Part shown: in pieces, positions 1-64,000 of the stretch
How the letters are laid out: each line of letters starts with the position of its first letter
Position numbering within the stretch: the stretch's first letter is position 1
Source: Pseudarthrobacter sp. L1SW
GTDB taxonomy: Bacteria; Actinomycetota; Actinomycetes; Actinomycetales; Micrococcaceae
Length of the DNA: 64,000 nt
Direction of reading: 5' to 3'
NCBI RefSeq assembly: GCF_020809045.1
Contig: NZ_CP078079.1
Location: 3,162,001-3,226,000 of the forward strand
Notes under the pieces: generated by a model
What the model was told of the DNA's origin: nothing
The model's database searches: none
The model's input: only the letters and a program-made list of their open reading frames with translations
Position numbers and translations under genes: made by a program

Positions 1-49
1 GCGGGAACGCACGCCGGGCAGCCAGACGCTCGATCGCTTCCTGCTTGGC

Positions 50-160
50 AAGTGAGAGAGCGTCGCCCGAAAACCCACGTCAAGTGAGAGAGCGTCGCCC
101 GGAAACCCACGTCAAGTGCGAGAGCGTCGCCTGAAAACACACGTCAAGTGAGAGAGCGTC
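50..160. repeat. Tandem array of 32-bp repeats (locus 1 of 4)
   Basis: Three full units and one partial unit start at 50, 82, 114 and 146, in exact 32-bp register. Each begins AAGTGAGAGAGCGTCG and ends in a variant of AAACCCACGTC. There is no spacer between units, so this is not a CRISPR array. The array lies just beyond the stop codon of the dehydrogenase on the minus strand. The same core recurs at 36.7, 38.1 and 63.0 kb. Confidence 0.9.
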
Positions 161-168
161 GGTGGGGG

Positions 169-3006
169 TTAGCGGGTTACCTCCTCCAGCAGCTCGAGGA
201 CGTGGCGGTAGTCGGCTCCGGTTGCCCGGGTCATGCCCAGCTCGCAGGTGCGGTTGCACGACGCATGGGCCGACGCCCCCAGCTCGGCAACCTCCTCGCC
301 CTGTTTCCGGGTGGCGGACGCCGTGAGCTCGGGGTGGAGCATGCCACGGTCCCCCGCGAATGCGCAGCAGCCCCAGTTCACCGGGATATCCACCTTCTCT
401 GCTACTGCAGCGGCCACGGCATCAAGGGAACCGTTGATCCCCATGCGCGTGGAGGAGCAGGTGGGGTGCAGGGCCAGCGACTCGAGCTTTGCGTGGTCCG
501 GCAGCTTGGGCAGGATGTGCTCGGCGGCGAAGTCCACGGCATCCACGATCCGCAGCGGCCGCTGGCCCACCAGCGGTTCGTCAGATTCCACCGCCTGGCG
601 CAGTCCCTCCGTGCAGGAGGACGCATCGCAGATGATGGCAAGTTCGCCGTCGCGGGTGGCCTCCCGGAGCGCCGCCAGGGTCTTCCGGCGCATCGTCTCC
701 TGGCCGGCCGCCATGCCCTTGGAGGACCACGGGGTTCCGCAGCAGAGCCCGTCGATCCCCGGCGGCACCAGCAGGGTGATGCCTGCCCGCGCGCACAGCT
801 GCTCAAAGCTGTACTGCACGCCCCGCCCCGAAGCCGGCCCATCAGGAGACGAACCCGCCCCAGCCGGCCCGAACATCGTCCCCACGCACGCAGGGAAGTA
901 GACCGCGTCCGGCGCCCCGACCGGCGTCGGACGTTTCCGCACGGAACCGCCGCCGGGCAGCTCCGGCGAGTACAGCGGCACCGTGTCCGTCCCCAGCACA
1001 GCTCGGGCCGCCTTGTTCGGCGCCGCCACCGCCGCGGCGGGCAGCTTGTCCACCACGGTCAGGGCCAGCGAGGCGCCGCGGGTGACGCCCTCCCAGTGCT
1101 TCGCGGCGGCGTTCCAGGCGCCGTTGGCCACGGGCCCGGCATCGGAACGCCGGAGCCGCTTGACCAGCAGTCCGGTGTTAATGTCCACGGGGCAGGCCGT
1201 CTGGCACATGCCGTCCACGGCGCAGGTCTGCACGGACTCGTAGTCGTAGTCCTTTTCCAGCTGCTGCACCAGCGCCGTGTCCCCGGCCAGGCGGGCGGAC
1301 TCGATGGCGCGCAGGGTGACGATCCGCTGCCGCGGCGTGAGGGTGAGGTCCTTGCTGGGGCACACCGGCTCGCAGTAGCCGCAGGAAACGCAGCGGTCCA
1401 CCTCCTCGGCCACCGGCGGGGCCGTCTTGATGTGGCGCAGGTGCGCCTGGGGGTCGTCGTCCATGAGCACGCCGGGGTTCAGCATCCCGGCGGGATCGAA
1501 CAGCTCCTTGATCCTGCGCATCACGCCGTACAGTTCGTCCCCGTACTGCCGCCGCACGTAGGGCGCCATGACCCGGCCGGTGCCGTGCTCGGCCTTGAGC
1601 GAGCCGCCCTCGCCCAGGACCAGGTCCACCATGTCCTCCGTGAACGAGCTGTACCTCTCCAGCTCCTCGTCCGTGGTGAACCCGTCCGTGAGCATGAAGT
1701 GGACATTGCCGTCCTTCGCGTGGCCGAAGATCACGCTGTTGCTGTAGCTGTACTTGTCGAACAGCCCGATCAGCTCCCGGCATGTCCGGCCCAGGACGGG
1801 CACCGGCACCACAATGTCTTCCAGCAGTGCCGTGGTCCCCTGCGGCCGGGCGCCGGCCACCGAGGCGTACAGGCCCTTGCGGAGGTGCCAGAGCCCGGCC
1901 CGCGCCGAGGCATCGCCGGTGAACCGGGCCTCGGCCGAAAGGTTCAGCCCCGCCAGGAGGGCCTCGCCGCCGTGCTGGAGGGCCGCCAGCTCATCCTGCC
2001 CTTCGGCCGAGTATTCGACCAGCAGCGCGGCATGGTCCCGCACCGCAAGATCGCGTACGATGGCGGGAGTCCCCTTCAGCCCCTGGCCCACCTTCAGGGA
2101 CAGGGCGTCCATGAGTTCCACCGTGGCCGCGCCGGAACCCACCAGCTCCGGCAGCGCCGCGTTGGCCGCCTGCAGGTCCGGGAAAACCAGCAGGCCGGTG
2201 GCAGCGTGCGGGAGCCGCGGGATGGTGCGGAACACCGCCTCCGCCACGAAGCCCAGCGTGCCCTCGCTGCCCACGATCAGGTGGGCCATGATGTCCACCG
2301 GGCTGCTGTGGTCCAGCAGGGAGTTCAGGCCGTAGCCCATGGTGTTCTTCATGGAGAACTGCTGCCGGATCCGGCGCACGGACTCGCTGTTGCCGCGCAC
2401 CCGCGCGGCAAGCTGCGCCAGGCCTTCGTACAGTTCCGGTTCCAGCGTCCGCAGTTTGTGGTCCGCGTCCGGCGCCCCGGTGTCGATGACCGTGCCCGAG
2501 GGCAGCACCACGGTGAGGGACTCCAACGTCTGGTAGGCGTTGTCCACGGTGCCGCAGTTCATCCCGGAGGAGTTGTTGGCCACCACCCCGCCCACCGTGC
2601 AGGCCGCCTCGCTGGCAGGATCGGGGCCGAACTTGCGCCCGTACGGGGCCAGCCGCGCATTCAGCGCGCGCACGGTGACGCCCGGCTGCACGCGGACCCG
2701 GGCGCCGCCGTCGAGCACTTCAACGTCCCGGAAGTTGCGCCGCACGTCCACCAGCACGCCGTCGGTGACCGCCTGGCCGCTGAGGCTGGTGCCGCCGGAG
2801 CGGAAGGTCAGCGGGACGCCCTGTTCGGCGCTGGCGCGCAGGAGCCCGCCCACGTCCGCCGCGCTTCCGGCCGTCACCACGGCCTGCGGGATGAGCAGGA
2901 AGTGGGAGGCGTCGTGGGCGTTGGCGTGCAGGTCGATGGCCCGGGTCTTGACCTGGGCAGGATCGTTGACTGCCGAGCGGAGGCCGGCGAGGTCCAGGGA
3001 CGCCAT
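169..3006 (-). CDS. D-lactate dehydrogenase, FAD/Fe-S (Dld-II type)
   Basis: This 945-residue flavin/iron-sulfur protein probably oxidises D-lactate to pyruvate at the membrane and passes electrons to quinone or cytochrome. An FAD_binding_4 domain fills the first 180 residues or so (RSGGTSLSGQAV), followed by the FAD-oxidase C-terminal domain to about residue 520. Two ferredoxin clusters follow, with CVSCGYCEPVCP near 534 and CAVDGMCQTACP near 590. Two CCG-type cysteine motifs come last (CCGTPW near 750, CCAFAG near 880). This order matches Dld-II enzymes of about 940 residues. Its ATG overlaps the stop of the lactate permease by one base (TGATG), so the two are translationally coupled. A glycolate or 2-hydroxyglutarate dehydrogenase of the same architecture is possible, but the permease partner favours lactate. 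Confidence 0.88.
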   Translation of the reverse strand: MASLDLAGLRSAVNDPAQVKTRAIDLHANAHDASHFLLIPQAVVTAGSAADVGGLLRASAEQGVPLTFRSGGTSLSGQAVTDGVLVDVRRNFRDVEVLDGGARVRVQPGVTVRALNARLAPYGRKFGPDPASEAACTVGGVVANNSSGMNCGTVDNAYQTLESLTVVLPSGTVIDTGAPDADHKLRTLEPELYEGLAQLAARVRGNSESVRRIRQQFSMKNTMGYGLNSLLDHSSPVDIMAHLIVGSEGTLGFVAEAVFRTIPRLPHAATGLLVFPDLQAANAALPELVGSGAATVELMDALSLKVGQGLKGTPAIVRDLAVRDHAALLVEYSAEGQDELAALQHGGEALLAGLNLSAEARFTGDASARAGLWHLRKGLYASVAGARPQGTTALLEDIVVPVPVLGRTCRELIGLFDKYSYSNSVIFGHAKDGNVHFMLTDGFTTDEELERYSSFTEDMVDLVLGEGGSLKAEHGTGRVMAPYVRRQYGDELYGVMRRIKELFDPAGMLNPGVLMDDDPQAHLRHIKTAPPVAEEVDRCVSCGYCEPVCPSKDLTLTPRQRIVTLRAIESARLAGDTALVQQLEKDYDYESVQTCAVDGMCQTACPVDINTGLLVKRLRRSDAGPVANGAWNAAAKHWEGVTRGASLALTVVDKLPAAAVAAPNKAARAVLGTDTVPLYSPELPGGGSVRKRPTPVGAPDAVYFPACVGTMFGPAGAGSSPDGPASGRGVQYSFEQLCARAGITLLVPPGIDGLCCGTPWSSKGMAAGQETMRRKTLAALREATRDGELAIICDASSCTEGLRQAVESDEPLVGQRPLRIVDAVDFAAEHILPKLPDHAKLESLALHPTCSSTRMGINGSLDAVAAAVAEKVDIPVNWGCCAFAGDRGMLHPELTASATRKQGEEVAELGASAHASCNRTCELGMTRATGADYRHVLELLEEVTR

Positions 3007-4745
3007 CAGGGGACCATCCAGCCCAGGACGGGGGTGGACTGCAGGAAGATCAGCAGCGTGATGAGGGCAAGGAGGCCCAGGCTCCAGCCGACGAGCTTGC
3101 GGAACAGGGTCCCTTCGGCGCCGTCAAGGCCCACCGCAGCCGAGGCGACGGCCAGGTTCTGCAGCGAGAGCATCTTGCCCATCACGCCCGCGGAGGAGTT
3201 GGACGCTGCCATCAGCACCGGCGACAGTCCGGTCTGCTGGGCGGCGGTGGCCTGCATTTGCCCGAACAGCGAGTTGGAGGAGGTGTCCGAGCCGGTCAGG
3301 GCGACACCGATCCAGCCGATCAGGGGCGAGAGGACGGCGAAGAAGCCGCCGGCCGAGGCCAGGGCGAACCCCAGTGTGGTGGTCTGGCCGGACAGGTTCA
3401 TCACGAAGGACAGCCCCAGGACGGCGGTCACGGTGACGATGGTCCAGCGCAGCTGCACCAGGGTGTCCCGGTAGATGCGCAGGCCCTGCGACGCGGTGAT
3501 TTTGTAGAGCGCCATGGTGATGATGCCGGAGAGCAGCAGCAGGGTGCCGGTGGCCTTGATGTGGTCCAGCTTGAACTTGGTTGCCGCCACCGGCTTGCCG
3601 GCCGAATCGGTGATGTCCAGCCCGGGCCAGGCGAACGTTACGCTGCCAACCTGGCTCAGCCACGCCTTGACGGACGGGATCTGGGCCACCGAGAACACGG
3701 CGATGATGATCAGGTAGGGGGCAATCGCGAGCCAGATCTGGCGCGGTGCGGGCCGGGAGTTGTCTGCGGGGACCGCGTCCGCTCCAGTGCCGCCGCTGCC
3801 GTGCACCGCCGTCGTGTCTTCCTTCGGCGCGGTGCCGCCGGTGTGACCCGTTCCGCTGGCGCTGACGACGGCGGGGCGGACGACGGCGGGGACCGCAGCC
3901 GCCTGCACGGCGCCTCCGACGCCAACATTTTCCGCCGGCTGCCAGACCTTCAGCATCAGCAGGACAGCGGCAACGGTGACGACGGCGGCCACAACGTCCG
4001 TCAGTTCCACGGCGAGGTAGTTGGAGGTGACGAACTGGGCGGCTGCGAACGCGGCGCCGGCCACCAGGGCTACGGGCCAGGTCTGCCTCAGTCCGCGCTT
4101 GCCGTCCACGATGAAGACGAGCAGCAGCGGCACGATCAGGGCGATGAAGGGCGTCTGGCGCCCGGCCATCGAGGACAGGTCGTGAAGCGGCAGGCCGGTG
4201 ACGCCGTTCAGGGCAATGATCGGGGCAGCCATGGCACCGAAGGCAACAGGTGCCGTGTTGGCCAGCAGCGAGACCACGGCCGATTTCAGCGGCTTCATGC
4301 CGGCGGCCATCAGCATGGCCGCCGAGATGGCCACGGGGGCGCCGAATCCGGCCAGGGACTCAAGCAGCGCGCCGAAACAGAAGGCGATCAGGATCGAGAG
4401 GATGCGCAGGTCGTTGGAGATGGAGCGGATGGTCCGTCCCAGCACTTCAAACCAGGGGGTGGCCACGGTGAGCCGGTAGATCCACAGCGCGTTGACCAGG
4501 ATCCAAAGGATGGGGAACAGGCCGTAGAAGATGCCGGCCGCGGTGGCGCCCAGGGCCTGGCTGACGGGCATCCGCCAGCCGACAACTGCCAGCACGAGCG
4601 ACAGCGCAAGGCTGGAAAGGGCAGCCACGGGTGCCTTGACCCTGAAGACGCCCAGGAGGACGAAGAGCAGGATGAGCGGAAGGGCCGCGCAGAGGGCGGA
4701 TATCAGTAGGGACCCGGCAATGGGATCGAGGATCTGCTGAAACAT
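3006..4745 (-). CDS. lldP: L-lactate permease (LctP/LldP family)
   Basis: A 579-residue secondary transporter of the LctP family, probably importing lactate with protons. The protein is almost wholly hydrophobic, with the family signatures GSDTSSNSLFG and ASNSSAGVMGKMLS near the C-terminus. A poorly conserved Gly/Ala/Thr-rich hydrophilic loop of about 60 residues lies near 275-335. The ATG at 4743-4745 has a GGAG ribosome site five bases upstream. It heads a two-gene operon with the Fe-S dehydrogenase. It is divergent from a GntR/FCD regulator, and the shared 137-bp promoter region holds two operator-like palindromes. A close paralogue lies at 7941-9698. Confidence 0.92.
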   Translation of the reverse strand: MFQQILDPIAGSLLISALCAALPLILLFVLLGVFRVKAPVAALSSLALSLVLAVVGWRMPVSQALGATAAGIFYGLFPILWILVNALWIYRLTVATPWFEVLGRTIRSISNDLRILSILIAFCFGALLESLAGFGAPVAISAAMLMAAGMKPLKSAVVSLLANTAPVAFGAMAAPIIALNGVTGLPLHDLSSMAGRQTPFIALIVPLLLVFIVDGKRGLRQTWPVALVAGAAFAAAQFVTSNYLAVELTDVVAAVVTVAAVLLMLKVWQPAENVGVGGAVQAAAVPAVVRPAVVSASGTGHTGGTAPKEDTTAVHGSGGTGADAVPADNSRPAPRQIWLAIAPYLIIIAVFSVAQIPSVKAWLSQVGSVTFAWPGLDITDSAGKPVAATKFKLDHIKATGTLLLLSGIITMALYKITASQGLRIYRDTLVQLRWTIVTVTAVLGLSFVMNLSGQTTTLGFALASAGGFFAVLSPLIGWIGVALTGSDTSSNSLFGQMQATAAQQTGLSPVLMAASNSSAGVMGKMLSLQNLAVASAAVGLDGAEGTLFRKLVGWSLGLLALITLLIFLQSTPVLGWMVP

Positions 4746-4793
4746 GTGTCTCCAGATGTGTGTGAAGCGTCACAACTCCGTGGCGCCCTCAAA

Positions 4794-4846
4794 TTGTCTA
4801 ACAAGTACACATGTAGGTCAAGTGCTGATGCTGACTTGTCTGGCAA
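4794..4846. promoter_or_regulatory. Paired FadR/LldR-type operators
   Basis: TTGTCTAACAA (4794-4804) is a perfect TTGT-N3-ACAA palindrome and fits the FadR-subfamily pattern TNGTNNNACNA. TTGTCTGGCAA (4836-4846) differs from it at two positions. The starts are 42 bp apart, four helical turns, as expected for two dimers on one DNA face. They sit between the divergent permease and GntR genes, so LldR-like autoregulation and lactate-responsive repression are inferred. Confidence 0.65.
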
Positions 4847-4882
4847 AATAAGGCAACGGGGAAAGTTTTGGGAGGAACGCCA

Positions 4883-5578
4883 GTGGCCGGACGTGTTGCA
4901 GCAGTCTCGATCGTGGATGCGATCGCCGCGGATCTGCGGAACCGCGTCTTCTCCGGCGAGCTCCATTCCGGCGAGGCGCTCACCGAGACGGACGTGGCAT
5001 CGTCCTACGAGGTGGCCCGGCCTACCGCCAAGGCCTCGATTGAAAAACTCGTCGCCGAGGGGCTGCTGGACCGGGGCGCCCACAAAACGGCACGGGTGGT
5101 GGATCTGGGGCCGGAATCCGTCCGGGACATATACGTGGCCAGGGCGTACCTGGAAAGCGAAGTGCTCCGCCGGCTGGCGTCCGGCCGGACGGTGCCGGCC
5201 GGCGCCGTGAAGGCCAACAGGGACATTGCGGCCCTGAAAACCGGCGCCCCGCTTGACGTTGTGGAACCGGACATGCGGTTCCACACCAGCCTGATTGATG
5301 CGGTGGGAAACCAGCGCATCAGCAGGATGTACCTGTCCCTGGTGGGGGAAGTCCGCCTGTGCATGTCCCGAGTGCAGTCCCTGCACCTCCTGGATACGGC
5401 CCTCATCCAGGCCGAGCACCAGAAGCTCCTGGAACTGATTGAGGAAGGCCGGGGAGAAGAAGCCGCCCAGCTGCTGGACATCCACCTCGGGCGTGCCCGC
5501 GAACGGCTGGTGGCCGCAATGGGCGGCGAGCCGGGGCCGGAAGCCGACCTGCCGCCGTCGGGCGTTATTGCCGGCTAG
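4883..5578 (+). CDS. GntR-family (FadR/FCD) regulator, probable LldR
   Basis: A 231-residue transcription factor with an N-terminal winged helix (residues 10-75, ALTETDVASSYEVARPTAKA) and a C-terminal FCD ligand-binding domain. The acid and histidine positions usual for a metal-assisted carboxylate pocket are visible (DMRFHTSLID, EHQKLLEL, DIHLGRA). I chose GTG at 4883 because GGGAGGAA lies about five bases upstream. The upstream in-frame TTG at 4868 overlaps that ribosome site. The gene is divergent from the lactate permease and separated from it by two operator-like palindromes, so it is the likely local regulator of lactate uptake and oxidation. The effector is not visible from sequence. 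Confidence 0.87.
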   Translation: MAGRVAAVSIVDAIAADLRNRVFSGELHSGEALTETDVASSYEVARPTAKASIEKLVAEGLLDRGAHKTARVVDLGPESVRDIYVARAYLESEVLRRLASGRTVPAGAVKANRDIAALKTGAPLDVVEPDMRFHTSLIDAVGNQRISRMYLSLVGEVRLCMSRVQSLHLLDTALIQAEHQKLLELIEEGRGEEAAQLLDIHLGRARERLVAAMGGEPGPEADLPPSGVIAG

Positions 5579-5626
5579 CCGCACCGTCCCGGCGGAACCG
5601 TCCGGAACGTCACTGGCCGTTAATGC

Positions 5627-6352
5627 TCAGGAGCGGGCCCGTGCCGTCTGCTCATAGAGCCACGCCACATGGTTCCGAAGAAGGTCCGCGGCAAGATCGG
5701 CATTCTTCGCCTCAACGGCGTCGAAGATCGCATGGTGGTGCGCCCTCAGCTCACCGAGCACAACCGGCCATTGGCCCAGGGCCGCCAAGGCGTCCTTGAT
5801 GTAGCCGCGGATGGAGCCGCTGAGGGAATCCATGATGGTTTCAATCACCGTATTGCCGGCCAGTGCGCTGAGCGCCATGTGGAACTGCGCGTCCAGGGCG
5901 TGGAATGTTTCCGGATCCATGTCCGGGGCGTCCATCGCCAGGAGCAGCTCCCTGGCCCGCTGGATGCCCTCAGGATCGTGACGTTCGGCCGCGGTCCGGG
6001 CCGCCCAGGTCTCCAGGAGGATACGGGTTTCGACGATGTCCGCCACCGGAAGCCGGCTGCTGGCGATGTGCAGCCGGAGGGTGGAGGACAGTCCCGCTGA
6101 TGGCTCTGACACGATGACGGCGCCCGATTTGGGGCCGGCCTTGTTCGAGCTGCGGAGAATCCCCATTGCATCGAGGAGGCGCATGGCTTCACGCACTGAG
6201 GCGCGGGAGATGCCATAGGTTTCCGCCAGGATGCGTTCTCCCGGAAGCTGGTCCCCTGCCTTGAAGCGCCCGGAGCGGAGGCCCGCCTCGACGTCGTCCA
6301 GCAGGACATCATAGGTCCGCTTCGGTGAGGATTCCGCTGCTGATTCGGCCAT
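5627..6352 (-). CDS. GntR-family (FadR/FCD) regulator, probable GlcC-like
   Basis: A 241-residue regulator with a winged helix near residues 10-80 (LPGERILAETYGISRASVRE) and an FCD domain with LDAQFHMALS and HHAIFDAVEA. The chosen ATG at 6352 (MAESAAESS) leaves out an upstream reading frame that runs through a GC-rich hairpin. The gene is last on the minus strand after permease 2 and the GlcD-like oxidase, and a strong hairpin (6396-6470) lies before it. It therefore probably regulates that module, acting at the GGT-N3-ACC sites between permease 2 and malate synthase. The glycolate or glyoxylate effector is an inference from context. Confidence 0.82.
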   Translation of the reverse strand: MAESAAESSPKRTYDVLLDDVEAGLRSGRFKAGDQLPGERILAETYGISRASVREAMRLLDAMGILRSSNKAGPKSGAVIVSEPSAGLSSTLRLHIASSRLPVADIVETRILLETWAARTAAERHDPEGIQRARELLLAMDAPDMDPETFHALDAQFHMALSALAGNTVIETIMDSLSGSIRGYIKDALAALGQWPVVLGELRAHHHAIFDAVEAKNADLAADLLRNHVAWLYEQTARARS

Positions 6353-6395
6353 GCTTCCATCCTGCCCTACGGGACCGTCCTGCACCGCGTTCCGG

Positions 6396-6470
6396 CCGCG
6401 GCGGAGGAGGCGAGGGAAAGGGGCAACGGAAACCCGCTCCCGCCGCCCCTTTCCTCCGCCGCCGCGGCGG
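6396..6470 (-). terminator. GC-rich intercistronic hairpin
   Basis: GCCGCGGCGG (6396-6405) and GAAAGGGGC (6417-6425) pair with GCCCCTTTC (6446-6454) and CCGCCGCGGC further right, with small bulges. It sits between the GlcD-like stop and the regulator start. It has no clear T-run, so it may only weaken read-through from the catabolic genes into the regulator. Confidence 0.5.
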
Positions 6471-6479
6471 CCCGGCCTG

Positions 6480-7850
6480 CTAGATCGCTTTGCCGGGGTT
6501 GAGGATTCCCTGGGGGTCGAAGACCCTGCGGATTGAGCGCTGGAGTTCGAGTGAGAGGCCGCCAAGCTCATCCTCGAGCCAGTCGCGCTTGAGCAGGCCG
6601 ACGCCGTGTTCCCCGGTCAGCGTGCCGCCAAGGCGCTGCGCCAGGTAGAACATGTCGCCGAGGGCCTTTTTCGCGGGTCCTTCGGTGATGGATTCTTCGG
6701 GCTCGACGACGATCATCGGGTGGAGGTTGCCGTCAGCTGCGTGCGCCACGTTGAAGATCCGGACGCCGGTCTTCCGGGAAATGTCGTCCAGGCCGGCGAA
6801 AACTGCCGCCAGCCGGTTCCGCGGGACGCCGATGTCGCAGATGGACACCCGGCCCAGCTTCTCGAGGGACGGGATGGCCTCCCGCCTTGTGGCCACGAGC
6901 GCATCCGCTGCTGCCGGGTCCACGGCCTTCTCGATGGAGCTGGCAAACGGCTTGATGGCCTGGAGGAGGACGTCCTGTTCGAGGAATGCACCGTAGCCGT
7001 CGGTCTGCGCCAGCAGGAAGGCCCCGCCCTTTGACCGGTGGCTGGTGCCGTGCGCTGCATCAACGGCTTCCAGGGTGGGGCCGTCCATGAGTTCCAGCAC
7101 CGAGGGCTGCAGCCGCGCGGCGATGATGGCAGAGGCGGCCAGGGCGGCGGCGTCCACGTTCGGGAAATACGCGGCAACGGTGGCGGTCTGGACCGGCCGC
7201 GGCCGCAGCCGCAGGGTGGCCTCCACCACCACGCCCAGCGTCCCTTCGGAACCGATCATCAGGGCATTCAGGTCATACCCGGTCACGCCCTTGATGGTCT
7301 CCCGTCCCGTGCGCAGCACCCGGCCATCGGGAAGGACAACCTTGAGCGCCAGGACGGATTCCCGGGTGACGCCGTACTTTGCGCACCACATGCCGCCGGC
7401 GTTGGTGGCGATGTTGCCGCCGATTGAACAGATGGCCGTGCTGGCCGGATCCGGGGCGTAGAACAGTCCGTGCTCCCGGGCGGCGGCGTTGACCTCCGCA
7501 TTGAGGACGCCGGGTTCAACCACCGCCAGCTGCTCCACGGGGTCGATGTGGAGGATCCGGTTCATGCGGGCCAGGTCGAGGACCACTTCACCTGCCCGGG
7601 CTGATGCTCCGGCTGCCAGGCCTGTTCCGGCACCGCGGGGAACAACCGGCACGTTGTGGGCCGCGGCCAGTTTCATGGTGGCCACCACCTCCTCCGTGCT
7701 GGTGGCGTACACAACGCCGTCCGGGAGGCTGGGAGGAATGTAGCCGGAACGGTCCGTGCTCACCCGGACGCGTTCGTCCAGGTCCGTGGAAGCGTGTGCG
7801 CTTGCGGAGAGAAGCGCCGATGATGCTGTTGCAACTGCAGATGTACTCAT
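6480..7850 (-). CDS. GlcD-like FAD-linked glycolate/D-lactate oxidase
   Basis: A 456-residue VAO-type flavoprotein. The PP-loop FAD domain covers roughly residues 45-225 (VVPRGAGTGLAAGA, SIGGNIATNAGG) and the FAD-oxidase C-terminal domain follows, ending in the family-typical GEHGVGLLKRDWL and FDPQGILNPGKAI. It lacks the ferredoxin and CCG parts of the large dehydrogenase at 169-3006. The start MSTSAVATAS at 7850 has AAGAGG about ten bases upstream. It lies downstream of a glycolate/lactate permease and near a divergent malate synthase. Glycolate to glyoxylate is therefore the favoured reaction, and D-lactate oxidation is the main alternative. No GlcE/GlcF genes are nearby. Confidence 0.82.
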   Translation of the reverse strand: MSTSAVATASSALLSASAHASTDLDERVRVSTDRSGYIPPSLPDGVVYATSTEEVVATMKLAAAHNVPVVPRGAGTGLAAGASARAGEVVLDLARMNRILHIDPVEQLAVVEPGVLNAEVNAAAREHGLFYAPDPASTAICSIGGNIATNAGGMWCAKYGVTRESVLALKVVLPDGRVLRTGRETIKGVTGYDLNALMIGSEGTLGVVVEATLRLRPRPVQTATVAAYFPNVDAAALAASAIIAARLQPSVLELMDGPTLEAVDAAHGTSHRSKGGAFLLAQTDGYGAFLEQDVLLQAIKPFASSIEKAVDPAAADALVATRREAIPSLEKLGRVSICDIGVPRNRLAAVFAGLDDISRKTGVRIFNVAHAADGNLHPMIVVEPEESITEGPAKKALGDMFYLAQRLGGTLTGEHGVGLLKRDWLEDELGGLSLELQRSIRRVFDPQGILNPGKAI

Positions 7851-7882
7851 GGAAAGGAAACCTCTTTGTTTCTTGGGGCATG

Positions 7883-7912
7883 GGGCCGGGGGCTGAAGCA
7901 CTCCCCCGGCCC
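7883..7912 (-). terminator. Hairpin between permease 2 and GlcD-like gene
   Basis: GGGCCGGGGG (7883-7892) and CCCCCGGCCC (7903-7912) form a perfect 10-bp stem with a 10-base loop in the 90-bp gap between two co-directional genes. No T-run follows on the minus strand, so an RNA-processing or stability element is as likely as partial termination. Confidence 0.5.
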
Positions 7913-7940
7913 TGTTTCATTTGTAAGGGCGGCGCGGCGT

Positions 7941-9698
7941 TTAGGGAACCATCCAGCCAAGCACCGGCGTCGACTGGAGCAGGACCAGGAGGATCATGAC
8001 GGCCAGGAGCCCAAGGCTCCAGCCCAGGAGCTTCCTGAAGAGCGTGCCTTCTGATCCCTCCATGCCCACGGCGGCGGCTGCCACGGCGAGGTTCTGCAGG
8101 GACAGCATCTTGCCCATCACACCGGCGGACGAGTTTGCCGCGGCCATGAGGACGGGAGGCAGGCCCGTCTGTTCGGCTGCGGAAACCTGGAGCTGGCCGA
8201 AGAGGGAGTTGGACGAGGTGTCAGAGCCGGTGAGGGCGACGCCCAGCCAGCCGATCACCGGGGAGAGGACGGCGAAGAATCCGCCGGCCGAGGCGAGTGC
8301 CAGGCCCAGGGAGGTGGTCTGGCCGGACAGGTTCATGACGAAGGACAGGGCCAGGACGGACATCACGGTCACGATGGTCCACCGCAATTGCTTGAGTGTC
8401 TCCCCGTAAATGCGCAGGCCTGCTGCGGCCGGGATGCGGTACAGGGCCATGGTGATGATCCCGGAGATGAGGAGGAGCGTGCCGGTGGCCTTGAGGTGGT
8501 CGAACTTGAACTTTTGCGCGGCCACGTGCTTGCCGTCCGCGTCCACAACGTCCAGGCCGGGCCAGGAGAAGCTCACGCTTCCGGCCGCGCTGAGCCAGGT
8601 CTTGACCACCGGGATCTGGGCGATGGAGAAAATGGCCATAATGATCAGGTACGGGGCTATGGCCATCCAGATTTCCCGCGGCCCCGGCCGCTGGGCGGAA
8701 CTGCCGGCCGGTGCCAAGACCCGGGTGGTCGCAGCGGCGGAGACGGCCTCGGTAACGGAGGCAGACGCCGGAATCCTCCCCGAGGCGGGGCGGCGGCCGT
8801 CCGTGGACGGGCCCGACGGCGGTTCCTCCTCCCCGGGCTGGTCCGGGCCGCTGGCCTGGCCGGACATTTCGATGATCTCCCGGGGCTGCCAGACGCGCAG
8901 CATCAGCAGCACCGCGGCCACGGTGGCTACGGCGGCCACAACGTCCGTCAGTTCCACGGCGAAGTAGTTCGAGGTAATGAACTGGAAGATGCCGAATACG
9001 GCGCCGGCCACCAGTGCCACGGGCCACGTCTGCTTCAAACCGCGCTTGCCGTCCACGATGAAGACGAGCAGCAGGGGCACGATGAGGGCAATGAAGGGCG
9101 TCTGGCGCCCGGCCATCGAGGACAGGTCGTGCAGCGGCAGGCCGGTGACGCCGTTGAGGGCAATGATGGGTGCGGCCATGGCACCGAAGGCCACAGGTGC
9201 CGTGTTGGCCAGCAATGACACAACGGCTGACTTGAAGGGCTTCATGCCGGCGGCCATCAGCATGGCGGCAGTAATGGCCACCGGCGCGCCGAATCCGGCC
9301 AGGGATTCCAGCAGCGCGCCGAAGCAGAATGCGATCAGGATCGAGAGGATGCGCAGGTCATTGGAGATGGACCGGATGGTCCGGCCAAGGGCGTCGAACC
9401 AGGGCGTGGCGACGGTGAGTTTGTAGACCCAGAGGGCGTTGATGAGGATCCAGAGGATGGGGAAGAAGCCGTAGAAGGCGCCTGCGGCCGTGGCACTGAA
9501 TACCTGGTCCAGGGGCATCTGCCACACGACGGCTGCCAGGACGATGGACAGCAGCAGGCTGGTCAACGCAGCTTTTGCGGCTTTCACGCGGAAAACGCCC
9601 AACAGGACGAACAAGAGGATCAACGGCAGCGCCGCACACAGGGCCGAGAGGCCCAGCGAACCCCAGAGGGGGTCCACGACTTGCTGATAAGTGCTCAC
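7941..9698 (-). CDS. LctP-family lactate/glycolate permease (paralogue 2)
   Basis: A 585-residue LctP-family transporter very similar to the one at 3006-4745 over all membrane segments, including GSDTSSNSLFG and ANSSAGVMGKMLS. The main difference is the hydrophilic loop near residues 270-340. The GTG start has a strong AAAGGAG about six bases upstream. Neighbours are the GlcD-like oxidase downstream and a divergent malate synthase, so a GlcA-like glycolate role is inferred. LctP proteins often carry both lactate and glycolate, so substrate cannot be set from sequence alone. Confidence 0.88.
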   Translation of the reverse strand: MSTYQQVVDPLWGSLGLSALCAALPLILLFVLLGVFRVKAAKAALTSLLLSIVLAAVVWQMPLDQVFSATAAGAFYGFFPILWILINALWVYKLTVATPWFDALGRTIRSISNDLRILSILIAFCFGALLESLAGFGAPVAITAAMLMAAGMKPFKSAVVSLLANTAPVAFGAMAAPIIALNGVTGLPLHDLSSMAGRQTPFIALIVPLLLVFIVDGKRGLKQTWPVALVAGAVFGIFQFITSNYFAVELTDVVAAVATVAAVLLMLRVWQPREIIEMSGQASGPDQPGEEEPPSGPSTDGRRPASGRIPASASVTEAVSAAATTRVLAPAGSSAQRPGPREIWMAIAPYLIIMAIFSIAQIPVVKTWLSAAGSVSFSWPGLDVVDADGKHVAAQKFKFDHLKATGTLLLISGIITMALYRIPAAAGLRIYGETLKQLRWTIVTVMSVLALSFVMNLSGQTTSLGLALASAGGFFAVLSPVIGWLGVALTGSDTSSNSLFGQLQVSAAEQTGLPPVLMAAANSSAGVMGKMLSLQNLAVAAAAVGMEGSEGTLFRKLLGWSLGLLAVMILLVLLQSTPVLGWMVP

Positions 9699-9819
9699 AA
9701 AAAACTCCTTTGTGTTTGGAGCAGGGGGAGGTGATGGAACGCGGTACAGGGGTGAAGCGCCAGCAAAATTCCACGATGTGAGAGGGAGATTTCTTCAGAT
9801 GGATCTGAGACTACGTAGC

Positions 9820-9847
9820 GGTCAGACCATTAGTCAACGGTCTGACC
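9820..9847. promoter_or_regulatory. Paired GGT-N3-ACC operators (PdhR/GlcC type)
   Basis: GGTCAGACC (9820-9828) and GGTCTGACC (9839-9847) are each GGT-N3-ACC palindromes and are mutual inverted repeats 19 bp apart. This is the half-site type known for the PdhR/GlcC branch of GntR regulators. A further palindrome, TCAGATGGATCTGA, lies at 9795-9808. The region drives permease 2 (minus) and malate synthase (plus). Confidence 0.6.
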
Positions 9848-9925
9848 GATTTACTTTCAAACGTTGTTTTTTCATCAGACAGAACATATTGTCCATAATG
9901 CGAAAACTTGTTGAAAGGACCAGCA

Positions 9926-11542
9926 ATGCCCCTGACCCGTATCTCCAACCCGCCCTTTGAACGCGCCTCCGAGATCCTGACGCCGGAAGCCCTGGAGTTC
10001 CTGGCTGAACTCCACAGCCGTTTTGCCGCCGAACGTGACGCCCGCCTGGAATCGCGGCAGGTCCGCCGGGCAGAAGCGAGCCGGACCGGAACCCTGGACT
10101 TCCTGCCGGAGACAGCAGCAGTGCGCGAGGGTGACTGGACGGTTGCCCCGGCTCCGGCTGCCCTGCAGGACCGCCGGGTTGAAATCACCGGCCCCTGCTC
10201 TCCCGCAAAGATGGCGATCAATGCCCTTAACTCGGGAGCCAAGGTGTGGCTGGCAGACCTTGAAGATGCCAGCTGCCCCACGTGGTTCAACGTCGTCGAC
10301 GGCCAGCTCTCGCTGTATGACGCAGCACGCGGAACCCTGGCCTACACCTCGCCCGAGGGCAAGACCTACGCCCTGCGCACCGACGCGCCCACCGCCGTCG
10401 TCATAATGCGTCCCCGCGGTTGGCACATGGAGGAGCGGAACCTGGAATTCGACGGGCGGCCCGCCGTCGGAGCCCTGGTGGACTTTGGCCTGCACTTCTT
10501 CCACAACGCGAAGCAGCTCCTCGAAAACGGCCACGGCCCCTACTACTACCTGCCCAAGATGGAAAGCCACCTGGAGGCCCGCCTGTGGAACGACATCTTT
10601 GTCTTTGCCCAGGACACCCTCGGCATCCCGCAGGGAACCATCCGGGCTACCGTGCTCGTAGAAACCATTCCCGCCGCCTTCGAGATGGACGAGATCCTGT
10701 ACGAACTCCGCAACCACGCCTCCGGGCTCAACGCCGGGCGCTGGGATTACCTGTTCAGCATCATCAAGTACTTCCGCGATTCCGGCCCGAAATTCACGCT
10801 TCCTGACCGTGCGGCCGTATCCATGACGGTGCCGTTCATGCGGGCGTACACCGAGCTCCTGGTCAAAACCTGCCACCAGCGCGGCGCCTTCGCCATGGGC
10901 GGCATGGCCGCGGTGATCCCGAACCGCCGGCAGCCGGAAGTCACGGAGGCTGCGTTTGAGAAGGTCCGTGCGGACAAGACGCGCGAGGCCAATGACGGCT
11001 TCGACGGCTCCTGGGTTGCGCATCCGGACCTGGTGCCCATCTGCATGGAGGTGTTCGATGCGGTCCTTGGGGATGCCCCCAACCAGGTGCAGCGGACGAG
11101 GCCCGAGGTCCACGTCACCGCCGAGCAGCTGCTCGACATCGAATCCGCGCCCGGAGAAGCCACCGAGGCCGGCCTTCGTGGCAACCTCTACGTCTCCGTC
11201 GCCTACACCGCCGTGTGGCTGTCCGGCAACGGGGCGGTTGCTATCCACAACCTGATGGAAGATGCTGCGACGGCGGAAATCTCCCGGTCACAGGTGTGGC
11301 AGCAGATCCGGAACGCAGTGACCCTGGCGGACACGGGCAACACGGTGACCCGGGAACTGGTGGAGCGCCTGCTGGCCGAGGAAACCCGGAAGCTCCGCGG
11401 TGAAGTGGGCGAAGACCTGTTCAGCAGGTACTACGAGCCGGCGTCCAGGATAATTTCCGGGATCTGCCTTTCCGAGGAGTACACCGATTTCCTCACCACT
11501 CCGGCGTACGACATGCTCGAATCCGAAGTAGCCGTGCGGTAA
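9926..11542 (+). CDS. aceB: Malate synthase A
   Basis: A 538-residue enzyme that condenses glyoxylate with acetyl-CoA to malate. The malate synthase signature is clear near residues 90-125 (ITGPCSPAKMAINAL, LADLEDASCPTW), and the mid-barrel VLVETIPAAFEMDEIL motif follows. Length matches the A-type single-domain enzyme of about 530 residues. The ATG at 9926 has GAAAGGA seven bases upstream, and the in-frame TTG at 9908 precedes that site. No isocitrate lyase is adjacent. The divergent permease/GlcD-like module suggests it disposes of glyoxylate from glycolate here. A perfect 19-bp hairpin terminator follows. Confidence 0.95.
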   Translation: MPLTRISNPPFERASEILTPEALEFLAELHSRFAAERDARLESRQVRRAEASRTGTLDFLPETAAVREGDWTVAPAPAALQDRRVEITGPCSPAKMAINALNSGAKVWLADLEDASCPTWFNVVDGQLSLYDAARGTLAYTSPEGKTYALRTDAPTAVVIMRPRGWHMEERNLEFDGRPAVGALVDFGLHFFHNAKQLLENGHGPYYYLPKMESHLEARLWNDIFVFAQDTLGIPQGTIRATVLVETIPAAFEMDEILYELRNHASGLNAGRWDYLFSIIKYFRDSGPKFTLPDRAAVSMTVPFMRAYTELLVKTCHQRGAFAMGGMAAVIPNRRQPEVTEAAFEKVRADKTREANDGFDGSWVAHPDLVPICMEVFDAVLGDAPNQVQRTRPEVHVTAEQLLDIESAPGEATEAGLRGNLYVSVAYTAVWLSGNGAVAIHNLMEDAATAEISRSQVWQQIRNAVTLADTGNTVTRELVERLLAEETRKLRGEVGEDLFSRYYEPASRIISGICLSEEYTDFLTTPAYDMLESEVAVR

Positions 11543-11569
11543 GGGAACTGCCCATCGCCTGGGAACGAA

Positions 11570-11612
11570 AACGCGCGGTCCGCCCTCCTGGCTGGAGGGC
11601 GGACCGCGCGTT
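11570..11612. terminator. Terminator after aceB (bidirectional)
   Basis: AACGCGCGGTCCGCCCTCC (11570-11588) pairs perfectly with its complement at 11594-11612 around a five-base loop. It lies between convergent aceB and the PRC-barrel gene and can serve both. Confidence 0.85.
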
Positions 11613-11644
11613 ATGCACTGGCGAAGGCCGCTAAGCGCCAGTTC

Positions 11645-12427
11645 CTAGCGGCGGGTGCGGCCGTCGTCGTCGAGGTCGATGTTCTCCTTGCGGACCTCTT
11701 CGGTGACGGTGTGCTCATCGGTGACCGTTTCCTTGTCCAGGCGGACACGCTCCACCGGGACCGCTTCCTTTTCGACGACGGGGCGCTCCTCGTGGAGGAT
11801 GACCTCGTGCTCTTCCTCGCTGATGGCGGGGCCGCTCATGGCGTTGCCGCGGTTGGCGTCGGTGATGGGTTCGCGTTCCAGGCGCACCTCTTCGCGCTGG
11901 ACCGGGACGGTGGTGGTGACGTTTTCGGTGACCACGTACTTGCGCAGGCGCGCCCGGCCGGTTTCCTCCTCGCGGGTGCCCACCTGGAGCTGCTCTTCCG
12001 AGCGGGTCATTGCGTCATCGGTGGTGGGGCCTGAGGTGTCATGGCCGACGGTGCCGCGCGTTTCGTGGTCCCGGTCGGCGCGGCGGTCGGTGCCGGCAAA
12101 CCCGGCGCGGCCGCCGACGCCGTAGTAGGCGTAGAGCCGCTCTTCCTCGGCGGGCTCCAGGTGGCCGTCCGGTGCGACGCGGGGCGCGTCCTTGACCTTG
12201 TCCTTGCTGTGGGCAATGACGATGTCATTGCCGTCCTGGGTTGCGGAATCCAAAGGTGCGAAGGACTCGTGGGTGCCAAAGAGCCCGGTCTTGACCGTGA
12301 CCCAGGTGGGCTCGGACGTCTGGTCGTCCACGTAGATCTGTCCGACGGATCCGATCTTGCTGCCGTCGGAGCCCAGGACGTGTCCGCCGGCAGTGGTCAG
12401 TGCGGAAAGGTTCTCAGTGCTGATCAT
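11645..12427 (-). CDS. PRC-barrel and DUF2382 (YsnF/AvaK) stress protein
   Basis: A 260-residue soluble, charged protein. A PRC-barrel fold covers residues 10-85 (VLGSDGSKIGSVGQIYVDD). A linker rich in Asp, Arg and Thr follows, then a C-terminal DUF2382 domain (LRKYVVTENVTTTVPVQREE, PVERVRLDKETV). Members are stress-associated and their biochemical role is unknown. It is first in reading order after the phage-holin-like gene pair at 12481-13283, on the same strand. Its ATG has GGAGAA seven bases upstream. Confidence 0.85.
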   Translation of the reverse strand: MISTENLSALTTAGGHVLGSDGSKIGSVGQIYVDDQTSEPTWVTVKTGLFGTHESFAPLDSATQDGNDIVIAHSKDKVKDAPRVAPDGHLEPAEEERLYAYYGVGGRAGFAGTDRRADRDHETRGTVGHDTSGPTTDDAMTRSEEQLQVGTREEETGRARLRKYVVTENVTTTVPVQREEVRLEREPITDANRGNAMSGPAISEEEHEVILHEERPVVEKEAVPVERVRLDKETVTDEHTVTEEVRKENIDLDDDGRTRR

Positions 12428-12480
12428 GTGTTCTCCTTCAAATGCTGCGTTGGTTGTTAGCTGATGAAGCAGTTCATGGG

Positions 12481-12600
12481 TCAGTTTTCGTAGCGGTTCC
12501 GCGGCGGCCTGGCCTGCGCCGCGCGGAGCTGCTTGGCCTTACGGGCCTTTTGCACCTTGCTGATGATGGTGGGCAGGAAGAATAAGAACAGTCTTTTCAC
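12481..12600 (-). CDS. Small basic hydrophobic protein, 39 aa
   Basis: A short gene coupled to the preceding one. Its GTG (12598-12600) overlaps the upstream stop as GTGA, with GGAGGAGG about eight bases before it. The product starts VKRLFLFFLPTIISKVQ, a short hydrophobic segment, and continues as an Arg/Lys/Ala-rich tail ending PRNRYEN. It may be a small membrane-associated partner of the 228-residue protein. Function is unknown, and the evidence is the strong ribosome site and the overlap. Confidence 0.6.
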   Translation of the reverse strand: MKRLFLFFLPTIISKVQKARKAKQLRAAQARPPRNRYEN

Positions 12601-13283
12601 AGTTGGCGTCCTCCTCCCGGCATGTCGGTGTACGGGTCATCGGGATCCCTCAGCGGGACCCCGCCTTCGGTGCCGGGGTATGCGGGCCGGGCGGGTTCCC
12701 CGTAAATGGTTTCGCCGTAGGCGGGCTGGACAGGCACGGGCTCCCGATAGAGCGATTCCTCGCCCCAGGGCGCAACAGGGCTTGCGGCAACCGGCGCCTG
12801 TCCCGGGCGGGGCGGGATTCCCTCCTGCGCCTCCGGGCCGGGGGCGCCTGCCTGGAGGCTCCGCGCCACCCGGCCGGCAAGCAGCCCTGCGCCGGCGGCC
12901 AGGAGCAGGAACGTGCCCGGCTTGCGGCGGGCGAAGGACTGCACGTCATTCAGGAGTGATCCCGGATCCTTGCCCTCGATCCAGGACGCCACCGCGGCCG
13001 TGCGGTCGGCAGCCTGGCGAACAAGGTCGCTGGCTACGCCCTGCTGGTCCGGCGCATCAGCCATGGTGCGCAGCTGGGTGGAGATGGTCTTGACGCCGTC
13101 AGCGGCTTTCTGCTGCTGGGCACCGGCTTGGCTGCTCACGCCGGACTTCGCCTGGTGCAAGAGGTCCTTCGCACTGGACTTCGCCTCGGACGCCACGTTT
13201 CCAGCCTCGAGCTTGGCGGCCTGGGCCACATTTCGGACCTCACCGGCCGCCTGCCCGGCAACGTTCCCGTACTCGGTCATCAT
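12597..13283 (-). CDS. Ala/Gln-rich stress membrane protein, unknown function
   Basis: A 228-residue protein whose first 80 residues are Ala/Gln/Lys-rich and probably helical (QAAGEVRNVAQAAKLEAGNV). A single hydrophobic segment, FLLLAAGAGLLAGRVAR, lies near residues 125-142. A Pro/Gly/Tyr-rich tail follows, with repeats of the type YGETIYGEP. It resembles proteins found with DUF3618/holin-like genes in Arthrobacter relatives. A coupled 39-residue gene overlaps its stop. The promoter region contains a motif shared with other stress genes in this window. The start could be either of two adjacent ATGs. Confidence 0.7.
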   Translation of the reverse strand: MMTEYGNVAGQAAGEVRNVAQAAKLEAGNVASEAKSSAKDLLHQAKSGVSSQAGAQQQKAADGVKTISTQLRTMADAPDQQGVASDLVRQAADRTAAVASWIEGKDPGSLLNDVQSFARRKPGTFLLLAAGAGLLAGRVARSLQAGAPGPEAQEGIPPRPGQAPVAASPVAPWGEESLYREPVPVQPAYGETIYGEPARPAYPGTEGGVPLRDPDDPYTDMPGGGRQL

Positions 13284-13331
13284 CGCTCGCTTTCGTTGGA
13301 AGGCAACTGGTCCCTGAAACCCAGCATGTAG

Positions 13332-13379
13332 AGATAGTAAGTATGGTTACTACTTAGATACTAAGCACACTTGCTATTG
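13332..13379. promoter_or_regulatory. Two divergent copies of a TAAG-N4-CTTA promoter-like motif
   Basis: TAAGCACACTTGCTATTG (13362-13379, plus) and TAACCATACTTACTATCT (13332-13349, minus) face the two divergent genes. TACTAT or GCTATT could act as the -10 element. Related sequences lie at 20460, 23423 and 58446. Confidence 0.4.
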
Positions 13380-13410
13380 ATCGCGCAACGCTTGCCTCCC
13401 AGCCTCCCCT

Positions 13411-13476
13411 CCCAACTAGGTAGCGCTAAGTGTCTTTTTGGGGCGTCAAAACGACACTTAGCGCTACCTAGTTGGG
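13411..13476. repeat. Long palindromic repeat, copy 1
   Basis: The arms 13411-13434 and 13453-13476 are perfect 24-bp inverted complements carrying AGGTAGCGCTAAGTGTC, with an 18-base loop. It lies in a divergent promoter region, so it is not simply a terminator. A second copy with the same arms is at 21280-21345. Confidence 0.9.
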
Positions 13477-13555
13477 GTGGGCAGTCCGCCGTGCCGCTGG
13501 CTACGAACCCTAGAGTGGCACGACGGAACACCCCCACGAATGACAAGGAAGACCG

Positions 13556-14164
13556 ATGGCTGACCTCACCGCATTTGCCCTGATCTGCTCCCTGACCCCC
13601 TCGCCCGAGCCGTCCAGCAGCGAACTCATGGCACGCCACGTGCTGGACGAACTCGCAGCGCACGGCGTCAGCGGAACCTCCGTGCGGGTGGTGGACCACA
13701 ACGTGATGCCCGGCGTGCAGGTGGACATGGGCGCCGGCGATGCCTGGCCCGGGATCCGCGAGAAGATCCTGGCGGCCGACATCCTGGTCCTGGCCACCCC
13801 CATCTGGATGGGCCATCCCAGCAGCATCACCCAGCGGGTCATCGAGCGCCTGGACGCGGACCTCGCGGAAACGGACGACGCCGGCAGGCCCGTTATGTAC
13901 GGGAAGGTGGCGGTCGTGGCGGTGGTGGGCAACGAGGATGGCGCCCACAAGACCGTTGCTGACACGCAGCAGGCGCTGAACGACGTCGGCTTCACCATTC
14001 CCGCCCAGGGCGCCACTTACTGGGTGGGCGAGGCCATGCAGACAGTGGATTACAAGGATCTGGACAGCGTCCCCGAGAAGGTGGCCGCCACCACCGCCGG
14101 TGCCGCGCGCAACGCTGCGCACCTGGCCCGGTCCCTCGCCACGGCCCCGTACCCGGCCGGGTAA
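13556..14164 (+). CDS. Flavodoxin-fold NAD(P)H-dependent oxidoreductase
   Basis: A 202-residue flavodoxin-like protein of the NADPH-dependent FMN reductase group. The first strand and loop (FALICSLTPSPEPSSSELMA) are the FMN phosphate site, ADILVLATPIWMGHPSS (residues 77-93) is the second FMN loop, and VAVVAVVGNEDGAHKT the third. It probably binds FMN and uses NAD(P)H to reduce quinones or other acceptors in the cytosol, but its substrate is unknown. The last 173 bp are overlapped antisense by the extended C-terminus of the alpha/beta hydrolase gene. Confidence 0.85.
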   Translation: MADLTAFALICSLTPSPEPSSSELMARHVLDELAAHGVSGTSVRVVDHNVMPGVQVDMGAGDAWPGIREKILAADILVLATPIWMGHPSSITQRVIERLDADLAETDDAGRPVMYGKVAVVAVVGNEDGAHKTVADTQQALNDVGFTIPAQGATYWVGEAMQTVDYKDLDSVPEKVAATTAGAARNAAHLARSLATAPYPAG

Positions 14165-15230
14165 GGGCTGGGGACCGGCCGGGCTCCTCAGCCGTTGCCG
14201 CCCAGCGGATTTCCTCGGCCATCTGCTCGGACTGGGTCCAGTGCAGGTAGTGCCCGCCTTCCAGGGGGACGATCCGCTGGCGCCTGACGTTCTTCAGCAG
14301 GTCCTGCGTTGACGATGTCTTGGTGGCTGTGGAATCGGTCTTTTCATCGGCGATGAAGGCAAGGACGGGCAGGTCATCGGGATAGCCAACTCCCTTCAGG
14401 GCGGCGGCGTTGTTGGCAATCCGCGCTGATTCGTCGGCAACGGCGGGATTGCCGTAGTTCCAGCTCATCATCTGGCGCATGCGCTTCAGCTCGTCCTCCG
14501 TGTAGGCGTCGCTGTCCGGGTCCAGCAGGCCCGGGGCTATAGCGGTGACGGACCGGACCAGCCCGGTAAAGGAGAGCACCCGCTCGATGTTGATGCCGGG
14601 CTGGGGCTCCTCAACCTGACCGTGCCCGGGTTTCGGTATGGTGGCGTCGATGCCCACCACCGCGGACACCTCACTGCGGAACCGGTTGGCGTAGTCAAGC
14701 ATGTAGAACCCGGCAATGGAGTGCCCTGCCAGGACGTACGGCTGCCTCACCTGCAGTTTCGCCACGACGTCGTGCAGCTCGGTGCTGATGTTCTCGTTGG
14801 TGCGCGCGCTGCCTTCCATATCGCTGTAGCCGTAGCCAATCCCTTCGACCACGATGACGTCGAAGCCGTCCAGCGCACGGATCAGCGGCGCAAAGTCGAG
14901 GGCAGGGGCCGGCGTTCCCAGGCCACCGAGGAGGATGATCGGTTGGCCGCCGCCCCCGCTCCGGTACACGTTCAGGGCTTCGCTGCCCACGCGGACCCGT
15001 TCGCCGTAGGCGGGAACGCTCGACTTCTCCGCCCGCTCCATGACCAGGTTGACCGCCGTCGACACCAGGACCAGCCCGAGCCAAACCAGCGCGGCGATGC
15101 CGGTCCGGCGCAACCAGCGCCGGGGCTTTTTCCGGGGACCCGCACCTGTTGTGGCCGCTTCCCCGGAACCCCGTCCACGGAGCGGGCGGGTAGCCACCGG
15201 ATCAGGCGGGCTTTGCGAAGACCGCGGCAC
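13992..15230 (-). CDS. Membrane-anchored alpha/beta hydrolase with abnormal C-terminal extension
   Basis: A 412-residue frame. After a basic N-terminus comes one membrane segment, IAALVWLGLVLVSTAVNLVM (about 45-64). An alpha/beta hydrolase domain follows with nucleophile AGHSIAGFY and a late GGHYLHWTQ histidine. The recognisable hydrolase ends near residue 345 (MAEEIRWAATA). The remaining 60-odd Arg/Pro/Trp-rich residues are simply antisense of the neighbouring oxidoreductase gene. An out-of-frame TGA at 14188-14190 sits where the domain should stop, so a small indel probably destroyed the original stop. The GTG start at 15230 overlaps the cupin stop by 29 bp, and GTG at 15194 is an alternative. 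Substrate unknown. Confidence 0.75.
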   Translation of the reverse strand: MPRSSQSPPDPVATRPLRGRGSGEAATTGAGPRKKPRRWLRRTGIAALVWLGLVLVSTAVNLVMERAEKSSVPAYGERVRVGSEALNVYRSGGGGQPIILLGGLGTPAPALDFAPLIRALDGFDVIVVEGIGYGYSDMEGSARTNENISTELHDVVAKLQVRQPYVLAGHSIAGFYMLDYANRFRSEVSAVVGIDATIPKPGHGQVEEPQPGINIERVLSFTGLVRSVTAIAPGLLDPDSDAYTEDELKRMRQMMSWNYGNPAVADESARIANNAAALKGVGYPDDLPVLAFIADEKTDSTATKTSSTQDLLKNVRRQRIVPLEGGHYLHWTQSEQMAEEIRWAATAEEPGRSPALTRPGTGPWRGTGPGAQRCARHRRWWRPPSRGRCPDPCNPLSAWPRPPSKWRPGREW

Positions 15231-15576
15231 TCATGACTTCGTAGCCCACGAATGCCTCATCACCCTCCACCCAGGCGTCATGGCCGGCCGGAATGCTGTA
15301 CGCATGGCCGGGGCTCACCGTGCTCCGTGTTCCGTCTTCCATTTCAACAGTGAGCGTCCCGGCGGTGCAGATCCCCACATGGTTCACCTGGCAGGTATCC
15401 GTATGGACCACGGTCTTGACGGTTTCGGACCACCGCCAGCCCGGCTCAAAGGTGAACCTTCCCAACGTGGTTCCGCCGAGGTTCACCACGTCCACCTGCG
15501 TCTTGGGCGGGCGGCGCTTTTCATCGGGTTCGTCAAAGGACTTCGCTTCAAGGGCGTTGACAGTTACTCCGGCCAT
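15202..15576 (-). CDS. Cupin-domain protein
   Basis: A 124-residue single-domain cupin with the two conserved strands around HVGICTAGTLTVEMEDG and PGHAYSIPAGHDAWVEGDE. The start MAGVTVNALE at 15576 has GGAG nine bases upstream and avoids a long low-quality N-terminal extension. The first half (FEPGWRWSETVK) resembles cupins that bind small molecules or hold mononuclear metal, and one metal-ligand histidine (HVG) is visible. It is followed on the same strand by the alpha/beta hydrolase with a 29-bp overlap. No reaction can be assigned. Confidence 0.82.
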   Translation of the reverse strand: MAGVTVNALEAKSFDEPDEKRRPPKTQVDVVNLGGTTLGRFTFEPGWRWSETVKTVVHTDTCQVNHVGICTAGTLTVEMEDGTRSTVSPGHAYSIPAGHDAWVEGDEAFVGYEVMSAAVFAKPA

Positions 15577-15851
15577 TTCATTTTCTCCAGACAGGGAATG
15601 GACTGTTCGTCCGGGGCGTCCAGGCCGCTCCGGGGGCGTTGGCTGGCCGACGCACGCTGAGTCAACACCGCCAACAGTGGCACCCAGCGCTATCAGCCTG
15701 CGCCGACGGATGTGCCGTGTCAAGACACGCGGGCGGAGTCCCCCGGGCGCAGGAATGCGCATGGCCGCCGGGGAACCCCGCGCGTAGAATGAAGGCGGTT
15801 CCGGGCGCGGAATTTCCCGCAGGTCCGGGCCTCTGCTGAGGACGGACCGCC

Positions 15852-16040
15852 ATGCTCAAGGCACTGTTATGCAGGGTAAATCTGGGGCACCACTGGCTGG
15901 CCGACACGGACCAGGACGGTAATTTCCGCCGGCACTGCACCCACTGCGGAAAAGTCGACCGCCGGGTGGCCACATGGCCGGGCCTTAGCGCCCCCGGCAA
16001 TCCGGAGGCCCACCCCATGGACCACCACGGCAACTGGTGA
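15852..16040 (+). CDS. Small putative zinc-binding protein, 62 aa
   Basis: The product contains HCTHCGKVDRR, a CxxC knuckle, plus several His residues (LGHHW, HPMDHHGNW) that could complete a zinc site. The ATG has GAGGACGG about six bases upstream. Nothing else in the sequence points to a role. It precedes a 48-residue membrane protein in the same orientation, 19 bp apart, and the two may be co-transcribed. Confidence 0.6.
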   Translation: MLKALLCRVNLGHHWLADTDQDGNFRRHCTHCGKVDRRVATWPGLSAPGNPEAHPMDHHGNW

Positions 16041-16059
16041 TTCCGGCTAGGATTCCGGG

Positions 16060-16206
16060 ATGGGACTCATCATCACACTGCTTATCATCTGGCTTGTCCT
16101 GTCCATCCTCGGCTTCGTCATCAAAGGCTTGGTGTGGCTGGCGGTCATCGGCCTGGTGCTGTTCGTGGCCACAGCTGTCTGGGGCTGGGTGAAACGCAAC
16201 GCCTGA
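16060..16206 (+). CDS. Small two-helix membrane protein, 48 aa
   Basis: Starts MGLIITLLIIWLVLSILGFV and ends GWVKRNA. It is almost wholly hydrophobic, with two predicted membrane segments (3-20 and 24-42) split by a single Lys. GGGA lies just before the ATG, a weak ribosome site. Small hydrophobic proteins of this kind are common in actinobacteria, with no known function. The coding evidence is the clean hydrophobic pattern and the basic C-terminus. Confidence 0.65.
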   Translation: MGLIITLLIIWLVLSILGFVIKGLVWLAVIGLVLFVATAVWGWVKRNA

Positions 16207-16235
16207 CGACCCACTGAGGTGACGCGCCGCCGTCG

Positions 16236-16577
16236 TCAGCTCGCGGGGTCGTACTGGAACTGCCGGACTTCCTGCGCGCAGCGGCAGGCGACGGCGATCT
16301 TCGCAGCCCACTCCAGCGCCGCCTCCCGCGAGGGCAGTTCGAGGATGGTGTAGCCGCCGTTGGGTACCGTATGGCCCGGGTAGGTGCCCTCGGTGACTGT
16401 GCCGTCGCCGGCCACCATCACCGGGGCCACGTCCTCGGCGATCCCGCCACCGAAGACATAGACGCCCGCCTCCTTGGCCTCCTCGATGACGGCATGCGAG
16501 GTTCTCACCACCTCCTCGAACTCCTCCTCGGGGACCTGCATGGCCTCACCGGGGAACGAGATCAGGTACTTCGCCAT
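16236..16577 (-). CDS. YCII-related domain protein
   Basis: A 113-residue protein of the YCII/DGPF family, small dimeric alpha/beta barrels of uncertain function. It begins MAKYLISFPGEAMQVPEEE and contains the paired His/Asp region around GGGIAEDVAPVMVAGDG and FGGYTILELPS-type strands. The start at 16577 has AAGGAG nine bases upstream, better than any upstream in-frame codon. Relatives sit beside ECF sigma factors, but none is present here. Confidence 0.83.
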   Translation of the reverse strand: MAKYLISFPGEAMQVPEEEFEEVVRTSHAVIEEAKEAGVYVFGGGIAEDVAPVMVAGDGTVTEGTYPGHTVPNGGYTILELPSREAALEWAAKIAVACRCAQEVRQFQYDPAS

Positions 16578-16891
16578 TCGCGGGCTCCTTTGCTTCGGCG
16601 GCATGATCCGGCTTTTCACGCACCATGGTTCGTGCCCGATTATGGCGCCGGCCCCCGACATGCAGTCAAGGTGCCACAACCGCGCTCCCCCGGACGCCGG
16701 AATCGAGGGGGGGCTACCCGGGTTGTACACGGCCCGGTCGGGGTTGCCGGCCGCAGCCGTGCGTTCCTGCCCAGTTGCTTGCCTGGCAACCGGGCGGCGC
16801 GCCGCGAACCACGGTGTGTCCCCGGCTTTAACGGGTTGAGCGGGCTGACCCCCGGAGTAACTGGGCAGGAAGGCACGTCCTCCCGTGGCCC
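16578..16891. other. Intergenic region with no recognised gene
   Basis: This 314-bp stretch lies between the start of the YCII gene and the end of the SulP gene. I see only weak short inverted repeats (for example GTTGC/GCAAC near 16773-16790) and no ribosome site paired with a convincing product. Confidence 0.5.
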
Positions 16892-18415
16892 CTAGTTCCC
16901 CGCGCCGAGCTTCCCGCCCAGCCGTTCGCGCATGGTGGTGCTGGCGTCATTGAGGCCGATGATTTTCACGTCCTTGCCGTGGGCGCGGTACTTCTCGGTG
17001 ATGGCGTCCAGGGTGGCGATGGTGGAAGCGTCCCAGAGGTGCGAGGCGTGCATGTCGATCACTACGTGGGCCGGGTCCAGGGCGTACTCGAACTGGGTGT
17101 AGAGGTCGTTGGAGGAGGCAAAGAACAGCTCGCCGTCCACCACGTAGGTGGCGGTCTGATGGCGGTTGACGGTGGACAGCGTCCGTTCCACGGTGACGAA
17201 GTGGGCCACGCGGCGGGCGAACAGCACCATGGCCACGAGCACCCCGACGCCCACGCCGATGGCCAGGTTGTGCGTGCCGACGGTAGCGATGACGGTGGCC
17301 AGCATCACCAGGGTTTCGCTCTTGGGCATCATCTTCAGGGTGCGTGGGTGGATGCTGTGCCAGTCGAAGGTGGCCCACGAGACGAAGATCATCACGGCCA
17401 CCAGCGCCGCCATGGGGATCAGGGACACGACGCCGCCGAGCACCACCACGAGGACCAGCAGGAAGGCGCCGGCCAGGAAGGTGGAGATCCGGGTGCGTGC
17501 GCCGGAGGCCTTGACGTTGATCATGGTCTGGCCGATCATCGCGCAGCCGCCCATCCCACCGGTGAAACCCGTGACGAGGTTGGCCACGCCCTGGCCCCAG
17601 GCCTCCCGGGTCTTGTCCGAGCGGGTGTCCGTGATGTCGTCCACGAGTTTGGCGGTCATCAGGGATTCGAGGAGCCCCACGAACGCCATGGCGAGGGCGA
17701 ACGGGAAGGTGACCTGAAGGGTTTCGAGGCTGAACGGAACGTTGGGGAGGAACAGCGACGGCAGCGAGTCGGGCAACTCGCCCTTGTCCCCCACCGTGGG
17801 GACGGCGATGGACGCGAACACTGTGACCAGGGTGAGGACCACGATTGCCACCAGCGGGGCGGGCACGGCGCTGGTGAGCCTGGGCAGGCCGAACACGATC
17901 AGCAGGGCAAGCGCCAGCAGCGGATACACCAGCCACGGCACGTTGAGCAGCTCCGGAACCTGGGCCATGAACACCAGGATGGCCAGCGCGTTGACGAAGC
18001 CCACCATCACGGACCGCGGAATGAAGCGCAGCAGCCTGGCCACGCCGGAGAGGCCCAGGATGATCTGGAAAATTCCGGCCAGGATGACCGTGGCAATCAG
18101 GTAGTCCGCACCGTGGGACTTCACCAGCGGGGCAATCACCAGGGCCACCGCGCCCGTGGCGGCGGAGATCATGGCGGGCCTGCCGCCCACAAACGCGATG
18201 GTCACGGCCATGGTGAAGGAGGCGAAGAGTCCCAGGCGGGGATCGACGCCGGCAATGATGGAGAACGCGATGGCCTCCGGGATCAGCGCCAGTGCGACGA
18301 CCAGCCCGCCCAGGACCTCGGTCTTGAGCCTCCGCGGGGACTTCAGGGCCTCCCGGACGGACTGGAGCTGCTCTGGGGTGCAGGCGCGGGTTTCCCCGGC
18401 GGTTGTGGCGGCCAT
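16892..18415 (-). CDS. SulP-family anion transporter with STAS domain
   Basis: A 507-residue membrane transporter of the SLC26/SulP family, which moves sulfate, bicarbonate or related anions. About 10-12 membrane segments include the family motif VVALALIPEAIAFSIIAGVD near residue 40 and GFTGGMGGCAMIGQT near 285. A cytoplasmic STAS domain occupies roughly 400-495 (HVVIDMHASHLWDASTIATL). It lies 37 bp after an ArsR-type repressor and an MFS exporter on the same strand, so it is likely under the same repressor. Anion specificity is not readable. Confidence 0.9.
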   Translation of the reverse strand: MAATTAGETRACTPEQLQSVREALKSPRRLKTEVLGGLVVALALIPEAIAFSIIAGVDPRLGLFASFTMAVTIAFVGGRPAMISAATGAVALVIAPLVKSHGADYLIATVILAGIFQIILGLSGVARLLRFIPRSVMVGFVNALAILVFMAQVPELLNVPWLVYPLLALALLIVFGLPRLTSAVPAPLVAIVVLTLVTVFASIAVPTVGDKGELPDSLPSLFLPNVPFSLETLQVTFPFALAMAFVGLLESLMTAKLVDDITDTRSDKTREAWGQGVANLVTGFTGGMGGCAMIGQTMINVKASGARTRISTFLAGAFLLVLVVVLGGVVSLIPMAALVAVMIFVSWATFDWHSIHPRTLKMMPKSETLVMLATVIATVGTHNLAIGVGVGVLVAMVLFARRVAHFVTVERTLSTVNRHQTATYVVDGELFFASSNDLYTQFEYALDPAHVVIDMHASHLWDASTIATLDAITEKYRAHGKDVKIIGLNDASTTMRERLGGKLGAGN

Positions 18416-18452
18416 TGCGGTCTCCGTTCAGGCTAGGGACGACGCGCGGGCG

Positions 18453-18830
18453 TCAGCCGTGGGCGGGTTCGCCCGTGATGCGGTGGTCAGCGTGGTTGAT
18501 GGTTTCGCGGATGAGCCGCACCAGGTGGCCGTCGTGGAGCGAGTAGATCACGTGGCGGCCGTCCTTGCGGGTGTCCACCAGCCCGCTCAGCCGGAGTTTG
18601 GCCAGGTGCTGGCTCACCACTGTCCGCGGCACCGCCGCCGCTGCCGTGAGTTCCGTGACGGTCTTGGGGCCCTCGGCCAGCTGCCACAGCAGGTGCAGGC
18701 GCGTTGGCTCGGCGAGCATCCGCAGTGTGGCGGACGCCGTCTCCAGCAGTTCCGGGCCGGGGTCTACCGGGTGGACAAGGGAGGGCGCGTCAGGCGCGGG
18801 GTGTGGTCCGCTGGAGGGCTGGCTGCTCAC
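18453..18830 (-). CDS. ArsR-family transcriptional repressor
   Basis: A 125-residue winged-helix repressor (ASATLRMLAEPTRLHLLWQL, then VPRTVVSQHLAKLRLSGLVD as recognition helix). The GTG start at 18830 has GGGGAGGA nine bases upstream and lies 41 bp inside the end of the MFS gene. Frame evidence before that codon is poor. No Cys pair is present, so classical ELCVCDL-type arsenite or cadmium sensing is excluded. The C-terminal His-rich end (HDGHLVRL, NHADHRITGEPAHG) could form a nickel/zinc site like NmtR or KmtR. This is an inference. Confidence 0.85.
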   Translation of the reverse strand: MSSQPSSGPHPAPDAPSLVHPVDPGPELLETASATLRMLAEPTRLHLLWQLAEGPKTVTELTAAAAVPRTVVSQHLAKLRLSGLVDTRKDGRHVIYSLHDGHLVRLIRETINHADHRITGEPAHG

Positions 18831-20094
18831 CGTGCTGTTCCTCCCCTGCGGCTTCCGTGGCTGGTGCGGCCACGTGCCGCGGCCAGGACAGGAACGCTCC
18901 TGCACTGGCTATTATCGCAACAATTGTCAGTGCCAGCGCAGCCCAGCCCAGGCCCGCCACAGCGCCCACCCACCCGGCCAGCGGATAGGTGAGGATGTAG
19001 CAGGCGTGCGAGAGGGAGAACTGCGCCGCAAAAACATAGGGCCGGGTGTCCTCGGTGGACGCCTCGCGCAGGAGCCTTGACGACGGCGTGAGGATGGTTG
19101 CGCTGGCAGCGCCCAGCAGGAGCCACAGGCCCAGCAGCAGCCACCACCCGCTTGGGGCGGGGTCCAGGGCGCGGTCCAGGGAGAGCGCGGCGGCGCCCGC
19201 CAGGATGAAGGGGATGACAGCAGCCCCGGTGAGCATCACGGCCCTGTCCCCGAACCGGTCGAGGACCTGCGGGGCGGCCAGCGCCACAATCATGGACCCC
19301 ACGCCGAAGCAGGCCAGCGCCAGGGCCAGGTCGGTGTCCGGGCGCCTCAGGACATCCCGGACGTAGACCACCGTGTTGACCAGCACCATCGCCGTCGGGG
19401 CGGCAACCACCAGGTTGAGGGCCAGCAGCGACCGCAGCCGCCGGTTCCGCCAGAAGATCCTGGCGCCCAGGGTGGTGCGGTGCCACAGCGAGGCCTGCGG
19501 CACTGGGGCGGACGCGTTTTTGGGCAGGGTACTGATGGCCACCATGGCTGCGGAGGACAGGAAGCCGGCAACCGTCCCGAGGAACAGGTTGTTGTAGCCC
19601 ACCACAGTCAGCAGCAGCGCGGCTATAGCCGGGCTGGCCAGGGCCTCCATGTCATACGCAAGCCGGGACAGGGACAGAGCCCGGGTGTACTCCCGCTCAT
19701 CCGGAAGGACGGCGGGGATCAGCGACTGGAAGGCTGGGGTGAAGGTGGCGGAGGCGGACTGGAGCAGGAAGATGACCGCATAGATCTGCCATGTCTCGCT
19801 GATGAACGGCAGGGACAGCGCCATCACCGCGCGGAGCATGTCGGCCCCGATGAGGACCCGTTTCCTGGGCCACCGGGCCACCAGCGCAGTAATCACCGGC
19901 GCCAGCCCCACGTAGGCGAGCATCTTGACCGTCAGCGCTGTCCCCAAGACGGCCCCGGCGTTGCTGCCGGCAAGGTCGTAGGCCAGCAGTCCGAGCGCCA
20001 CTGTCAGCAGGCCCGTGCCGATCAGCGCAACAATCTGCGCGGCAAACAGCCGCCGGTAGGTGGCGTTCCGCAGCACCGACCACAATGGGTCCAC
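18790..20094 (-). CDS. MFS transporter (MFS_3/NreB-like)
   Basis: A 434-residue, 12-helix major facilitator protein (LIGTGLLTVALGLLAYDLAG; the A-loop basic motif around ARWPRKRVLIGADMLRA). MFS_3 proteins include nickel and siderophore exporters. Linkage to an ArsR repressor with a His-rich tail favours metal or drug export. GTG at 20094 directly abuts AAGGAGG, so TTG at 20085 (residue 4) with eight-base spacing is the better start. The last 41 bp overlap the repressor gene. An 11-bp inverted repeat precedes the gene. Confidence 0.85.
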   Translation of the reverse strand: MDPLWSVLRNATYRRLFAAQIVALIGTGLLTVALGLLAYDLAGSNAGAVLGTALTVKMLAYVGLAPVITALVARWPRKRVLIGADMLRAVMALSLPFISETWQIYAVIFLLQSASATFTPAFQSLIPAVLPDEREYTRALSLSRLAYDMEALASPAIAALLLTVVGYNNLFLGTVAGFLSSAAMVAISTLPKNASAPVPQASLWHRTTLGARIFWRNRRLRSLLALNLVVAAPTAMVLVNTVVYVRDVLRRPDTDLALALACFGVGSMIVALAAPQVLDRFGDRAVMLTGAAVIPFILAGAAALSLDRALDPAPSGWWLLLGLWLLLGAASATILTPSSRLLREASTEDTRPYVFAAQFSLSHACYILTYPLAGWVGAVAGLGWAALALTIVAIIASAGAFLSWPRHVAAPATEAAGEEQHGEQPALQRTTPRA

Positions 20095-20098
20095 CTCC

Positions 20099-20130
20099 TT
20101 GAGTGCATATGTGCATGACTATGCACTCAA
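20099..20130. promoter_or_regulatory. Inverted-repeat operator before MFS-ArsR-SulP operon
   Basis: TTGAGTGCATA (20099-20109) and TATGCACTCAA (20120-20130) are perfect 11-bp inverted complements around a 10-base spacer. The site is immediately upstream of the first gene of an operon that encodes an ArsR repressor, so it is probably that repressor's operator. Confidence 0.6.
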
Positions 20131-20160
20131 GAGTAGACCCTCCAGGCGCGGGACAAGGAA

Positions 20161-20189
20161 AGGGTGCGGCCCCACTGGAGCCGCACCCT
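20161..20189 (-). terminator. Terminator after the CsbD gene
   Basis: AGGGTGCGGC (20161-20170) and GCCGCACCCT (20180-20189) form a 10-bp stem with a nine-base loop, 20 bp past the CsbD stop on the minus strand. Confidence 0.65.
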
Positions 20190-20208
20190 TCCGCTTGCCA
20201 CAAGGCAC

Positions 20209-20385
20209 CTAGTCTTTCTTGAAGGCGTCCTTGACCTTTTCCCCGGCCTGCTTAAGGTCGCCCTTAGCCTGGTCAGTCTGGCCCTCGGCCTTCAAACGAT
20301 CGTCACCGGTTGCTTCACCGGCGGCCTCTTTGCCCTTGCCGCCCAGCTTTTCGGCGGTGTTTTCGATCTTGTCATCCAAACCCAT
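20209..20385 (-). CDS. CsbD-family stress protein, 58 aa
   Basis: A 58-residue hydrophilic protein beginning MGLDDKIENTAEKLGGKGKE. It contains the CsbD pattern of Lys/Glu/Gly-rich amphipathic segments (GDDRLKAEGQTDQAKGDLKQ). CsbD proteins are sigma-B-type general stress products of unknown mechanism. The ATG at 20385 has GGGAGAA eight bases upstream. The intergenic region before it holds a variant of the TAAG-N4-CTTA motif seen at other stress genes here. Confidence 0.9.
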   Translation of the reverse strand: MGLDDKIENTAEKLGGKGKEAAGEATGDDRLKAEGQTDQAKGDLKQAGEKVKDAFKKD

Positions 20386-20459
20386 GGTGTTTCTCCCTAC
20401 GGTCGGCTCCCGCCTGCGTAACGCCAGCGGCTTGCCCTCCCATCGTAACCACAAATCAC

Positions 20460-20477
20460 TAAGGGTGCTGATTATTG
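20460..20477 (+). promoter_or_regulatory. Variant of the stress-promoter motif
   Basis: TAAGGGTGCTGATTATTG matches TAAGCATGCTTACTATTG at 14 of 18 positions. It lies between the divergent CsbD and FetB-like genes. Confidence 0.3.
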
Positions 20478-20542
20478 ATTGCCACCCGCTGGCTGCCGGT
20501 CACCGAGCGGCCGCCAGGTGCCGACGTCGATAGGCTGGACCT

Positions 20543-21292
20543 GTGCCATCCCTCGCCGCACTGGTCCCCACGCTGTGGGCTGTTGCCATCCTGATGGCCC
20601 TGGCCACGGCAGTGCTCTGGGGCGCCCGCTCGCCGTCGTTCCTTGCCCCTGCCTTGGCCATCCTGCGCGGCGCCGCGCAACTGGCCCTCATCAGCCTGGT
20701 GCTGGGCGGCATCATCACGGACCCGCTGTGGGTGGGGGCCGCGCTGCTGGTCATGTTCACGGTGGCCGCGGTGACGGCAGCGCGCCGGCTGTCCTGGTCC
20801 TGGCGGCGCTTCGGGGCGGTGGCGGCCACCATGGCCGCGGGGATCACCGTGACCCTGGTGGTGGTGTTCGGCACCGGGGCCGTGGAGCTCGCACCGCGGT
20901 ACGTGCTTGCCGTGGGCGGGATCGTGATCGGCAACTGCATGACAATCGCTGTCCTGGCCGGGCGCCGGTTTTTCGAAACCGTCCACGAGCAGTGGGACCA
21001 GGTGGAAGGCTGGCTGGCCCTGGGCGCGGCACCCAGGCGCGCCACGCTGTTCCAGGCCCGCGTGTCCGTGCATTCAGCCCTGATCCCCTCGACCGACCAG
21101 ACCAAGACCACAGGCCTGGTGACGCTGCCCGGCGCGTTCGTGGGCGCCATTTTCGGCGGCGCGTCACCGCTGGAGGCCGGCCGGTTCCAGGTGGTGGTGC
21201 TGGCGTCCATCATGGCGGCGGGCGCCATCACCGCCGTCGCGCTCGTCCATTCCCTCGGCGCAGTCAAGGTCCGCCCGGACCCAACTAGGTAG
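20543..21292 (+). CDS. UPF0014/FetB-like ABC permease
   Basis: A 249-residue membrane protein of the UPF0014 family, whose E. coli member FetB (YbbM) works with ATPase FetA in iron export. About seven hydrophobic segments are seen. The conserved stretch ALIPSTDQTKTTGLVTLPGA lies near residue 187, and GIVIGNCMTIAVLAGRRF near 130. No FetA-like ATPase is adjacent. The GTG start has no strong ribosome site. The stop codon TAG (21290-21292) lies inside a long palindromic repeat, so the last codons are supplied by that repeat. Confidence 0.8.
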   Translation: MPSLAALVPTLWAVAILMALATAVLWGARSPSFLAPALAILRGAAQLALISLVLGGIITDPLWVGAALLVMFTVAAVTAARRLSWSWRRFGAVAATMAAGITVTLVVVFGTGAVELAPRYVLAVGGIVIGNCMTIAVLAGRRFFETVHEQWDQVEGWLALGAAPRRATLFQARVSVHSALIPSTDQTKTTGLVTLPGAFVGAIFGGASPLEAGRFQVVVLASIMAAGAITAVALVHSLGAVKVRPDPTR

Positions 21293-21345
21293 CGCTAAGT
21301 GTCGTTTTGGGCGGTCAAAACGACACTTAGCGCTACCTAGTTGGG
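21280..21345. repeat. Long palindromic repeat, copy 2
   Basis: Arms 21280-21308 and 21317-21345 are perfect 29-bp inverted complements around the eight-base loop GGGCGGTC. The outer 24 bp equal the arms at 13411-13476. It overlaps the end of the FetB-like gene and faces the convergent ligase gene, where it could end transcription from both sides. Confidence 0.92.
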
Positions 21346-21360
21346 CTGGCGGGGAGGGGT

Positions 21361-22518
21361 TCAGGGGACGCGGACCGTGCAGTTGACGGCGTCGGCCACC
21401 ACCTCCTCCAGGTCTCCCGTCCGGTGCAGCACCTCGAGCTGCCGTACAGCTCCCGTCCCGGTGCGCAGCACCTCGTCCACCAGTTCCTCCACATGGTCCA
21501 GGTCGCCAATGTCCTCCAGCGCCTCACGGATGTGGTTCAGGAGGGAATTGACGACGGCGAGCGCCGGGGCGGGGCGGCTGGTCACCGGATCCAGGAGTTC
21601 CGCACGCAGCCCCCACCGGCTCGCTTTCCAGCCGGCCAGCCGCAGCAGCCCGGTGGGTACTGCGACGGGCGGGACGCCCTCGCGCCATTCCCTGGCGGCC
21701 GTTTCCACGAGCCCGCGGGCTATCCCGGCGAGCAGTACGGTGTGCTGCGGCCGGAGGCACACGTCCGCGATCCGGATTTCCACCGTGGGATAGTGCCGGG
21801 ACAACCGGGCGTCGAAATAAATCATCCCCTCGTCCAGCGCCACGCCGGTGCTCACCATGTCATGCACCAGCTGGTGGTAGGCATCCGGCGAACCCAGAAT
21901 TTCCAGGGGCCCGGCGGACGGCCAGCGGTTCCAGACCTGCGAGCGGTAGCTGGCGTAGCCGCTGTCCTCGCCGTGCCAGAACGGGGAGTTTGCGCTGAGC
22001 GCGATCAGCACCGGGAGCCAGGTCCGGATCCGGTCCAGCACCGCCACCCCCTCCTCCGCCGAGTCAACCGACACGTGCATGTGGCAGCCGCACGTGAGCT
22101 GTTCCCTGGCGGTGAGGCCGTACTCCTCGGCCATGGCCGCGAACCGCCGCAGCTGCACCGGATGCGGGTCGCAGGGCAACGGGGACGTTGCCAGGGCGGC
22201 CACCCTGACCCCCACGTCCTCGGCGGCCTGGCGGGCGATGGCCCTGCCCGCAATGATGTCCGCTTGGAGCGCAGCCATGGTGGAGTGCGGCGGCGTGACC
22301 ACCTCGATCATTTCCTGCTGGAACTCGGCCGTCAGTACGGGACCGGCGCTCGAATCCAGCGGCCGGACGTACAGGTCAAGGAGGGCAGCCGCCATGGGCA
22401 CCGCCTCCCCTATCGCGGGGTCCACCAGGAGCAGTTCCTCCTCGATCCCGAAGGTCCGGGTCGTCCGTGCACTGCCGCTGCCGCCTACTCCGTTGCCGTC
22501 ACTGCCCAAGCTGCCCAT
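21361..22518 (-). CDS. Carboxylate-amine ligase / glutamate-cysteine ligase family (GCS2)
   Basis: A 385-residue ATP-dependent ligase of the GCS2/YbdK family. Visible motifs are FGIEEELLLVDP (residues 23-34), EMIEVVTPP, TCGCHMHVSVDS and VEIRIADVCLRP, which form the ATP/glutamate site. Family members make gamma-glutamylcysteine or related gamma-glutamyl amides. Actinobacteria usually carry several such paralogues, so the true acceptor is uncertain. I take the ATG at 22518 with AAGGAC nine bases upstream. The longer open frame to 23007 runs antisense across an M20 peptidase remnant and is not coding. Confidence 0.85.
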   Translation of the reverse strand: MGSLGSDGNGVGGSGSARTTRTFGIEEELLLVDPAIGEAVPMAAALLDLYVRPLDSSAGPVLTAEFQQEMIEVVTPPHSTMAALQADIIAGRAIARQAAEDVGVRVAALATSPLPCDPHPVQLRRFAAMAEEYGLTAREQLTCGCHMHVSVDSAEEGVAVLDRIRTWLPVLIALSANSPFWHGEDSGYASYRSQVWNRWPSAGPLEILGSPDAYHQLVHDMVSTGVALDEGMIYFDARLSRHYPTVEIRIADVCLRPQHTVLLAGIARGLVETAAREWREGVPPVAVPTGLLRLAGWKASRWGLRAELLDPVTSRPAPALAVVNSLLNHIREALEDIGDLDHVEELVDEVLRTGTGAVRQLEVLHRTGDLEEVVADAVNCTVRVP

Positions 22519-22571
22519 CGCCGTCGTCCTTTGATCCCCTAACCCGCCCACTCCGTTCCATCCGCGCCAGT

Positions 22572-22780
22572 TCATCCCGGAAGGCGGCAAGCAGTGGACT
22601 GCACGTCCACCACCGGGAGGCCCACGCTGCGGACGGCGTCCGCCAGCCAGTTGGCCGAGCGGAGCAGGTCCTGCGCGTGCTCCGGCACCCCCAGCACGCC
22701 GGGCACGCGCACCCACTCGGCCAGCTGCCCCTCCGGCAGCCCGGCCGCGAGCGGACAAAGGCGTGAAGCCGCGCGCCGCC
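22572..22780 (-). pseudogene. N-terminal remnant of an M20-family dipeptidase
   Basis: Translation of the minus strand ending at the TGA 22572-22574 gives LPEGQLAEWVRVPGVLG followed by VPEHAQDLLRSANWLADAVR and SVGLPVVDVQST. This matches the start of M20 dipeptidases (helix, then IPGVLG, RSANWLA and the first strand). It then ends in TACRLPG and a stop. The metal-binding and catalytic parts are absent, and no start codon with a ribosome site precedes it. About 65 codons of a 450-codon gene remain. Confidence 0.7.
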
Positions 22781-22849
22781 GTCGTGATCCCGGGCGCTGC
22801 CACGGCCGTCCATGCCCGCTCCCCTGCCCCTCTCCCGCCGCCGGACCGG

Positions 22850-23014
22850 TCAGCGCGGCCGGGCAGGATCGCAGCAGCTGACCAGCTGCGGCATCTCCCC
22901 CTTGGCAAGGCCGTAAATCCGGGTGGGAAGCGTGCCCGCCGGGAGGTGGCCGTGGTCCGGCAGGGGCGGTTCCTTGTGCAGGAGTGCCACGGTGTTTTGG
23001 GGTGCATCGGTCAT
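22850..23014 (-). CDS. Small hypothetical protein, 54 aa
   Basis: The ATG at 23014 overlaps the stop of the preceding 99-residue gene as ATGA, indicating translational coupling. The product begins MTDAPQNTVALLHKEPPLPD, contains TRIYGLAKGEMPQLVSCC with two adjacent cysteines, and is not hydrophobic. No family is recognised. Confidence 0.5.
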   Translation of the reverse strand: MTDAPQNTVALLHKEPPLPDHGHLPAGTLPTRIYGLAKGEMPQLVSCCDPARPR

Positions 23015-23310
23015 GACTGCGGAGCCCCCTGCGCGGAGCCGGAGCGGTCCGGCGAGCCCGTCCGCCCGGATGTGGATGGCCCGCCCGACGTGCCCCAGCC
23101 TTGTGCCAGGCGGTCGTAAACCAGGTCCAGCAGCTCCGCGGCCCTCTGGTTCAGCCTGCGCGAGTCATCCAGGCTCCGGTCCAGCCGGGCGATTTCCGCC
23201 CGCAGCTGGGCGATGTCCGAGGCAGCTACGGCCAGCCGGAGGTGGACCTCCTCCAGGGGGTCGGCCAGCGGCTCGTGCTCCTGCAAAGCCTCAATCAGGG
23301 GATCATTCAT
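23011..23310 (-). CDS. Coiled-coil hypothetical protein, 99 aa
   Basis: The ATG (MNDPLIEALQEHEP) has GGAGGA eight bases upstream. Residues 20-65 form a strong heptad helix (VHLRLAVAASDIAQLRAEIA, RLDRSLDDSRRLNQRAAELL). A Gly/Ser-rich tail follows. It could be a small cytoplasmic oligomer or adaptor, and no family is recognised. A 54-residue gene is coupled to its stop. Confidence 0.65.
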   Translation of the reverse strand: MNDPLIEALQEHEPLADPLEEVHLRLAVAASDIAQLRAEIARLDRSLDDSRRLNQRAAELLDLVYDRLAQGWGTSGGPSTSGRTGSPDRSGSAQGAPQS

Positions 23311-23732
23311 GGCGTTGTCCTCCGTTGTATTCGGCGGGTTGCTGCGGCACGTGCGTGGACGCGGCAGTCCCAACCGGAACTGGCGTGGACGGGCTCTGCA
23401 TACCGCCGAGTGAAGAACATGATAAGCACACTTACCAATGCCCGGGAAGAGGTGCCTGCCATGATGTCTGGCGCTGGGACGCTATGCGGGCCATATGCGG
23501 GCCGTGTGCGGGCGACTGCCCGGACCCTGTGGGCGATAGTCGGGCGTACGCAGGCGTGTGCTGGCTGCGGCCACGCCGGCTGCTCTGGCTGTACTTCCTT
23601 TTGTGTGACGCGTAATCTCAGGAGTGTGACGGGAATCATTTCCCTTCCCCTCCAGGCCCCCTGCACAGGCCCCAGGAGCAGCCGCTGGAGTAAACCGGCG
23701 GCACATGATGCAGAAGCGGAACGGGGCCAACC
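23311..23732. other. Divergent intergenic region
   Basis: These 422 bp separate two divergent hypothetical operons. Apart from the TAAG-N4-CTTA motif at 23423-23440, I see no gene. Open frames across it have no ribosome site and poor composition. Confidence 0.5.
23423..23440 (+). promoter_or_regulatory. Stress-promoter motif
   Basis: TAAGCACACTTACCAATG is nearly identical to the copy at 13362-13379 over all 18 positions. It lies in the divergent region before the 23.7-25.3 kb operon. Confidence 0.4.
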
Positions 23733-23990
23733 ATGGCAACCTCGCACTTCCAGCAGTTCCTCCACCAAGCCACTGTTTTCGATCCGTCCAACGACGGCGG
23801 CCTGGGGCCCGACTGCCTCTACGGCCTGTACGTCAGCTGGGCCGAACTCCACGGGCTGCAGCCCAGATCAGACCAGGCATTCCGCGCCGGAATGCACCGC
23901 TGCGGCGTCGACCTGGGGGACAGCAGGCTCCGGATGACGGGGCCGGCCGCGGCTGACTACATCCTCTACAGCTATCCGGCTGTCGCCTGA
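23733..23990 (+). CDS. Hypothetical protein, first gene of the GAF-ANTAR operon
   Basis: An 85-residue soluble protein with two recognisable halves. One is an aromatic Gly/Asp-rich start (MATSHFQQFLHQATVFDPSN). The other is a compact helical segment, LYVSWAELHGLQPRSDQAF, followed by RLRMTGPAAADYIL. The second half is reminiscent of small winged-helix domains of phage-type D5-like proteins, but the match is weak. The next gene's ATG overlaps its stop (TGATG), and four genes to 25313 run in series. Confidence 0.6.
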   Translation: MATSHFQQFLHQATVFDPSNDGGLGPDCLYGLYVSWAELHGLQPRSDQAFRAGMHRCGVDLGDSRLRMTGPAAADYILYSYPAVA

Positions 23991-24277
23991 TGTCGCTCTA
24001 TTGGGATGATGTGGGCGCAGAGTCCGCCCCTTGGCCGGACAACCCTTCGGACGTCCTGGCTTTCGGCGGCAACTACATCCATTGCGGGCAGCCGATGACG
24101 CGCGCCGGAGCGGAAGTGCGCCGCATCTCCAGTACATACGAGGAAAAGGACCGGCCGGACCCCTTGGCGGTCTATCTCGCCACCCGGGTGCTCCGTTGCT
24201 GTTGCGGTTTCCAGATGGAGATTCCGGACCACAGCCACGCCGGGAACCCGGACCCAAACCAGGAGACGGCGGAGTGA
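23990..24277 (+). CDS. Hypothetical protein with Cys cluster
   Basis: A 95-residue protein (MSLYWDDVGAESAPWPDNPS) containing IHCGQPM and VLRCCCGFQMEI, four cysteines arranged like a possible zinc ribbon (CxQPM and CCC). It overlaps the genes on both sides, as TGATG upstream and GTGA downstream, so it is translated as part of a coupled operon. No family is recognised. Confidence 0.6.
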   Translation: MSLYWDDVGAESAPWPDNPSDVLAFGGNYIHCGQPMTRAGAEVRRISSTYEEKDRPDPLAVYLATRVLRCCCGFQMEIPDHSHAGNPDPNQETAE

Positions 24278-24990
24278 GCAGCCTGCCCCTGGACGACCTG
24301 ACTGTGGCTGTGGCGCGCATCCGCGGGTTGCTGCTGAGCCAGGAAAAAGCGGACAGGGCCGTCAGCCTGCTGGCCCAGGCGATCAAGCAGGCCATGCCTG
24401 GCGCCACAGGAACGGGAGCCTCGCTCCTGGACCCGGCCGGCGGCCTGGTGAGCAGCGGCTCCACGGATGCCGTGGTGCGGCAGGCCGACACCGCTCAGTA
24501 CGAACTGGGTGAGGGCCCTTGCCTCACGGCGTGGGCCGCGGAAGAAGTAGTCATTATCCAGGACGTCCACACGGAGGGGCGGTGGCCCCGCTGGACGTCG
24601 GCGGTTGCCGGGCTGCCCGTCCGATCGGTGGTCAGCGCGCCCCTGCTGGCCGGAAAGGAAGCGATCGGAGCCTTGAAGATCTATTCGGCCCTGCCCGGGC
24701 AGTACGACGACGACGCCGGAAGCACCCTGGCCCTCTTCGCCGGAACTGCCGCGACTCTCCTGGCACACATCCAAGGCAGCGAGGCGCCGCTTCGGATGTC
24801 CGAGGAGCTCAAGGCCACGCTGGCCAGCCGGGACACCATCAACCGCGCCTGCGGGGTGCTAATGGAACGCCACGGCATCAGCCATGACCAGGCCTTGCAA
24901 CAGATGATCAACAACGCGCGGGCGGCCGGTGCCCCCTTGGTCAAGATCAGCGAAAAGCTGGTCACCAAGGTGCCGCCTGCCGAAGGCTAG
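24274..24990 (+). CDS. GAF and ANTAR domain regulator
   Basis: A 238-residue protein with an N-terminal GAF sensor domain (residues 20-165, PCLTAWAAEEVVIIQDVHTE) and a C-terminal ANTAR RNA-binding domain (180-235, INRACGVLMERHGISHDQAL). ANTAR proteins bind paired RNA hairpins in nascent transcripts to prevent termination. The GAF ligand is unknown. The GTG start overlaps the previous stop as GTGA, with AGGAG eight bases before it. The preceding in-frame region is antisense-like and was excluded. This is one of two ANTAR proteins in the window. Confidence 0.85.
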   Translation: MSSLPLDDLTVAVARIRGLLLSQEKADRAVSLLAQAIKQAMPGATGTGASLLDPAGGLVSSGSTDAVVRQADTAQYELGEGPCLTAWAAEEVVIIQDVHTEGRWPRWTSAVAGLPVRSVVSAPLLAGKEAIGALKIYSALPGQYDDDAGSTLALFAGTAATLLAHIQGSEAPLRMSEELKATLASRDTINRACGVLMERHGISHDQALQQMINNARAAGAPLVKISEKLVTKVPPAEG

Positions 24991-24998
24991 GGCGGACT

Positions 24999-25313
24999 GT
25001 GGGCTTCGATCCGCACGAACCAGAGCAGCGCAGCCGGCTTAATCAGGCCCTGGCCGCGGCAGACGTCACCGCGGGCGAGCTTTGGCTCCGGTACTTCGGC
25101 ATGAGCGGTTCTGCCGGCGAGTATGAGGTCCAGGCATACCTTGAGGGCCTTCTTTCGCTGCCGCCCAGTGAGCGCGATCTGCTGGCCATGGCGGCGAATG
25201 AGCTCATCCGCGAGGCACCGGAACGGCTCATCCGTGGCGCTCCGCCGCTGCTGGCACCCTACGCGGACCAGCTGAACGGCTCCACGCAGGGCGAGCGGTC
25301 CGGGAGCGACTGA
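24999..25313 (+). CDS. Hypothetical protein downstream of GAF-ANTAR gene
   Basis: A 104-residue helical protein starting with GTG eight bases after the regulator stop. The core AGELWLRYFGMSGSAGEYEV and LLSLPPSERDLLAMAANELI looks like a small all-alpha fold found beside ANTAR regulators. No function is known. A perfect 21-bp hairpin ends the operon directly after it. Confidence 0.65.
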   Translation: MGFDPHEPEQRSRLNQALAAADVTAGELWLRYFGMSGSAGEYEVQAYLEGLLSLPPSERDLLAMAANELIREAPERLIRGAPPLLAPYADQLNGSTQGERSGSD

Positions 25314-25316
25314 CTG

Positions 25317-25364
25317 CCCACCCCTGACCCGCCCACCTCGGGCGGTGGGCGGGTCAGGGGTGGG
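25317..25364. terminator. Bidirectional terminator
   Basis: Arms 25317-25337 and 25344-25364 (GTGGGCGGGTCAGGGGTGGG) are perfect 21-bp complements with a six-base loop. The stop codon of the convergent amidase gene (25354-25356) lies inside the right arm. Confidence 0.85.
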
Positions 25365-26166
25365 GACGCGGCACCGGGCAGGGGACGACGGCGAAGCGGC
25401 GGTTGTCCAGCACCGGCACCTGCCTGCGCACACGCTTGAGCCGGTCCAGGCTGAGGTCCGCAACGATGAGTCCCGCTTCTTCCCCGGCGTTGGCCACCAC
25501 CACGCCCGCCGGGTCCACCGCCATGGAGTATCCCGTGGCCAGCGGCCCGGTCTGGTTGGCTGCCAGGACGTAGGCCGTGTTCTCGATGGCCCTTGCCTTG
25601 AGCAGGGTGCTCCAGTGGTCCTCCTTGCCCGGACCCCTTATCCACATGGCGGGAACCAGGAGCACGTCCGCTCCGGCGTCCACCGCCGCCCGGGCACTCT
25701 CCGGGAACCGGAGGTCGTAGCAGGTGAACGCGCCGAACCCGAAGCCGCCCAGGCTGAACACCAGCGGTTCCCCCGGCCTGCCGAGGGCAATTCCCTCACT
25801 TTCCCGGTAGCCGAAGGCATCGTAGAGATGGACCTTCCGGTAGCAGCCCAGCATGACGCCGCGGCTGTCCAAGGCCACCAGGGTATTGTGCGGCAGCCCG
25901 TCCGGGTTCCTCTCATAGGTCCCCACCACCACGGCGATTCCGTGCCGCCTGGCGAGGGCGGCGACGGCGGCGACGAAGGGGCCGTCCAGGTCCTGCGCCA
26001 CGGCCGCAATTGCCCTGGACCCCTCATTGCTGCCGTAGAGGCTGGACTCAGGAAGAAGGACCAGGTCCGCTCCCGCACCCGCCGCCGCCTCCACCAGCCG
26101 GCCCACCGCCGTCGTATTTTCACCGGCGTTGGTGCCTGCACTGAACTGGCCTGCCGCCACGCGCAT
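25354..26166 (-). CDS. Carbon-nitrogen hydrolase (nitrilase/Nit-family amidase)
   Basis: A 270-residue amidase of the nitrilase superfamily. The catalytic triad is visible as E40 (LVLLPESSL), K111 (CYRKVHLYD) and C149 (GAFTCYDLRFPE). The sequence resembles Nit2/Nit1-type omega-amidases and deaminated-glutathione amidases. The start at 26166 is the second of two adjacent ATGs, with AAGGAG seven bases upstream. It acts in the cytosol on small amides. The exact substrate is unknown. Confidence 0.87.
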   Translation of the reverse strand: MRVAAGQFSAGTNAGENTTAVGRLVEAAAGAGADLVLLPESSLYGSNEGSRAIAAVAQDLDGPFVAAVAALARRHGIAVVVGTYERNPDGLPHNTLVALDSRGVMLGCYRKVHLYDAFGYRESEGIALGRPGEPLVFSLGGFGFGAFTCYDLRFPESARAAVDAGADVLLVPAMWIRGPGKEDHWSTLLKARAIENTAYVLAANQTGPLATGYSMAVDPAGVVVANAGEEAGLIVADLSLDRLKRVRRQVPVLDNRRFAVVPCPVPRPHP

Positions 26167-26169
26167 CAT

Positions 26170-26503
26170 GCTGCTCCTTCCCAAGCGGCCGGCCACGTTT
26201 TCCCGGATGCCGCCCAACCCCTTCCCACCAGCATCCTGCCCGTGCAAGGGTTGCCAGACAAGCCTCCCGCCCCTGGCCGTAGGCACGGGCTCGTGCAGGG
26301 GCCTCTGGAGCGTTCGGGAAGGATCCGCCGTGGGTACACGCGAAAAATTCTTAGGCTACGACGCCGGACGGTTGCCTTGGTTGACTGGTAGCGCGGGGAG
26401 GCGTCCAGGAGCTGGGCGATGGTGGTGCCGATGAGTTCAACAGGGCTGATTTCCGCCGATGCCGCGCCGCAGCTGATTTATTCAGCATGCCTGCCATCCT
26501 GCG
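26170..26503. other. Intergenic region with no recognised gene
   Basis: About 334 bp between the amidase start and the DUF2243 gene end. Open frames exist on both strands but have no ribosome sites and translate to low-quality Arg/Pro-rich sequence. A short minus-strand segment near 26380-26460 looks faintly like coding remnant, but I cannot name it. Confidence 0.4.
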
Positions 26504-27034
26504 CTACTCAAACACCTTTTGACCGGACGTTTGGCTGCCCCGGTACAACAGCCAGCCGCCCACCACCAGGGCTACGCTGACGGCCAGGAAGCCGAGGTCC
26601 CATGCCAGCGGCCCGCCAAGATCGTCCCTGACGTGGTGGATCTGCAGCAGCTGGTGGTTGACCAGGCCTTCGACGATATTGAAGCCGCCCCATCCCGCAA
26701 GGGCCAGGCCCCCGTGGAACTCCCAGTCAGGGGACAGCCGGCCCTGCCGCCGTGCCCGCACCACCAACGCGGCCGACGCCACCACCAGCACCCACATGGC
26801 ACTGTGGAACAATCCGTCCGCCAGGGTGTTGAGTTCGAGTCCGGGCACTGTCCTGGTGCTGCCGCTTTCGGTGTGGCTGAGCATGTGGTGCCATTGCAGC
26901 AGCTGGTGCAGGACAATCCCGTCCACGAAACCGCCCACCCCCATCCCGAACAGGAAGGCGGGCGCCCGCGCCGCCGTCCCAGCCGCGCTGCCAACTGCCC
27001 CGGCAGGCGCCGGCCTACTGCGTTCCCGTGACAT
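26504..27034 (-). CDS. DUF2243 membrane protein
   Basis: A 176-residue protein with four hydrophobic segments and conserved His residues in loops (GFVDGIVLHQLLQWHHMLSH, NIVEGLVNHQLLQIHHVRDD). The repeated HQLLQxHH suggests internal duplication and a possible metal or heme site. This pattern defines DUF2243, with no assigned function. The ATG has GGAGG nine bases upstream. No operon partner is apparent. Confidence 0.87.
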   Translation of the reverse strand: MSRERSRPAPAGAVGSAAGTAARAPAFLFGMGVGGFVDGIVLHQLLQWHHMLSHTESGSTRTVPGLELNTLADGLFHSAMWVLVVASAALVVRARRQGRLSPDWEFHGGLALAGWGGFNIVEGLVNHQLLQIHHVRDDLGGPLAWDLGFLAVSVALVVGGWLLYRGSQTSGQKVFE

Positions 27035-27458
27035 TTCGAGCCCCCTCCGCCGGTGCGACCTTCAGCTTGTCCCTACCCGCCGTCGTCCGCTCTAAGCGCA
27101 GCGAGCCGCCACAGGTGATGTAAAGGGACGCCCGTGCCCAACGCCGGCACAAGGTGAAACGTAGGGCAGGCGGTGCTTGCCGTCCGCCCGCCGTCGGACG
27201 TTCCTCGCCCCGGTTTTCGACAAGGTTATCCACTGGTGACGCGCACGTTCCCTGACGCGGCCCATATATGGGGGGCGCCGCCGATTTTGTGCGTCGCAGG
27301 CAAAGATGTGCGTCGCAGGCAAAGATGCGCGTCGCCCGTGCGGCAGAGGCCCTGTTCGCCGGAGCTGAAGGTCACAGGAAAAACACCCGATTGAAACAAT
27401 TCAGCAACCTCGCCACGGCAAGCTGTGCGTACGGGGACACAACAGCAGGAGGCGCATC
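27035..27458. other. Intergenic region with a short tandem repeat
   Basis: This 424-bp gap has no convincing gene. It contains the 19-bp tandem duplication at 27289-27326. An apparent minus-strand frame (27015-27233) lacks a ribosome site and overlaps the start of the DUF2243 gene, so it is not annotated. Confidence 0.5.
27289..27326. repeat. Tandem 19-bp direct repeat
   Basis: GTGCGTCGCAGGCAAAGAT occurs twice without a gap (27289-27307, 27308-27326), followed by a partial third start, GCGCGTCGC. It lies in otherwise unassigned DNA. Confidence 0.9.
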
Positions 27459-27683
27459 ATGGAGGCACAAAAAGTACTGACAGCCCAGCTCCGCATCGGC
27501 GACCAGATCGAGGCGTGGCACAACGGCAAGCTATTCCACCGGGGGCGGGTGACCGACGTCGTACCCGCCCTGGAACTCTTCTGGATTTTGGACGCGAGGA
27601 CGGGCGCGCGGAAGCTGCTGGACCCGGAGGCGCTGGAGATCCGGCACGTGGAGGAGCAGGCCAAGCCGCTGGCACCGGCCTGA
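27459..27683 (+). CDS. Small hypothetical protein, 74 aa
   Basis: A soluble 74-residue protein (MEAQKVLTAQLRIGDQIEAW) with beta-rich character (GRVTDVVPALELFWILDAR), consistent with a small barrel. The ATG has AGGAGG seven bases upstream, a strong ribosome site. The stop is followed by a 131-bp gap to the GlsB-like gene on the same strand. No family is recognised. Confidence 0.65.
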   Translation: MEAQKVLTAQLRIGDQIEAWHNGKLFHRGRVTDVVPALELFWILDARTGARKLLDPEALEIRHVEEQAKPLAPA

Positions 27684-27814
27684 TTTTCGCGGAGCGGCTG
27701 GTGCCGTCCCGGGCAAAGGGGGCGGCACCGGCGCGTGCATAGAATGGACCCATTGCGGCACCGCTGCGGCACTCCGGGCGCCACCCGCCCGCAACCACCA
27801 CGAAGGAGCACACC

Positions 27815-28078
27815 GTGATCGGATTCATCGTCGCCGGCCTCATCATCGGCGCGCTTGCCCGCCTCATCAAGCCGGGCAAGCAGAACCTGGGCCTGCTGGC
27901 CACCCTCCTGCTGGGCCTTGCCGGCTCGGTCATCGGCGGGGTGGTGGCTTCGCTCCTGGGCACCGGGGACATCTTCGAGCTGAACTTCCTGGGCTTCATC
28001 GTGGCCGTCATCGCCTCGGTGCTCCTCGTGGGTACGGCCGAAGCAGTGGCCGGCCGGCGGAGTTCAGTCCGCCGCTAA
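27815..28078 (+). CDS. GlsB/YeaQ/YmgE-family stress membrane protein
   Basis: An 87-residue protein with three hydrophobic segments (FIVAGLIIGALARLIKPGKQ, LLLGLAGSVIGGVVASLLG, FIVAVIASVLLVGTAEAV). This is the transglycosylase-associated/GlsB pattern of general-stress membrane proteins of unknown mechanism. The GTG start has GAAGGAG seven bases upstream. It converges on nhaA with an eight-base gap. Confidence 0.9.
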   Translation: MIGFIVAGLIIGALARLIKPGKQNLGLLATLLLGLAGSVIGGVVASLLGTGDIFELNFLGFIVAVIASVLLVGTAEAVAGRRSSVRR

Positions 28079-28086
28079 GCCTGGCT

Positions 28087-29439
28087 CTAGGCCCTGCCCT
28101 GGTACACGTCCGGGATGCCGTCCTGGTCAGCGTCCACCCTCTCAAGCTCTTCGGCGGCCCGGTACTGCCGGTTCCGGGTCTTCAGCACCGCCGTCGCCAG
28201 CAGCGCGGCGAGCAGGGACGCGGCCAGGATGCCCACCTTGGCATGGTCGTCGTGCAGGCTGCCCTGCCCGAAGCTCAGCTCGGCCACCAGCAGGGACACC
28301 GTGAAGCCGATGCCGGCCAGGAGCGCCACCCCAAAAATATCGATCCACTTAAAGGACTCATCCAGCCGTGCCCTGGTGGCCTTGGTCAGGACCCACGTGG
28401 TGCCCAGGATGCCGACCGGTTTGCCCAGCACCAGCGCCACGATGATGCCCAGCGCCACCGGATCCGCGAGCGCCGAGCCCAGTCCTTCCAGTCCGCCCAC
28501 GGCCACGCCGGCGGAGAAGAACGCGAAGATGGGAACCGCGATGCCGGCGGAAATGGGCCGGAACCGGTGCTCGAAGATTTCCGCCAGGCCGGGCCCTGCC
28601 TCCGGGCCGCCGCCGGCCTGGGACCGAACGACGGGGATGGCGAAGCCCAGCAGCACCCCGGCAACGGTGGCGTGGATGCCTGAAGCGTGCACCAGCGCCC
28701 AGGTGGCCACACCCAGCGGCAGCAGGATGACCCAGGACGCAAAGACCTTGCGGCCGAAGAAGTGGCGGAACTTCTGGGCCAGGAACGCGTAGACGGCCAG
28801 CGGAATGAGGGCCAGGAGCAGCGGCATGGGCTGCAGGTCGCTGGTGTAGAAGAACGCGATGATGCTGATGGCGATGAGGTCGTCCACCACGGCCAGGGTG
28901 AGCAGGAAGATGCGCAGTGCGCTGGGCAGGTGTGATCCGATGATGGCCAGCACCGCCACGGCGAACGCGATGTCCGTGGCAGTGGGGATGGCCCAGCCGC
29001 GCAGGGTTTCAGGGCTGGTGAAATTGATTGCCGCATAGATCACTGCCGGGACCAGCACGCCGCCCACGGCTGCGGCCACAGGAACTATCGACTTGCTGAT
29101 CTGGCGCAGGTCCCCGGCCACGAACTCGCGTTTGAGCTCCAGGCCCACCAGGAAGAAGAAGATGGCCAGCAGTCCGTCGGCGGCCCACGCGCCAAGGCTG
29201 AGGTCAAGGTGCCAGGGCTCGTAGCCAACCTTGAAGTCGCGGAGGGCAAAGTAGCTGTCCGACGCCGGCGAGTTGGCCCAGAGGAGGGCGATGAGCGCAG
29301 CGGACACCAGCAGGGCCCCGCCAACCGTTTCCTTGCGGAGAATCTCGCCGATCCGGAGTGCCTCCGCGTAGCTGCCGCGGGCAAAAACGGCGGGCTTCCG
29401 CGGCGGGGCTGGGGGCTGGGCGGGCGAGGGATGGTTCAT
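28087..29439 (-). CDS. nhaA: Na+/H+ antiporter NhaA
   Basis: A 450-residue antiporter exchanging Na+ (or Li+) for protons across the membrane. It has the NhaA pattern of about 12 helices, the cation-site sequence [12 protein letters not shown] near residue 205 with two adjacent Asp, and [14 protein letters not shown] shortly before. The N-terminal 35 residues are Pro/Ala-rich. The C-terminal 50 residues after the last helix are hydrophilic, with a DADQDGIPD calcium-loop-like end. It is monocistronic, with GGGAG about seven bases before the ATG. Confidence 0.93.
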
Positions 29440-29629
29440 AGGGGGCTCCCGGGATCTGGGTTCGACAAAATCATGCCGACCAGACTTCCCGGCGCACCTT
29501 TGTCCATCCTACAGGGACCGCTTTGTGCTCCATTTCACTTTTGTCCCATCCGGAACAGCAGCAGCGCCGAATCACTGCTGTCCCTCATCTGGGACGACCA
29601 CGTCACTTGTATGAGGAGACTGCTTTCCG

Positions 29630-30406
29630 ATGAACAAGACACTTCGCTACCTTGCTGTTCCCACGCTCGCCCTCGGCGCCCTTGCCCTTTCCGGCGCCCC
29701 CGCCACGGCCCATGACGGGGCCGACCACTACCAGTCCACCCTGGGCCAGCTCAACGGCAGCGCGGGCTCCGGCAGCATCACCCTTGACGTCACGGGCAAC
29801 CAGGCCCACGTTGTCCTGAAGGTTTCGGGCATGCCCGCCACCTTCATGGACGCCCCGTACCCGCACGTCCAGCACATCCACGGCGGAGCCCAGGGCGCCT
29901 GCCCGGCTCCTTCTGCCGACAAGGACGGCGACCAGGTCATCTCCACCACCGAGGGCGCCCCGTCCTACGGCGGCATCGTCACCACCCTCTCCACGAGCGG
30001 CGACACCAGCCCCGCCGCGGGCCTTGACTTGAAGGTGGGCGGCCAGGGCGCCGCCTACACCGTTGACCGCACGTTTGAACTGAACGCCGAGACCAAGGCG
30101 GCCCTCCAGGCAGGCACCGCGGTGGTGGTGGTCCACGGCCTTGACCCGGCCACCCTCAGCGCAGCCGGCCAGGCCGCAAAGAGCGACCTCGCCCCCACCC
30201 TCCCGCTGGCCGCAACATCCCCGGCCCTGTGCGGGACCCTGGTGGCCGGGCAGATGAAGATGCCGGCAGGCGGCGCTGATACCGGCATCACCCAGGAGAC
30301 GGGCACCGGCACCGGAGCCCTGGCAGTTGGCGGCGGCCTCGCCCTGGTTGCCCTCGCCGGCGGCGCCTACGTGGTCCGCCGCCGCAGCTCCGGATCAGCC
30401 GCGTAG
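29630..30406 (+). CDS. Secreted CHRD-domain protein with sortase-like C-terminal anchor
   Basis: A 258-residue exported protein. It has a Sec signal peptide (residues 1-27, MNKTLRYLAVPTLALGALAL ending ATA-HD) and a CHRD domain at about 30-140 (VVLKVSGMPATFMDAPYPHV, HIHGGAQGACPAP). The C-terminal tail has ITQETG, then a hydrophobic stretch and VRRRSSG. This tail has the layout of a cell-wall sorting signal without a canonical LPxTG. A class F sortase gene follows 24 bp later, so it may be the substrate. The biochemical role of CHRD domains is unknown. Confidence 0.82.
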   Translation: MNKTLRYLAVPTLALGALALSGAPATAHDGADHYQSTLGQLNGSAGSGSITLDVTGNQAHVVLKVSGMPATFMDAPYPHVQHIHGGAQGACPAPSADKDGDQVISTTEGAPSYGGIVTTLSTSGDTSPAAGLDLKVGGQGAAYTVDRTFELNAETKAALQAGTAVVVVHGLDPATLSAAGQAAKSDLAPTLPLAATSPALCGTLVAGQMKMPAGGADTGITQETGTGTGALAVGGGLALVALAGGAYVVRRRSSGSAA

Positions 30407-30430
30407 CAACAGGCCGACTGGATCAGCACT

Positions 30431-31132
30431 GTGAATGACACGGATTCCGGCCGCCGCGGGGGCCTTTGGGCCTCCACGGCGGCCGGGCTTCTGCTCGCCT
30501 TGGCCCTTGCCGGCTGCGGCTCCGGCAGCAACGGAACGTCCGACGCCGGCGCCCCACCTTCCGCTTCCGGCGCCCCTTCCGCGGCGGTCGTCTCTCCTCC
30601 GCCCGCCCCGGCCGTGGCGGCACCTTCCGCGTCCACTCCCGCGGCCGCGCCCTCCGCAGCAGGGCCCGCAGCCCTGCCCCGGTCCGAGCCGGTGGCCCTG
30701 GAAATCCCCGCGATCGGGGTGCGGACCGACCTCCTGAAGCTCGGCCTGCGGGAGAATGGATCGCTGGAGGTCCCCCAGGACAGCGGGAACGGCGCACCGG
30801 CCAGCTGGTACAACGGTTCACCCACCCCGGGCGAACGCGGCCCGTCCGTCATGCTGGGCCACGTCAACTCACCCAACGGCCGCGGCGGCGTCTTCGCGGA
30901 CCTCCGCAAGCTTGCCCCCGGGATGGACGTCGCCGTTTCCCGCGCTGACGGCAGCACCGCCGTCTTCACCGTTGACCGCGGCGAGCTCTACGGCAAGGAC
31001 AGCTTCCCCACACTGGAGGTCTACGGAAACACCTCCGGGCCCGAACTCCGGCTGATTACCTGTGACGGCTACGATCCCGCCACCGGGCTCTTCGACGACA
31101 ACTACGTGATCTACGCCAAGCTCAAAGCCTGA
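30431..31132 (+). CDS. Class F sortase
   Basis: A 233-residue surface transpeptidase. The N-terminus has a hydrophobic segment with a lipobox LAGC (C29), then a Ser/Ala/Pro-rich spacer to about residue 90. The class F catalytic domain has H144 (MLGHVNSPNGRGG) and C211 (LRLITCDGYD). The usual Arg before the late DN motif is replaced by Asp (LFDDNYVIYA), which is unusual and may affect activity. The GTG start lacks a strong ribosome site, but it directly follows the CHRD gene, its probable target. Confidence 0.82.
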   Translation: MNDTDSGRRGGLWASTAAGLLLALALAGCGSGSNGTSDAGAPPSASGAPSAAVVSPPPAPAVAAPSASTPAAAPSAAGPAALPRSEPVALEIPAIGVRTDLLKLGLRENGSLEVPQDSGNGAPASWYNGSPTPGERGPSVMLGHVNSPNGRGGVFADLRKLAPGMDVAVSRADGSTAVFTVDRGELYGKDSFPTLEVYGNTSGPELRLITCDGYDPATGLFDDNYVIYAKLKA

Positions 31133-31205
31133 CCGGGGCCTCCAGGCAAACGCCACCCCAAACGGCCGCAGGATCCGGAACGGATGCGGCCAGGACGGAA
31201 GAGTC

Positions 31206-31862
31206 ATGACCACCCGTTTTCCACTATTCGCCGCCCTGGCACTCTCTTCCCTGCTGCTCTCCGGCTGCGCCGCGGCGGCGGGATCACCGGGCCCTGCGGG
31301 GGCGGCAGCGCCGTCGTCGGACGCCCCTTCCCCTGCTGCCGCGCCGTCGAAGGCATCCCCGCCCCGGCACGGCGGCCACGCCGGCCACCACGGCAGCGGT
31401 GCCATGTCCCCACGCACCGCGGTCAAAGGCCCCAGCGAGGCGGCAAAGATGGTGTGCGGGGACCAGCCGATGGACCGGCTCACCATGATCCTGGACCTTG
31501 GGCAGGACCCGCATACCGTCGAAACATGGGCCGACAGCACGTTCACCTGCACCTACCACCTGGACGAGGGCGCCCTGGAGATCTCCGTCAGGGAAGCGCC
31601 GGACCGGGCGGCTGCGCTGACGTACTTCGACGCCATGCAGGCCCTTGCGGTGGGTGCCACGCCCATTCAGGGACTGGCCAACCTTGGTTTTCCTGCCTAT
31701 GAAACCGCAGACGGCTCGGCGGTGTTCCAGAAGGACAGCTTCGTGCTGCAGGTGGACGCGTCACGCCTGCCGGGAACGCTGGGTCCGGACGCCATCAGCC
31801 GCAACGCCCTGGCCTACCAGCTGTCCACCACCATCCTGGCGTGCTGGGTGGAACACCACTAA
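31206..31862 (+). CDS. Secreted lipoprotein, His-rich, unknown function
   Basis: A 218-residue lipoprotein with a signal peptide and lipobox LLSGC near residue 20. An Ala/Pro/Ser linker follows, with PRHGGHAGHHGSG. The C-terminal 130 residues form a globular domain resembling DUF3558-type surface lipoproteins (VETWADSTFTCTYHLDEGAL) with two or three cysteines. The His-rich linker could bind copper, which fits the copper operon that follows. The ATG has GGAAGAG six bases upstream. Confidence 0.7.
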   Translation: MTTRFPLFAALALSSLLLSGCAAAAGSPGPAGAAAPSSDAPSPAAAPSKASPPRHGGHAGHHGSGAMSPRTAVKGPSEAAKMVCGDQPMDRLTMILDLGQDPHTVETWADSTFTCTYHLDEGALEISVREAPDRAAALTYFDAMQALAVGATPIQGLANLGFPAYETADGSAVFQKDSFVLQVDASRLPGTLGPDAISRNALAYQLSTTILACWVEHH

Positions 31863-31918
31863 CGGCGCGGTGTATCCGCCCGGGAAGAGCTGGGACAGCG
31901 TGGCGTGTGCGGGCAGCG

Positions 31919-32587
31919 CTATCCCGCCCGCTGCCGGACCGGCCTGCCCTGCCCGTCGGCGGCAATGGCCCTCACGGCCGCCTCCAGGTAGTTGCGGGAT
32001 TCCGCGGAATTTGCCAGCTGAACGAGCTCCGCGGCCACTACCACCAGCTTCACGTTCCGGTGGCTGCTGGTGCTGACCAGCATTTGGAAGGCTTCGTCCG
32101 AGCCCATCTTCAGCTGGCCCATGAGGATGCCGCGCGCCTGGTCGATCACGGTGCGGGTGGAGGTTGCGCCGATCACCGCATCCCGGGCGGTCTGTTCGGT
32201 TTCGCGCTGGAGCGTCGAGGTGAGGTCGATCATCACCCCCTCCAAGGCTGTGACCTGGCCGCGGTCCATCATCGCGTCACCGGATGTCAAAACCCGCCGG
32301 GTCCGGCCCTGGGCGTCGATGATGCGGTGGTACATGCAGAAGTAGCCGCCGTTTTGGACAACCTGAGCAACAATGTTTTCGCACCGGGGCCTGTCCTCCG
32401 GATGCTTGTGGGAAAAGAGCAGCTCAATGGTGGGCACAACCTCGCCCCTGGTGTATCCGTGCAGCTGGAACATGCCGTCGGACCAGTGGATCTTCCCGGA
32501 TCCAAGGTCCACGTGGAACGTTCCGGCACCGCAGACACTGTCCCCCAGCGCGCTCGAGTAGGTGTAAGGGCCGGTCAGCTCCGTCAC
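31919..32587 (-). CDS. PAS and ANTAR domain regulator
   Basis: A 222-residue protein with a PAS fold (residues 15-115, GSGKIHWSDGMFQLHGYTRG) and a C-terminal ANTAR domain (TRTVIDQARGILMGQLKMGS). ANTAR domains act as RNA-binding antiterminators. The PAS domain presumably senses a small ligand or redox state. The GTG start (MTELTGPYT) has AAGGAGG about five bases before it, preferred over the longer frame to 32641. It is transcribed away from the copper operon. Confidence 0.85.
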   Translation of the reverse strand: MTELTGPYTYSSALGDSVCGAGTFHVDLGSGKIHWSDGMFQLHGYTRGEVVPTIELLFSHKHPEDRPRCENIVAQVVQNGGYFCMYHRIIDAQGRTRRVLTSGDAMMDRGQVTALEGVMIDLTSTLQRETEQTARDAVIGATSTRTVIDQARGILMGQLKMGSDEAFQMLVSTSSHRNVKLVVVAAELVQLANSAESRNYLEAAVRAIAADGQGRPVRQRAG

Positions 32588-32722
32588 AGGCCACCTCCTT
32601 GTAGCATCCGACACATCCGCGGGCCTGTGGCACACACGCACTGCCTTAAGTATGGCCGCCCGACGACTGCCGGGATAGGGCCGATGGCCCCCTTCCGCAC
32701 CGCGGGAGGTTCGGGGAAGGCC

Positions 32723-32751
32723 TTGACCACTATACCCCCTAGGGGTATATT
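32723..32751 (+). promoter_or_regulatory. Copper-operon promoter with CsoR operator
   Basis: TTGACC (-35, 32723-32728) and TATATT (-10, 32746-32751) are 17 bp apart. Between and overlapping them is TATACCCCCTAGGGGTATA (32731-32749), a nearly perfect CsoR-type operator with the GGGGTA half-site. This explains repression in low copper. No csoR gene is in the window. Confidence 0.85.
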
Positions 32752-32871
32752 CAAAGTGTTGTCAGTGAAGTGGTATGTCCAGGCCGGTGCAAGCACCGCC
32801 ATCACAGCCGTTCAACCCCAGCACCCTGCTTCTCCAGCAAGGAATCATCCTTTACAAGGAACGGAACTGAC

Positions 32872-33207
32872 ATGTTTGACATTGAAAACCGGACCGCGCT
32901 CCCCCTCGCCTCCAGCGCCGGCTGCAGCTGCTGCTCCCCTGCCGGACACGCACCCAAGGCGCAGTCCGCCGTCGTAAATTACGACGCCGGCACAGGCTCC
33001 CGGCGGACGTTCACCCTGGAGGGCCTCACCTGCGGGCACTGCGTCCGGACCGTCGAGAAGGCCGTCTCCACCCTCGACGGCGTTGAGTCGGCGTCGGTTG
33101 ACCTGGTACCGGGCGGCCGTTCCGGCCTCACCGTGGCCGGTTCCGCTCCGGACGCGGCTGTCCGGCAGGCCGTCACCTCGGCCGGGTATTCCCTGGCTTC
33201 CAACTGA
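32872..33207 (+). CDS. CopZ-like copper chaperone (heavy-metal-associated domain)
   Basis: A 111-residue protein. The last 70 residues are an HMA domain with the Cu(I) site LTCGHCVRTVEKA. An N-terminal extension has GCSCCSPAGHAPK, a second Cys cluster that could hold extra copper. It is first in the copper operon after a CsoR-type promoter, and hands Cu(I) to the following P-type ATPase. The ATG at 32872 (MFDIENRTAL) has AAGGA eleven bases upstream. Confidence 0.88.
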   Translation: MFDIENRTALPLASSAGCSCCSPAGHAPKAQSAVVNYDAGTGSRRTFTLEGLTCGHCVRTVEKAVSTLDGVESASVDLVPGGRSGLTVAGSAPDAAVRQAVTSAGYSLASN

Positions 33208-33263
33208 CTTTCCCGCCCGGGGCTGCTGGTCCCGGGATTGCGGAGCCCTCCAAGGAGGAACAC

Positions 33264-35396
33264 ATGCAGGACCACCAGCACATGCGCCATCACGACGACG
33301 ACCATCCCGCACAAGGGACCCTCACCAGACCAGCGGCCGCTCCGGCGGGCGCCGGCGGCCCAGGCGGGCACACCCACCCCGACGACGACCACACCGTCCA
33401 CACGCACGGACAGCATGCCGGGCACAGCACAGCCATGTTCAAGAACAGGTTCTGGCTGACGCTGGCGCTGTCCGTTCCCGTGGTCTACTTCAGCCCCATG
33501 GTGGGCCACATCCTGGGCTACATGGCGCCCATGTTCCCCGGTTCTACCTGGATCCCGCCGGTCCTCGGCACTGTCATCTTCCTCTACGGCGGCCAGCCCT
33601 TCATCAAGGGGGGCCTGCAGGAACTCAAGGACCGCCGGCCCGGCATGATGCTCCTGATCGCCATGGCCATCACGGTGGCGTTTGCGGCCTCGTGGGTCAC
33701 CAGCCTGGGTATCGGCGGGTTCGACCTGGACTTCTGGTGGGAGCTCGCGCTGCTGGTGGCCATCATGCTGCTGGGGCACTGGATTGAAATGCGGGCGCTG
33801 GGGTCGGCCCAGGGCGCCCTGGATGCCCTCGCCGCCCTGCTGCCCGATGAAGCCGAACGCATCACGGACACCGGCACCGAAACCGTCCCCGTCTCCGAGC
33901 TCCGGCCTGACGACCTGGTCCTGGTCCGGTCCGGAGCCCGCATGCCGGCCGACGGAACCGTGGTGGACGGCCAGGCGGAGTTCGACGAATCGATGATCAC
34001 CGGCGAATCCAAGACCGTGCCGCGCGGCCCGGGCGACCCCGTGGTGGCCGGAACGGTGGCCACGGACACGAGCGTCCGCGTCCGGGTGACGGCGGTTGGC
34101 GACGACACAGCCCTGGCCGGCATCCAGCGCCTGGTGGCCGAGGCACAGTCATCGTCCTCGCGGGCCCAGGCGCTGGCCGACCGCGCCGCGGCCTTCCTGT
34201 TCTACTTCGCCGCCGGAGCAGGCGTGATCACCTTTATCGCGTGGACCCTGCTGGGCAGCATCCCCGAAGCCGTTACCCGCACCGTCACCGTCCTGGTCAT
34301 CGCCTGCCCGCATGCCCTTGGCCTGGCCATCCCGCTGGTGATCGCCATCTCCACCGAGCAGGCCGCCCGCGCCGGAGTACTGATCAAGAACCGGATGGCG
34401 CTCGAACGCATGCGCACCATCGACGTGGTCCTCTTCGACAAGACCGGCACGCTCACCACCGGCGAGCCCAAGCTGGTGGACGTTGCGGCCGCCGGAGGAG
34501 TCGATGCCGACGAGCTGTTGGCCCTTGCCGCCGCCGTCGAGTCTGACAGCGAGCACCCCGTGGCCCGGGCCATTGTCCGCGCAGCCCGGGAACGCAACCT
34601 CACCCTTCCCGCCGTCACGGAGTTCGGCTCCCTGACCGGCCGGGGCGTCCGGGCCAGCGTGGAGGGACGGACCGTGCACGTGGGCGGGCCCGCGCTCCTG
34701 CGTGAGCTTGGCGCCGTCGAACCTTCCGCCCTGGCGCAGTCCACCCGCGGGTGGATGGACCGCGGCGCTGCCGTCCTGCATGTCATTGACGACGACGGCC
34801 GCGTGCTGGGGGCAGTCAGCCTGGAGGACGCGGTGCGGACGGAGTCGCGGCAGGCCGTGGCTGCCCTGCAGAACCGCGGCGTCAAGGTTGGCATGATCAC
34901 CGGCGACGCCCGCCAGGTGGCCCAGGCCGTGGCCGCGGACCTGAAGATCGACGAGGTGTTCGCGGAAGTCCTGCCGGCGGACAAGGACAAGAAGGTGGCC
35001 GAACTCCAGGCCCGCGGGCTGAAGGTGGCCATGGTGGGCGACGGCGTCAACGATTCTCCCGCGCTGGCACGCGCCGAGGTGGGCATCGCGATCGGCGCCG
35101 GCACGGACGTGGCCATGGAGTCCGCCGGAGTGGTGCTGGCCGGAAACGATCCGCGCGCAGTGCTGTCCATGGTGGACCTGTCCAGGGCCAGCTACCGCAA
35201 GATGTGGCAGAACCTGGTGTGGGCCACCGGCTACAACATCCTGTCCGTGCCGCTGGCCGCGGGCGTCCTGGCGTTCGCCGGGGTGGCGCTCTCCCCCGCA
35301 GCCGCGGCGGTCCTGATGTCCGCGTCCACTATTGTGGTGGCGTTGAACGCCCAGCTGCTGCGGCGGGTGAAACTCAACCCGTCCGAAGTACGTTGA
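33264..35396 (+). CDS. copB: CopB-type copper-translocating P-type ATPase
   Basis: A 710-residue P1B-type ATPase. The N-terminus is His/Asp-rich with no CxxC HMA domain. The membrane metal site is CPH (C348-P349-H350 in VIACPHALGLAIP), typical of CopB/P1B-3 pumps. D392 in DKTGTLTTGEP is phosphorylated, and TGES-type actuator (MITGESKTV) and GDGVNDSPAL hinge motifs are present. It exports copper or silver to the outside. It follows the CopZ-like gene by 56 bp and precedes two more copper-associated genes. AAGGAGG lies six bases before the ATG. Confidence 0.93.
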   Translation: MQDHQHMRHHDDDHPAQGTLTRPAAAPAGAGGPGGHTHPDDDHTVHTHGQHAGHSTAMFKNRFWLTLALSVPVVYFSPMVGHILGYMAPMFPGSTWIPPVLGTVIFLYGGQPFIKGGLQELKDRRPGMMLLIAMAITVAFAASWVTSLGIGGFDLDFWWELALLVAIMLLGHWIEMRALGSAQGALDALAALLPDEAERITDTGTETVPVSELRPDDLVLVRSGARMPADGTVVDGQAEFDESMITGESKTVPRGPGDPVVAGTVATDTSVRVRVTAVGDDTALAGIQRLVAEAQSSSSRAQALADRAAAFLFYFAAGAGVITFIAWTLLGSIPEAVTRTVTVLVIACPHALGLAIPLVIAISTEQAARAGVLIKNRMALERMRTIDVVLFDKTGTLTTGEPKLVDVAAAGGVDADELLALAAAVESDSEHPVARAIVRAARERNLTLPAVTEFGSLTGRGVRASVEGRTVHVGGPALLRELGAVEPSALAQSTRGWMDRGAAVLHVIDDDGRVLGAVSLEDAVRTESRQAVAALQNRGVKVGMITGDARQVAQAVAADLKIDEVFAEVLPADKDKKVAELQARGLKVAMVGDGVNDSPALARAEVGIAIGAGTDVAMESAGVVLAGNDPRAVLSMVDLSRASYRKMWQNLVWATGYNILSVPLAAGVLAFAGVALSPAAAAVLMSASTIVVALNAQLLRRVKLNPSEVR

Positions 35397-35475
35397 TAGG
35401 GCAGGGCAGGACCCCGTTCCCGGGGAAGACCCGGCCCGGCGTCATCCAGACGACCTGCACGAAGGAGGAAACAGC

Positions 35476-36006
35476 ATGACCGCACGCGCCCGCGTCCTGT
35501 CGGCAGCCCTCCTCCGCGCGGGGCTGTTGGCGGCGGTCCTGGCAGTCATGGCCGGGATCCTCGGGATGCACGTCATGACGGCCAACCACTCGTCGCACGC
35601 GGGGCATGCCGGCACCGTCAAGGCCCAGGCGGCACACCCGTCCGGCGGGCAGTGGGCCGGGGACGGCGCCGTCGGACATTCCCTCGCCGGGCATTCCCAC
35701 GCCGGGCACACGGCCGGGGACGCCGCCGTCGCGCGCCCTGCCGCACTGAATCCGGCCTACGCCGCCGGACATCAGGCCACAAGCGCAGCTTTTTCCGCCG
35801 CGGAGTCCTGCGGCTCCGCCTGCCCTGGCGCGCAGGAAGCCGGCGCACCGTGCATCCCGCTGGCCAAGACCGCTTCGCTCGCCGTTGTCCCGCCCCCGGT
35901 CGGCGCCGCCCGGCCCGCCCCCGCAGCCCGCACCCGGGACGCCGTCGGATATTCCTACATCCCGTCAGGCCCCACACCCTGCGACCTGTCCATCAGCCGG
36001 ACGTAA
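35476..36006 (+). CDS. DUF6153-family membrane/periplasmic protein
   Basis: A 176-residue protein with one N-terminal membrane segment (RAGLLAAVLAVMAGILGMHV). A His/Gly-rich stretch follows (HSLAGHSHAGHTAGD), then a Cys-containing region (CGSACPGAQEAGAPCIP). DUF6153 proteins occur in actinobacterial copper operons, and the His and Cys residues suggest an extracytoplasmic copper buffer. This role is inferred. GAAGGAGG lies about seven bases before the ATG. Confidence 0.78.
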   Translation: MTARARVLSAALLRAGLLAAVLAVMAGILGMHVMTANHSSHAGHAGTVKAQAAHPSGGQWAGDGAVGHSLAGHSHAGHTAGDAAVARPAALNPAYAAGHQATSAAFSAAESCGSACPGAQEAGAPCIPLAKTASLAVVPPPVGAARPAPAARTRDAVGYSYIPSGPTPCDLSISRT

Positions 36007-36080
36007 ACGGACTGCGCCGCGTGGCTGCCCACGCACGGATCAGCCCAGTTCAATTACTTCCCTGAAGGACACCCAGAAAA

Positions 36081-36701
36081 ATGAAGACGAACCTCAAAAC
36101 CCTGTCCATCGCCGCTGCCCTGGCAGCCTCGCTCGGCCTTGCCGGGTGTGCCGCCGGTTCCGGAAGCTCCGGCGGAAACACCATGCCCATGAACCACGGC
36201 AGCTCCGGCCCCATGTCCAGCATGATGCCGGACGCCAGTGCCGACCATAACCAGGCGGACATCATGTTTTCCCAGATGATGATCCCGCACCACGCGCAGG
36301 CCGTGGAGATGAGCGACATGATGCTCGCCAAGCCGGACCTGCCCGCGGAGGTCACCGCCCTGGCAACCAAGATCAAGAACGCCCAGGCGCCCGAAATCGA
36401 AACCATGACCGGCTGGCTTAAAGAATGGAACGTTCCCGCCATGATGTCCGACCACTCCGGGCATGGCATGGGCGGCATGGTGGATCCGCAGGGCCTGGAA
36501 AAGCTCAAGGCCGCGCAGGGAACGGAAGCCGTCCGGCTGTTCCTGGAGCAGATGATCGGGCACCATGAGGGCGCGATCGACATGGCCCAGCAGGAGATCG
36601 GCGCCGGGAAGCACCCCGGGTCCATCCAGCTCTCCAGGGACATCGTCACGTCCCAGGAAGCGGAGATCGCCCAGATGAAGGAGATGCTGGCAGGGCTCTA
36701 A
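36081..36701 (+). CDS. DUF305 copper-associated lipoprotein
   Basis: A 206-residue lipoprotein (lipobox LAGC at about residue 20). The four-helix DUF305 domain shows two copies of the metal-associated HH motif, FSQMMIPHHAQAVEMSDMML and QMIGHHEGAIDMAQ. Met and His are abundant, as expected for Cu(I)/Cu(II) binding outside the membrane. It closes the copper operon. The ATG has no strong ribosome site, but the mature domain is clearly conserved. Confidence 0.88.
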   Translation: MKTNLKTLSIAAALAASLGLAGCAAGSGSSGGNTMPMNHGSSGPMSSMMPDASADHNQADIMFSQMMIPHHAQAVEMSDMMLAKPDLPAEVTALATKIKNAQAPEIETMTGWLKEWNVPAMMSDHSGHGMGGMVDPQGLEKLKAAQGTEAVRLFLEQMIGHHEGAIDMAQQEIGAGKHPGSIQLSRDIVTSQEAEIAQMKEMLAGL

Positions 36702-36718
36702 CCCTCCCCGCGGCGACC

Positions 36719-36850
36719 CTCTCTCACTTAACGCGCCCTTTCGGCCCACGCTCTCTCACTTGATGCGCCCTTTCGGCCCACGCTCTCTCACTTTCCTTAC
36801 GAAAGTGAGAGAGCGTCGGTGGGGAGACCGCGTTAAGTGAGAGAGCGTCC
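36719..36850. repeat. 32-bp repeat array (locus 2 of 4), inverted at its centre
   Basis: Copies on the minus strand start at 36728, 36760 and 36792 reading leftward. Plus-strand copies start at 36804 and 36836. All are in 32-bp register, with the switch of orientation between 36792 and 36804 (CTCACTTTCCTTACGAAAGT). The core is AGTGAGAGAGCG. The array lies between convergent DUF305 and FAD-monooxygenase genes. Confidence 0.9.
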
Positions 36851-36871
36851 GATTGGGAGGCGGTCAGGGGG

Positions 36872-38092
36872 TCACGCGGGGTGGCTGACGTGCTCGGGGC
36901 GGATTCCGACGCCGATGAACCGGGCCGTCAGCCGGCGCAGCACAGGCGAGGCGAACCGGAGGAGCCCAATGAACCAGCGCGGCGCGATGCTGTTGCCGGC
37001 TGCGGCCCGGGCGATGGCCTTGTGCCCGTTGCGCTGAAGCAGCTGCATGACCTTCACCGGCGTCTCGCGGCGCCGCTGCACCGCCGCCAGCTTTCCAACC
37101 GGCGCCGTCCCTGCGGCAAGGTCCCCGGAGATGGCGTTGAACAGCGCAACGGCGTCCTGGATGGCGAAGTTCACTCCGACGCCGAACATCGGGGACATCG
37201 CATGGGCGGCGTCCCCGATCGCGATGAATCCGGGACGGTACCACCGCCGGAGCCGGTTGATCTGGACCGACAGGAGCTTGATCTGGTCCCAGTCCGCGAG
37301 GGTGGTGACGACGTCGCGAAGGACGGGCGCGGCCTGGCTGATCCGCGCATGCAGGGCTTCCAGTCCGGCCGCCCGGAGCTCGTTGTACCCGCCCTTCCGG
37401 ATGACCATGCCCGACTGGTACGTGTCGCCGCGGTCGATCGTGAGGACCATTCCCTGGCGGGATATGTACCCGAGGGTTGCCGGCGGGGGATCCGACGGTT
37501 TGGGCAGGCTGAACCAGAGAACGTCGATCGGCACCCCAAACTCGTCGGGGATCATTCCGGCAGCGGAACGAAGTGCCGACGCGCGTCCGTCCGCAGCGAC
37601 GGTGAGCGTCGCGCGGATCTCAAGGCCGCCGTCGTCCTCCGTAACGGCCCGTACGCCGCGAACCTCGTCCTGCTCAATGATGAGGCCGGTGGCTTCGGTG
37701 AGCATGCGCAGCTCGAAGTTGGGAAACGCCGACGCCTCACCGGCCAGGAAGTTCAGGAAGTCCCACTGTGGGGCAAGGACCAGGAAGTTGTCGGGCTCCG
37801 GGAGGGTCCGGAAGTCCACGATGGTGAAACGCTGGCCATCCATGACAGCGTCCATGACGGGCAGCCGGGTGAGCGGCAGCTGCAGGAATTTCCCGCGCAG
37901 CCCGAGCTCGCCGAGCAGTGTCACCGTGGACGGGTGCACGGTATCGCCGCGGAAGTCCCGAAAGAAGTCCGCATGCTTCTCGAGCACCGTTACACGCAAC
38001 CCAGCGCGCGCCAGCAGGTAGCCGAGCACCATCCCCGCCGGGCCGCCGCCGGCAATAACGCAGTCACGCTCGATAACTTTCTCCACGGTCAT
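36872..38092 (-). CDS. FAD-dependent monooxygenase (PHBH-like)
   Basis: A 406-residue group A flavoprotein hydroxylase. The Rossmann GxGxxG is IAGGGPAGMVLGYLLARAG (residues 12-30), the DG motif is VAADGRASALRSAAG, and the GD motif is FIAIGDAAHAMSPMFGVGVN. It binds FAD and NAD(P)H and hydroxylates an aromatic or other ring. The substrate is unknown and there is no reductase or catabolic partner nearby. The ATG at 38092 has GGAGGAGG nine bases upstream. Upstream frame to 38176 is 32-bp repeat sequence and is not coding. Confidence 0.87.
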   Translation of the reverse strand: MTVEKVIERDCVIAGGGPAGMVLGYLLARAGLRVTVLEKHADFFRDFRGDTVHPSTVTLLGELGLRGKFLQLPLTRLPVMDAVMDGQRFTIVDFRTLPEPDNFLVLAPQWDFLNFLAGEASAFPNFELRMLTEATGLIIEQDEVRGVRAVTEDDGGLEIRATLTVAADGRASALRSAAGMIPDEFGVPIDVLWFSLPKPSDPPPATLGYISRQGMVLTIDRGDTYQSGMVIRKGGYNELRAAGLEALHARISQAAPVLRDVVTTLADWDQIKLLSVQINRLRRWYRPGFIAIGDAAHAMSPMFGVGVNFAIQDAVALFNAISGDLAAGTAPVGKLAAVQRRRETPVKVMQLLQRNGHKAIARAAAGNSIAPRWFIGLLRFASPVLRRLTARFIGVGIRPEHVSHPA

Positions 38093-38116
38093 ATCATCGT
38101 GCCTCCTCCACGAAAC

Positions 38117-38197
38117 AGTGAGAGATCGTTGCCGAAAAACCCACCGAAAGTGAGAGAGCGTGCGCCAAAAACCCACCGAAAGTGAGAGAGCGTGCGG
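38117..38197. repeat. 32-bp repeat array (locus 3 of 4)
   Basis: Units start at 38117, 38149 and 38181, again exactly 32 bp apart, with core AGTGAGAGAGCGTGCG and AAAACCCACCGA. The array lies between the divergent FAD monooxygenase and LMW phosphatase genes. Confidence 0.9.
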
Positions 38198-38265
38198 GGG
38201 TTGCGTGTTAAGTTGAAATCCGCGGGCTGGACGGTCCGCTCACCGGCTGGAAAGAGAACATCCCC

Positions 38266-38916
38266 TTGGACACGTCCCAACCAGTAAGAATCCTGACCGT
38301 CTGCACCGGCAACATCTGCCGCTCGCCGGTGGCTGAGAGACTGCTGCAGGCGGGGCTGGACCAGGTGGTGCCGGGCGGTTTCGAGGTGGCCAGCGCGGGC
38401 ACCCGGGCTATGGTGGGAGACCCCATGCAGCCGCTCTCTGCGGACATCGTGCGCACCTTCGGCGGGGACCCGGACAACTTCGCCGCCCGACAGCTGAACC
38501 AGAAGATCCTCCGCGGCGTGGACCTGGTGCTCACCATGACCTCCGCCCACCGCGGCGAGGTGCTGCAGCTGGACGCCTCGCTCCTCAAGCGGACATTCAC
38601 CATCCGCGAGTTCGCCCGCATGCTCGACGTCCTGGACCAGCGCGCGGCGGCTTCCAGCGGCATGGTGCCCGCCGCTGCGCCCGCCCCGGATAATCACGAC
38701 GACGGCGGCCGGCTGGGCGCCAACGCCGCCTTCTGGAAGGGCCTCCCGGCACGGGTCGCGGGGGTGCGCCACTTGTCCCTGCCCGCCGACGCCGCCGAGA
38801 ACGACATCATCGACCCCTACCGGCGCGCGCCCGAGGTGTACCGGCAGATGGAGGACGAGTTGGCACCGGCGATTGTGTCCATCCTCCGCCACGCGCGCCT
38901 TAACGCGCCGGCCTGA
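38266..38916 (+). CDS. Low-molecular-weight protein-tyrosine phosphatase
   Basis: A 216-residue phosphatase. The P-loop VCTGNICRSPVAERLL (residues 11-26) carries the catalytic Cys and Arg. The acid loop is NDIIDPYRRAPEVYRQ near 188, with the general-acid Asp. It hydrolyses phosphotyrosine or similar phosphoesters in the cytosol. Length is longer than the usual 150-160 residues because of an Ala/Pro/Asp-rich insert near 120-150. The TTG start has AAAGAG about nine bases upstream. Next on the same strand is an LCP protein, suggesting cell-envelope links. Confidence 0.85.
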   Translation: MDTSQPVRILTVCTGNICRSPVAERLLQAGLDQVVPGGFEVASAGTRAMVGDPMQPLSADIVRTFGGDPDNFAARQLNQKILRGVDLVLTMTSAHRGEVLQLDASLLKRTFTIREFARMLDVLDQRAAASSGMVPAAAPAPDNHDDGGRLGANAAFWKGLPARVAGVRHLSLPADAAENDIIDPYRRAPEVYRQMEDELAPAIVSILRHARLNAPA

Positions 38917-39057
38917 CCCGGCGTGCCGCCGTCGTAATCAAGCGGGATTCGCGCAAGCCGGCACACGCTGGAAGATGACAGTTTGGATACGCATGTAGCC
39001 AGCAGGGGCCCGACGGGCGGACACTGATCCCACCCATTCACAAAGAGGTGAGGCACA

Positions 39058-40185
39058 ATGAGCACGCCTGACGGTTCCGGCCCCTCCGGCCCCAATCCAT
39101 CCGAGCCGGCATCCGGGCCCGCTCCCGGTCACCACAACGGCAGCTGGGTGGCACACGGCCGCCGGCGCTGGATAGCCGCACTGCTGGCACTGGTCCTGGT
39201 GGCCGCCGCCGTCGTCGCAGTCATCAGCCTCAACCGCTCCGGCACCGAGGCCCAGCCCGCCGCAACGCAGAGCGAAACACCGTCACCGACCCCATCGGAG
39301 ACTCCCTCCGAAACGCCGCCGCCCGCCCCTGCTCCCCCGCCGCCGCCCGAGCCCATCCCGGACCTGCCCGCGGTTCCCATGAACGTCCTGGTCATCGGCA
39401 GCGACAGCCGCGCCAACGCCCGGGACGCAGCGGCCCATACGGCGGCAACCGGCGAGGCCATGGACCACCGCTCGGACACGCTCATGGTGGTGCACGTCCC
39501 CGCCGACCGCCGGACCCTGTACGTGGTGTCCATCAACCGTGACATGTGGGTGGACATCCCCGGTTTCGGCGGCGCCAAGATCAATGCCGGGCTGCAGTAC
39601 GGCGGCATCGACATGACCACCCAGACGGTGCAGTCGCTGTTCGGGATCACCATTGACCACACCCTGATGCTGGACTTCAACGGCTTCCGGGGCCTGGTGG
39701 ACGGGCTGGGCGGGATCGACGTCAACGTGCCCATTCCCTTCCAGTCCACGCACGACACGGGGCACGTCTTCGGTCCGGGCGTCAACCACTTGGACGGGCA
39801 GTCCGCGCTGGAGTTCGCCCGCGAGCGCTACGCCTTTTCCGACGGCGACTTCCAGCGCGTGCGCAACCAACAGGTCCTGCTCAAGGCCATCCTGGCCCGC
39901 CTCACCGGCGGTGGCGGCCTGAACGATGTCAACACGGTCCGCGGCCTGGTGAATTTCGCGTCCTGCTGCCTCACTGTGGACCGGGGCTTCGACCCCGTGC
40001 AGGCCGCCATCCTTGCCTACAGCCTGCGGAACCTGGACGCGAACGCGATCGGCACCATGACGCTGCCCACCGCGGGCTCCGGGTTCATCGCGGGCCAGTC
40101 CGTGCTGTTCCCGGATTACGGGGCGATCAACGCCGTTGGTGCAGCGCTGAGGGAGGGGCGGATCGGGGAGCTCGCGGTTCCGTAG
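39058..40185 (+). CDS. LytR-CpsA-Psr (LCP) family glycopolymer transferase
   Basis: A 375-residue envelope enzyme. It has one N-terminal membrane helix near residue 45 (IAALLALVLVAAAVVAVISL), a Ser/Pro/Glu linker with PTPSETPSETPPP, and an LCP domain at about 100-340 (LVIGSDSRANARD, SDTLMVVHVPADRRTLYVVS, SINRDMWVDIPG, FARERYAFSDGDF). LCP enzymes attach teichoic-acid-like polymers, arabinogalactan or capsule to peptidoglycan. GAGGTGA lies about eight bases before the ATG. A nested hairpin follows the gene. Confidence 0.9.
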   Translation: MSTPDGSGPSGPNPSEPASGPAPGHHNGSWVAHGRRRWIAALLALVLVAAAVVAVISLNRSGTEAQPAATQSETPSPTPSETPSETPPPAPAPPPPPEPIPDLPAVPMNVLVIGSDSRANARDAAAHTAATGEAMDHRSDTLMVVHVPADRRTLYVVSINRDMWVDIPGFGGAKINAGLQYGGIDMTTQTVQSLFGITIDHTLMLDFNGFRGLVDGLGGIDVNVPIPFQSTHDTGHVFGPGVNHLDGQSALEFARERYAFSDGDFQRVRNQQVLLKAILARLTGGGGLNDVNTVRGLVNFASCCLTVDRGFDPVQAAILAYSLRNLDANAIGTMTLPTAGSGFIAGQSVLFPDYGAINAVGAALREGRIGELAVP

Positions 40186-40203
40186 CCGGGGTCCGCCTGA
40201 CAC

Positions 40204-40284
40204 TCGACGCGCAAATTCCCTGGCGCACCTCGAATTACGGGTGCGCCAGCGAATGGGCGCTTCGCAGGTCATTTCGCGCGTCGA
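40204..40284. terminator. Nested hairpin after the LCP gene
   Basis: Inner stem TGGCGCACC (40221-40229) pairs with GGTGCGCCA (40240-40248). Outer stem TCGACGCGCAAAT (40204-40216) pairs with ATTTCGCGCGTCGA (40271-40284) with one bulge. It could end LCP transcription or be a repeat element. Confidence 0.55.
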
Positions 40285-40368
40285 AACCCGAAGCTGTTCA
40301 ATCGGGGCTCACCCGGGGTTCACCGGCGGGAAAGCGTCCGTGCGCCCGGCAGGTAGAGGCTGGACGGC

Positions 40369-42045
40369 ATGACTGACATTTCGCGCCGCACCATCGTCAA
40401 GGGATCCGTCCTCGCTGCCGCACTGGCAGCCACACCCGCCGCCGCCCAGGCCGCCGCAGCCCAGTCGCCCGCCGGCGTCGCGCTGGTCCGGAACCGGCTC
40501 ACCCTGCCCAGCGGCATCGCCACCGGAGACGTCACCTCCGATTCCGCCGTCCTGTGGTCCCGCGCTTCCGGTGCCGGGCGGATGACGGCAGTCCTGCGGG
40601 CCGTAGACGACGGCGGCGAGATCCTGCGCGGCCGCGGCGCCTTTGAGCGCGTCCTCCGCGGGCCCCGCGCAACCCAGGCCTCCGACTTCACCGCCAAGAT
40701 CCACGCCGGGAACCTGCCGTCCAACACGCGCTTTGCGCTGGAGATCAGCTTCGAGGACGACGGCGGCACGGCCGGCGAGACCATCAGCGGCAGCTTCCGC
40801 ACGGCTCCCGACGCCGGGACGTACAACGGCAACGGCCGCACCGGTGGGACGAGCGAGGGAGGCGAGGTGCCGGCGTCGTCCGCCCAAAGCTTTGTATGGA
40901 CGGGTGACACTGCCGGCCAGGGCTGGGGCATCAACGAGGAAATCGGCGGGATGCGCGGCTACCGCGCCATGCACGAGACCCGGCCGGACTTCTTCATCCA
41001 CTCCGGCGACACCGTCTACGCCGACGGCCCCATTACGGAGACCGTGGTGGAGAAGGACGGGCAGGTATGGCGGAACCTGGTCACGGAGGAGGTGTCCAAG
41101 GTGGCCGAGACGCTCACGGAATTCCGCGGCCGGCACCGCTACAACCAGATGGACGCCAACATGCGGGCGATGTTCGCGAACGTCCCCGTCATCGCCAACT
41201 GGGATGACCACGAGACCACCAACAACTGGTACCCCGGCGAAATCCTGGACGATCCCCGCTACACCGTCCGCGACGTCAACACCCTGGCGGCCCGGGGACG
41301 GCAGGCCTGGCAGGAGAACATGCCCATCGCCGATTCGGCAGCGCTGTGGCGGCCGGGAACGTTCGACGACGCCGGCCAGTACCAGCCTGCCCGCATCTAC
41401 CGGAAGATCAGCCGCGGCCCGCAGCTGGACATCTTCTGCCTGGACATGCGCACCTTCAAGTCGCCCAACACGGACGGCAAGGAACCGTACGCCACGGCCA
41501 TCCTGGGCCAGGAGCAGGTGGACTGGCTGATTCGCGAGGTGACCAGGTCCAAGGCCACGTGGAAGGTGATCGCCGCGGACCTGCCGCTGGGCATCATCGT
41601 GCCGGATGGTCCGGTGAACCAGGAGAGCCTGGCAAACCGCGACGCCGGTGCTCCCCTGGGCCGTGAGCTGGAGATCGCCGGGGTGCTGAGCGCGTTCAAA
41701 CACAACGCGGTTAAGAACGTGGTGTGGCTGACCGCCGACGTCCACTACTGCGCCGCGCACCACTACTCCCCCGAGCGTGCGGCGTTCACCGACTTCGACC
41801 CGTTCTGGGAATTCGTGGCCGGGCCGATTGCCGCTGGATCCTTTGGTCCGAACAAGATGGACGGCACGTTCGGGCCCGAGGTGGTGTTCTCCAAGGCCGG
41901 CAAGTTCGCCGGAGAGTCACCACGCAACGGTGAGAACCAGTTCTTCGGGCATGTGGAGCTGGGCGGGGACAACAGCTTCACGGCCAGCCTCCGCAACGCC
42001 AACGGCGGCATCGTGTTCACCAAGGTGCTAACCCCGGAGCGGTAG
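40369..42045 (+). CDS. phoD: PhoD-type alkaline phosphatase
   Basis: A 558-residue secreted phosphatase/phosphodiesterase. A Tat signal is visible (SRRTIVKG, residues 5-12, then an Ala-rich h-region to AQA). The PhoD N-terminal domain is followed by the metallophosphatase core, with FVWTGDTAGQGWGINEEIGG, HSGDTVYADGP, NWDDHETTNNWYPG and WLTADVHYCAAHHYSP. It cleaves phosphate esters outside the cell, using Fe/Ca. The stop is followed after 54 bp by an IS30 element. Confidence 0.9.
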   Translation: MTDISRRTIVKGSVLAAALAATPAAAQAAAAQSPAGVALVRNRLTLPSGIATGDVTSDSAVLWSRASGAGRMTAVLRAVDDGGEILRGRGAFERVLRGPRATQASDFTAKIHAGNLPSNTRFALEISFEDDGGTAGETISGSFRTAPDAGTYNGNGRTGGTSEGGEVPASSAQSFVWTGDTAGQGWGINEEIGGMRGYRAMHETRPDFFIHSGDTVYADGPITETVVEKDGQVWRNLVTEEVSKVAETLTEFRGRHRYNQMDANMRAMFANVPVIANWDDHETTNNWYPGEILDDPRYTVRDVNTLAARGRQAWQENMPIADSAALWRPGTFDDAGQYQPARIYRKISRGPQLDIFCLDMRTFKSPNTDGKEPYATAILGQEQVDWLIREVTRSKATWKVIAADLPLGIIVPDGPVNQESLANRDAGAPLGRELEIAGVLSAFKHNAVKNVVWLTADVHYCAAHHYSPERAAFTDFDPFWEFVAGPIAAGSFGPNKMDGTFGPEVVFSKAGKFAGESPRNGENQFFGHVELGGDNSFTASLRNANGGIVFTKVLTPER

Positions 42046-42063
42046 CTCGTTTGGTAAATGCAG

Positions 42064-42083
42064 CGCGGGGTCACATAACGCCC
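42064..42083. repeat. Left arm of a palindrome split by IS30
   Basis: CGCGGGGTCACATAACGCC lies to the left of the insertion. It matches, in inverted orientation and with two or three differences, GGCGCTAAGTGACCCCGCG at about 43353-43371 on the other side. Before insertion the arms would have formed one hairpin. Confidence 0.6.
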
Positions 42084-42099
42084 GGTTTTCGGTGGCGGA

Positions 42100-43344
42100 T
42101 TCAAGTGGTCGTTGCAACACGTCCTATGCTGCTGATTCTTCCAGTATTTGCTGGAGGGCTTGTGCGGGTGTTTTCCAGCCGAGGGTTTTGCGTAGGCGTC
42201 CGTTGAGTCCTGCGGCAGCGTAGTCGAGGTCTGCGCGGGTGACGGTGGTGAGGTCCATGCCTTTGGGGAAGTACTGTCGCAGGAGTCCGTTGGTGTTCTC
42301 GTTCGTGCCGCGTTGCCAGGGTGAGTGAGGATCGCAGAAGTAGACCTCGGCGCCGGTGGCAATCCTGACGCGTTCGTGAATGCCGACCATCTCAGCGCCT
42401 TGGTCCCAGGTCAGGGACCGGCGCAGCTGGGCCGGCAGGGTCGGAAGGGTTGCCTCGATGGCGGCCAGCACCTGCTCGCCGGTATGTCCGTTAGGCAGGT
42501 GCAGGAGCATCACGAAACGGCTGCTGCGTTCCACGAGGGTTCCGATCGCCCCGGCGCCAGGGGTACCGATGATCAGATCGCCCTCCCAGTGCCCGGGCAC
42601 TGCCCGGTCATCGGCTTCCGCGGGGCGTTCACTGATCAGCAACTCTTTCGGGACCCGGGGCCTTCGCATGCCCGCGCGCCGGTTTGGCTGCCGCACGGCC
42701 CGGCCGGTGCGCAGAGCAGCGGCGAGCTCGGCTCTCAGCCCGCCGCGGCCCTGGATGTAGATGCACTGATAGATAGTCTCCGGGCTGATGCGCATGCTTT
42801 CATCATCGGGGAAATCAATCCGTAACCGGGCACTGATCTGCTCCGGGGACAACCGTTCCCGCGCCGTCAGCATTCCGGCGACGTAAAGCGCCAGGGCCTC
42901 GTTGAAAGCCAGCTTCCGTGCCTTAGGCCTGCGCGCCAGCTTCTGCGCACGGTTCTGCGCCGAGGACGCCAGGTACGGACGGTTGCCCCCGTTCCGGATG
43001 TTCCTGCCCAGCTCCCTGCTGACAGTGGACGGGTTCCGGCCCAAACGCCGGCCGATCTCCCGCACGCCGCACCCGGCCGCCCGCCACACAGCGATCAACT
43101 CGCGCTCATCGAAGGACAGGAACCGCCCGCACGGGGGCTTCTTCGCAGGATCCACCCCACCATGCTGACGGACGATCAACCTGGCCGCAGACAGGGACAT
43201 ACCGGCCACCGCCGCCGCCACCTCATCAGATGCCCCAGAAGACCGCGCCTCCCAGAAAACCCGCACCACCGACTGCAACAGCTCAGGCCGACCAAAACCC
43301 ACAACAACACCCCAATCACTCAGGTGTTGCAACGACCCCTTGAA
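42100..43344 (-). mobile_element. IS30-family insertion sequence (1245 bp)
   Basis: The element is bounded by 21-bp inverted repeats that differ at one base. The left one is TTCAAGTGGTCGTTGCAACAC (42100-42120), and the right one (43324-43344) is the same in inverted orientation with G for T at position 7. One full-length transposase gene fills it. It landed in the loop of a palindromic repeat. A clear target duplication was not seen. Confidence 0.88.
42124..43332 (-). CDS. IS30-family transposase
   Basis: A 402-residue DDE transposase. An N-terminal helix-turn-helix (FDERELIAVWRAAGCGVREI, RLGRNPSTVSREL) recognises the terminal repeats. The catalytic Asp residues are in PGHWEGDLIIG and SLTWDQGAEM, and the Glu is in QRGTNENTNGLLRQYFPKG. 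The gene appears intact. The open frame begins with TTG inside the right terminal repeat, so a later start (for example GTG at 43302) is more likely. Confidence 0.92.
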   Translation of the reverse strand: MQHLSDWGVVVGFGRPELLQSVVRVFWEARSSGASDEVAAAVAGMSLSAARLIVRQHGGVDPAKKPPCGRFLSFDERELIAVWRAAGCGVREIGRRLGRNPSTVSRELGRNIRNGGNRPYLASSAQNRAQKLARRPKARKLAFNEALALYVAGMLTARERLSPEQISARLRIDFPDDESMRISPETIYQCIYIQGRGGLRAELAAALRTGRAVRQPNRRAGMRRPRVPKELLISERPAEADDRAVPGHWEGDLIIGTPGAGAIGTLVERSSRFVMLLHLPNGHTGEQVLAAIEATLPTLPAQLRRSLTWDQGAEMVGIHERVRIATGAEVYFCDPHSPWQRGTNENTNGLLRQYFPKGMDLTTVTRADLDYAAAGLNGRLRKTLGWKTPAQALQQILEESAA

Positions 43345-43412
43345 CCTGCCGGTGCTTATTAGGCGCTAAGTGACCCCGCGTTGGTAGCGAGGGGCCGTGT
43401 GCGGTGCTGTCG

Positions 43413-43799
43413 CTAGCCGAGGTCCGGGAGCCGGCGGTCCAGATACTTGCCGGTCAAGACCAGAACAGCGGTCAGCACCAGAACCGCCGCGAAATACGTG
43501 AGGGTCCCGGCCAGGCCGAAGCTGACACCCACCACGCCGCGCAGGATCAGGTACATGCCCAGCATCAGGATCACAAGCCCTGCCGCAATATGACCCACCC
43601 GCGTGCCTTTGGAAACCGACGTTCCGGGCGGGAACGAGGCCGCGTACTCGCGTGGCTGCCCGAATGCCGCCTCGCCGCTTTCCCCGCTCTCGGCCAAGTG
43701 GCTGCCGACTTCCTGCAGCGTGCTGCTGACCATATCTTCGCTGTGTTTCCGCTGGCGCAGCTCGTAGGCCAGGGACTTCAGGTATTCCTGTGACGACAT
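43413..43799 (-). CDS. HAAS-like two-helix membrane protein
   Basis: A 128-residue protein with a helical N-terminal domain (MSSQEYLKSLAYELRQRKHS) like the HAAS domain that pairs with PadR regulators. Two membrane helices follow (IAAGLVILMLGMYLILRGVV; LTYFAAVLVLTAVLVLTG). Its ATG follows the PadR stop with no gap (TAAATG). HAAS proteins are thought to pair with PadR as a sensor-repressor couple. This is family knowledge. Confidence 0.75.
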   Translation of the reverse strand: MSSQEYLKSLAYELRQRKHSEDMVSSTLQEVGSHLAESGESGEAAFGQPREYAASFPPGTSVSKGTRVGHIAAGLVILMLGMYLILRGVVGVSFGLAGTLTYFAAVLVLTAVLVLTGKYLDRRLPDLG

Positions 43800-44147
43800 T
43801 TAGTGAGCCTTCTTTTCCTCTAGCAGGTCCATGATGAGAACAGAGAACCGATTCCAGTCCCGGGCGGACTCGTGCAGCCGCTGCCGCCCTTCAGGGGTCA
43901 GGGAGTAGAACTTCTTTCCCGGCCCCGCGTCCCCTTCCCGCCATTCGGAGCTGACGAATCCGTCCGTCTCCAGGCGGTTCAGGGCCGGGTACAGCGTGCC
44001 GCCACTAAGCCCGTCAAACCCGGCGCCCCGCAGGACCTGTATCACCCGGTATCCGTACGCGTCATCGCTGCCGGCTATGGCCTGCAGGATGCAGGTGGGA
44101 AGCACGGCCCTCACCCAGTCGCTGGGCCACCGCTTGTCTGAACTCAT
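43800..44147 (-). CDS. PadR-family transcriptional regulator
   Basis: A 115-residue repressor with the PadR winged helix (LPTCILQAIAGSDDAYGYRV, GLSGGTLYPALNRLETDGFV) and a short C-terminal dimerisation helix. There is no ribosome site before the ATG, and a small palindrome, ACTAGATAGT, lies two bases upstream of the start. This points to a leaderless or short-leader transcript with autorepression. It probably controls the adjoining ABC/protease/peptide genes. Confidence 0.88.
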   Translation of the reverse strand: MSSDKRWPSDWVRAVLPTCILQAIAGSDDAYGYRVIQVLRGAGFDGLSGGTLYPALNRLETDGFVSSEWREGDAGPGKKFYSLTPEGRQRLHESARDWNRFSVLIMDLLEEKKAH

Positions 44148-44148
44148 A

Positions 44149-44158
44149 ACTAGATAGT
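44149..44158. promoter_or_regulatory. Candidate PadR operator
   Basis: ACTAGATAGT is a perfect inverted repeat (ACTA/TAGT) adjacent to the PadR start. A second CTAGAT lies 17 bp further at 44167-44172. It is inferred to be the repressor's own site. Confidence 0.35.
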
Positions 44159-44196
44159 GTCACAAGCTAGATTGCCAGGCAACTCAGTGCCGCACG

Positions 44197-44940
44197 TCAG
44201 ATCACATTCCGGCCCTGGTTCCGCCACGCGCCGATGGCCCCAGGAACAGCAATCCAGATCAGCGCGGATGACAGTGCCGCCCACCCGTTTCCGCCTTCCA
44301 CCAGGACGTTGGAGAGCGTGGCGGACTGCAGGAACGGTGTGGCCCGGCCCGCGAAAAGGCCGATAAGGGAATCAAAAATGAACGACTGGAAAAGAACGAA
44401 CACTATGGCCAGTGGCGTGGACAGAAGCGCCGAGGCCACCGCGGCGCCGGATACGGAGCCGATGACGCTAACACAGGCCAGCAGCCGGGCGCTCTGGGCA
44501 AGATCTCCCAGCACAAGGCCGTTACCTTGCAGAGCCGACACCACAGCGGCGACAGCCACTGCCACCAGGCTGATGCACAGCACAATTCCCAGCGCAAAGG
44601 ACGCGACGGCAAGGTACTTGGCCAGCAGCAGCGTTCCCCGGGCGGGTTGCAGCGTAAAAAACTTGATGACGTCCCGGTGCTGCCAGTCGGAGGTGATTCC
44701 CATAATCGCAATGATGGGTGCGCCTAGACCTGCCGGCAGCGCGAGTGCCGCCAGCATCAGGGATACATCGATTTGCTCGCCGCGGCCCGAGGACACGGCA
44801 ACAAATACACCCACAATCACGACGCCGACAGCGGCCATGGACAGCAGCAGCCACCGTGCGCTGCGGGTATCCACCAGCTTCCGCATCTCGACATAGACGG
44901 ACACTGTCAATAGCTGCGGTAAGGAATTGGCGATGGACAT
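44197..44940 (-). CDS. ABC-2 type permease, BcrB/immunity-like
   Basis: A 247-residue membrane protein with about six helices and an N-terminal cytoplasmic helix (LLTVSVYVEMRKLVDTRSAR), the pattern of single-subunit ABC-2 permeases such as BcrB and lantibiotic LanE/G. Its ATG is one base after the stop of the ATPase gene, so the two form one transporter. In the Trp-rich-peptide locus it probably removes the toxic peptide from the membrane. Drug export is the alternative. Gene boundaries are clear. Confidence 0.82.
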   Translation of the reverse strand: MSIANSLPQLLTVSVYVEMRKLVDTRSARWLLLSMAAVGVVIVGVFVAVSSGRGEQIDVSLMLAALALPAGLGAPIIAIMGITSDWQHRDVIKFFTLQPARGTLLLAKYLAVASFALGIVLCISLVAVAVAAVVSALQGNGLVLGDLAQSARLLACVSVIGSVSGAAVASALLSTPLAIVFVLFQSFIFDSLIGLFAGRATPFLQSATLSNVLVEGGNGWAALSSALIWIAVPGAIGAWRNQGRNVI

Positions 44941-44941
44941 C

Positions 44942-45859
44942 TTATCTGCTCTCCCTCTCGCGGGCCGCCGCAAACTCCGGCGACGTGAGTCCGCTGTAAT
45001 AGTCTTCCAGACTGGCTCCCGGCTTCCTGCGCAGGAGGCTGATGTGGACATGGTGGCGCCACATGCTTTCCCCCACCCGCTCAGGCGCCGCATCAACCAG
45101 GACTACAGCCCCGGAGTCGCCGCTGGCCCGCAGCCCCTTTATGCCGTCGGCCTCCAGGGCGAGCTCAACGCTCCGCAGATCCGGGCCCTGGACCTCCGTG
45201 ACGTCGGTCCGGGTGAGATCGTGGATGGTGGAGGTGCTGACAATGCGGCCCCTGTCGATGATGACCACGTTGTGGGCGTAGGTCTCGAGTTCGTTCAGCA
45301 AGTGGCTGGACACGAGCACCGAGCCGCCGTTCGCTGCGTAACCAGTGAGGAACGTTTTCAGCCACGACATGCCCTCGATGTCCAGTCCGTTGGCCGGCTC
45401 GTCCAGGACGAGGAATTTCGGCTCGCCCAGGAGTGCAATTGCCAGGCTGAGCCGCTGCCGCATGCCAAGCGAGAGGGACCTGACCTTCCTCCGGGAAACC
45501 TGTGAGAGTCCCACAGCAACCAGGACGGCGTCCACCCGGCTCTTCGGAAGCCGCATCATGATTGCTGGCAGCGCCACCGTCTCGCGGACCGACCTTCCCG
45601 GGTGGTGAGCGGACGGGTCGAGCAGGAACCCGGCCTCGATCCCCGGATTCTCCAGGTCCTTATACGCCATCCCGTCGAAGGTGATCGACCCTTCATCGGG
45701 GCGAACGAGGCCCGCAATCATCTTGAGGGTCGTGGACTTGCCGGAACCGTTCGGACCGATGAACCCGGTGACCGAGCCGGGCCGGCAACTGAAGCTGACG
45801 CCTTGCACGGCATGCACATCACCGTAGGATTTGGACACATTGCTAATAAGGAGAGTCAT
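44942..45859 (-). CDS. ABC transporter ATP-binding protein, BcrA-like
   Basis: A 305-residue ATPase with Walker A GPNGSGKS (near residue 40), signature LSLGMRQRLSLA, Walker B KFLVLDEPANGLD and the H-loop VSSHLLNE. The C-terminal 90 residues are the extension seen in BcrA/LanF ATPases that handle peptides. Its ATG overlaps the protease stop (ATGA) and its stop almost touches the permease start. The three genes are co-translated. Confidence 0.88.
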   Translation of the reverse strand: MTLLISNVSKSYGDVHAVQGVSFSCRPGSVTGFIGPNGSGKSTTLKMIAGLVRPDEGSITFDGMAYKDLENPGIEAGFLLDPSAHHPGRSVRETVALPAIMMRLPKSRVDAVLVAVGLSQVSRRKVRSLSLGMRQRLSLAIALLGEPKFLVLDEPANGLDIEGMSWLKTFLTGYAANGGSVLVSSHLLNELETYAHNVVIIDRGRIVSTSTIHDLTRTDVTEVQGPDLRSVELALEADGIKGLRASGDSGAVVLVDAAPERVGESMWRHHVHISLLRRKPGASLEDYYSGLTSPEFAAARERESR

Positions 45860-46593
45860 GGAACTTTCACCGGACCGATTTGTGACGTTTGTCTGATTGT
45901 TGACCTGGAGCAGAACAAAAACACCATCGCAAAGATGGTGATGTCCAGCGGAATATAGACCCAAGCGTACCCCGGGTGGTACATCAGGTCCGCCGTAACA
46001 AGCGCCGTGATATTCGCCAATGCATGATACAGGACTGCGGGCCAGAGCGATTCGAATTTAAACGCGAGAGCCAGCGCCAGGCAAGCGAAAACAAAACGGT
46101 CCACATACATGATGGAAAGCGTCGAGAAATGAAGGGCGGCAAAAGTAAGTGAACTGACTAAAACAACGGCCATCCGCCCTTTTAGTGAACTTTTCACGCC
46201 CAGAAGTAACGCCAGCGGCAGTCCGCGGAAAATGAGTTCCTCCAGCACCACGCTAATGGGGGCAGTGGCTGCCGCCAACGGATCGCCTTCGGCAAGCAAG
46301 ATGAGCAGGGCAAGTGCCAGCAGCATCACCACCGCAGCGGACAGCCACGCCCAGAGGCCTGTCAAGTCCGGACCCGCCACGGGAATCCGGAATGCCCGCA
46401 GGAGACTGAACCGTCGACTGGCGAGTGCAGGCAGCACCAGCAAACACGCTACGACGGTGAGGGAAACGGCCATGGACAGATCCTCACCAAGGACGTGTAC
46501 CGGCATCAGCTCATAGCTGAGGGCTATAACGAGTGTGACGCCGGCGTAGGCAAGGACGGCCCTGGTGACAGCATGCGTAATAAGTCTTTTCAT
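45856..46593 (-). CDS. CPBP (Abi/CAAX-like) intramembrane protease
   Basis: A 245-residue, roughly eight-helix membrane protein with all three CPBP motifs: EELIFRG (near 125), FAALHFS (near 155) and LYHALANIT (near 195). The conserved Glu and His residues coordinate zinc. CPBP proteins process prenylated or exported peptides and give immunity in several bacteriocin loci. It follows the Trp-rich peptide by 83 bp, including a hairpin, and overlaps the ATPase gene by four bases. Confidence 0.87.
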   Translation of the reverse strand: MKRLITHAVTRAVLAYAGVTLVIALSYELMPVHVLGEDLSMAVSLTVVACLLVLPALASRRFSLLRAFRIPVAGPDLTGLWAWLSAAVVMLLALALLILLAEGDPLAAATAPISVVLEELIFRGLPLALLLGVKSSLKGRMAVVLVSSLTFAALHFSTLSIMYVDRFVFACLALALAFKFESLWPAVLYHALANITALVTADLMYHPGYAWVYIPLDITIFAMVFLFCSRSTIRQTSQIGPVKVP

Positions 46594-46622
46594 GTCATAT
46601 TCCGGTTGATTGTCGGGGGCCG

Positions 46623-46665
46623 CAGCAGCTGGATGACGGTTGGCCTGACTGCCATCCAGCCGCTG
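46623..46665 (-). terminator. Hairpin between the Trp-rich peptide and CPBP genes
   Basis: CAGCAGCTGGATG (46623-46635) and CATCCAGCCGCTG (46653-46665) pair with one mismatch and a 17-base loop. In this position it could reduce read-through, giving more precursor than immunity protein. Confidence 0.5.
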
Positions 46666-46676
46666 GTCAAGCAGAC

Positions 46677-47153
46677 CTACCAGCCGAAGAAGTAGCGGCG
46701 CAGTTCAAGGTAGAAGTCCCACAGGGAGCCGCCGATGAACCAGCTGATCGTGTTACGGATCCAGCTTGCCAACCCGTTCCACCAGTTGATGAACGCATTC
46801 CAACCCCACCGGACGGCGTTTACCATTGCGTTCCAGATCCAAGGCGCCGCGGCCCGGATCCAGTTCAGCACGGGCCCGATATTAAGGCGCTTCTGTGCGT
46901 CAGCCGCGCCCTTGACCGCATCCGGCGTGGCTGACGAAGCCAGCGCAGGCGCGGACGGCAGCGTTACTACCGATGCACCCTGCGCCGATGCCGGCGCCAC
47001 AACGGACACGGACGCCGGCGAGGCTGAGACCGCCGCGGGTCCGGAAGCAACGCGGACAGCCGCAGGTGCGGACGCAAGAATCGCGCCCGCAAGCGCTACC
47101 GCCACACCCCTCTTTTTCCAATTCATACCTGAGCGGCTCTTAACCTGGCTCAT
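46677..47153 (-). CDS. Secreted Trp-rich peptide precursor, bacteriocin-like
   Basis: A 158-residue protein with no recognised family. Residues 1-30 are a Sec-type signal (WKKRGVAVALAGAILASAPA). Residues 31-88 are a low-complexity Ala/Ser/Val/Pro region, and residues 90-158 are a cationic, strongly amphipathic Trp-rich module. Eleven of the last 69 residues are Trp, several about seven apart (98, 105, 118, 125, 131, 138, 145). A tandem repeat is visible as WIWNAMVN and WGWNAFIN (105-112, 116-123). There are no cysteines. The ATG at 47153 has GGGGGAA eight bases upstream. Followed by a CPBP protease and an immunity-type ABC transporter, it resembles an Aureocin-like membrane-active peptide with leader. 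This is an inference. Confidence 0.68.
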   Translation of the reverse strand: MSQVKSRSGMNWKKRGVAVALAGAILASAPAAVRVASGPAAVSASPASVSVVAPASAQGASVVTLPSAPALASSATPDAVKGAADAQKRLNIGPVLNWIRAAAPWIWNAMVNAVRWGWNAFINWWNGLASWIRNTISWFIGGSLWDFYLELRRYFFGW

Positions 47154-47196
47154 GCAGTTCCCCCTTTTGATTGTGTTCACCTTGAACACGGCGCCA

Positions 47197-47226
47197 AATA
47201 TAAATCGGTGGAACAGTATAAGTCAA
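47197..47226 (-). promoter_or_regulatory. Promoter of the Trp-rich peptide gene
   Basis: On the minus strand TTGACT (47226-47221) and TATATT (47202-47197) are separated by 18 bp, a good housekeeping-type promoter, about 45 bp before the start codon. The surrounding DNA is clearly more AT-rich than the rest of the window. Confidence 0.6.
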
Positions 47227-47566
47227 ATAAGTTTAGTAACTCTACTTTCCGGCAATCCGGTCGCATCGGTTTTTTGGTGATATTCGGCATACTGGCGTCA
47301 AACTCCCGGTGTACTATCAGATTCTTTACATGAACAACAGTCATAGGGATTTGAGAGTGCGGGATCATTTCCCCATCGTCTTTGGCTTTCAGCTGGAATC
47401 CGCACCGTGCATTGCATGGGCGGGGACGCCGTCGCTTGAAGGACTGCCGTGGCGGGAAGGCGGAATTGGTGCGCCACCGCCGTCGTCCGTTATTTTCCCG
47501 GCCCCGTGGGTACGCCGCTGGTAGTGTTCCTGCATTCGGAACGGCACGCGAACGGGGTGATTTCTC
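47227..47566. other. AT-rich intergenic region, no recognised gene
   Basis: These 340 bp separate the peptide promoter from the histidine phosphatase. They are AT-rich at the left, then return to typical composition. A 71-residue open frame (47309-47524) has no ribosome site and no family resemblance. Confidence 0.5.
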
Positions 47567-48343
47567 TTGAACGACGACGGGCTGACAGAGGCTGTGCAGG
47601 AGGCGGGGGCGGTGGAGCTGCTGCTGATCCGCCACGGCGAGAGCGAGGGCAACGTTGCCGCCACCGAGGCCCGGGAGGCGGGGGCGGAGGTCATCGCCGT
47701 GCCGGCGCGTGACGCGGACGTGAACCTGTCCGATATTGGGCAGGAGCAGGCGAAAGCGCTGGGCGTGGCGCTGGCCCGGATCGCCGAGGAGTTCCGGCCG
47801 GACGCCGTGGTGTCCTCGCCCTACGCGCGTGCCCGGCAGACGGCGGAAATCGCCGTGGAGGTGGCTGGCTGGCCCGTGCGGGTGCGCACTGATGAGCGGC
47901 TGCGGGACCGCGAGCTGGGCATCCTGGACCGGCTCACCCGGCTGGGCGTGGAGCAGCGTTACCCGGAGGAGGTGGAACGCCGCGAGTGGCTGGGCAAGCT
48001 GTACTACCGGCCGCCAGGCGGTGAATCCTGGGCGGACGTAGCCCTCCGGCTGCGCTCCGTCCTGGCGGAGCTGAACAACCTGGGCACCGGGCACCGGGTG
48101 ATGCTCGTGTGCCACGACGCCGTGATCATGCTCTTCCGGTACGTGCTCGAAGGGCTGAGCGAAACAGAACTCCTGGACCTCGCAGCCACAACCTCGGTGC
48201 TGAATGCCTCCCTGACCCGGTATGTGCGGCCCTCCGGCGCCGGACCGTGGACGCTCGAGAGCTTCAATGTGGCGGACCACCTGACCGAGCAGGGCGTCAC
48301 CGTGACCGAACACGGCGGGGATACCAGTGTCCACCCGCGGTGA
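47567..48343 (+). CDS. Histidine phosphatase family protein
   Basis: A 258-residue phosphatase of the phosphoglycerate-mutase-like fold. The RHG motif LLLIRHGESEGN (residues 18-29) carries the catalytic His. VVSSPYARARQTAE gives the second Arg, and VMLVCHDAVIMLFR the second His. It removes phosphate from an unknown small metabolite or protein. The TTG start is supported by GGGGTGA. The next gene starts 17 bp before its stop. Confidence 0.85.
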   Translation: MNDDGLTEAVQEAGAVELLLIRHGESEGNVAATEAREAGAEVIAVPARDADVNLSDIGQEQAKALGVALARIAEEFRPDAVVSSPYARARQTAEIAVEVAGWPVRVRTDERLRDRELGILDRLTRLGVEQRYPEEVERREWLGKLYYRPPGGESWADVALRLRSVLAELNNLGTGHRVMLVCHDAVIMLFRYVLEGLSETELLDLAATTSVLNASLTRYVRPSGAGPWTLESFNVADHLTEQGVTVTEHGGDTSVHPR

Positions 48344-49274
48344 GGCGGCCGGGGCCGAGCGGGCCGGGGCCGAGCAGCCGACGTTGGTGACGCCGTCGCT
48401 CCTGCGCGATTGGCCGCTGCCCTCTCCGGGCGAGGACAAGTACTCCCGCGGATCGGTCTTGGTGGTGGGCGGAGCCCGGGCGACTCCCGGCGCCGCCCTG
48501 CTGGCCGGGGCAGCCGCTCTCCGGGCCGGCGCAGGGAAGCTCACCCTGGCGGTCTCGGAGTCCGTGGCCGTCCACGTGGGCGTCGCGCTGCCGGAGTGCG
48601 GGGCGGTGGGGCTGCCGGAAACCCCTGGCGGGTCCGTGACGGCCGAGGGCCTTGACCGTATTTCCACGTACCTGGACCGGGCAGATGCCGTGCTGGTGGG
48701 CCCGGGCCTCGATGACCTGGACCTGGCCGAGGAGCTGCTCCGGGCGCTGCTCGAGCGGGAGACAGGAGAAGGCGGGCCGAACGGCCCGGGAGGTCCCGCC
48801 GTCGTGCTGGATGCCTACGCCCTGGGCGCCCTGGTGAAGGTGGAGGACCTGATTGAGCCGTGGAAAGGCCGCCTGATCCTCACCCCCAACCCCAAGGAGG
48901 CCGAGGTCCTGCTTGGCCGCGACGTGAAGGACCTGGAGGCGAACGTGGCCGCGATTGCCGAACGCTACCGTGCCGTGGTCAGCTGCCAGGGCCTGATCGC
49001 GCGGCCGCCCGGAGATGCCCCGGAACAGCCGGAGCTCTGGAAAATCACCACAGGATACGGCGGGCTGGGGACCTCGGGCAGCGGGGATGTCCTGGCCGGT
49101 GCCATCGCCGGCCTCCGCGCCCGGGGCACCAGTGAAGCGCAGGCCGCATGCTGGGGGACCCACCTTCATGCGGCTGCAGCGGACAGGCTTGCCAGCCGGC
49201 TGGGACCGTTGGGCTTCCTGGCGCGCGAACTCGCGGATGAACTGCCCGCGCTGATGCTGGAGCTCAACACCTGA
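48327..49274 (+). CDS. nnrD: ADP-dependent NAD(P)H-hydrate dehydratase
   Basis: A 315-residue repair enzyme of the YjeF C-terminal/CARKD family. It converts damaged NAD(P)HX (S form) back to NAD(P)H with ADP. It has a ribokinase-like fold with SRGSVLVVGGARATPGAALL near residue 45, ILTPNPKEAEVLLG and GYGGLGTSGSGDVLAGAIAG, where the Asp is the catalytic base. The GTG start lies within the preceding phosphatase gene, overlapping by 17 bp. There is no epimerase (YjeF N) domain, which is encoded elsewhere in such genomes. Confidence 0.9.
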   Translation: MSTRGEAAGAERAGAEQPTLVTPSLLRDWPLPSPGEDKYSRGSVLVVGGARATPGAALLAGAAALRAGAGKLTLAVSESVAVHVGVALPECGAVGLPETPGGSVTAEGLDRISTYLDRADAVLVGPGLDDLDLAEELLRALLERETGEGGPNGPGGPAVVLDAYALGALVKVEDLIEPWKGRLILTPNPKEAEVLLGRDVKDLEANVAAIAERYRAVVSCQGLIARPPGDAPEQPELWKITTGYGGLGTSGSGDVLAGAIAGLRARGTSEAQAACWGTHLHAAAADRLASRLGPLGFLARELADELPALMLELNT

Positions 49275-49304
49275 CACCGCCTTAAAGGCCCGGACATAGG
49301 ACGA

Positions 49305-49324
49305 CCCCCGGCCGAAGCCGGGGG
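49305..49324 (+). terminator. Terminator after nnrD
   Basis: CCCCCGGC (49305-49312) and GCCGGGGG (49317-49324) form a perfect 8-bp stem with a CGAA tetraloop, 30 bp past the nnrD stop. Confidence 0.7.
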
Positions 49325-49452
49325 CCACCTTATCGGGAAGTTACGGGAGTAGGCTGCCGGTGCGCTTTAAGCGCTGTGGCGTGCGTACTTCGCGATCCGC
49401 CCAAAAGGCAGTCAGCAATTTGATACCCGACGTCCCGATTCTTGTGTTGACA

Positions 49453-49875
49453 CTAGGCGGCAATCTCTTGCTTTGCCCCCTTCGTCTCAATCTCGATCTT
49501 GCGCGGCTTGGCCTTCTCGGCGACAGGAATCCGCAGCGTCAGGACACCGGCGTCGTACGTAGCCTTCACATTGTCCGTGTCCAGGGTGTCCCCGAGGATC
49601 AGCTGACGGCTGAACACGCCGCGCGGCCGCTCGGAGGCGATCAACTCGGTATCCTTGCCCGCGGGCTCGGGGCGCTCGGCCCGTACCGTCAGGACATTCC
49701 GTTCCACATCCAGATCCACAGAATCCAGTGCGACACCGGGCAGATCAAAAGCGACTACAAATTCCTGGTCCTCCCGCCACGCGTCCATCGGCATCGCTGC
49801 CGGGCGCGCCGCCGTGCCGAGGACCTGCTGGGCCAGCCTGTCCAGCTCGCGGAACGGATCAGTTCGCATCAACAT
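49453..49875 (-). CDS. Hsp20/alpha-crystallin small heat-shock protein
   Basis: A 140-residue ATP-independent holdase. The alpha-crystallin domain covers residues 30-125 ([36 protein letters not shown]). The GVLTLRIP motif is the family hallmark. A short N-terminus ([20 protein letters not shown]) and tail (QEIAA) complete it. GAGGAGGG lies seven bases before the ATG. The promoter region is AT-rich with CAGCC/GGCTG near 49918-49938, but no HAIR/HspR site is visible. Confidence 0.93.
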
Positions 49876-50024
49876 GGCTTCCCTCCTCGTAAGAGACGGT
49901 CCAACACTTTTTGGTACCAGCCGATCTGTATTGGCTGATATAGATTTTTTATCACTGGAGAATCAGGTCTGCAAGGGGTTCAGGAGGGATTTTTAAGAGT
50001 TTTTCCGGCCTGCCCTGGACGCGG

Positions 50025-50061
50025 AAGAGGGGCCCTCTGCGGCAGGTAGAAGGCCCCTCTT
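50025..50061 (-). terminator. Terminator after the proline-rich gene
   Basis: AAGAGGGGCC (50025-50034) pairs with GGCCCCTCTT (50052-50061), a 10-bp stem placed 11 bp after the stop at 50073. Confidence 0.6.
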
Positions 50062-50072
50062 ATCCTGGTTTG

Positions 50073-50264
50073 TCAGCTCCGCGTGGGGTCCGGCCGGAGC
50101 GGCGCCGGGCCGGGGTCGGGCACCGGCAGCGGGCCCGGCGGTTCGGGTGCCGGGAACGGGTTGGGAGCCGGCGGGCCGGGGTGGCCGGGCTGGGTGGGAT
50201 CTGGCTGGTCCGGGCCTGGTTCCGGCGGAAACGGCTCGGGCTCGTGCACTGGCGGGATGGTCAT
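50073..50264 (-). CDS. Proline-rich small protein, 63 aa
   Basis: A 63-residue peptide made almost only of Pro, Glu, Asp and Gly, with repeats like EPFPPEPGPDQPDPTQ. The ATG has GAGGGGAA eight bases upstream, and a hairpin follows the stop. It has no hydrophobic stretch. It is probably a disordered cytosolic protein of unknown role. Strong composition bias means the coding call rests on the ribosome site and terminator. Confidence 0.55.
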   Translation of the reverse strand: MTIPPVHEPEPFPPEPGPDQPDPTQPGHPGPPAPNPFPAPEPPGPLPVPDPGPAPLRPDPTRS

Positions 50265-50379
50265 GTGACGTTCCCCTCTCACGTTTTGATGGACGTGCCT
50301 TGGCGTGATCAGGATACGCCCGCCACCTCAAGCCCACTAGGCCAAGCGCCCGCCGTTCCCTGCCGCCCGGCGCGTGGGG

Positions 50380-52023
50380 TCAGCCCGGGACGGCGCCCAC
50401 CAGCCGAAGCCAGGCACGCAGCTGGTGCAGGTCCGCCTCCCCGCACCGGAAACCGACGTGCCCGTCCGGGCGCACCGCAACGATGCCGCGGCCGGGATGG
50501 CTGCTGAGCCGGTGCACATGAACCTTGCGCCCGGAGAAGGTGAGGTCCGCGCCCGCGGCATCCCATCCGGCGTCGTGCTCCAGCAAGACGTGCACGCCCG
50601 GCGCCGCAGTCAACTCGTGAAGGCGGACGCTCCGCCCGCCGGTGACCACCGGCGCATCCGGCAGCCGGTCCCCCGGCCGCGGCCAGCGCGCTGCGGGCGG
50701 TGTGCCCTCCACCGAGATGGCGCTGTTCCGGTAGCGGACAAAAGGCTGTGCCAGGAGCCTGATGCCCGCGGACGTGAGCCGGCGCCGGCGCAGGAGCACC
50801 GGCAGCAACGGCGCGGAAACCGGCAGGACCCTGCGGAGCAGGCGGGCAAGGGGGTGGGGCGACGCTTCCCCGAAAAAGATGGCATGCGTCAGGGCCAGCA
50901 CCCGCCGGGCGGCGAGGCGGCGCTCGTAATCATAGGAGCCGAGCAGTTCCGGGTGCGTCCCGCCGCCCGAAGCGAAACCCAGCTTCCAGCCAAGATTGAG
51001 TGCGTCGAGAATGCCGTTGTTCATCCCCTGGCCGCCCGCCGGTGAATGGGCGTGCGCGGCATCTCCGGCCAGGAACAGGTTCCCGCTGCGGAACCTGCTG
51101 GCGAGCCGGTGCTGCAGGCGGACCTGCGCGGACCACCGCACGTCCCGGACCGTCGCCTCCAGCCCTGACCCTTGGACCAGCCGGGCCACTTCCCCTGCCG
51201 CAACTTCCGGCCCCAGTTGGCCGAACGGGCCGGCGGCATGCGGATCTGCCGGGCGGGTGGCGAGCAGCCGCCACGTGGCGCCCTCCCCAAGGGCGAAAAG
51301 GAACGCCAGCCCGCCGTTCCCGACGGCGACATGGAGGAGCCCGGGGTCCAGCGGGCCATCGAGTTCCAGGTCGGCCAGGACGGCCTCCACCCGGTACGGC
51401 GCCCCGCGCCAGTCGGCGCCGACAAGCCCGCGCACGGTACTGGATTGGCCGTCGCATCCGGCAAGGAAGCGGCAGTCGTGCTGCTCCAGGAGCCCTCCGG
51501 GCTGGCCGGCATGGGCCAGGTTGGCACGCGGTCCGTTCGCGGGGAGCCCGTTGCCACGGGGGACGTCGCCGTCCGCCAGCCGCAGGTCGGCGCGCAGCGT
51601 TCCCTCCCTGCCCGCGAAGGCGGCCAGGCCACGGAACTCAACGCCCCAGTCAACCGGCACGTCCCGGGCTTTGAGGGCCCGCCACAGAACGTCCTCGACG
51701 TCGGCCTGCCGTACCAGCGTCAGGTGCGGGAAGGCCGTATCCGGAAGATCGGCGTGGCCGAGCCTGGCCTGCACCACCCGGTTACCCAGGTGGATGCGCG
51801 CCTCCGGAGTTGTGTCCGCCCGGCTGAGCAACTCGTCCGTGACGCCCAGTGGCCGGAGCCCTTCGAGCGCACGGGCATGGAGCATCATGGCCCGCGAGGG
51901 ACGGACGCGCTCGGCCCGCCGGTCAACAATCCGGACGGTGGCCCCGTGGGCGTGGGCCTGGAGGGCTGTTGTCAGGCCGGCGGGGCCTGCGCCCACCACC
52001 AGGACGTCGCTGTCGGCTGTCAT
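50380..52023 (-). CDS. FAD-dependent aromatic monooxygenase
   Basis: A 547-residue class A flavoprotein hydroxylase. GxGxxG is VVGAGPAGLTTALQAHAHGA (residues 9-28), DG is AGCDGQSSTVRGLVG, and GD is FLAGDAAHAHSPAGGQGMNN. The C-terminal 150 residues are the thioredoxin-like dimerisation part seen in phenol and resorcinol hydroxylases. It uses NAD(P)H and O2. The ATG at 52023 overlaps the upstream gene's stop as ATGA, so the two are coupled. Aromatic ring hydroxylation or polyketide tailoring is possible. Substrate unknown. Confidence 0.87.
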   Translation of the reverse strand: MTADSDVLVVGAGPAGLTTALQAHAHGATVRIVDRRAERVRPSRAMMLHARALEGLRPLGVTDELLSRADTTPEARIHLGNRVVQARLGHADLPDTAFPHLTLVRQADVEDVLWRALKARDVPVDWGVEFRGLAAFAGREGTLRADLRLADGDVPRGNGLPANGPRANLAHAGQPGGLLEQHDCRFLAGCDGQSSTVRGLVGADWRGAPYRVEAVLADLELDGPLDPGLLHVAVGNGGLAFLFALGEGATWRLLATRPADPHAAGPFGQLGPEVAAGEVARLVQGSGLEATVRDVRWSAQVRLQHRLASRFRSGNLFLAGDAAHAHSPAGGQGMNNGILDALNLGWKLGFASGGGTHPELLGSYDYERRLAARRVLALTHAIFFGEASPHPLARLLRRVLPVSAPLLPVLLRRRRLTSAGIRLLAQPFVRYRNSAISVEGTPPAARWPRPGDRLPDAPVVTGGRSVRLHELTAAPGVHVLLEHDAGWDAAGADLTFSGRKVHVHRLSSHPGRGIVAVRPDGHVGFRCGEADLHQLRAWLRLVGAVPG

Positions 52024-52580
52024 TTGTGGCTCAGGAGCCGCCACCACGCCTGTCCGGCCCCGGCGGCCTCCATCCGCGCCGGATTGGCGAGCACCTCGTC
52101 GCGGCGCAGCCCGGGTACAACTTTGTAGCTGATCGACCCCGGGACGCTGACCAGTTCCAGGACCCGCCACAAGGCGGAGGCGTAGTGCCGGGCACGGGCG
52201 GGGCCATCCCATTCGTAGAGGCCCCGATAAACTCCACGACTGTCATGGGCGCACCAGAGCTTCGACACGAATCCAGGAAACCCGACGAAGAGCGGGGTGT
52301 TGAGCAGGCTTTCGGCCTCGAAGAGGCGGTGTGCCCTGCCCCGTACCAGCCTGAGCTTGAAGGCGACGACGAGAATACACGGCTGCCGGGGTGCGGCGCT
52401 GACGGCCGTTTCCCGGTACACCCGGGACGTGCTGCCGTCCGCAAATTGCAGGACGCGTCCCACATTCTCCCGGGGCAGGTGGACCTGCCGACGGGCCAGC
52501 ATCACGAAACTCCTACCCACGCACCGGGCTACCGCCCGCCATGCCTGGGCCCTTGGGGCCGGACCCGATTTGCTGGACAT
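52020..52580 (-). CDS. Hypothetical protein coupled to FAD monooxygenase
   Basis: A 186-residue protein with no recognised family. It is soluble and basic at the N-terminus (MSSKSGPAPRAQAWRAVARC). Its core has LVVAFKLRLVRGRAHRLFEA and VSKLWCAHDSRGVYRGLYEW, which resemble lipid- or heme-binding small proteins. It is the first gene of a two-gene unit with the flavin monooxygenase and may be its accessory or partner. The ATG at 52580 has AAGGAG seven bases upstream. Confidence 0.7.
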   Translation of the reverse strand: MSSKSGPAPRAQAWRAVARCVGRSFVMLARRQVHLPRENVGRVLQFADGSTSRVYRETAVSAAPRQPCILVVAFKLRLVRGRAHRLFEAESLLNTPLFVGFPGFVSKLWCAHDSRGVYRGLYEWDGPARARHYASALWRVLELVSVPGSISYKVVPGLRRDEVLANPARMEAAGAGQAWWRLLSHK

Positions 52581-52782
52581 TGGTGTCTCCTTCCGCACCC
52601 TGCGTGTTCCCCGACCTATCTCCCCGCTCCTTCCACCGTCCCGCACTCCCGGCCCGGACCCTAGGGTCTTTGGCCCTTTACCCCCTCCGCAGGCGCCCGC
52701 AGTCCCGCACCAGGCACCCCGCACCCCCGCCGGGTGCGATCCCCCGGTAGCGAACGGCCGGATAATTGCCGGCGGGGATCTA

Positions 52783-52788
52783 TATATT
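52783..52788 (+). promoter_or_regulatory. -10 element close to the ptrB start
   Basis: TATATT lies seven bases from the ATG, so transcription would begin at or near the start codon. No good -35 is visible at 17 bp spacing. Confidence 0.45.
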
Positions 52789-52794
52789 GAAGGA

Positions 52795-55026
52795 ATGACC
52801 CAGACTCCGCTGCGGGATTCCGCCACCACTGCCGCCCCCACACCGCCGGTTGCCAAGAAGATCCCGTCAGAGCGTGTCCACCACGGGGATGTTTTTGTGG
52901 ACAACTACGAGTGGCTGCGGGACAAGGAATCCCCCGAAGTGGTGGAGCACCTGAAGGCCGAGAATGCCTACCAGGAAGCTGTCACCGCGCACCAGGAGCC
53001 GCTGCGCGAGGCCATCTTCCAGGAGATTAAGGGCCGCACCCAGGAAACCGACCTCTCCGTGCCGCACCGCAAGGACGGCTGGTGGTACTTCAGCCGCTCC
53101 GTGGAGGGCAAGGAGTACGGCATCCAGTGCCGGGTCAGGGCCGCGGACACCGATGACAAGATAGCCGACTGGACCCCGCCCGCGGTGCAGCCCGGCGTCG
53201 AAATCCCAGGCGAGGAAGTCCTGCTGGACGGCAACGTGGAGGCGGAGGGCAAGCCCTTCTTCTCGGTGGGCGGTTCTGCAGTGACCGTGGACGGCACCCT
53301 CTACGCCTATGCCGTGGACAATTCCGGGGACGAGCGCTTCACCCTCCGCATCAAGGACCTCAGCACGGGCAAGCTGTTGCCGGACGTCATCGAGAACATC
53401 TTCTACGGCGTCGCCTTCTCCCCGGACGGCACCCGGATTTTCTACACTGTGGTGGATGATTCCTGGCGCCCGTACCAGGTGAGGGCGCACGTCCTGGGCA
53501 CGCCTGTGGCCGATGACGTGGTCATTTACCAGGAGGACGACGCCGCCATGTGGCTCGGCTTCGAGCTCTCCGCCGACAGGCGCCACCTTGTGCTGGGCAT
53601 CGGCTGCTCCGAGTACAGTGAAACCCGACTGCTCCGCTTCGATGATCCCGCCCAGGAGCTCACCACCGTGATCTCCCGGAACGAACGCGTGCTCTATGAG
53701 GCTGAGCCGTTCCTGCTCGCCGGCCCGGACGGTGAAAAACAGGAGCGCATCCTCCTCACGCACAACCGCAGTGCCGTCAACTCCATGGTCTCCCTGGCAG
53801 ACCCGGCCGGGCTCGCCAGGCCGCTGGCGGAGCAGGACTGGGTCACCGTCGTCGGGCATTCCGACGACGTCCGCATCAATGGCGCGGGCGTCACCTCCAC
53901 GCACCTGGTGGTTTCCATCCGCAAGGACACCATCGAGCGGGTGCAGTTCATCGGGCTGGCGGGGTTGGGAACGCCTGCCCAGGAAGAACCCGTGGAGCCG
54001 GCCTTCGACGAGGAGCTGTACACGGCCGGCGTGGGCGGCTCCGACTACGGGGCCCCGGTCATCCGGCTGGGCTACACGTCCTACTTCACGCCGTCGCGCG
54101 TGTACGACTTCGTCCTGCCCACCCCGGAACAGCCCGCCGGCGAGCTGCTCCTGCGCAAGGAAAGCCCGGTCCTGGGCGGCTACGACGGCAGCGACTACGT
54201 CGCCACCCGGGAATGGGCCGACGCCGCCGACGGCACCAGGATTCCGCTGTCCGTACTGCGGCACAAGGCCGTGAAGCAGGATTCGACGGCGGCCGGCCTG
54301 GTGTACGGGTACGGCTCCTATGAGATGAGCATGGATCCGGGCTTCGGGATCGCGCGGCTGTCCCTGCTGGACCGCGGCGTGGTGTTCGTGATCGCCCACA
54401 TCCGCGGCGGCGGGGAGCTGGGCCGGCACTGGTACGAGAACGGCAAGAAGCTCACCAAGAAAAACACGTTCACCGACTTTGTGGACGCCACCGATTGGCT
54501 GGCAGGTTCAGGCTGGGTGGATCCTGCCCGGATCGCCGCACTGGGCGGATCGGCCGGCGGGCTGCTCATGGGTGCCGTGGCAAACATGGCACCGGAGAAG
54601 TACGCCGTGATCGTGGCGCAGGTGCCGTTTGTGGACCCGTTGACCAGCATCCTGGATCCGGAGCTGCCGCTGTCCGCCCTGGAGTGGGAGGAATGGGGCA
54701 ACCCCATCACCGATCCCGCGGCCTACGCCTACATGAAGTCCTACTCCCCCTACGAGAACGTCAGGGAGGCGGCATATCCCAAGATCGCCGCCGTGACGTC
54801 CTTCAACGACACCCGGGTGCTCTACGTGGAACCGGCCAAGTGGGTGCAGGAGCTGCGGAACAAGACCACCGGCACCGAGCCCATCGTCATGAAGATCGAG
54901 ATGGACGGCGGCCATGGCGGCGCCTCCGGCCGCTACGTACAGTGGCGCGAACGGGCCTGGGACTACGCCTTCATCGCCGACTCCCTGGGTGCCACCGAGC
55001 TGCTGCCCGGCGCCGGCCTGAAGTAG
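52795..55026 (+). CDS. ptrB: Oligopeptidase B (S9 prolyl oligopeptidase family)
   Basis: A 743-residue cytosolic serine peptidase that cuts small peptides after basic residues. An N-terminal seven-bladed beta-propeller fills about residues 70-420, followed by the alpha/beta hydrolase domain. The catalytic Ser is in GGSAGGLLMGA, the Asp in FNDTRVLYVEPAKW and the His in EMDGGHGGASG. ATG at 52795 directly follows GAAGGA and lies seven bases after TATATT (52783-52788). This suggests a leaderless mRNA. The long upstream frame has no coding character. Confidence 0.9.
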   Translation: MTQTPLRDSATTAAPTPPVAKKIPSERVHHGDVFVDNYEWLRDKESPEVVEHLKAENAYQEAVTAHQEPLREAIFQEIKGRTQETDLSVPHRKDGWWYFSRSVEGKEYGIQCRVRAADTDDKIADWTPPAVQPGVEIPGEEVLLDGNVEAEGKPFFSVGGSAVTVDGTLYAYAVDNSGDERFTLRIKDLSTGKLLPDVIENIFYGVAFSPDGTRIFYTVVDDSWRPYQVRAHVLGTPVADDVVIYQEDDAAMWLGFELSADRRHLVLGIGCSEYSETRLLRFDDPAQELTTVISRNERVLYEAEPFLLAGPDGEKQERILLTHNRSAVNSMVSLADPAGLARPLAEQDWVTVVGHSDDVRINGAGVTSTHLVVSIRKDTIERVQFIGLAGLGTPAQEEPVEPAFDEELYTAGVGGSDYGAPVIRLGYTSYFTPSRVYDFVLPTPEQPAGELLLRKESPVLGGYDGSDYVATREWADAADGTRIPLSVLRHKAVKQDSTAAGLVYGYGSYEMSMDPGFGIARLSLLDRGVVFVIAHIRGGGELGRHWYENGKKLTKKNTFTDFVDATDWLAGSGWVDPARIAALGGSAGGLLMGAVANMAPEKYAVIVAQVPFVDPLTSILDPELPLSALEWEEWGNPITDPAAYAYMKSYSPYENVREAAYPKIAAVTSFNDTRVLYVEPAKWVQELRNKTTGTEPIVMKIEMDGGHGGASGRYVQWRERAWDYAFIADSLGATELLPGAGLK

Positions 55027-55043
55027 GAAGAGAGCGCGCAATC

Positions 55044-55105
55044 CATCGACTGCTCCGATATTGCCGTTTAGAGCCCCGAAAACGGCAATATCGGAGCAAT
55101 CGATG
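55044..55105. terminator. Bidirectional hairpin between ptrB and SRPBCC genes
   Basis: Arms 55044-55069 (containing TGCTCCGATATTGCCGTTT) and 55080-55105 pair over 26 bp with one mismatch and a 10-base loop. The genes converge, so it can end both. Confidence 0.8.
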
Positions 55106-55120
55106 AGGAAACCAGGCAGC

Positions 55121-55573
55121 TCAGGACTGGGGATGCTCCGCCAGCCACTCGGCCAGGGTTTCGAGGTTGGCGCGCACGGTCCGCCCCTGGGCCCGTTCCA
55201 CGAGCGGGTCGGCCAGCTTGCCGAAGACGCCCCCCAGTCCGCTCGCGGCGTCGATCCGCTGCGTGAGACGGGTGCCGCCGTCGGCCGGTTCAAGCGTGAA
55301 GGTGATGGTGAAATCCAGCTTGCCCTCGACGGAACGGGACACCATGCGCCGGGGCGGATCGAACTCAGTGACCTCGACGGTCCAGTCGAACTGCCGCCCC
55401 ATGACTTTGCTGGTGCCGCGCCCGCGGGTACCGACGCCCAGGGGGCCGTCCCCGACCTGCTCCGAGGTGGTGACCGAGGAGTCAAAGAGTGCGATGTTCT
55501 GGAACTTCGACACGAAGTCAAAGACCTCCTCCGGCGGCCGGGCGATAACAACACTTTCTTCTACAACAGGCAT
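55121..55573 (-). CDS. SRPBCC-family protein
   Basis: A 150-residue START-like single-domain protein with a hydrophobic ligand cavity. Family markers are IARPPEEVFDFVSKFQNIAL at the first helix and RLTQRIDAASGLGGVFGKL before the C-terminal helix. Such proteins bind lipids or aromatic ligands and may be cyclases or simple carriers. Activity cannot be read. The ATG has AAGGAGA seven bases upstream. Confidence 0.85.
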   Translation of the reverse strand: MPVVEESVVIARPPEEVFDFVSKFQNIALFDSSVTTSEQVGDGPLGVGTRGRGTSKVMGRQFDWTVEVTEFDPPRRMVSRSVEGKLDFTITFTLEPADGGTRLTQRIDAASGLGGVFGKLADPLVERAQGRTVRANLETLAEWLAEHPQS

Positions 55574-55728
55574 TGGAGTCTCCTTGGAAGGGCGCCTGAT
55601 GCCGGCTTGGCTCTGCCGGCAGGATACGCAGGCACAGCGCCAGAGTGGACCGCCCGCACACCCCTGTCAAGGGTCCGGTGCGGGCGCTATTATTTCTCCA
55701 CTCATTTTCCTTTAACGGCCGATTTTAG

Positions 55729-55747
55729 TTAGGTAAGGCTCTGCTAA
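55729..55747 (+). promoter_or_regulatory. IdeR/DtxR iron box
   Basis: TTAGGTAAGGCTCTGCTAA matches the 19-bp iron-box consensus TTAGGTTAGGCTAACCTAA at 15 positions, including both ends. It lies 13 bp before the start of the A-T-acyltransferase gene, so expression should rise in low iron. Confidence 0.65.
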
Positions 55748-55759
55748 TAAGATCGTCCG

Positions 55760-58330
55760 ATGACCACGCAGCTTGATTTCGCGCGGGTTTCTTTCGCTGC
55801 CGATCTTGCGCGCTACGGAAACCGGCCTGCCATCCTCGCCGACGGGCTGACGCTGACCTACCGGGAACTGGCCGCCCGCGTGGACAGCTTTGCCCGGAGG
55901 CTGGGCACCGAACGGCGCCTGATTGCCCTTGCGGCGTCCAACGACGTCGAATCCCTGGTGGCGTACCTCGCTGCCCTCGCGTCCGGGCACCCGCTGATCC
56001 TCCTCCCGGAGGACAAGCCCGCGGCCCTCCAATCCCTGGTAGCCGCCTACGACCCCGACGTGGTGGTCCGGTCCGCCAACGGCAAGTGCGTCCTGGACGA
56101 ACGCAGGCCCGTGACCAGGCACAACCTGCATCCGGACCTCGCACTCCTCCTCAGCACCTCGGGCTCCACGGGTTCCCCCAAACTGGTCCGGCTGTCCCAC
56201 GCCAACCTGCAGGCCAACGCCGAGTCCATCGCAACGTATCTGCGGATCACGGCCGAGGACCGGGCCGCCACCACGCTGCCGATGTCCTACTGCTACGGCC
56301 TCTCCGTCATCAACAGCCACCTGCTCCGCGGCGCAGGCCTGGTCCTGACAGGACTGTCAGTGGTGGATCCGTGCTTCTGGGAGCTGTTCCGGCGGGAAAG
56401 CGCCACTGCGTTCGCTGCCGTGCCTTACACCTTTGAGCTCCTGGAACGCGTGGGGTTCGCGGACATGGACCTGCCCAGCCTGCGCTACGTCACCCAGGCC
56501 GGCGGCAGGCTCGCCCCGGAATCTGTCCGGCACTACGCGGAACTGGGCCGCCGGCAGGGCTGGGAGCTGTTCGTCATGTACGGCGCCACGGAAGCCACGG
56601 CCCGGATGGCCTACCTGCCACCGGACCTCGCCGCGGCCCATCCCGGCGCCATCGGCGTGCCCGTTCCCGGCGGGGACTTCCGCATTGAACCCGTGCCCGG
56701 CCTGGCGGACGGCGAGCTGGTGTACACCGGGCCCAACGTCATGCTGGGATACGCCGAAACGCCGGAGGACCTGGCGGAGGGCCGCACCGTCACCGAGCTC
56801 CGCACCGGCGACCTCGCGGCGAAGAACGACGCCGGCCTCTACGAAGTGCGCGGGCGGCGCAGCCGGTTCGTCAAGATCGTCGGGTTGCGCGTGGACCTGG
56901 GCCAGGTGGAGCGCCTCCTGGCGGACCTCGGAGTGCACGCGGCGAGCGCCGGAACAGACCAGGGGCTCGTTGTGGCGGTCGAAGGAACCCAGGACACCCG
57001 GCTGCTCACCAAAGTCCTGGCCCAGGGCCTCGGCCTGCCCCGCGCCGCCGTCGACATCCATGCCGTGGCGGAACTTCCCCGCCTGGCCACCGGCAAGGTG
57101 GACTACCCCGCCGTGGCGGCGCTCTCCGCAAACGCCCCCACAAACGCCCCCGCCCAGAACGAAACCCCGCACAACGAAACCCACCCCGCCCCGGACAAGC
57201 GCCCGCAGCAGGAGCGCGGCAAGCCCGCGGGTCCGGACACCGTCAGGCGCATCTACGAGGACACCCTGGAGCAAACGGACATCGCGGACACGGACACGTT
57301 CGTCTCGCTCGGCGGCGACTCACTGTCCTTCGTGGCGGCCTCGGTCCGGCTCGAGCAGGCCCTGGGCCACCTGCCCCCGGACTGGCATGTCACGCCGATC
57401 CGGGACCTGGAGCGGCGCCGGGCAGGGAGTCCCGCCCGGACCCGGCTCGCACGGCTCTTCGCTCCCACGGACACCAGCCTGGTCCTCCGGGCCGCGGGAA
57501 TCCTGCTGATCGCCGGCACGCACATCGGCCTGTTCAACTGGCAGGGCATGGCCCACGTCCTCATCGCCGCCGCCGGGTTCAACTTCGCCCGCTTCCAGCT
57601 CTCCGGCGACAGGCTTCCCCGCCTGCGCCGGCAGCTCACCAGCGTGGCCCGGATCGCCGTGCCCAGCATGCTGTTCATCGCTTTCGCCTACCTGGTGACT
57701 GACCGCTACGGCCTGGTGAACATCGTGCTCCTGAACTCCATGCTCGGGGACGAACAGATCACCACGCAGTGGCATTTCTGGTTCATCGAGGTGATCGTCT
57801 ACATCCTGCTGGCCATGACCGCCCTGCTCTCCATCCCGTGGCTGCACCGCGCGGAACGCAGGTTCCCGTTCGTTTTTCCGCTCATCCTGTTCGGCGGCGG
57901 GCTCCTGACCCGCTACGAAATCGTGGAACCCGGCGTGCCATACACCGTCCCTGCCCTGTGGCTCTTCGCGCTCGGATGGGCGGTGGCGCGGTCCCGCAAC
58001 CTCGCGCAGCGCTGCATCGTTTCCGTCCTGGCCGTCCTCACCGTTCCGGGGTTCTTCGAGGACGCCAACCGCGATGCCACGGTGGTTGCCGGGGTCCTGC
58101 TGCTTGTGTGGCTGCCCACCCTCCCCATGCCGCGGGTCCTGGGCCCGGTGACGGTCCTGCTGGCCAGCGCCTCCATGCACATCTACCTTGTCCACTGGCT
58201 GGTCTACCCGCCGCTGGCCGGCCTGGGCCTTCCGCTGGCACTGGCCGCCTCGTTGGCGGCTGGGGTGGCCTACTGGGCTTTGTGCAACAGGGTTGCCGGG
58301 GCCGCGCACCGCCTGCTCGCGCGGAAGTGA
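55760..58330 (+). CDS. Fused adenylation-carrier-membrane acyltransferase protein
   Basis: An 856-residue, three-part enzyme. Residues 1-455 are an AMP-binding/NRPS-like adenylation domain (core ATP loop LLLSTSGSTGSPKLVRL, FVMYGATEATARM, RTGDLAAKNDAGLYEVRGRR, ending PRLATGKVDYP). Residues 490-560 are a phosphopantetheine carrier (TFVSLGGDSLSFVA, with the Ser). Residues 575-856 are about nine to ten membrane helices of acyltransferase-3-like type. This combines the jobs of DltA, DltC and a membrane acyl transferase in one chain, so it may activate a small carboxylic or amino acid and transfer it across the membrane. An iron box precedes it. The start ATG has a weak ribosome site. Substrate and acceptor are unknown. 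Confidence 0.82.
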   Translation: MTTQLDFARVSFAADLARYGNRPAILADGLTLTYRELAARVDSFARRLGTERRLIALAASNDVESLVAYLAALASGHPLILLPEDKPAALQSLVAAYDPDVVVRSANGKCVLDERRPVTRHNLHPDLALLLSTSGSTGSPKLVRLSHANLQANAESIATYLRITAEDRAATTLPMSYCYGLSVINSHLLRGAGLVLTGLSVVDPCFWELFRRESATAFAAVPYTFELLERVGFADMDLPSLRYVTQAGGRLAPESVRHYAELGRRQGWELFVMYGATEATARMAYLPPDLAAAHPGAIGVPVPGGDFRIEPVPGLADGELVYTGPNVMLGYAETPEDLAEGRTVTELRTGDLAAKNDAGLYEVRGRRSRFVKIVGLRVDLGQVERLLADLGVHAASAGTDQGLVVAVEGTQDTRLLTKVLAQGLGLPRAAVDIHAVAELPRLATGKVDYPAVAALSANAPTNAPAQNETPHNETHPAPDKRPQQERGKPAGPDTVRRIYEDTLEQTDIADTDTFVSLGGDSLSFVAASVRLEQALGHLPPDWHVTPIRDLERRRAGSPARTRLARLFAPTDTSLVLRAAGILLIAGTHIGLFNWQGMAHVLIAAAGFNFARFQLSGDRLPRLRRQLTSVARIAVPSMLFIAFAYLVTDRYGLVNIVLLNSMLGDEQITTQWHFWFIEVIVYILLAMTALLSIPWLHRAERRFPFVFPLILFGGGLLTRYEIVEPGVPYTVPALWLFALGWAVARSRNLAQRCIVSVLAVLTVPGFFEDANRDATVVAGVLLLVWLPTLPMPRVLGPVTVLLASASMHIYLVHWLVYPPLAGLGLPLALAASLAAGVAYWALCNRVAGAAHRLLARK

Positions 58331-58445
58331 GCGGACGACGGCGGCCCTCCCCCGTCGTCGTCCGTCACCTTCGTCGCCCCCCGCCCCTAAAGGTGGCCCC
58401 ATCCAGGACGCTGACCTCGGCGGACACCGATATACCCAATAACAC

Positions 58446-58463
58446 TAATCATGCTTACTATTG
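58446..58463 (+). promoter_or_regulatory. Stress-promoter motif before the repeat-peptide gene
   Basis: TAATCATGCTTACTATTG closely matches the copies at 13362 and 23423. TACTAT could be the -10, placing the transcript start about 50 bp before the ATG. Confidence 0.4.
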
Positions 58464-58520
58464 TCTCGCGCTGGCTGCCCGCTGGGGGCAGGCGAACCAG
58501 CGCCGCACGTGGAGGTTTGC

Positions 58521-59210
58521 ATGGAACAGGAAATGCGTCCCCTGACCGACGACGAACTGATGGCGGAACAGGCAACGGCATTGCCGGACAAGGAAGTTGC
58601 CTCTGTCCTTGACCTGAACGCGGATCTGGACCTTGGCATCGATGCGGCGGCACCCATCGACCTAGCCGTGGCTGCCAACGCCAACGTGGCCGCGCCCATC
58701 GACGCCGCCGCTTCGGCCAACATCCTCTCCTACGGCTCCGAAGCCCAGGCTCTGGCGGACCAAGGGGTCATGATCGAGCAGGGCATTGTTGCCGACGCCA
58801 ATGCGGCATCCGCCCAGGACAGCACCATCGACCAGTCGAACGACACCGTGGACGGCGGCACCACGGACGCCGGCACGGAGGACGGCACCGCGGGCGCCGG
58901 GACCACCGACGCCGGCGGCGCTCTGCCCGACGTCGGTTCTCTGCCCGTGGATCCGGCTGCCGCACTCGACGGCGACCTGCTCAACGTCAATGTGGACCTT
59001 GCCGCCGACGCGGACATCGCAGCCCCGATCAACGGTGCCGTGGCAGCCAACGCCAACGTGGCTGCCCCGATCGACGCCGCGGTTGCGGCGAACATCGGCT
59101 CCATCGACAGCCAGGCCTACGCCGTGGCCGAACAGGATGCCATCATCAGCCAGAACATCGAGGGCGAAGCCAACGCCACTGCCGACCAGCAGTCCGACCT
59201 CCGGCAGTAA
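58521..59210 (+). CDS. Duplicated-repeat peptide, partner of PqqD-like M50 protease
   Basis: A 229-residue Ala/Asp-rich acidic protein without a signal peptide. The N-terminal 30 residues (MEQEMRPLTDDELMAEQATA, LPDKEVASVLDL) look like a leader peptide. Two 46-residue repeats (44-89 and 168-213) share AVAANANVAAPIDAA and a Q-rich end. The region between (100-150) is Thr/Gly/Asp-rich. GGAGG lies five bases before the ATG. The protease gene follows after five bases. The leader/RRE-like pairing suggests a precursor, but no cleavage site is certain. Confidence 0.7.
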   Translation: MEQEMRPLTDDELMAEQATALPDKEVASVLDLNADLDLGIDAAAPIDLAVAANANVAAPIDAAASANILSYGSEAQALADQGVMIEQGIVADANAASAQDSTIDQSNDTVDGGTTDAGTEDGTAGAGTTDAGGALPDVGSLPVDPAAALDGDLLNVNVDLAADADIAAPINGAVAANANVAAPIDAAVAANIGSIDSQAYAVAEQDAIISQNIEGEANATADQQSDLRQ

Positions 59211-59215
59211 CACCC

Positions 59216-61630
59216 ATGACCCACACCAGCGGCGGGCCACGCACCCAGGCGGGCCCGCCGTCGTCCGCTGCGCCCCTTGCCCACCACCTGCTGCACGCTC
59301 CCGCCCGGGCTGACGGCGTGCAGCTCATCGGCCCCGCCGAGGGCTCCGGCTACCGGGAACCGCCGGCGCTGGTCCGCCGCGCTGACGGGCAAGCCCTCCA
59401 GCTGACGCCGCTGCTGTTCGCGGTGCTGGAGGCAGTGGACGGCACCCGGACCGTGGAGGAGGTGGCCCGGCATGCCAGCGAGGCGTCGGGAAGGCTGGTC
59501 AGCGCGGAAAACGTCCGCAGCTTGATGGACTCGCAGTTGCTGCCGCTGGGCCTGCTGCGGCTTGCGGACGGGTCCCAGCCGGAGGTCCGGAAGGCGGACC
59601 CGCTGCTGGGCATGCGCTTCCGCTACACCGTGACCGATCCGGAACGCACCCGCAGGATCACGGCACCTTTCGCGGTTCTGTTCAACCCGCTCATTGTAGT
59701 TCTGGTGACCCTGGGGTTCCTGGCAGCCTGCTGGTGGGTGCTGATGGTCAAGGGCCTGGCCTCGGCCACCCACGAGGCGTTCGAGAAGCCCGTCCTGCTC
59801 CTGCTGATTTTCGCCGTCACCATCCTTTCGGCAGGGTTCCACGAGTTCGGTCACGCCGCCGCGGCCCGCAGGGGCGGGGCAACGCCCGGGGCCATAGGCG
59901 CAGGGTTGTACCTGATCTGGCCGGCATTCTTCACGGACGTCACGGATTCCTACCGGCTGGGCCGCGGCGGCCGGATCCGCACGGACCTTGGCGGCCTGTA
60001 CTTCAACGCCATTGTTGCCGTGGCCATCATGGGGCTGTGGTGGGCCACAGGCTTCGACGCCCTGCTGCTGGTGGTGGTCACGCAGATCCTCCAGATGGTC
60101 CGGCAGCTGCTCCCTTTGGTGAGGTTTGACGGCTACCACCTACTCGCCGACGCCACCGGAGTCCCTGATCTGTTCCAGCGCATCAAGCCGGTCCTGCTGG
60201 GCCTGCTTCCGTGGCGGTGGGGACGGCCGGAAAACAAGGTCCTCAAACCGTGGGCGCGCGCCGTGGTGACCCTGTGGGTGCTGGTCACCGTGCCGCTGCT
60301 GCTGTTCAGCCTTGCCATGATGGTGTTCGCCCTCCCCCGGCTTCTGGCCACCGCCTGGAGCAGCGCCGCAAAGCAGCAGGACCTGCTCGCCGGCAGCCTT
60401 GCCGACGGCGACCTTGCCGGCGCCGCCGTGCGAGGCCTGGCCCTTGCAACCGTGGCCCTGCCCATGGTGGGCATGCTCTACATCCTGGTGCGGCTGCTGC
60501 GGCAACTGGTCACCGGCCTGTGGCGGAAGACCCGCGGCCGGGCACTCCGGCGCACCGCGGCAATGGGCGTGGTGGCGGCGCTGCTGGCCGGGCTGGCCTG
60601 GGCGTGGTGGCCCGACGGCGGCACGTACCTTCCGGTCCAGCCGTACGAACGCGGAACGCTGGCCGATGCGACGGCCTCGATCCTGCCCGCTTCCGCTTCC
60701 GCTTCCGCCACAACGCTGCGGGAAGGCGGCAGCGGACGGACCGTGGCGTTGTGGCCCGAAGGCGCGGCGAAGCCCACCCGGGAGGACCCGCAGCTGAGCA
60801 TGGTGCTGGTGCCGGTGGACAGCCCGGCGGGGGCTGCCCCGGCTGGATCCACAGGTCCAGCAGCGCCCTCCTGGGTGTTCCCGTTCGAAAGGCCGGACGC
60901 TCCCGAAGAGGGCGGCAACCAGGCGCTGGCCGTGAACACCACCGACGGCTCCGTCACCTACAGCGTGGCGTTCGCCCTGGTGTGGGCTGAGGACGGGGAG
61001 CCGGTTGATACCCGGAACGAGGCGTATGCCTTTGCCAGCTGCAGCGGCTGCGCTGCCATTGCGGTGGGTTTCCAGGTTGTCCTCATCCTGGGGCAGGCGG
61101 ACGTTGTGGTCCCGGAGAACCTGTCGGCTGCGGCGAACTACAACTGCCTTGAGTGCCTCACGTACGCCCTCGCCAGCCAGCTGGTCCTGACCCTGGACGG
61201 GCCGCTGACGGAGGACGGCATGGCGGCGCTGCAGGCCCTGTGGGCCGAGATTGCCGAGTACGGCCGGAACATCCGGAATGTGCCGCTCTCCGAAATCCAG
61301 GCCACGCTGTCCTCCTACAAGGAACAGATCACGGCCATCATCCAGGCGGACCCGAGCGCCACCAAGGGTTCCGCTCCGGCAAGCACTCCCGCCCCTTCGG
61401 GGGAACCGGGACCAACCGGAAGCCCGACGCCGGCCCCGTCCGCGCCCGGCACCGGCGCAACCGCTCCGGCAGGAACGGCGCCCGCCACTGCTCCGGCAAC
61501 GCAGCCTGCCCCAGGCGAGGCGCCGGCGTCGTACGCGCCCGTTGAGACGCCGGTCCCAACGGCGGATACTGGGGGCACGGCCCCCGCTGCCGAACCGCTC
61601 CCCACCGCTAACCCCAGCCAGGAGAACTGA
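59216..61630 (+). CDS. PqqD-like/M50 site-2-type membrane metalloprotease
   Basis: An 804-residue protein. Residues about 40-120 resemble a PqqD-type peptide-recognition element (QLTPLLFAVLEAVDGTRTVE). The M50 zinc protease core has HEFGH near residue 208 (SAGFHEFGHAAAARRGG) and the third ligand in LVRFDGYHLL near 304. Several membrane helices continue to about 470. The extracytoplasmic part has CSGC and CLEC pairs (about 610 and 645) within a conserved FQVVLILGQADVVVPEN domain. The last 90 residues are a Pro/Ala/Ser/Thr tail. It lies five bases after the repeat peptide and probably binds or cleaves it. Function is inferred. Confidence 0.8.
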   Translation: MTHTSGGPRTQAGPPSSAAPLAHHLLHAPARADGVQLIGPAEGSGYREPPALVRRADGQALQLTPLLFAVLEAVDGTRTVEEVARHASEASGRLVSAENVRSLMDSQLLPLGLLRLADGSQPEVRKADPLLGMRFRYTVTDPERTRRITAPFAVLFNPLIVVLVTLGFLAACWWVLMVKGLASATHEAFEKPVLLLLIFAVTILSAGFHEFGHAAAARRGGATPGAIGAGLYLIWPAFFTDVTDSYRLGRGGRIRTDLGGLYFNAIVAVAIMGLWWATGFDALLLVVVTQILQMVRQLLPLVRFDGYHLLADATGVPDLFQRIKPVLLGLLPWRWGRPENKVLKPWARAVVTLWVLVTVPLLLFSLAMMVFALPRLLATAWSSAAKQQDLLAGSLADGDLAGAAVRGLALATVALPMVGMLYILVRLLRQLVTGLWRKTRGRALRRTAAMGVVAALLAGLAWAWWPDGGTYLPVQPYERGTLADATASILPASASASATTLREGGSGRTVALWPEGAAKPTREDPQLSMVLVPVDSPAGAAPAGSTGPAAPSWVFPFERPDAPEEGGNQALAVNTTDGSVTYSVAFALVWAEDGEPVDTRNEAYAFASCSGCAAIAVGFQVVLILGQADVVVPENLSAAANYNCLECLTYALASQLVLTLDGPLTEDGMAALQALWAEIAEYGRNIRNVPLSEIQATLSSYKEQITAIIQADPSATKGSAPASTPAPSGEPGPTGSPTPAPSAPGTGATAPAGTAPATAPATQPAPGEAPASYAPVETPVPTADTGGTAPAAEPLPTANPSQEN

Positions 61631-61746
61631 TGTTATTGAGCAAGGGAACGTCCGTGGAATGGAACACCCCGCAGGCCAAGACCGGAGCCCGGGCAGCGCA
61701 CAAGGCGTCCGCCCTCACCGAAACTGTCAAAACCGGGAAGAAGTAG
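61630..61746 (+). CDS. Shortened DUF2945 (HVA1)-like protein, 38 aa
   Basis: The ATG overlaps the protease stop as TGATG. The product begins MLLSKGTSVEWNTPQAKTG and ends AAHKASALTETVKTGKK. These match the start and the end of the roughly 65-residue HVA1/DUF2945 fold, with the middle strands missing. It is probably an internally deleted relic, or a minimal variant still translated in the operon. The next gene starts five bases after its stop. Confidence 0.6.
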   Translation: MLLSKGTSVEWNTPQAKTGARAAHKASALTETVKTGKK

Positions 61747-61750
61747 CACG

Positions 61751-62947
61751 GTGGCCGTGCAGCACGAGGTGGTCATCATCGGCGGCGGCAACGCCGGCGT
61801 GTCCCTGGCCGCCCGCCTGGAGCGCTACGGGGTGAAGGACGTGGCCGTTGTCGAGCCCAAGGACCACCATTTCTACCAGCCGCTGTTCTCCCACATCGCG
61901 GGCGGCCGGGCCCCGGCCGCCGAGGCAGTCCGCGCGCAGGAATCGGTGATGCCCCAGGGCGTGACGTGGATCCGGGACGCGGCCACGGGTGTGGACACGG
62001 ATGCGAACACCGTCACCCTGGCGTCCGGTTCCAGCGTGTCCTACGGCCAGCTGGTGGTGTGCCCCGGGCTGCAGTATGACTGGGATGCCGTGCCCGGTCT
62101 GGCAGAGGCGGTGCATTCGCCCCACGGCACGTCACACTACGAGTTCGAACTGGCGTCCAAGGCCTGGACCCTGCTGAGCGCTTTGACGTCCGGCACGGCC
62201 GTCTTCACCATGCCCGCCGGCCCCATCAAGTGCGGCGGCGCAAGCCAGAAGCCCATGTACCTGGCCTGCGACTACTGGCGGGAACAAGGCATCCTGGACC
62301 GGATCCGCGTGGTGATGGTCCAGCCCTACCCCACCGTGTTCGGGGTGCCGGAGGTGGACAGGGAACTGGACCGGAAGATCGCGGAGTACGGCATCGAGCT
62401 GCGGACCAACAGCGAACTGGTGGCCGTGGACGCGGCGGGCCAGGCAGCCACCATCCGGAACCTTGAAACCGGCGCCGAGGAGAACCTGCACTACGACGTC
62501 CTCAACGCCGTTCCGCCGCAGTCGGCCCCGGACTGGCTCAAGGCAACGGACCTGCCGGCAGCGGGAGACGCCGGAGGTTTCGTGGAGGTGGACCGCCAGA
62601 CGCTCCGGCACATCCGGTTCCAGAACGTCTGGTCGCTGGGAGACGCGGCCGGGACCACCAACTCCAAATCCGGGGGCGCCCTGCGGAAGCAGACCAAGGT
62701 CCTGGCCAGGAACCTGGTGGCCGCGCGGAAAGGCAAACCCCTGCGGGCGAAGTACAACGGCTACTCGGTGTGCCCTTTCACGGTATCCCGGGACACTGTG
62801 GTGTTCGCGGAGTTCGACGACCGCTACCGGCCCATGCCCACCATCCCGCGGGTGCCCACGTGGAACGAAAGCAGGCTGTCCTGGGTGGTGGACCGGGACG
62901 TTTTTCCGCAGGTGTACTGGAACCTGATCCTCAAAGGCCGGGCCTGA
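61751..62947 (+). CDS. SQR-like FAD-dependent oxidoreductase
   Basis: A 398-residue flavoprotein of the sulfide:quinone oxidoreductase/FCSD family. The FAD loop is VVIIGGGNAGVSLAARLERY (residues 7-26), and the second dinucleotide region is around TSHYEFELASKAW. The paired motif of type VWSLGDAAGTTNSKSGGALR is followed by a C-terminal amphipathic stretch. A Cys in GPIKCGGASQKPMY could join the sulfide-active disulfide. It may oxidise sulfide or a thiol to pass electrons to quinone. GTG start. Confidence 0.85.
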   Translation: MAVQHEVVIIGGGNAGVSLAARLERYGVKDVAVVEPKDHHFYQPLFSHIAGGRAPAAEAVRAQESVMPQGVTWIRDAATGVDTDANTVTLASGSSVSYGQLVVCPGLQYDWDAVPGLAEAVHSPHGTSHYEFELASKAWTLLSALTSGTAVFTMPAGPIKCGGASQKPMYLACDYWREQGILDRIRVVMVQPYPTVFGVPEVDRELDRKIAEYGIELRTNSELVAVDAAGQAATIRNLETGAEENLHYDVLNAVPPQSAPDWLKATDLPAAGDAGGFVEVDRQTLRHIRFQNVWSLGDAAGTTNSKSGGALRKQTKVLARNLVAARKGKPLRAKYNGYSVCPFTVSRDTVVFAEFDDRYRPMPTIPRVPTWNESRLSWVVDRDVFPQVYWNLILKGRA

Positions 62948-62949
62948 CC

Positions 62950-63030
62950 TGAGAGAGCGTCCGGGGAAAACCCACATTGAGTGAGAGAGCGTCCGGGGAA
63001 AACCCACATTGAGTGAGAGAGCGTCCGGGG
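62950..63030. repeat. 32-bp repeat array (locus 4 of 4)
   Basis: Units start at 62980 and 63012, with a degenerate one at 62948-62950, exactly 32 bp apart. The sequence is AGTGAGAGAGCGTCCGGGG followed by AAAACCCACATT. The array lies between the convergent SQR-like and acetate kinase genes. Confidence 0.9.
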
Positions 63031-63042
63031 GCGGGGCTGGGT

Positions 63043-64000
63043 TTAACCGCTGACGACGGCGGCTGTCGCCTCGGCGATGGCGCGTTCCTCGTCGGTGGGA
63101 ACCACCAGGACGGGAATGGCGGACTGTGCCGTGGAAATGACGCGCGGTTCCCTGGACCGCTGGGCATTTAGGCCGGCGTCGAGCTCTATGCCCAGGGCGC
63201 CCAGCCGGTCCGCCACCAGGGCACGGAACTGGTGGGAGTTCTCGCCGATGCCGGCCGTGAAGACCAGTGCCCTGGCCCCGCCCACCGCCACGTGGTACCC
63301 GCCGATGTACTTGGCCAGCCGGTAGGACGTGACGGCGAGCGCCGTCGCGGCCTTGGCATCGCCTGCTTCGGAGGCCTCCACTACCGAGCGCATGTCGTTG
63401 TTCCCGGCCAGTCCCTTCAGCCCCGATTCGCGGTTGAGCATGGTGTCGATGTCCTCCGGCGTCCAGCCTGCCCGGCCAAGGAACACCAGGATGGACGGGT
63501 CCAGGTCCCCCGAACGGGTGCCCATCACCAGGCCTTCGAGCGGTGTGAAACCCATGGAGGTGTCCACCGACTGGCCGCCCCGGATGGCTGTGACGGAGGC
63601 GCCGTTGCCCAGGTGGGCGATGACGCCGTCGAACTCTTCCACGGGAATGTCCAGCAGCGCTGCCGCCCGTCGCGCAACGTACTCGTGGGAGGTGCCGTGG
63701 AAGCCATAGCGGCGGATGCCGTGGTTGGTGTAGAGCTCATCCGGCACGGCGTAGCGCCAGGCGTGCTGGGGCAGGGTGCGGTGGAAGGCGGTGTCGAACA
63801 CGGCAACCTGCGGCATGTCCGGCCACTTTTTGGTGATGGCCCGGATCCCCAGCACGTTGGCGGGGTTGTGCAGCGGCGCCAACGGATTCAGCCGCTCGAT
63901 GGCCCGGGTGATCTCGTTGTCGATCAGCACCGGCTCGGCGAAACGCTCGCCGCCGTGCACCACCCGGTGGCCCACGGCGCCCAGTTCGAGGTCCCCCAGT
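63043..64000 (-). CDS. ackA: Acetate kinase (5' end beyond the window)
   Basis: At least 318 residues of acetate kinase are present, interconverting acetyl phosphate/ADP and acetate/ATP. Motifs include HRVVHGG, YGFHGTSHEYVARRAA, IAHLGNGASVTAI and SMGFTPLEGLVMGTRSGD, then FTAGIGEN near the C-terminus. The reading frame runs off the right edge at 64000, so the N-terminus and start are missing. The product ends IAEATAAVVSG. A phosphotransacetylase gene would be expected upstream of the missing start. Confidence 0.95.
   Translation of the reverse strand, partial: LGDLELGAVGHRVVHGGERFAEPVLIDNEITRAIERLNPLAPLHNPANVLGIRAITKKWPDMPQVAVFDTAFHRTLPQHAWRYAVPDELYTNHGIRRYGFHGTSHEYVARRAAALLDIPVEEFDGVIAHLGNGASVTAIRGGQSVDTSMGFTPLEGLVMGTRSGDLDPSILVFLGRAGWTPEDIDTMLNRESGLKGLAGNNDMRSVVEASEAGDAKAATALAVTSYRLAKYIGGYHVAVGGARALVFTAGIGENSHQFRALVADRLGALGIELDAGLNAQRSREPRVISTAQSAIPVLVVPTDEERAIAEATAAVVSG

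What the first reader, a model, noticed from the sequence alone, without database searches (positions are those of the whole stretch)
43413..47230. Possible new bacteriocin-type locus built on a secreted Trp-rich peptide
The sequence shows a 158-residue exported precursor whose last 69 residues contain 11 Trp, many about seven apart, an internal tandem repeat and no Cys. It is followed on the same strand by a CPBP protease, a BcrA-like ATPase, an ABC-2 permease, PadR and a HAAS-like protein. Small gaps and overlaps tie these genes together. Known families: CPBP proteins and BcrAB/LanFEG-type ABC pairs confer immunity in bacteriocin loci. The peptide matches no family I know. The antibacterial role is an inference.
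Basis: partly seen in the sequence, partly recalled or inferred. Interest (0 to 1): 0.8.

Follow-up and report, generated by a model that had tools for sequence, protein, structure and literature searches.

The report
Secreted tryptophan-rich bacteriocin-like peptide cassette
A soil-type actinobacterium carries an inserted gene cassette for a small secreted five-helix peptide with its own membrane protease and pump; many relatives have lost the peptide but kept the pump, as expected for an antibacterial toxin with its immunity genes, and the peptide belongs to a family absent from the protein-family databases searched.

Summary
At 46677-47153 (-) lies a 158-residue exported precursor. Its last 69 residues hold 11 Trp and no Cys. 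Behind it, tightly packed, come CPBP protease, BcrA-type ATPase, ABC-2 permease, PadR and HAAS-like genes. The 'tandem repeat' is only a weak 7-residue periodicity.
The peptide matches no Pfam, NCBIfam, PHROGs or PDB family. Profile searches found homologues in several other Micrococcaceae genera, two other Micrococcales families and a Streptomyces-type genus. They share a signal peptide, a variable pro-region and a conserved C-terminal core, predicted confidently (pLDDT 91-92) as a compact five-helix domain.
CPBP genes sit beside the peptide in 11 of 20 genomes (0.24 expected). In Micrococcales the ATPases form one clade apart from the host's other ABC ATPases. The cassette is an insertion: close relatives have an empty site. 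In about ten genomes the peptide is deleted or broken while the ABC pair is intact; CPBP usually disappears with the peptide.
Best explanation: a new family of exported, helical-bundle bacteriocin peptides, with ABC immunity, CPBP tied to the producer role (maturation or producer-side immunity) and PadR/HAAS control. Antibacterial activity is inferred, not shown.

The parts
46677..47153 (-). Exported pre-pro-peptide, 158 aa: signal peptide (about residues 1-30), Ala/Ser/Thr-rich pro-region, conserved KR before the core, Trp-rich core about residues 88/90-158
   Evidence: homologues; core under purifying selection, dN/dS 0.03-0.37, mostly below 0.25
46680..46892 (-). Core region: five predicted helices (core residues 6-15, 17-29, 31-40, 43-53, 57-69), pLDDT 90.6, pTM 0.75
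   Evidence: on alignment A4; the same five-helix plan in a distant member, pLDDT 92.1
47197..47226 (-). Promoter-like site TTGACT-18-TATATT, 10 of 12 consensus matches, 43 bases before the peptide ATG
   Evidence: consensus match only, 1.1 expected by chance in the region
46594..46676 (-). Spacer between peptide and CPBP genes with a strong hairpin and no T run; equivalent hairpins of unrelated sequence in G106, G185, G400, G219 and G093; possible attenuator or RNA stabiliser setting the ratio of peptide to downstream proteins
   Evidence: z -2.4; z -3.2, -4.1, -3.9, -6.4, -7.1
45856..46593 (-). CPBP (Rce1/Abi-like) intramembrane endopeptidase with intact EExxxR, FxxxH and HxxxN motifs
   Evidence: PF02517 E 9.6e-12; invariant E118 E119 R123 H155 H190 N194 across seven loci
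44942..45859 (-). ABC ATPase, BcrA/LanF-like; candidate immunity
   Evidence: dedicated Micrococcales clade, support 96/95
44197..44940 (-). ABC-2-type permease; candidate immunity
   Evidence: weak PF12730; homologues in 13 of 150 genus genomes, mostly beside this kind of ATPase
43800..44147 (-). PadR-like transcriptional regulator
   Evidence: PF03551 E 8e-18
43413..43799 (-). HAAS-like membrane protein, probable partner of PadR
   Evidence: PF22564 26.9 bits, cut-off 27
42124..43332 (-). Transposase with rve integrase core and HTH_38 (IS30-like), inside the inserted segment; part of the mobile context, not of the proposed function
42050..47460 (.). Inserted segment, absent at this site in the close relatives G001, G003, G011 and G007; also absent in G006, where the left-hand neighbour gene is missing too

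Best explanation
The cassette most likely makes a secreted antibacterial (bacteriocin-type) peptide and protects its maker from it. Proposed working: the precursor is exported by its Sec-type signal peptide. The disordered pro-region is removed, probably at or near the conserved KR, to release a 69-71 residue Trp-rich cationic five-helix peptide that acts on membranes of related bacteria. The ABC ATPase and permease remove the peptide from the producer's membrane (BcrAB/LanFEG-like immunity). The CPBP protease is tied to the producer role, either helping maturation or degrading peptide in the producer's membrane. The HAAS-like membrane protein and PadR sense peptide or membrane stress and set expression. 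Shown here: sequence anatomy, homologous family, predicted fold, linkage, accessory insertion, and ABC retention after peptide loss. Inferred: export, processing site, membrane target, killing, the direction of the ABC pump, and the role of CPBP.
For: Homologues down to about 20-35% identity keep signal peptide, variable pro-region and conserved core. Core dN/dS is 0.03-0.37 (mostly under 0.25) while the pre-pro region is looser. The core is predicted as a compact five-helix domain in two distant members; Cys-free helix bundles with exposed Trp/Tyr are common in circular and leaderless bacteriocins (PMC6072434). A CPBP gene lies within 6 kb in 11 of 20 genomes against 0.24 expected, p about 3e-17; thinned to 15 loci, 7 against 0.19, p about 1e-10. 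Locus ATPases of Micrococcales form one clade apart from the other ABC ATPases of the host and of a Streptomyces-type genome. The cassette is patchy (5 of 198 genus genomes have a convincing full-length peptide) and inserted. Peptide loss with ABC kept: G066, a clean deletion that leaves the peptide start joined to the CPBP end; G340; and seven genomes at the G093 site, two of which keep the last CPBP codons. G373 has a stop inside the core with all other genes intact. ABC immunity is established for AS-48 and MR10A/B enterocins (PMC8306556). Abi/CPBP proteins take part in bacteriocin self-immunity (Kjos 2010, cited in PMC4467070).
Against: No activity data exist. Net core charge is only +3 and none of the helices has an outstanding hydrophobic moment (shuffle p 0.08-0.28). 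No solved structure matches the model, so the saposin-like comparison rests on helix count and size only. Distant homologues often lack CPBP and ABC genes. Streptomyces-type ATPase neighbours fall outside the dedicated clade. The core is conserved rather than diversifying. In the B. subtilis YydF locus the analogous ABC pair gives little resistance (PMC7026026).
Confidence: 0.7

Rival explanations
1. The peptide is a signal or envelope-stress effector, not a weapon: a secreted pheromone-like or membrane-modulating helical peptide sensed through HAAS-PadR, with CPBP and ABC for its processing and turnover.
For: PadR-HAAS is the only recognisable partner in several distant loci, and HAAS-PadR dyads are proposed membrane-stress sensors (PMC11237479). 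The core is conserved.
Against: Patchy presence and insertion at varied sites. The ABC pair persists without peptide in about ten genomes, and PadR/HAAS is not what persists at the G093 site. A 70-residue Trp-rich globular core is large for a pheromone.
Confidence: 0.15
2. The peptide is a bacteriocin, but the ABC pair is mainly its exporter or maturation transporter, and CPBP is the immunity protein.
For: Abi/CPBP proteins have been shown in self-immunity elsewhere; in some circular bacteriocins ABC proteins serve both secretion and partial immunity (PMC6131525).
Against: The precursor has its own signal peptide. The ABC pair is kept where peptide and CPBP are gone; an exporter without cargo should decay.
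Confidence: 0.1
3. The peptide is a structural or lipid-binding surface protein (biosurfactant-, chaplin- or lipoprotein-like), with membrane stress genes nearby.
For: Trp-rich, amphipathic, exported protein by sequence; no activity known.
Against: Linked to immunity-type genes, lost repeatedly, absent from most close relatives.
Confidence: 0.04
4. Chance neighbours: an orphan exported protein placed beside unrelated CPBP and ABC genes.
For: ABC ATPases are abundant: 51 matches in this genome, 126 in a Streptomyces-type one.
Against: The linkage recurs at different chromosomal sites and in other families, and the ATPases form one clade.
Confidence: 0.01

Closest known systems
Saposin-like-fold circular and leaderless bacteriocins (enterocin AS-48, lacticin Q, aureocin A53)
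   Same: Cys-free, about 50-70 residues, bundle of 3-5 helices, Trp/Tyr exposure, ABC transporters giving immunity in some of them.
   Different: Here the precursor has a Sec-type signal and a long pro-region. There is no sequence-profile match to lacticin Q/aureocin A53/epidermicin, no Foldseek match to any solved bacteriocin of this type, and no DUF95 cyclisation protein in the locus.
YydFGHIJ / Epe epipeptide locus of Bacillus subtilis
   Same: Peptide precursor, membrane protease and ABC ATPase-permease pair in one operon; ABC proposed as self-protection (PMC7026026).
   Different: No radical SAM epimerase here; the core is about 70 residues rather than 17; no sequence relation of the peptides was sought beyond the family scans.
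Class II (double-glycine) bacteriocin loci with Abi/CPBP immunity proteins, such as plantaricin loci
   Same: A CPBP-family membrane protein beside a small exported antibacterial peptide.
   Different: No GG leader and no peptidase-containing ABC exporter; the partner is a BcrA/LanF-type pair.
BcrAB and LanFEG immunity transporters
   Same: The ATPase scores best among NCBIfam models with TIGR03740 'lantibiotic protection ABC transporter'; ATPase plus ABC-2-type permease.
   Different: 177 bits against a 310-bit cut-off, so not a member of that model; a single permease gene of unassigned family.
HAAS-PadR sensor dyads
   Same: PadR followed directly by a HAAS-like membrane protein.
   Different: HAAS score just under its cut-off; several related loci keep the HAAS-like gene without PadR nearby.

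Membership tests
Bacteriocin (functional class) | Ribosomally made, exported peptide that kills or inhibits related bacteria | not testable with these tools
   Export inferred from the signal peptide; activity needs an assay.
Bacteriocin (functional class) | Linked self-immunity genes | tested here: inconclusive
   Genomic criteria are met: dedicated ABC clade, conserved linkage, orphan ABC pairs after peptide loss. Immunity itself not assayed.
Leaderless aureocin A53/lacticin Q-like bacteriocins | No N-terminal leader | tested here: not met
   The intact homologues carry a signal peptide and pro-region.
Leaderless aureocin A53/lacticin Q-like bacteriocins | Sequence-profile similarity | tested here: not met
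   hhalign probability 0.4-3.5%; the reference sequences were checked against PDB entries 2n8p, 2n8o and 6sif.
Saposin-like fold | 4-5 helices packed in V-shaped leaves around a hydrophobic core | tested here: inconclusive
   Five helices, pLDDT 91-92, but no Foldseek or VIA match; helix packing not compared directly.
Circular bacteriocins | DUF95/SpoIIM cyclisation protein in the locus | tested here: not met
   No DUF95 among the locus genes; circularisation itself not testable.
Lactococcin 972, SdpC and other exported bacteriocin families with Pfam/NCBIfam models | Match to the family model | tested here: not met
   No Pfam or NCBIfam family at E <= 1 for the window peptide; only non-credible sub-threshold hits for ten homologues.
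CPBP/Rce1-like intramembrane endopeptidase | PF02517 and EExxxR, FxxxH, HxxxN motifs | tested here: met
PadR regulator | PF03551 above cut-off | tested here: met
   64.7 bits against 27.
HAAS domain | PF22564 above cut-off and adjacent PadR | tested here: inconclusive
   26.9 bits against 27; PadR directly adjacent.
LanF lantibiotic-protection ATPase (TIGR03740) | Score above the curated cut-off | tested here: not met
   177 against 309.75 bits.

The most novel reading that the evidence does not exclude
A previously undescribed, widespread family of Sec-exported, Trp-rich, five-helix bacteriocins of Actinomycetota, recognisable from Micrococcaceae to Streptomyces, with a modular immunity and control set (ABC pair, CPBP, PadR-HAAS), an attenuator-like hairpin behind the structural gene, and a population structure of producers and resistant 'orphan-immunity' strains.
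Probability: 0.55. Interest if true: 0.75.

Novelty: new variant of a known kind. Interest (0 to 1): 0.63.

Why it matters
No family model was found for this peptide, so annotation pipelines would be expected to leave such loci as hypothetical proteins. If active, it adds a bacteriocin type to Arthrobacter-like soil actinobacteria and Streptomyces, for which the library searches turned up no similar peptide. The orphan ABC pairs give ready-made natural controls (same site, with and without peptide) to separate the roles of CPBP and ABC in immunity, a role that remains unclear for several CPBP proteins in bacteriocin loci.

Tried and rejected
Rejected: phage origin (no phage, viral-contig or credible PHROGs match). 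Rejected: plasmid relatives of the window peptide itself. Rejected: membership in leaderless lacticin Q/aureocin A53 bacteriocins, despite an eye-catching LNxGPxLxW resemblance. Rejected: anti-phage defence, since PADLOC hits touch only the generic ATPase. Led nowhere: both genome-contig scans, which needed exact motif words; PDB sequence hits of the profile to unrelated proteins; the structure searches. Hits in G222, G420, G108, G585, G693, G865, G1161 and G1290 were judged noise: no exported small ORF or no locus context. The Streptomyces-type ATPase neighbours (G1477, G1496) were considered as support, but the tree puts them outside the dedicated clade; G1477's locus ATPase is only narrowly the best of 126 matches. 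Literature searches found no description of this locus; subscription papers are mostly not held.
Full report
WHAT IS THERE. The window lies at 3162001-3226000 of a complete 4.1 Mb genome. On the minus strand the order is peptide 47153-46677, CPBP 46593-45856, ABC ATPase 45859-44942, permease 44940-44197, PadR 44147-43800, HAAS-like 43799-43413, then an IS30-like transposase 43332-42124. Gaps between the six operon genes are 83, -4, 1, 49 and 0 bases. The internal repeat is only a 7-residue periodicity (p 0.0006 for that offset, 0.007 for any offset), with no tandem repeat in the DNA.

A FAMILY WITHOUT A NAME. The peptide has no Pfam or NCBIfam match and no credible PHROGs match, and ten homologues have none above cut-off either. 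Genus search: 198 genomes, convincing full-length homologues in G106, G185 (68-69%), G093 (43%) and G067 (36%) besides the window. A core profile then found members in other genera of the same family (G400, G383, G373, G219, G246, G206, G250, G223, G276, G424, and remnants in G340 and G325), in other families of the order (G787, E 1.6e-23; G764, E 1e-5), and in a large-genome genus, Streptomyces-like (G1004, G1496, G1477, G1463, G1442, G1504, G1509). A Streptomyces coeruleorubidus plasmid carries one too, annotated 'hypothetical protein', about 0.5 kb from a CPBP gene. Members share a signal peptide (TAT-like in G424), a divergent pro-region and a conserved C-terminal core. Codon comparison gives dN/dS 0.03-0.37 in the core, mostly under 0.25, and higher values in the pre-pro part; synonymous sites are near saturation, so these are rough.

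FOLD. AlphaFold2 on the 16-row core alignment gives pLDDT 90.6, pTM 0.75, five helices. A distant member gives pLDDT 92.1, pTM 0.80, again five helices. Neither finds a solved relative. Cys-free bundles of three to five helices with exposed Trp or Tyr are the common theme of circular and leaderless bacteriocins (PMC6072434). The comparison is by plan only: profile comparison with lacticin Q, aureocin A53 and epidermicin is negative.

PARTNERS. In the genus, G106, G185 and G093 repeat peptide-CPBP-ATPase-permease. In G067 the CPBP is fused to a DUF418 domain and the PadR-HAAS-ATPase-permease set is convergent. G400, G219, G246, G383 and G373 repeat the set in other genera. G764 has ATPase and CPBP. 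G206, G250, G223, G276 and G787 have only PadR-HAAS beside the peptide. Genomes hold 1-8 CPBP genes each, so a CPBP within 6 kb of the peptide is expected in 0.24 of 20 genomes; 11 are seen (p about 3e-17; thinned set 7 of 15 against 0.19, p about 1e-10). All 13 Micrococcales locus ATPases tested, orphan pairs included, fall in one clade (96/95) that excludes the nearest other ABC ATPases of the host and of a Streptomyces-type genome; the two Streptomyces-type neighbours do not join it. The CPBP proteins keep every catalytic motif: E118 E119 R123 H155 H190 N194 invariant over seven loci.

AN ACCESSORY CASSETTE. In four of the closest relatives window position 42047 is followed within at most about 140 bases by the equivalent of 47460, so the whole 5.4 kb with its transposase is an insertion here; a fifth (G006) also lacks the cassette. 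Other genus members carry the cassette at other sites.

PEPTIDE LOST, PUMP KEPT. G066 is G185's locus with one clean deletion: the peptide's ribosome-binding site and first codons are joined to the last CPBP codons, and ATPase and permease are intact. G340 has lost CPBP and parts of the peptide but keeps ATPase, permease and HAAS-like gene. G373 has a stop inside the core and all else intact. At the G093 site, G121, G004, G143 and G042 show the same breakpoints with the ABC pair intact and no peptide or CPBP; G143 and G121 still carry the last 14 or so CPBP codons and stop, which favours deletion over later gain. G016, G005 and G081 also have the ABC pair alone in the same neighbourhood. G012 is different: its deletion also removed the ATPase and fused the signal peptide to the permease. 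Thus the ABC pair commonly outlives the peptide, and CPBP goes with the peptide. That is the pattern expected if the ABC pair protects against peptide made by neighbours. These are about four independent events, not ten.

EXPRESSION. A promoter-like site lies 43 bases upstream of the peptide ATG (consensus only). The peptide-CPBP spacer folds into a strong hairpin here and, with unrelated sequence, in G106, G185, G400, G219 and G093 (z -2.4 to -7.1), but not in the stretch tested from G383. A hairpin behind the structural gene would let a toxin be made in excess over its immunity proteins; this is inference.

MECHANISM. See best explanation. HAAS-PadR dyads are proposed alternatives to two-component membrane-stress sensors (PMC11237479). 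ABC immunity to saposin-like enterocins is shown by genetics (PMC8306556). Peptide plus membrane protease plus ABC pair is also the plan of the YydF epipeptide locus, where however the ABC pair contributes little to resistance (PMC7026026), a caution for the present inference.

VERDICT. A real, conserved, mobile bacteriocin-type cassette around an uncatalogued peptide family; function by analogy and population genetics, not by assay. New variant of a known kind.

Noticed in passing
window 42124-43332 (-): IS30-like transposase gene directly behind the cassette and inside the inserted segment; may have brought or moved it. Terminal repeats were not examined.
   Followed up: partly
window 46594-46676: Strong RNA hairpin between peptide and CPBP genes, matched in five related loci by hairpins of unrelated sequence.
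   Followed up: partly
L019:6702-7598 (-) (genome G012): Deletion fuses the signal-peptide part of the peptide gene in frame to the ABC permease, giving a 298-codon open chimera; ATPase and CPBP gone.
   Followed up: partly
L018:8654-10849 (genome G067): CPBP domain fused to a DUF418 membrane domain beside a peptide homologue.
   Followed up: no
L100:4686-5159, NZ_CP137525.1 (Streptomyces coeruleorubidus plasmid): Distant peptide homologue annotated as hypothetical protein, next to a divergently placed CPBP gene; a very similar pair in genome G1509 (L098).
   Followed up: partly
L017:8273-8632 (genome G093): Extra 119-residue membrane-like ORF between peptide and CPBP genes, no Pfam match.
   Followed up: no
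L061:7098-7628 (genome G424): Peptide homologue with a twin-arginine-like signal (RRTVLKSLG) and no recognisable immunity genes nearby.
   Followed up: no
L116 (genome G032, contig end): Permease, PadR and HAAS-like genes at a contig end with the permease frame broken; may be another decaying cassette.
   Followed up: no

Follow-up and report, generated by a model that had tools for sequence, protein, structure and literature searches.

A PqqD/RRE-like site-2 protease recurrently paired with leader-core precursors, and usually a CxxC protein, in actinobacteria

The fusion of an RRE to a site-2 (S2P) protease is already known from the daptides, whose precursors carry an ELExMEAP leader and an invariant C-terminal Thr (PMC10036551). 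In the epipeptide pathway, the membrane M50 protease EpeP (EpeP/YydH/LiaK) likewise serves a leader peptide and is thought to cleave and perhaps export it (PMC10885120), and in the TMcin pathway the leader is removed at the membrane by TmcP, a DUF3267 protease of the S2P clan (PMC13252029). Here we describe a two-gene locus in the window, by which we mean the whole 64,000-nucleotide stretch analysed from Pseudarthrobacter sp. L1SW, and compare it with these systems and with its own relatives.

Layout of the locus and comparison with described proteases

The first-pass annotation had described an acidic 229-residue protein followed, after a 5-base gap, by an 804-residue protein with HEFGH, CxxC/CxxC and Pro/Ala-rich parts. 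The sequence bears this out: the first product, encoded at 58521-59210, has a net charge of -38, the gap lies at 59211-59215, and all of the named elements are present in the second product (Table 1).

Table 1 Features of the locus, in window coordinates
Feature	Positions	Strand	Basis
GGAGG ribosome-binding site of the precursor gene	58511-58515	+	sequence
Precursor gene, 229 aa, one leader and two cores	58521-59210	+	sequence, relatives, short-peptide profile
Leader, residues 5-40 (MRPLTDDELMAEQATALPDKEV...), putative RRE-binding segment	58533-58640	+	LPDKEV near-invariant in alignment, profile match, low dN
Core repeat 1, residues 44-105	58650-58835	+	alignment, profile E 1.5e-6
Variable acidic linker, residues 106-150	58836-58970	+	length and sequence differ between species
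Core repeat 2, residues 153-229 (repeat proper 168-229)	58977-59207	+	alignment, profile E 4e-9
RRE / site-2 (M50) protease / CxxC/CxxC protein, 804 aa	59216-61630	+	sequence, NCBIfam match, predicted fold
PqqD/RRE-like winged-helix domain, residues 27-119	59294-59572	+	AF2: three strands, then three helices; matches to PqqD 5sxy, TbiB1 5v1v and TruD/LynD-type heterocyclase
HEFGH zinc motif, residues 209-213	59840-59854	+	H209, E210 and H213 invariant
DGYH, distal metal-ligand motif of S2P proteases, residues 305-308	60128-60139	+	D305 invariant
Last transmembrane segment, residues 443-464	60542-60607	+	hydropathy, positive-inside loop charges (+8 before), AF2 helix
CxxC/CxxC domain, two related halves	60914-61333	+	CxxC at 61040-61051 and 61145-61156; cysteines invariant
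Pro/Ala/Thr-rich C-terminal tail, last ~90 residues	61364-61627	+	sequence; pLDDT about 30-35

The annotated span of 58521-61746 placed both genes correctly, but its end takes in a small unrelated ORF (61630-61746), which travels with a downstream sulfide-quinone-reductase-like (SQR-like) gene and was rejected as part of the system. This 38-residue ORF overlaps the protease stop codon (ATGA); its relatives are ~68-residue Hva1_TUDOR proteins preceding the SQR-like gene, and the window copy appears internally shortened. The gene at 55760-58330, encoding an adenylation - carrier - acyltransferase-3 fusion, was considered as a tailoring enzyme and rejected, as few relatives have it, and at differing positions around the module (L003, L010, L057); it looks like a mobile neighbour. 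Conservation of the whole operon was also rejected, since the S9 peptidase, acetate kinase and SQR genes adjoin the module only within Arthrobacter-like genomes.

The PqqD-type element proposed for the N-terminus of the 804-residue protein is PqqD-like by structure. The AF2 model of this domain (pLDDT about 82-95 over residues 31-120) has the order of an RRE fold, with strands at residues 36-40, 51-54 and 60-63 and helices at 65-73, 80-91 and 97-108. Its top Foldseek match was PqqD 5sxy (probability 0.97, E 0.23), and VIA-align superposed it on the lasso RRE TbiB1, which was solved with its leader, at Z 8.0. The membrane part, over much of which AF2 is confident, matched the folds of RseP, SpoIVFB and mjS2P at Z 8-9 (VIA-align), and combines HExxH with a distal Asp in a membrane bundle, as in site-2 proteases (MEROPS M50 / S2P). 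The Z values for both domains are moderate when taken alone, but they fit the zinc motifs and the match to the daptide protease in NCBIfam. From hydropathy and loop charges, the C-terminal domain is predicted to lie outside. The protein has no Pfam match, and profiles built from the core, CxxC and protease alignments found nothing in the PDB.

Judged by profile matches, the closest relatives of the window protease are the daptide and epipeptide proteases. Against the daptide protease model MpaP/DapP (NCBIfam NF041824) it scored 103.4 bits (E 1.4e-29), below the cutoff of 300, and against the epipeptide model (NCBIfam NF058609) 34.5 bits (E 1.6e-8), below the cutoff of 225 and over the protease part only. 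We rejected a daptide identity on the protease score, the leader motif, which here is ELxxE..(E/A)LPx(R/K)E, the C-terminus, which is Gln in the aligned precursors of the window type, and the linked enzymes. No MpaB/C/D/M-type enzyme or ABC transporter was recognised as linked at the window locus, and the decarboxylase/dehydrogenase, aminotransferase and methyltransferase of the daptide set were absent among the Pfam-identified neighbours; the CxxC partner is a further difference. The locus also differs from the epipeptide pathway in having no linked radical SAM epimerase, and from the TMcin pathway in that the TMcin precursor has a transmembrane helix and the window precursor none, while the window protease does not match PF11667. 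No Pfam or NCBIfam model covered the precursor or the CxxC protein, and a literature search lying outside most subscription journals found no published description of this system.

Pairing of precursor and protease across genomes

When loci were found by the protease alone, the precursor lay directly upstream at 59 of 60; the contig of the sixtieth starts inside the protease. The co-occurrence of both genes in relatives, which the first-pass annotation had put forward as a check, holds almost without exception, and the neighbours other than these two change between loci. In a class-wide sample of 246 genomes, 31 have the peptide, and a protease search with a 303-residue alignment as query found a close RRE-protease in 44, including all 31 peptide genomes; these proteases scored over 250 bits, together with a single fragment at a contig edge, and the next group lay at <95 bits (hypergeometric p 2.3e-29, an indicative value since related genomes are not independent). 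By pattern, the leader motif was present within 1.7 kb upstream of 92 of the 98 distinct proteases and in 0 of 152 antisense controls; because the pattern was written after the members had been seen, the control counts for more than the 92. Among the six proteases missed, inspection showed the motif for five, and the sixth has just 202 bases of upstream sequence. The system is patchy within its family (7/120 genomes). Plasmid carriage was rejected, the plasmid matches being only three, weak and partial. Searching the phylum with the CxxC profile retrieved the domain from 11 loci of other classes; precursors are present at 8 of these and the protease, by pattern, at 7. Taken together, the pairing of precursor and RRE-protease is real, usually has a CxxC third part, and recurs across actinobacteria.

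The loci fall into three types, across which the leader motif is kept while the cores vary between clades. Type I, that of the window, has one leader with two cores, and the CxxC domain is fused to the protease. In type II, three short peptides, each a leader with one core (for example LTDEELxQExGEELPDREAMSLINANLAAPVNAAVAANVLSDGSVAYANAEQxAxIxQ), are followed by the protease, and a CxxC protein is encoded separately close by. Type III loci, with one or two peptides each, occur in Streptomyces-like and other families and include a paralogue in the window genome itself; in some of them a MinD/ParA-like ATPase is joined to the protease. Leader recognition would be expected to give just this picture, in which the same RRE-protease is paired with a constant leader while the cores change.

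The paralogue (L103 8264-11134; G000:C1 about 642260-645130) is a second, diverged RRE-protease with two short LPxRE peptides; it is fused to the ATPase and adjoins a possible BTAD/SARP-type regulator. The same fusion occurs in L110-L112. In one family (L154-L165), an ELLP[DE]R leader is kept in front of unrelated-looking 'NSPxSNN' cores, and the L161 cores are His/Gly-rich with Cys.

Leader, cores and the CxxC domain

The two 46-residue repeats reported earlier are real: residues 44-89 and 168-213 share 30 of 46 positions, against a best self-match of 18 in 200 shuffles, and the extended repeats (residues 44-105 and 168-229) share 36 of 62. The short-peptide profile matched the window precursor three times, at the leader (E 6e-4), core 1 (1.5e-6) and core 2 (4e-9), and by these matches the precursor is a two-core version of the short single-core peptides. 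We aligned it (58521-59210) with 23 type I relatives (alignment A1). All of the two-core precursors aligned have Gln as their last residue, and both cores show conserved Gln residues at a spacing of 6-12-6. The window precursor lacks a signal peptide, and at E up to 1 it matches no Pfam model; its short relatives have no Pfam match except one weak one to DUF1344. Its core has no cysteine and, with a 19-residue hydropathy maximum of 1.25, is nowhere hydrophobic enough to form a membrane helix. The AF2 model (mean pLDDT 46), too poor for a fold search, tentatively shows the leader as a helix, and four strands whose positions correspond between the two repeats.

Between Arthrobacter-like species, dN was 0.01-0.07 in the leader and 0-0.06 in the cores, against a dS of 0.2-1.3, and rose to 0.15-0.41 in the linker, above both. 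The cores are under strong purifying selection, and dN so far below dS favours a structural or housekeeping product over a fast-evolving bacteriocin.

The CxxC domain (motifs at residues 609-612 and 644-647 of the 804-residue protein) is an internal duplication (half 1 against half 2, hhalign E 1.7e-7), and its region of the AF2 model is confident only in part. In many relatives it is a separate protein near the protease, with a signal-peptide-like N-terminus. The short core aligned in register with the second CxxC half, the core Ser..Ser facing Cys..Cys, at an hhalign score of 26.4, which was reached by 0 of 150 column shuffles (mean 10.0, maximum 19.4); the hhalign probability was 50%, and 3% for the long cores alone. 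We regard this as a moderate resemblance of core to CxxC domain, which could reflect convergence of Ala/Asn-rich strands. The pattern used showed no CxxC partner for the paralogue in the window genome, nor for some relatives (L110, L111, L154-L165). The CxxC protein of L112 (about 9000-9735) has three CxxC-type repeats, not two.

Proposed maturation route and alternatives

The locus probably serves to mature an unmodified, beta-rich secreted protein under the guidance of its leader, with RRE-guided leader removal followed by export and docking on the CxxC domain. This reading has computed support in the gene pairing, the domain identities, the leader/core modularity, the recurrent CxxC part and the constraint on the cores. 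The interpretation in the first-pass annotation, cleavage of the neighbouring peptide after direct recognition by the PqqD-type domain, stands as to the pairing, the RRE/PqqD fold and the conserved leader with varying cores, but it overlooked the CxxC domain as third partner. Its statement that no RiPP modification enzyme lies nearby agrees with our finding that none was recognised among the genes examined within ~9-12 kb.

In the proposed route, the RRE domain would bind the conserved acidic leader of the precursor in the cytoplasm, and the site-2 protease part would remove the leader at the membrane. The two-core product would then move outward. No signal peptide is present on the precursor, and the neighbourhood has no transporter gene; EpeP, as an M50 protease that cleaves and perhaps exports its peptide, is a precedent for such passage (PMC10885120). 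Outside, the core repeats may associate with the CxxC/CxxC domain that resembles them, which would be held at the membrane through the fused C-terminus or, in relatives, secreted separately. The product would more likely be a beta-rich assembly bound to the surface than a free antibiotic. A stronger version, that this is a widespread actinobacterial surface-assembly system in which unmodified one- or two-core peptides, matured by the RRE-guided intramembrane protease, polymerise as beta-rich fibres on the related, disulphide-stapled CxxC domain as nucleator or anchor, is speculative and on balance doubtful. Curli (CsgA/CsgB) and chaplins, with repeats in which Gln/Asn are regularly spaced and small residues alternate, and with a related partner that is anchored, are a works-like comparison only: the window precursor matches no curlin or chaplin Pfam model, lacks a signal peptide, and is accompanied by an RRE-protease in place of the curli export genes.

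Alternatively, the protease could free an antimicrobial core, as in daptide or epipeptide release, with the CxxC protein aiding delivery or immunity. The nearest protease families, daptide (1.4e-29) and epipeptide LiaK/YydH (1.6e-8), both come from peptide-antibiotic clusters (PMC10036551, PMC10885120), and short tandem precursors with quite different cores in some clades would suit such a role. However, neither modification enzymes nor an immunity gene were recognised in the neighbourhoods examined, ABC transporter genes lie near a few pair-type loci but none adjoins the window locus, and the cores are nearly identical between species, with dN far below dS; the window core also has neither cysteine nor a stretch of membrane-helix hydrophobicity. 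We consider bacteriocin release unlikely.

S2P proteases often act in regulated proteolysis, and the precursor might instead be cleaved to a peptide signal, or a membrane regulator might be cleaved with the precursor as trigger or inhibitor. Putative SARP/BTAD-type regulators adjoining some pair-type loci and the fusion of several proteases to the MinD/ParA-like ATPase would fit, but type I and II loci have no consistently linked regulator or anti-sigma factor, and a signalling cascade would not account for how leader and cores are organised or for the secreted CxxC partner. We regard such a cascade as distinctly improbable. Least probable by some way is a true RiPP whose cores are modified by unlinked enzymes, with tailoring genes elsewhere: RRE and leader are hallmarks of RiPP pathways, but the gene lists read around the loci contained no recognised modifying enzyme, a result that covers linked genes only.

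Returning to leader-guided maturation, the pair recurs with no modifying enzyme recognised among the linked genes examined, and thus appears to be an undescribed route to mature and display unmodified peptides. The analysis defines a recurrent module of precursor, RRE-protease and, usually, CxxC repeat protein, and suggests that recognition of leaders by an RRE, familiar from peptide antibiotics, may also serve the maturation of unmodified proteins. With one constant leader and different core types, leader specificity and core exchange are directly testable, and should assembly of the core on the CxxC domain prove true, the module would add a new route of secretion and assembly to those of Gram-positive bacteria.
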